Source: Actinomycetes bacterium
GTDB lineage: Bacteria; Actinomycetota; Coriobacteriia; WRKU01; WQUG01
Length of the DNA: 10,843 nt
NCBI GenBank assembly: GCA_031268615.1
Contig: JAIRWZ010000112.1
Location: 1-10,843 of the forward strand
Direction: 5' to 3'
The position numbers and the translations under genes were made by a program. The first letter of the stretch is position 1. Each line of letters begins with the position of its first letter. A model generated the notes under the pieces. That model made no database searches. It was not told the origin of the DNA and saw only the letters and a list, made by a program, of their open reading frames with translations. Shown here in pieces: positions 1 through 10,843 of this stretch.

Positions 1-1656
1 TTCATATATTTTTTTGACGCGCACGGTTTTTGACGACTTTAGCTGTATAGTCTTTTTGTACTTTCCGTCGAGGTAGACTTTTGCCCGTCCGCCGCCCGCA
101 GAGGTCTGTCCGTACCAGATGACGCCTGTTCCTTTGAATCGTAGGGTAATCTTTCCCTTATAGCTGGAACTGCGATAGGCCTTCTTGCCGCTGAATTTTG
201 CGTGGCTAACACGCTTCCATTTCCCTTTGGTTCGTTTGATTAACTTATTGTTTTCTTGGTAGGTTGTGAGGGTGTCGGCGGCAGGTTTTGTTGCTTTCCC
301 GCTGCTCGTACTGGTTTTCAACGAATTGCTGATGGTGAAATTTGCGCTACGCAGTCCAAATTTTATCCGTACATTATCTGCCAGCGCAATTTGCGAGCTG
401 GCGCCGTTCGACCAGGTAATCACCGCCGACTTCACCCAGCCTCCGTCTCCGCGCAGCGTCGTGACGTCAGTGACGAACACGCTACTGCCTGCTCCGGATG
501 GCGCTCCGGTAACTCCTTTTGTCTTCAGTGTCTTTGCCAGCGCCAGACCACTGACCTTGACGGTCCAGGCGTGGTCTTTGTGCGACTTTGCGCACCAGGG
601 GTCAACGCGGCTGCGCAAATATCCCAGCTTGCTGCCCCAGACATCCTCGCTATTTGCTGAAGCATTGCCGTTACAGGCGGCAAAATAGGCCGCGACCACC
701 TTATCTTTATACGCCACGTAGCAGTTGTTGGTCGCGTCAATGGCCGCGTTGGATTTTGCGCTTTCAAACGCTGTCGCCTTGTTGTTCTTGCGATTTGCCT
801 CACTCGTAAAACGCGAATGTCCTCCATACACTTGATCCGAGGTCGAACACGCCAGCTCTTTGCCGGCACTAGCCTTCGGGTAGGCGTAGCTGCGCGCACA
901 CAAGGCCTGCGCTTCAGCTGCCGCCATGGTCGCGTCACTGGCGTTACCGATTTCACGCGGAACTACTCCATACAAATAGTGCTGCATGGACACGCTGTTG
1001 ACCAGCTTCAGTTTGGTGCCTGACACCGTTAGCTTCAGGTAGCCACGATAGCGGATATTCGCATGGCCAAAGGGACCGCTTCCATCCACGACCGTCAGCA
1101 AATCAGCGCCGGGGTCAATGACCGCAGGTTTGACCTGCACACTGGTTCCAAAGGTCGCCAACTTCTTACTCGTCTTGACCGAATACATGGCAATCACGCC
1201 ACTTGCCACCTTGAACTGGTACGGCCCTGCAAGGTCCGTATAGCTGCTCGTTGTACTCCCGCTGACTACCTGCAAGGTATCGCCGGCATTGTCAGCGCTG
1301 GGCTTGCCACTTGCATATCCAGGCGAGAGCGTCCAGCTGCTGCGGGCTGCCTTGCCGCTGTCCAGGTTGACCAATGCGCGCGGCGAGCTGCCAAGGGTTT
1401 TGAGTTTCACATCGGTGAAATACTGTTTGATAATGTCAGTCGAGGTCTTGCCTTCACGCGCCATTTGCAAGGCGCCTTCCTGCGACATCCCCAAGCCATG
1501 GCCGTAGCCGACGCCTTGCAGGGTGAAGGTCGGAATAGTAGCCGCGTCCACGGACCTGATGGGCAAGAGCGCCGACAGTAACGCGACGGTCATCAAAACA
1601 GCGCACAGCCGGACAACCGAAAATCTGAAGTCGCTTCTGTCAGTCAGTCTTGACAT
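1..1656 (-). CDS. Secreted SpoIID/LytB-domain protein, C-terminus cut by the window edge
   Basis: The open frame runs 552 codons from ATG at 1656-1654 to base 1 without a stop, so the C-terminus is missing. Residues 1-39 look like a signal peptide: a basic N-terminus, a hydrophobic run near residues 18-32, and a likely cleavage after VDA. Residues 48-85 hold the GYGHGLGMSQ motif and its following helix. The SpoIID domain follows, with YLYGVVPREIG near 227-237 (E235 is the likely catalytic acid), AEAQALCARSYAY near 247-259, and DVWGSKLGYLRSRVDPW near 338-354. SpoIID of Bacillus is a lytic transglycosylase and LytB types enhance amidases, so a role in peptidoglycan processing outside the membrane is likely. 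In Bacillus-type proteins the GHG-GMSQ motif lies at the C-terminal end; here it precedes the domain, as I recall for actinobacterial members. Residues 487-552 resemble a beta-sandwich, carbohydrate-binding-like module (GTGVIWYGQ, KVYLDGKY). The start overlaps the end of the LCP gene by 17 bases, which suggests translational coupling. Confidence 0.88.
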   Translation of the reverse strand, partial: MSRLTDRSDFRFSVVRLCAVLMTVALLSALLPIRSVDAATIPTFTLQGVGYGHGLGMSQEGALQMAREGKTSTDIIKQYFTDVKLKTLGSSPRALVNLDSGKAARSSWTLSPGYASGKPSADNAGDTLQVVSGSTTSSYTDLAGPYQFKVASGVIAMYSVKTSKKLATFGTSVQVKPAVIDPGADLLTVVDGSGPFGHANIRYRGYLKLTVSGTKLKLVNSVSMQHYLYGVVPREIGNASDATMAAAEAQALCARSYAYPKASAGKELACSTSDQVYGGHSRFTSEANRKNNKATAFESAKSNAAIDATNNCYVAYKDKVVAAYFAACNGNASANSEDVWGSKLGYLRSRVDPWCAKSHKDHAWTVKVSGLALAKTLKTKGVTGAPSGAGSSVFVTDVTTLRGDGGWVKSAVITWSNGASSQIALADNVRIKFGLRSANFTISNSLKTSTSSGKATKPAADTLTTYQENNKLIKRTKGKWKRVSHAKFSGKKAYRSSSYKGKITLRFKGTGVIWYGQTSAGGGRAKVYLDGKYKKTIQLKSSKTVRVKKIYE

Positions 1657-3127
1657 CAACCGGTATCTTTTCCAAGTCCCAGTTCTTTCCCAGGACGACC
1701 AGTATTTCTGTGTCGTAGGCATACATGCCGCGCGACTCGACGACTTTTGCGTCGTCGGGCAGATACTTGGCGACCAGTTCGGCTGCCGCCTTGTCCTTTT
1801 TGTAAATAATGAAGGTCTGGTCATAGACCGACTGGTTATCGGTGTTTCCGACGTCTCCCACTTTGAAGCCACGGGCTTTTAGCACGCTGGCAGCTTGTTT
1901 GGCAATGCCGGCGCGCGTGGTCCCATTGCGCACGGTGACTTCAATCTCGCCGGGTTTGGGGGCGGGTTTCTCGTCTTTCTTTTCCTCTTTGAAGGGCTGT
2001 TCGTTAGCGAATTTTTTCAGCACCGCTGCCATCTCTGTTTCGTTGGCAACCACGTAGGGACTGACCCATTTGCTGGGGATGGTTTCGGTGTAGAGGTCGG
2101 CCGGTTTGATTCCACGCATTTCGCGCGCTACTGTCAGTAGCTGCAGTGGGGTCAAGTCGGTCTTCACATTGTCGGCTACGGCATCTACCATGCCCGGCAT
2201 TTGCGTGAGTGACACATTGCCCATTTGCTTGATGACTGCCTGGAAGAATAGCTGCTGTGCGCGCATACGGCCAAAGTCTCCATCAGCATAGGTGTGGCGG
2301 CTGCGCACAAAGGTCAGCGCATGCGCTCCGTCCAGAATTTGCTTGCCTTTTGCGATTTTACTGGCAGTTTTGTTCTTCGTATAGTCTGCTTCTGCGTCAT
2401 TTATTTTCTTAGGTACGTCAATCTCTACTCCACCCATGGCGTCAACGATGTCCTCGAAACCCATAAAATTGATGGCCATATAGTGGTTGATGGTTTGACC
2501 CGATACTTCTTCGATAGTCGGGATTGTCAAATCTTCTTTGCCATAAGCATAGGCAGCGTTTAACTTCTGTGTTCCATGTCCCTTAATCTCTACTTTCAAA
2601 TCACGGGGAAACGAAAGCATCCAGACTTTCTTCGATTTCGGATTAACATGCGCTAAAATCATCACGTCAGTGCGATAGACTGTCTGGCCTTTGCGGGCGT
2701 CAAAGCCCAATAAGAGCAAGTTGTAGGGCTCTTGTGGTTTGGGTGGGACATCATTTTTTAACACGGCGGGAAGATTAGAATTAGTCAGACGGCCTTTGAT
2801 GTTGTTGTAGTAAATCAGCGCTCCGGCGCCGACGCCAACAACCAGGACGACGATGGAAACGGCAAGCGCCAGCAAGCGGCGGCGACGGCGTTGTTTACGG
2901 CGGTCACGCTCCGCCATTAACCGTGCGGGCGCTCCCTCAAGGTGGCGATTGGTGGTGAGCGCTGACCCGCGCAAGGTCGCGTTGGCCTGCTCCCGCGCGA
3001 TACGTGACGACGAGCCGCGGTGCGACGAGGGGTTCAGGCCTCGCGACGAACCCGTTCTGTCCCCGATGGTGTTCTCATACTGTGCGCGGCTGCGTTCGCC
3101 ACCGCCTTTTCGTGAGTGCTTTCCCAT
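1640..3127 (-). CDS. LytR-CpsA-Psr (LCP) family cell-wall glycopolymer transferase
   Basis: LCP enzymes move teichoic acids, arabinogalactan or capsule polymers from a lipid-pyrophosphate carrier onto peptidoglycan at the outer membrane face. The 495-residue protein has a long basic cytoplasmic tail (1-84, ending in QRRRRR), one membrane helix (about 85-107), an LCP catalytic domain (about 134-330) and a LytR_C domain (about 396-485). Expected LCP residues are present: LLLGFDAR, RTDVMIL, SFPRDL, KLNAAYAYG, GGVEIDVP, and LDGAHALTFVRSRH followed by DFGRMRAQQ. These supply the arginines and aspartates that bind pyrophosphate and metal. A lysine/proline/glutamate linker (EEKKDEKPAPKP) joins the two outer domains. 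I chose ATG 3127-3125 because an AGGGGG ribosome site (3141-3136) sits 8 bases upstream; a TTG six bases earlier would crowd it. It heads a minus-strand unit with the SpoIID gene and diverges from cysK. The polymer it transfers cannot be told from sequence. Confidence 0.95.
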   Translation of the reverse strand: MGKHSRKGGGERSRAQYENTIGDRTGSSRGLNPSSHRGSSSRIAREQANATLRGSALTTNRHLEGAPARLMAERDRRKQRRRRRLLALAVSIVVLVVGVGAGALIYYNNIKGRLTNSNLPAVLKNDVPPKPQEPYNLLLLGFDARKGQTVYRTDVMILAHVNPKSKKVWMLSFPRDLKVEIKGHGTQKLNAAYAYGKEDLTIPTIEEVSGQTINHYMAINFMGFEDIVDAMGGVEIDVPKKINDAEADYTKNKTASKIAKGKQILDGAHALTFVRSRHTYADGDFGRMRAQQLFFQAVIKQMGNVSLTQMPGMVDAVADNVKTDLTPLQLLTVAREMRGIKPADLYTETIPSKWVSPYVVANETEMAAVLKKFANEQPFKEEKKDEKPAPKPGEIEVTVRNGTTRAGIAKQAASVLKARGFKVGDVGNTDNQSVYDQTFIIYKKDKAAAELVAKYLPDDAKVVESRGMYAYDTEILVVLGKNWDLEKIPVDVKTD

Positions 3128-3222
3128 AAGCAAAACCCCCTGGCCGGTACAATTTCAAGCTACCAGTATCGCAGAGATGCGCATAAGAGAGCCGACGAGT
3201 GACCATATCGTAATCTGGGCAA

Positions 3223-3313
3223 CAGAAAAATTGCCAAAACCTCACATTTTGTCCACATCCCACAGAGCTTTGTCGGCAACCATTATGCGATGGATGGCTG
3301 CCAATTTTTTCTG
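3223..3313. repeat. Imperfect inverted repeat with about 14-bp arms
   Basis: The left arm CAGAAAAATTGCCA (3223-3236) and the reverse complement of the right arm, CAGAAAAAATTGGCA (3299-3313), differ by one inserted A and one substitution. About 62 bases separate the arms. The right arm ends three bases before the dispersed repeat copy at 3316. It could be a chance A/T-rich pairing, a binding-site pair upstream of the LCP gene, or a remnant of an inserted element. Confidence 0.35.
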
Positions 3314-3315
3314 TG

Positions 3316-3362
3316 GCGGTGATGGACCCCCGGTCAAGCCGGGGGCAAGCTCACTACTCACT
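3316..3362 (+). repeat. Dispersed palindromic repeat, copy A (intergenic)
   Basis: This copy has the same order of blocks as copies B and C: GCGGTGATGGA, then the CCCCCGG/CCGGGGG palindrome arms around TCAAG, then a conserved non-palindromic flank ending ACTCACT. It lacks one A in the loop relative to the others. It ends 11 bases before the cysK -35 box. The palindrome would form a strong hairpin, but no T-run follows on either strand, so it is not a canonical terminator. Confidence 0.85.
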
Positions 3363-3373
3363 TATATTTGGTC

Positions 3374-3401
3374 TTGACACGATGGGACGCTCTGCTATAA
3401 T
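3374..3401 (+). promoter_or_regulatory. cysK promoter, perfect -35 and -10 hexamers
   Basis: TTGACA (3374-3379) and TATAAT (3396-3401) match the sigma70-type consensus exactly, with a 16-base spacer. Transcription should start near 3408, giving a leader of about 79 bases before the cysK ATG at 3487. An exact match with no activator-type weakness suggests strong expression limited by a repressor. Confidence 0.9.
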
Positions 3402-3408
3402 CATAGAA

Positions 3409-3427
3409 ACCTATAGGAATAGTAGGT
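3409..3427. promoter_or_regulatory. Possible repressor operator at the cysK transcription start
   Basis: ACCTA (3409-3413) and TAGGT (3423-3427) form an inverted repeat with a 9-base spacer; an inner palindrome CCTATAGG spans 3410-3417, followed by AATAG. The site begins at the predicted transcription start, a good place for repression. Its TAGGAAT half resembles Rrf2-family cysteine regulator boxes (CymR/IscR type), which commonly control cysK. The regulator assignment is inference from memory of that family. Confidence 0.35.
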
Positions 3428-3486
3428 GATGTACGAAGCACAAGGAAGGTTACCGCTGACACGAACGAAGAAAGAGAGGGATGGAA

Positions 3487-4422
3487 ATGACTGTCTATGT
3501 TGATGTCACCGAACTGATTGGTAACACGCCGCTATTAGAGTTGAGCGGCTATGAGAAAGTGAACGACCTGCACGCAAAAGTGGTGGCGAAGTTGGAATAC
3601 TTTAACCCGGCCGGCAGTGTGAAGGACCGTATCGCCTGGGCGATGATTGGGGACGCGGAACAGTCCGGCGCCTTGAAGCCTGGCAGCGTCATCATCGAGC
3701 CAACCAGCGGAAACACCGGCATTGGCCTGGCTGCGGTGGCAGCTGCGCGAGGCTACAAACTGGTGCTGACCATGCCGGAAACGATGAGCGTCGAGCGTCG
3801 TAACCTGTTGCGCGCCTACGGAGCGGAAATCGTGCTGACCGACGGCGCAAAAGGTATGCCGGGCGCCATTGAACGCGCTAATGAGCTGGCTGCGGAAACC
3901 CCCAACAGCTTCATTCCGGGGCAGTTCGACAACCCCGCCAATCCGCGCATTCATCATGACACGACCGGCCCGGAAATCTGGGACGCGACCGGCGGCGTCG
4001 TGGATTACCTTGTGTCGGGCATTGGCACCGGTGGCACGATTACCGGCGCGGGCGGCTATCTGAAAGAGAAAAACCCGGACGTCAAAATCATTGCTGTCGA
4101 GCCAAAAGATTCCCCGGTACTGTCCGAGGGTCGCAAAGGTCCGCATAAGATTCAAGGCATCGGCGCCGGTTTTGTGCCGAAAGTGCTGGACACCGCTATC
4201 TACGACGAAATCATTCCCGTCAGCAACGAAGCTGCTTTTGCCACGGGCAAAGAGCTGGGACGCACCGACGGCGTGCTGGTCGGCATTTCGTCGGGAGCCG
4301 CGCTGTGGGCGGCCACGCAGATTGCGCAGCGACCCGAAGCCGCGGGCAAAACCATCGTGGTCATCCTGCCCGACACTGGCGAGCGTTACCTGTCGACGGC
4401 CTTGTTCGCCGAAGACGCCTAA
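3487..4422 (+). CDS. cysK: Cysteine synthase A (O-acetylserine sulfhydrylase)
   Basis: The enzyme is a cytoplasmic PLP protein that makes L-cysteine from O-acetylserine and sulfide. The 311-residue length is typical. Family motifs are in order: [11 protein letters not shown] (9-19), NPAGSVKDR with the PLP lysine K46, the substrate-binding loop TSGNTG (73-78), [10 protein letters not shown] (97-105), the phosphate-binding GIGTGGT (178-184), and the C-terminal [10 protein letters not shown] (295-304). I start it at ATG 3487 because GAGAGGG (3474-3480) lies 6 bases upstream; an in-frame ATG at 3481 would abut that site directly. It is transcribed alone from a strong promoter with a possible operator and is followed by a terminator. 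The loop [15 protein letters not shown] (near 214-228) matches the CysK region around the active-site entrance; CysM or a cystathionine beta-synthase-like role is less likely but not excluded. Confidence 0.94.
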
Positions 4423-4440
4423 ACACTTACCCCCTTCTTT

Positions 4441-4472
4441 GGGCGCGCGGCCGCTTGCGGTGCGGTGCGCCC
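4441..4472 (+). repeat. GC-rich hairpin just after cysK
   Basis: GGGCGC (4441-4446) pairs with GCGCCC (4467-4472), extendable by a G-T and a C-G pair, with an inner CCG/CGG stem. It lies 18 bases after the cysK stop. Only TTC follows, so it is not an intrinsic terminator by itself; it may protect the mRNA 3' end or add to the terminator that follows. Confidence 0.4.
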
Positions 4473-4489
4473 TTCATATGCTGGGAAAT

Positions 4490-4520
4490 GTCCCTCTACG
4501 TCGGCGGTAGGGGGACTTTT
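4490..4520 (+). terminator. Intrinsic terminator of cysK
   Basis: GTCCCTCTAC (4490-4499) pairs with GTAGGGGGAC (4507-4516) over ten base pairs including one G-U, around a 7-base loop, and is followed by TTTT (4517-4520) and CC. AAA at 4486-4488 just upstream gives some potential to work on the opposite strand too. It lies 68 bases after cysK and separates it from mnmA. Confidence 0.75.
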
Positions 4521-4549
4521 CCTAGAGTGGATAGTATCACTAACCGGGC

Positions 4550-4584
4550 GGACACCAATCGGCACAAAACGCCGAAAGCTGTCC
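4550..4584 (+). repeat. Two-part stem-loop upstream of mnmA
   Basis: An outer stem GGACA (4550-4554) / TGTCC (4580-4584) encloses an inner stem CGGC (4560-4563) / GCCG (4571-4574) with loop ACAAAAC, separated by a symmetric five-base internal loop on each side. It is the middle of three successive hairpins between 4490 and 4615. No known RNA family is recognised. Confidence 0.3.
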
Positions 4585-4587
4585 CTA

Positions 4588-4615
4588 CACTGCTCGCCTT
4601 GTCTGGTGGGCAGTG
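4588..4615 (+). repeat. 11-bp inverted repeat upstream of mnmA
   Basis: CACTGCTCGCC (4588-4598) and GGTGGGCAGTG (4605-4615) pair over eleven positions, two of them G-U as RNA, with loop TTGTCT. No T-run follows. It ends 29 bases before the candidate mnmA -10. As DNA it could be a repressor site; as RNA it would be part of a leader if transcription starts further upstream. Confidence 0.4.
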
Positions 4616-4644
4616 GTTGCAGGTATGGACGTACTCACTTGCGT

Positions 4645-4650
4645 TATGAT
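4645..4650 (+). promoter_or_regulatory. Candidate -10 box of mnmA
   Basis: TATGAT matches five of six consensus bases. Its spacing puts the transcript start near 4657, one base before the mnmA ATG, which would give an essentially leaderless mRNA. No ribosome-binding purine run precedes that ATG, which fits. The -35 is poor: TTGCAG at 4617-4622 is 22 bases away. Confidence 0.4.
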
Positions 4651-4657
4651 GACACTC

Positions 4658-5758
4658 ATGAAAAAACGGGCGCTCATAGCGATGTCGGGCGGCGTGGACA
4701 GCTCGGTGGCCGCCGCGCTGCTGCAACGCGAGGACCTGGATTGCACCGGCGTCATGATGCGGCTGTTCGCTGACGAGACCCTCGGGATAGAGGAGGGAAG
4801 TGAGTACGTCCATGAGATGGAAAGCGGTTGCTGCTCGCTGGCCGACGCCGCCTACGCGCGCCAGGTTGCGGGGCAGCTGGACATACCATTTTATGTGTTC
4901 GACTTGAGCGAGGATTTCAGGCGTTGCGTCATTGACCGCTTTGTCGCCGCCTACGCGCGGGGAGAGACGCCCAACCCGTGTATCGACTGCAATCGTTACC
5001 TGAAGTTTGAGCAATTGATGGCGCGCGCTGCCAGTTTGGATTTCGACGTGATGGCTACCGGCCACTACGCGCGCGTGGAGTGGGATGAGGTGGCGGGACG
5101 CTGGCTGCTGCGTGCGGCTCGTGATGAGAGCAAGGACCAGAGCTACGTGCTGTACACCCTGACCCAGGCACAGCTGGCGCGTCTGCGCCTGCCTTTGGGC
5201 GACCTGTTGAAATCGGAGGTGCGCGCGTTGGCGGCGCAGTTTGGTTTTCGCAACGCGGACAAGCCGGACAGTCAAAATATCTGCTTTGTGCCCGATGGGG
5301 ACTATTCGCGCTTTATCGAGACTTGCGTGGGGCACGACTTTGAGCCGGGCGATTTTTTGGACCTTTCGGGGCAGGTCATGGGGCGTCATCAGGGAATCAT
5401 TCGCTATACGCTGGGGCAGCGCAAAGGTTTAGGCGCCTTTGGGAGGCCGGTGTATGTGTCGGCTATAGATGCGCAGACCAATACGGTAACTTTGGGGGAC
5501 GAAGACAGCTTGTATGGGCGGGAGTGTATATTGCGCGAACTGAACTGGATTGCGGGTGTGCCTGAGACGGGAATGCAGTCAGTAGAGGTAAAAATCGGCT
5601 ACCGCTGCGCGCGGCAGCCGGCTCTGGTTGAGCTAACGGATGAGGGGCGTCTGCGCGTATGCTTTGACCAGGCGCAACGTGCGATTACCCCCGGTCAGGC
5701 GGCGGTTTTGTATCAGGATGAGTATGTGCTGGGTGGCGGTACGATAGACTGCCAGTAG
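4658..5758 (+). CDS. mnmA: tRNA-uridine 2-sulfurtransferase MnmA (TrmU)
   Basis: MnmA adds sulfur to U34 of tRNA-Lys, -Glu and -Gln, taking it from a cysteine desulfurase relay. The 366-residue protein has the PP-loop ATP site MSGGVDSS (9-16), a GCCSLADA segment (58-65), NPCIDCNRYLKF (107-118), TGHYARV (134-140), KDQSYVL (159-165), and DSQNICFVPDGDY (204-216). C111 and C209 should be the catalytic pair, equivalent to E. coli C102 and C199. The C-terminal beta-barrel follows (RYTLGQRKGLG, 249-259), ending near residue 360. The start is ATG 4658, whose product MKKRALIAMSGG fits the family; an in-frame GTG at 4613 would add 15 unconserved residues. Placing cysK next door may be loose pathway clustering, since cysteine is the sulfur source, but the terminator between them argues against co-transcription. 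Confidence 0.97.
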   Translation: MKKRALIAMSGGVDSSVAAALLQREDLDCTGVMMRLFADETLGIEEGSEYVHEMESGCCSLADAAYARQVAGQLDIPFYVFDLSEDFRRCVIDRFVAAYARGETPNPCIDCNRYLKFEQLMARAASLDFDVMATGHYARVEWDEVAGRWLLRAARDESKDQSYVLYTLTQAQLARLRLPLGDLLKSEVRALAAQFGFRNADKPDSQNICFVPDGDYSRFIETCVGHDFEPGDFLDLSGQVMGRHQGIIRYTLGQRKGLGAFGRPVYVSAIDAQTNTVTLGDEDSLYGRECILRELNWIAGVPETGMQSVEVKIGYRCARQPALVELTDEGRLRVCFDQAQRAITPGQAAVLYQDEYVLGGGTIDCQ

Positions 5759-5832
5759 CGGAGGGGGAGGGGCGAAGAACGACGCTACCGCTTGTGGCTT
5801 GGAGGGCTTGTAGGGCTTGTCCTCCTTCTGCT

Positions 5833-5841
5833 TGGTATACG
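5833..5841 (+). promoter_or_regulatory. Extended -10 promoter candidate for the kinase-uvrC gene
   Basis: TGGTATACG is an extended -10 (TGn then TATACG, four of six). Transcription would begin near 5848, leaving a 21-base leader that contains the ribosome site TAGGGGG (5854-5860), 8 bases before the ATG. No good -35 is seen at the proper distance. The same TGGTATAC block occurs upstream of rapZ, which raises my trust in it. Confidence 0.45.
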
Positions 5842-5868
5842 TTCCTTATGTGGTAGGGGGCTGATATC

Positions 5869-8457
5869 ATGGGAGTCATGGAAATTCAGGACATACGTCG
5901 GTATTACCTGATGGGTGTTGTCGGAGTGGGCAAGTCCACCCTGTTGGCGCGTCTGGCAACGCGTGCGGGCATTGAGGTGAGCGCCGAGTGGCTCGACGAG
6001 ACGCCGGATGACCTGCTGGATACGCCCGACAGCTTGCCCAAGGCGCGCCGGGAAGCCCTGCAAGACTGGATTTTTGTGCAAGTGGCAAAAAAGAATCAAC
6101 AGCTATGGGATGAGGTGACCCCTACAGTTCAGGTGGTTGACCGCTCCCCTTTGGACACCTTTGCCTTTTACCCACGGGGACAGTGGCCTCATCGCGCCCG
6201 ACAGTTGCAAGACGCCCTGTCTGTACGGGAACCGCAACGTCCGCTGGCGCCTGGGGTTGTGCTGCTTTTACAGGGAGATGTGGCTGAAATCGCTGCCCGC
6301 ATGGACCCAGCGCGCGGTTACGGGGAAGCGAAACTGGCCCAGCAACAGGCAGGTTTTGACGAGCTGGCAGCCGCGCTGGAGGCACGCGGCGCTACCGTTA
6401 CCCGCATTGCCGTGGCCGGCCTGAACCCGTCCGCCGTGGAAAAGGCGGTGGTAGCCGGGATAAATGCAGCGTACCAGCCCGTGGATATGCAGGCCTTTGT
6501 GGATGGTTTGCTTGCGGGGATGGACCCCCGGTCAAAGCCGGGGGCAGGATCAGCACTTACTCCTGTGTCCGCGCAGGCGGAATTGTCGCGGCGGCTGGCA
6601 CGGGTTCCCCGTAGCCCCGGCGTGTATTTGTGGAAGGACGCGGCGGGGCGCGTGCTGTATGTGGGTAAATCCCGCAGTTTGCGCAACCGAATGCGTCAGT
6701 ATTTGAGCGGGCAGGATGGGCGTGCGCAGATTCCGCTTTTGATGGCGGAAGTGCGGGATTTTGAATATCTGGTGACGGACAGCGAACACGAGGCCTTGGT
6801 GTTGGAAATCTCGTTGATTAAGCAGCTGACCCCGCCGTTTAATGTTGACCTGCGCGATGACAAAAGCTATCCCTATCTGGCGTTGACCCTGGATGCTGCC
6901 TACCCCGCCATCAAATACACGCGCGAGAAACATCGGCCCGGCACGCGCTATTTTGGGCCGTACACCGACGCCCGTGGCGCGCGCGAGACGGTTGACACGC
7001 TGCGCCGCGTCATTCCGGTGTGCCGCGCGACCTGCCCGGAATACAAACGGGTGGCGGCGAAGGGCTTTGCGGCCGAAGCTTCGCTGAAGCGCCCCTGTTT
7101 TGACGCGCAGATTGGGCTGGGCACGGGCGTGTGTACCGGACAAATCAGCCGGGAGGACTACGCCGTCTATGTCCGGCGCGCTGCGGAGCTGCTGGAAGGT
7201 CGCGTCACGAGTCTGGAAGCCGACCTGCGCGACCAGATGGAAGCCGCCGCGTCTGACCTGAACTACGAACTGGCGGCCCGGCTACGCAACCGTCTGGACG
7301 CGCTGGGCAGCATTCGAAAACGTCAGATTTTGGTGTCGGACACGGCGGCGTCTTTCGACGTCGTGGGCTTCGCGCGCGAAGAAAACATCGCGACGGCCTA
7401 TCTGTTGATTGTGCGCGAGGGCAAGGTGCTGTATGGCAACGAGCTGACCGTGAGCGTTGGGCTGGGGATTGCGCCGGGCGAGCTGGTCGCGCAGTTTCTG
7501 GGGCAGTATTACGCCGGAGCGGGTCAGATTCCGCGCGAGATTGTCACCGAGGCCCAACCGGAGGACCGGGAACTGTTGGCAGAGTTTTTGCGCTGTCGGC
7601 GCAGTGAGCTAAGTGAGAGCGTCCATCCCAGCGGCAGGGTACATATTACCGTCCCCTTGCGGGGTCTGAAACGTCGGCTGCTGGAAATGGCGGAGCGCAA
7701 TGCCCGCCATGCCTTGCTGCGCTGGAAAGTGCGCACGCACTATGACGACGAGCGGCTGAACCGCGCGCTGCTGGAGCTGGAAAGCGCGCTGGCCTTAGAC
7801 GGCCCGCCGCTGCGGATTGAAAGTTACGACATTTCGACCTTGCATGGGACGAATTCCGTAGGCTCGATGGTGGTCTTCGGTAATGGTCTGGCCGACAAAA
7901 GCGCGTATCGTCGCTTTAAGATTCGCGGGGAATTTTCTGAAGCCAATGACGTCGCCATGATGCGCGAAGTGCTGGGACGTCGCTTTGCTTTGACCCGGAC
8001 GACCGATGAGCGCTTTGCGCGCAAGCCCGACTTGTTGCTGATTGACGGCGGCAAGCCGCAGCTGCACGCGACGCTCGACATTCTGGCAGAGCTGGGGGTT
8101 AAGGGCGTGGCCGTCGCTGGCCTGGCCAAGCGCGAAGAGGAGCTATGGACTGCGTGGTCGGATGGGCCGGTAGTGCTGGCCGACGGTTCCCCGGCGCTGT
8201 ATCTGGTGAAGCGAATTCGCGACGAAGCCCATCGTTTCGCCATCGAGTACCATCGCAAGCTGCGCAGTAAGGCCATGACCGCCAGCGTTTTGGATGAGGT
8301 GGTAGGTATCGGACCCGTGCGTCGGCGTGCGCTTATCAAGCATTTCGGAGGTATGCGCCGTCTGCGCGAAGCCGACGAGGGGCAGATTGCCGCCGCGCCC
8401 GGCATTACGCCGCAAATAGCGGCCGACATCTACGGGATACTGCACCTGCCGTCGTAA
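5869..8457 (+). CDS. uvrC: P-loop kinase-like domain fused to excinuclease UvrC
   Basis: UvrC makes both incisions around a DNA lesion in nucleotide excision repair, with UvrA and UvrB. Residues 1-215 form an unrelated P-loop domain: Walker A GVVGVGKS (16-23), a VVDRSP motif (89-94) as in deoxynucleoside and thymidylate kinases, and a lid-like RMDPARGYGEAKL (144-156). Residues 216-232 are encoded exactly by dispersed repeat copy B. From 233 a full UvrC follows: GIY-YIG nuclease (Y253, Y264, R274, E308), a cysteine segment (C385, C389, C410, C422), a UVR helix pair (about 449-484), the RNase H-like nuclease (D654, D694, D726, H788) and tandem HhH (about 806-860). The 630-residue UvrC part matches a normal whole protein, so the kinase is an addition. 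The start ATG 5869 has a ribosome site at 5854-5860. UvrC alone could also start at ATG 6520 or GTG 6565, though neither has a strong ribosome site. The kinase substrate is unknown. Confidence 0.93.
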   Translation: MGVMEIQDIRRYYLMGVVGVGKSTLLARLATRAGIEVSAEWLDETPDDLLDTPDSLPKARREALQDWIFVQVAKKNQQLWDEVTPTVQVVDRSPLDTFAFYPRGQWPHRARQLQDALSVREPQRPLAPGVVLLLQGDVAEIAARMDPARGYGEAKLAQQQAGFDELAAALEARGATVTRIAVAGLNPSAVEKAVVAGINAAYQPVDMQAFVDGLLAGMDPRSKPGAGSALTPVSAQAELSRRLARVPRSPGVYLWKDAAGRVLYVGKSRSLRNRMRQYLSGQDGRAQIPLLMAEVRDFEYLVTDSEHEALVLEISLIKQLTPPFNVDLRDDKSYPYLALTLDAAYPAIKYTREKHRPGTRYFGPYTDARGARETVDTLRRVIPVCRATCPEYKRVAAKGFAAEASLKRPCFDAQIGLGTGVCTGQISREDYAVYVRRAAELLEGRVTSLEADLRDQMEAAASDLNYELAARLRNRLDALGSIRKRQILVSDTAASFDVVGFAREENIATAYLLIVREGKVLYGNELTVSVGLGIAPGELVAQFLGQYYAGAGQIPREIVTEAQPEDRELLAEFLRCRRSELSESVHPSGRVHITVPLRGLKRRLLEMAERNARHALLRWKVRTHYDDERLNRALLELESALALDGPPLRIESYDISTLHGTNSVGSMVVFGNGLADKSAYRRFKIRGEFSEANDVAMMREVLGRRFALTRTTDERFARKPDLLLIDGGKPQLHATLDILAELGVKGVAVAGLAKREEELWTAWSDGPVVLADGSPALYLVKRIRDEAHRFAIEYHRKLRSKAMTASVLDEVVGIGPVRRRALIKHFGGMRRLREADEGQIAAAPGITPQIAADIYGILHLPS
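6514..6564 (+). repeat. Dispersed palindromic repeat, copy B (in frame inside kinase-uvrC)
   Basis: This 51-base copy fits exactly 17 codons (residues 216-232), encoding AGMDPRSKPGAGSALTP with no stop, and lies at the seam between the kinase domain and UvrC. The palindrome arms CCCCCGG and CCGGGGG are perfect around TCAAAG. The flanks GCGGGGATGGA and ACTTACTCCT match copy A or C. Its codons are unlike conserved UvrC sequence and look like an inserted linker. Confidence 0.9.
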
Positions 8458-8478
8458 GGACGCACTCGCTCATTTCTC

Positions 8479-8487
8479 TGGTATACT
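8479..8487 (+). promoter_or_regulatory. Extended -10 promoter of rapZ, predicted leaderless transcript
   Basis: TGGTATACT is an extended -10: TGn followed by TATACT, five of six consensus bases. Counting seven bases past the hexamer puts +1 at 8494, the A of the rapZ ATG. No purine-rich ribosome site exists between the uvrC stop (8457) and this ATG, which fits leaderless translation. The -35 region (about 8459-8464) is poor, as is usual for extended -10 promoters. Confidence 0.55.
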
Positions 8488-8493
8488 CGAACT

Positions 8494-9492
8494 ATGGATA
8501 CGCCCGGCACTAATACGACACCCTGCGACACTACGGACACCACGCCCAGCGTCCTCCCGCCCACGCCCGACGACGCCCTCACGCCCACGCCTGACAGCGC
8601 TACCGCCTCTGCACTCAGCGACCCTCGCTTGGTGATTGTCACCGGCATGTCGGGGGCGGGGCGGTCCCGCGCGCTGGCGGCGCTGGAGGACTTCGGCTAT
8701 TTCTGCGTTGACAACCTGCCGCCGCAGATGATTCCCCAGGTCGCAAAGCTGACCGAAATCGACGACCCGCACTTTGCCCGTGTTGCCGTGGCCTGCGACA
8801 TCCGCGGGGGAGAGCTGTTCGATTCGCTGTTAGATATCTTAAACGACCCTGATCAGGTCGTGCCCTATACCCTGCTCTATCTGGACGCCAACGACGCGGT
8901 ACTCATCAACCGCTACAAAGAAAACCGTCGTCGCCACCCGCTGGAAGACAATCGCACGATTTTGAAACGCGCCATCGAAATCGAGCGCGGGGTGTTGGAG
9001 CCGATTCGCGCGTCCGCTGACCTGGTCATCGACACCTCGCGCCTGCGCGCCTCCGAGCTGCGCGCCCGCATCAAATCCGACTTTATCGGCCAGCGTGACG
9101 ACGCGCAGTTGACCGTCATTGTGACTTCATTTGGCTTCAAATACGGTATGCAAGCCGACGCCGACATCGTCTTTGACGTGCGGTTTCTGCCGAATCCCTA
9201 CTGGGACCCGGACCTGCGCCCGCTCTCTGGCCGCGACGCCGCCATCAGCCAGTTCGTGCTGTCGCGTCCCGAAACGCAGTCCTTTCTGGCGCGCTGGACC
9301 GACCTGTTGACCGACACGCTGCCGCGCTATCTGGCCGAAGGCAAGCTGTCCATCACCGTGGCCCTGGGTTGCACGGGCGGGCGCCACCGCAGCGTCACGC
9401 TGGCCGAAGAAACGGCGCGCCGCCTGAAGTTGGCGGGCTACGCCACCCATGTGGTCCATCGCGATATCGACCGCGACCCCGTAAATGTGTAG
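8494..9492 (+). CDS. rapZ: RapZ/YvcJ family nucleotide-binding protein
   Basis: RapZ-type proteins bind nucleotides; in E. coli RapZ steers decay of the GlmZ small RNA to control glucosamine-6-phosphate synthase, while YvcJ of Bacillus is a GTPase linked to competence. Residues 46-70 carry LVIVTGMSGAGRSRALAALE, with Walker A GMSGAGRS (51-58). The arginine in place of lysine is what I recall in actinobacterial members. VDNLPPQMI (70-78), DLVIDTSRL, FGFKYGMQADADIVFDVRF with LPNPYW, and the C-terminal signature GCTGGRHRSV complete the family pattern. At 332 residues it is about 40 longer than usual because of a Thr/Pro/Asp-rich, low-complexity N-terminus (1-43) that no family motif requires. The ATG at 8494 is supported by the promoter position rather than by a ribosome site; if wrong, the start would lie nearer residue 40. 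It is followed closely by yvcK. Confidence 0.93.
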   Translation: MDTPGTNTTPCDTTDTTPSVLPPTPDDALTPTPDSATASALSDPRLVIVTGMSGAGRSRALAALEDFGYFCVDNLPPQMIPQVAKLTEIDDPHFARVAVACDIRGGELFDSLLDILNDPDQVVPYTLLYLDANDAVLINRYKENRRRHPLEDNRTILKRAIEIERGVLEPIRASADLVIDTSRLRASELRARIKSDFIGQRDDAQLTVIVTSFGFKYGMQADADIVFDVRFLPNPYWDPDLRPLSGRDAAISQFVLSRPETQSFLARWTDLLTDTLPRYLAEGKLSITVALGCTGGRHRSVTLAEETARRLKLAGYATHVVHRDIDRDPVNV

Positions 9493-9503
9493 GAAGGACG
9501 AGA

Positions 9504-9556
9504 AGGAGTGAGTATTGAGCCTGCTCCCGGCTTTGACCGGGGGTCCATCCCCCCGC
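9504..9556 (-). repeat. Dispersed palindromic repeat, copy C (inverted, over the yvcK start)
   Basis: Read on the minus strand it matches copy B: GATGGACCCCCGG, TCAAAG, CCGGGAGCAGG, then CTCAATACTCACTCCT. Two extra C residues lie near its outer end, and one arm base differs (GGGAG). On the plus strand it carries AGGAG and GTG, so it provides the likely yvcK start codon and first 14 codons, again without a stop. Confidence 0.88.
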
Positions 9557-10533
9557 GTCCCATTCCGCTCACACCCGGAACTGATACCGGCGACGGACGG
9601 CGCCCCTTGCGCCTGGTCGCAGTAGGTGGCGGGACGGGGCTGCCACTGGTGCTGCGTGCTGCGCGGCGTCTGGGCTTGCGTCCCTCTGCGGTCGTTACCA
9701 TGGCAGACGACGGGGGTAGTTCCGGTCGTCTGCGTCGCGAGCTGGGCATTGTCCCGCCGGGAGACGTGCGTAACTGTCTGGCGGCGCTGGCCGCGCCCGA
9801 ACAAGAGCTGTGGGCAGAGCTGTTGGGGTATCGCTTCGAGGCTGGCGAAGGAATCACGGGGCATGCGCTGGGCAACCTGATACTGGCGGCTCTGACCGAG
9901 GCCAGAGGCAGCTTTCAGCAGGCTGTGGCGCTGTTAACCCGGCAACTGGACTTGCAGGGTGAGGTGCTGCCGTCCACTTATGCGGACGTGACTTTGCGCG
10001 GCTTCGACCGCAGCGGGGAAGAAATTTATGGACAGGATTCCCTGCGGCGCAATCCCGTCGCCATTGCCGATGTGAAGTTGACGCCAGAAGACGTCCCCGC
10101 CAATCCACGGGCAATCGAGGCCCTGTGCGAAGCGGACATAATCGTCATCGCTCCCGGCTCTCTCTATACCAGTATCATCCCCAACCTGTTGGTTCCCGAT
10201 ATTGCGGCTGCCATTCGCGGCAGTAAGGCGCAGGTCGTCTATTTCTGCAATGTTGCTAACATGCTGGGAGAAACGGCCGGCTTTATGCCGCCGGATTATC
10301 TGGATGCCTTAGATAACCACGGTCTGTCCGGACGCGTTGATTTGGCGGTGTTGTCTGCGTCCGCGCCTACCGGCGCAGACGAGCGAGCGGTCTGGGCCAC
10401 GCCCGAAGCCATGGACGCGCTGCGCGCACGCGGGGTGAATGTAATGACCGGGCAGATGGCCGATACTGCCCATCCCCTGCGCCACAGCGTTGAAGCTCTG
10501 ACTGACATTCTGGCAGAAATAGTGTCGGGATAA
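9508..10533 (+). CDS. yvcK: YvcK family (gluconeogenesis factor, CofD-like fold) protein
   Basis: YvcK proteins bind UDP-sugars and are needed for cell-wall growth and shape on gluconeogenic carbon in Bacillus and mycobacteria; they are often mislabelled as the F420 enzyme CofD. Motifs seen are VAVGGGTGLP (37-46), MADDGGSSGRLR (65-76), GDVRNCL (85-91), GITGHALGNLILAAL (about 113-127), IAPGSLYTSIIPNLLVP, and VVYFCNVANMLGETAGF. The conserved fold begins at about residue 34. The first 33 residues are an extension, of which 1-14 are encoded by repeat copy C. The start is uncertain: GTG 9508 has AGGAAGGA (9491-9498) 9 bases upstream, while the better-looking AAGGAG at 9503-9508 overlaps that GTG. 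The rapZ stop is 15 bases upstream, and whiA overlaps the end, so rapZ-yvcK-whiA are likely co-transcribed. Confidence 0.9.
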   Translation: MSIEPAPGFDRGSIPPRPIPLTPGTDTGDGRRPLRLVAVGGGTGLPLVLRAARRLGLRPSAVVTMADDGGSSGRLRRELGIVPPGDVRNCLAALAAPEQELWAELLGYRFEAGEGITGHALGNLILAALTEARGSFQQAVALLTRQLDLQGEVLPSTYADVTLRGFDRSGEEIYGQDSLRRNPVAIADVKLTPEDVPANPRAIEALCEADIIVIAPGSLYTSIIPNLLVPDIAAAIRGSKAQVVYFCNVANMLGETAGFMPPDYLDALDNHGLSGRVDLAVLSASAPTGADERAVWATPEAMDALRARGVNVMTGQMADTAHPLRHSVEALTDILAEIVSG

Positions 10534-10843
10534 TGGCGACTTTTACCGCCGACGTGCGTGATGAACTGTCACGGCTGGAACAGAAACGAGACTGTTGCAA
10601 CCGGGCTGAACTGGCGGCTCTCATCCGTCTGGAAGGCACGCTGTCACTGGCCTCCGGCAATGCCGCACGCTTAGAAATCGCGACCGAAAACGCGCCACTG
10701 GCTCGTCGTATCATTAAACTGGCGCGCAAGGTGACGGGACTGAAAACTGAACTGACGGTGCGCCGCTCCCTTCTGCATAAGACTAACAATTACCTCATCA
10801 CCATCCCCAACCAACCGCGTCTGGCCGCCGCGCTGGAGGCGCT
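10533..10843 (+). CDS. whiA: WhiA family regulator, N-terminal part, cut by the window edge
   Basis: The ATG (10533-10535) shares a base with the yvcK TAA stop (TAATG), so translation is probably coupled; there is no strong separate ribosome site. The 103 visible codons give MATFTADVRDELSRLE, a cysteine pair (C22, C23), RAELAALIRLEGTL (25-38), and VRRSLLHKTNNYLITIP (about 78-94), all typical of the N-terminal WhiA domain, which resembles LAGLIDADG endonucleases. WhiA is a DNA-binding protein that controls sporulation septation in Streptomyces and affects division and chromosome segregation in Bacillus. The C-terminal helix-turn-helix lies outside the window. Its place after rapZ and yvcK matches the conserved order in Actinomycetota and Firmicutes. 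Confidence 0.94.
   Translation, partial: MATFTADVRDELSRLEQKRDCCNRAELAALIRLEGTLSLASGNAARLEIATENAPLARRIIKLARKVTGLKTELTVRRSLLHKTNNYLITIPNQPRLAAALEA

Follow-up and report, generated by a model that had tools for sequence, protein, structure and literature searches.

A short motif of 16 to 22 bases, here called S (consensus GCAGGTATGGACGTACTCACTTC, core TGGACGTACTCAC), is probably the DNA uptake sequence of a Coriobacteriia family, a reading to which we give a probability of about two in three and which would make S the third such system and the first outside Proteobacteria. S was found in the window, the whole 10,843-nt stretch of DNA analysed here, and throughout the draft genome to which the window belongs. 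The reading rests on the abundance and strand neutrality of S, the mostly gap-free sites within genes, its dialects, and the presence of ComEC and Tad-type genes. A second, rarer repeat, L, is best read as a separate 50-bp REP-like unit in which two halves of S surround a GC-rich hairpin.

An earlier note on this DNA had described only the hairpin, and its three copies of about 50 bp were confirmed at the following positions, listed with the reading frame that contains one of them.

3316 to 3363, forward strand: L copy A, intergenic, 5′ of cysK, its loop one base shorter than in most copies
6514 to 6564, forward strand: L copy B, in-frame GMDPRSKPGAGSALT, the linker joining an AAA_28 domain and UvrC
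9504 to 9556, reverse strand: L copy C, in the gap from rapZ to yvcK unless yvcK does start at 9508, in which case the copy is read as an N-terminal extension of YvcK
5869 to 8457, forward strand: AAA_28 and UvrC in a single reading frame, with L copy B as the junction

The L core, ATGGACCCCCGGTCAA, had three matches in the window, all exact in a search that allowed up to 3 mismatches, and none of 200 dinucleotide shuffles reached three. Copies B and C form a 49-nt inverted repeat with 90% pairing. The window's own genome (G000), a 1.07-Mb draft that is 62% complete, holds L at 34 sites by a 28-base pattern with ≤3 mismatches, of which 19 are on the forward and 15 on the reverse strand, compared to none for the reversed pattern, and a looser scan of the fetched sequence of that genome gave 47 distinct contexts, one of which was a spurious GC-rich stretch. 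Chance GC palindromes are thus rejected as the source of L, as the earlier note had argued, and its description of a dispersed hairpin that carries a conserved tail, lies in either orientation and has multiplied genome-wide rather than being present in few copies was borne out. The placement of copies in reading frames also held for two of the three in the window, in the UvrC linker and possibly at the N-terminus of YvcK. Of 23 sampled L copies, 7 overlapped genes predicted with the codon-usage script named below, in several cases only where the start is uncertain. The linker made by copy B had no counterpart among the listed UvrC homologs (29 of 120 listed proteins were used for the alignment), and the other 119 listed homologs, of 4,294 matches in all, are 572-661 aa long, which is too short for an added AAA_28.

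Copy A folds with an 8-bp stem (z -2.17), while the z values of copies B and C were -0.44 and -0.41, with the best fold of C differing from the expected hairpin, and we give hairpin stability little weight. L was absent from 38 other genomes searched with a 43-mer (≤3 mismatches), a pattern that found 22 copies in the own genome, and no plasmid relative was found. No Rfam family matched the window at gathering scores, and a known RNA family was rejected on this basis. REP/RAYT and Rickettsia palindromic elements are short palindromes with a conserved tail that occur in both orientations, mostly between genes and sometimes in frames. L resembles them in its hairpin with conserved tail, its two orientations and its position, mostly intergenic and at times apparently in frame, but differs in that no Y1 transposase was found, its ends are S halves, and it was not seen in relatives. 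The RAYT-type transposase acting in trans that had been suggested did not come to light: Y1_Tnp (PF01797) had 0 matches in the own genome at 62% completeness, while a control search was positive in 5 of 14 known genomes. A RAYT-type REP as the whole explanation was therefore rejected, subject to this incompleteness of the genome.

Each L hairpin lies between both halves of S, GCAGGTATGGAC and GTACTCACTTC. The short motif had been missed in the earlier note, and the window contains two copies of it that have no hairpin and one weak likeness.

4619 to 4640, forward strand: S, full consensus GCAGGTATGGACGTACTCACTT, 5′ of mnmA
4799 to 4814, reverse strand: S with 1 mismatch, in mnmA, where SEYVHE falls in a loop whose length varies (12 of 120 listed MnmA proteins compared)
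7612 to 7627, reverse strand: weak S-like sequence with 3 mismatches, in uvrC (SESVHP), at a one-residue gap in homologs

Searches of full genomes, as opposed to the 223-kb sample used below, gave 321 copies of S in the own genome at ≤2 mismatches (control 0), corresponding to 0.30 per kb and divided 159/162 between strands, which is no bias. The core 11-mer occurred 223 times (control 1), compared to 0 to 4 times per genome in 90 genomes outside the family. S is thus about seven to ten times commoner than L (321 vs 34, or vs at most 46 if the looser scan is used, with thresholds that differ), and the view of the hairpin as the primary repeat is not supported, its ends being the halves of this far commoner motif. 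Viral contigs had no exact match to a 19-mer of S, and the named genomes, from which near relatives of the window were perhaps left out, had one exact match to a 20-mer, in an uncultured Marinobacterium, which by our own estimate is about what chance would give.

The placement of S was analysed with gene calls from our simple codon-usage script, using for the own genome a 223-kb sample of 20 contigs chosen for having hits, so that densities and fractions in it are biased. S lay wholly within genes at 26 of 80 sites in this sample, 36 of 51 in G001 and 46 of 83 in G006, the latter two being genomes of the same family, where 85-89% of the sequence is coding (85% in the own sample). S is therefore enriched in noncoding DNA yet common in genes, and 12 of the 26 in-gene copies in the own genome were on the gene's strand, showing no preference. 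Orthologs in the fetched samples were comparable at only 43 of 108 in-gene sites, 29 of which were gap-free in at least one ortholog (2 of 5 in G000, 10 of 17 in G001 and 17 of 21 in G006). Counted by comparison, 33 of 49 were gap-free, and in a count at base level 64 of 92; some gap-free sites fall in conserved domains. Against solved structures, own S sites were gap-free in GatB, HdrB, MetY and Pth, four of six matched proteins, with one further S-bearing protein having no match. As the sites are mostly gap-free, S copies seem to arise largely by substitution, although the own sites are divided, and S as an inserted element was rejected, against which stand several cases that also count against uptake: a five-residue insertion at the S site of PurL, a one-residue gap just after that of acyl-CoA synthetase, three of five own in-gene sites gapped throughout, and a gap in 16 of 49 ortholog comparisons, compared to 12.6% of control windows. 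S is best read as behaving like a DNA uptake sequence and unlike a transposed element.

The same alignments bear on a single mobile palindromic family (REP-, MITE- or RPE-like), of which L would be the intact form and S the scar after precise loss of the hairpin. L and S have both ends in common, and L looks inserted, with nearly identical copies at sites that are otherwise unrelated, as in the UvrC linker and at the N-terminus of an ABC ATPase, where a relative shows an eight-residue gap; the three gapped own S sites would also fit. However, the excess of S over L, the mostly gap-free in-gene copies, some in conserved domains, the many dialect copies in G006 and G001 where L was not found by the 43-mer (≤3 mismatches), and the missing Y1 transposase in the 62%-complete genome make this account unlikely as a whole; for S it is disfavoured by the gap-free alignments, while for L it stands.

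In G001 and G006, the frame of S is kept and the centre differs (TGGACAGACTCC and TGGACGCACTCC, respectively). TGGACGCACTCC occurred 175 times in G006 (control 0), 36 times in G001 (control 1) and 3 times in the own genome (control 1), and TGGACAGACTCC 64 times in G001 (control 0), 8 times in G006 (control 1) and 0 times in the own genome. Sites for column frequencies were picked by the frame TGGAC-CTC, which is 100% by construction. GC-G at -7 to -4 was favoured in all three genomes, and the own motif has ACT downstream, so that the downstream C is not common to all dialects. A blind k-mer count recovered the motif and its variants in the stretches of G000, G001 and G006 but not of G003; contig number decided the choice of most stretches in G001 and G003, and hits played a part in that of C16, C17, C29 and parts of C1, C2 and C4 in G006. 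At homologous positions, the dialect was switched at 3 of 13 aligned G001-to-G006 sites, and the same three were found among 14 in the reverse comparison. Other findings count against the uptake reading. None of 16 pairs of aligned positions between the own genome and G001 or G006 had the motif in both, the G006 variant TGGACGTACTC showed a contig-strand bias (one G006 variant was split 61/26 by strand), and the trait is patchy, as G002 and G007 are without the motif and G003 and G008 barely show it. On the side of uptake, S spacings below 500 bases were fewer in all three samples than an exponential law gives in a plain comparison. Inverted S pairs were few overall, which we also counted against uptake; close inverted pairs numbered 6 in the own sample, 2 in G001 and 3 in G006, where 2.3, 2.2 and 1.8 close pairs of any kind were expected.

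This dispersed, strand-neutral distribution, with short spacings under-represented and copies both between and within genes, would also suit sites bound by a protein that structures the nucleoid or maintains the chromosome, with selection acting on their spacing instead of on uptake. We consider this improbable, since a change of dialect from genus to genus is unusual for such sites, as are hundreds of near-exact copies of 13-20 bp with a patchy occurrence in one family. A strand bias would be expected of motifs whose orientation matters, KOPS and Chi among them. That S acts chiefly as a signal in mRNA or translation, given that its reverse reading yields GGAGTGAG and then ATG, or else a TGA stop, is very improbable: among 80 own S sites, 8 have the stop codon of a predicted gene at one shared position of the motif, and some sites lie at predicted starts, but the equal orientations (159/162) already disfavour it, about one third of copies lie wholly in genes without a preferred strand, and the middle bases change between dialects.

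Genes for DNA uptake were found in this family. ComEC was detected in 13 of 14 genomes, the own genome included, and also in G002, G007, G003 and G008 despite the absent or scarce motif. A ComEA-like gene adjoins comEC in G006, the only genome in which one was seen; G001 has a Tad-type cluster, its Flp1-like match being below cut-off, and the own genome has TadZ-like and TadA-like genes (the labels ComEA-like, TadA and TadZ are ours, from Pfam hits). N_methyl pilins were absent from the six family genomes searched, and the ATPase match was therefore traced to the Tad-type locus of G001. DprA was found in 8 of 9 genomes but not in the incomplete own genome, which counts against uptake.

For S as an uptake sequence, we propose that a surface DNA receptor of a machine made of Flp/Tad pili and ComEA/ComEC would bind S, that fragments bearing S would be imported and recombined more often, and that S would accumulate by point substitution wherever the sequence can vary freely. 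L would owe its 34 or more copies to an enzyme supplied in trans, perhaps spreading by landing in S sites; as it splits the S core, L itself is probably no uptake tag. The wider proposal is a third independent origin of uptake-sequence self-recognition, without precedent either outside Proteobacteria or in connection with Flp/Tad pili, in which dialects mark genera and a mobile hairpin has colonised the uptake sequences of the window's species; it seems to us somewhat better than an even chance from these genomes. If true, sequence-tagged transformation evolved repeatedly and reached Actinomycetota and another kind of pilus, the family offers a comparative set for the evolution of such tags and for the joint change of receptor and tag, and natural competence is predicted for a family seen here as draft genomes only.

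As recently as October 2025, two proteobacterial families, Neisseriaceae and Pasteurellaceae, were named as the only ones with known uptake sequences (PMC12616744). Like S, the Neisseriaceae DUS is described as short, high in copy number and placed in and between genes, with dialects that follow phylogeny around a fixed core (PMC3630211). S differs in its unrelated sequence, its greater length of about 20 bp, its lower density, its few inverted pairs, its host, an actinobacterial class with Tad-type genes, and in that its uptake role is putative. The USS of Pasteurellaceae is described as the product of point mutations in genes that are homologous, and is said to lack orientation bias and to have a noncoding share above expectation (PMC1939737; PMC1626085), as found for S, which differs in sequence and host. 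In Haemophilus, exact USS copies clearly exceed those with one mismatch (1471 vs 764; PMC1939737), whereas here this holds for one core only, the own 13-mer TGGACGTACTCAC, with 42 vs 38 in the 223-kb sample, and the own 16-mer (18 vs 31) and the 12-mers of G006 (47 vs 65) and G001 (19 vs 32) show no excess, in part because a single step separates the dialect variants. The density of S is also below that of the Haemophilus USS, which counts against uptake. For the machinery, the closest likeness is transformation by Flp pili in Micrococcus luteus, where comEA/comEC and tad genes make up the likely uptake machine (PMC4322843), as proposed here, with the difference that the main text there never uses the term 'uptake sequence'.

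The earlier note's three palindromic copies of about 50 bp in the window are real, and its view that they belong to a repeat dispersed genome-wide held up, with 34 matches in both orientations (19 forward, 15 reverse; a 28-base pattern with at most 3 mismatches) in the draft source genome (1,067,089 bases, 157 contigs, 62% complete) and none for the control, in which the reversed pattern was searched in the same genome. The copies of this element, L, were nearly uniform, occurred at unrelated places and, compared side by side, gave the consensus GGTATGGAC-CCCCGGTCAAAGCCGGGGGCAGGCTCA-GTACTCACTTC, with a GC-rich hairpin inside. Its outer ends, GGTATGGAC and GTACTCACTTC, were also found directly fused as GGTATGGACGTACTCACTTC, a short motif (S) whose core is split by L. 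The features in the window are as follows.

3316-3363, forward strand: L, copy A
4619-4640: S
4799-4814: S with one mismatch, inside mnmA
5869-8457: AAA_28 and UvrC in one reading frame, running through a hairpin copy
6514-6564, forward strand: L, copy B
9504-9556, reverse strand: L, copy C

Most sampled L copies (16 of 23) were outside predicted genes, and L sometimes adjoined a complete S or stood as two tandem copies followed by one (L008 and L016). A 43-base pattern with 22 copies in the source genome found L in none of 38 other genomes. A Y1 transposase that might have multiplied the repeat was not found in the 62%-complete source genome. We take L for a REP-like non-autonomous unit, either carrying S ends or landing in S sites. 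Copy B forms the in-frame junction between the AAA_28 domain and UvrC; it looks inserted there, because 119 other listed UvrC homologs (572-661 aa) are missing the fused part. A stand-alone AAA_28 protein was seen in family member G001 (L163:13522-14130), where the rest of the contig has no UvrC downstream of it. At L116 2820-4136, HdrB and HdrC are apparently fused in one frame, with matches to the two subunits in order. Other repeats were also present. Family member G006 has a different hairpin repeat, CCCCGCATCAAGTGCGGGG, distinct from L and with conserved flanks (e.g. L174:17812, L175:2593), of which the 16-mer CCCGCATCAAGTGCGG had 8 exact matches in 395 kb; in the split motif frames of G006 no shared hairpin was found. 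CCCCATGCCCAGAGCG-type repeats, often about 153 bases apart, occurred on several G001 contigs (stretches L154, L158 and L160), and the reading frame ending L163 suggests coding repeats that we take to be RCC1-like.

S was far more abundant than L. At up to 2 mismatches, TATGGACGTACTCACT had 321 matches in the whole source genome (159 forward, 162 reverse) and its reversed pattern none, and an overlapping 16-mer had 276 versus 2. In a 223-kb sample of the source genome, TGGACGTACTCAC occurred 42 times exactly, 38 times with one mismatch and 21 times with two (control 0, 0 and 0). For longer or other-dialect motifs, one-mismatch copies outnumbered exact ones (source 16-mer, 31 versus 18; G006 12-mer, 65 versus 47; G001 12-mer, 32 versus 19).

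Close UvrC homologs mostly bear the name 'Coriobacteriia bacterium', and on that basis we assign the source organism to this class. Across 99 genomes, the 11-mer TGGACGTACTC was counted 223 times in the source genome (control 1), 87 in G006 (1), 54 in G001 (0), 17 in G004 (1), 8 in G005 (0), 7 each in G003 (1) and G008 (2), and once each in G002 (3) and G007 (1), all of the same family; in the other 90 genomes the count ranged from 0 to 4 (controls 0 to 8). When k-mers were counted blind in sampled stretches, G006 and G001 proved to favour other centre bases, and sampled G003 stretches yielded no comparable motif. Whole-genome counts agreed: TGGACGCACTCC occurred 175 times in G006 (control 0), 36 in G001 (1), 10 in G004 (0), 8 in G008 (0), 5 in G005 (0) and 3 in the source genome (1), and TGGACAGACTCC 64 times in G001 (0), 9 in G008 (0), 8 in G006 (1), 3 each in G003 and G004, and 0 in the source genome. 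GC-G was preferred at -7 to -4 of the frame TGGAC-CTC in the source genome, G001 and G006, most weakly in G001 (43, 50 and 41%); downstream of the frame the source genome had ACT, and G006 and G001 mostly C-CC. The centre counts and the common GC-G preference show one family motif in several dialects, patchily retained. By their protein sequences alone, metagenome MnmA homologs have corresponding peptides (P0002 SECVQT, P0003 GEYVHD) in the variable loop where the mnmA copy of S lies. Contig strand should be arbitrary, and an unexpected skew was seen in the whole G006 genome, where TGGACGTACTC fell 61/26 on the plus and minus contig strands and TGGACGCACTCC 76/99, and in the G006 sample (L174-L193; GTA versus GCA centres by strand, Fisher p 3.7e-5).

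In-gene motif copies of the source genome, G001 and G006 were aligned to orthologs in four genome samples, where 43 of 108 sites were comparable. Gap-free alignments made up 33 of 49 comparisons, and for 29 of 43 sites one or more orthologs aligned without a gap (source genome 2/5, G001 10/17, G006 17/21); among control windows, 12.6% contained gaps. Sites had an identity of 0.40 versus 0.55, and at base level 64 were aligned and 28 gapped or unaligned. Of 13 sites that aligned from G001 to G006, 3 had the other genome's dialect at the corresponding position in that genome (e.g. GEYVHIP/GEHVHLP), and none of 16 aligned pairs between the source genome and G001 or G006 had the motif in both members. 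Seven source proteins were compared with solved structures: GatB, HdrB, MetY and peptidyl-tRNA hydrolase were gap-free at the site, acyl-CoA synthetase had a one-residue gap just after it, PurL had a five-residue insertion, and one had no match. Since the alignments were mostly gap-free, the motif arises largely by point change; insertion may explain a share of sites in variable loops and linkers.

Only 26 of 80 sites in the source genome were fully within genes, though 85% of bases are coding, and 12 of the 26 were on the gene's strand; the in-gene fractions were 36/51 in G001 and 46/83 in G006. Descriptively, each of the three samples had fewer spacings below 500 bases than expected (0.075 vs 0.178, 0.10 vs 0.166, 0.014 vs 0.13). 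Close inverted pairs were few: 6 in the source genome, 2 in G001 and 3 in G006, versus 2.3, 2.2 and 1.8 close pairs of any kind expected. The TGA stop of a predicted gene fell at the same motif position in 8 of 80 source sites (including L109 7385, L125 5273 and L128 1834).

The motif hosts have parts of an uptake apparatus. ComEC was found in 13 of 14 genomes searched, including the source genome, and in G006 a ComEA-like gene with SLBB and HHH_3 domains precedes it. Of 9 genomes, 8 gave a DprA match, the exception being the incomplete source genome. In G001, CpaB-like, TadA-like and two T2SSF (TadB/TadC-like) genes lie in a row with a small protein bearing a sub-threshold Flp1-like match, and in the source genome a TadZ-like gene adjoins a TadA-like gene; no N_methyl pilin was found in six family genomes searched. 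The motif is family-restricted, dialect-bearing, strand-neutral and largely substitution-born, with hundreds of copies, and we believe, at roughly two chances in three, that it steers DNA uptake.

Among the matches listed (titles and abstract starts, with subscription literature mostly outside their scope), there was no report of uptake sequences in Actinobacteria, and a Veillonella screen detected no sequence of at least 10 bp occurring 100 times (PMC5397411). Micrococcus luteus is transformed with comEA/comEC and Flp pili (PMC4322843). Of known uptake sequences (USS/DUS), according to PMC1939737, 65% and 35% lie in ORFs, and non-coding DNA holds more of them than expected; they are unbiased in orientation, some 10% form inverted repeats, their spacing is reported to be even, they originate by point mutation, and Haemophilus has 1471 exact versus 764 one-mismatch copies. 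DUS dialects keep a fixed core and vary in step with phylogeny (PMC3630211).
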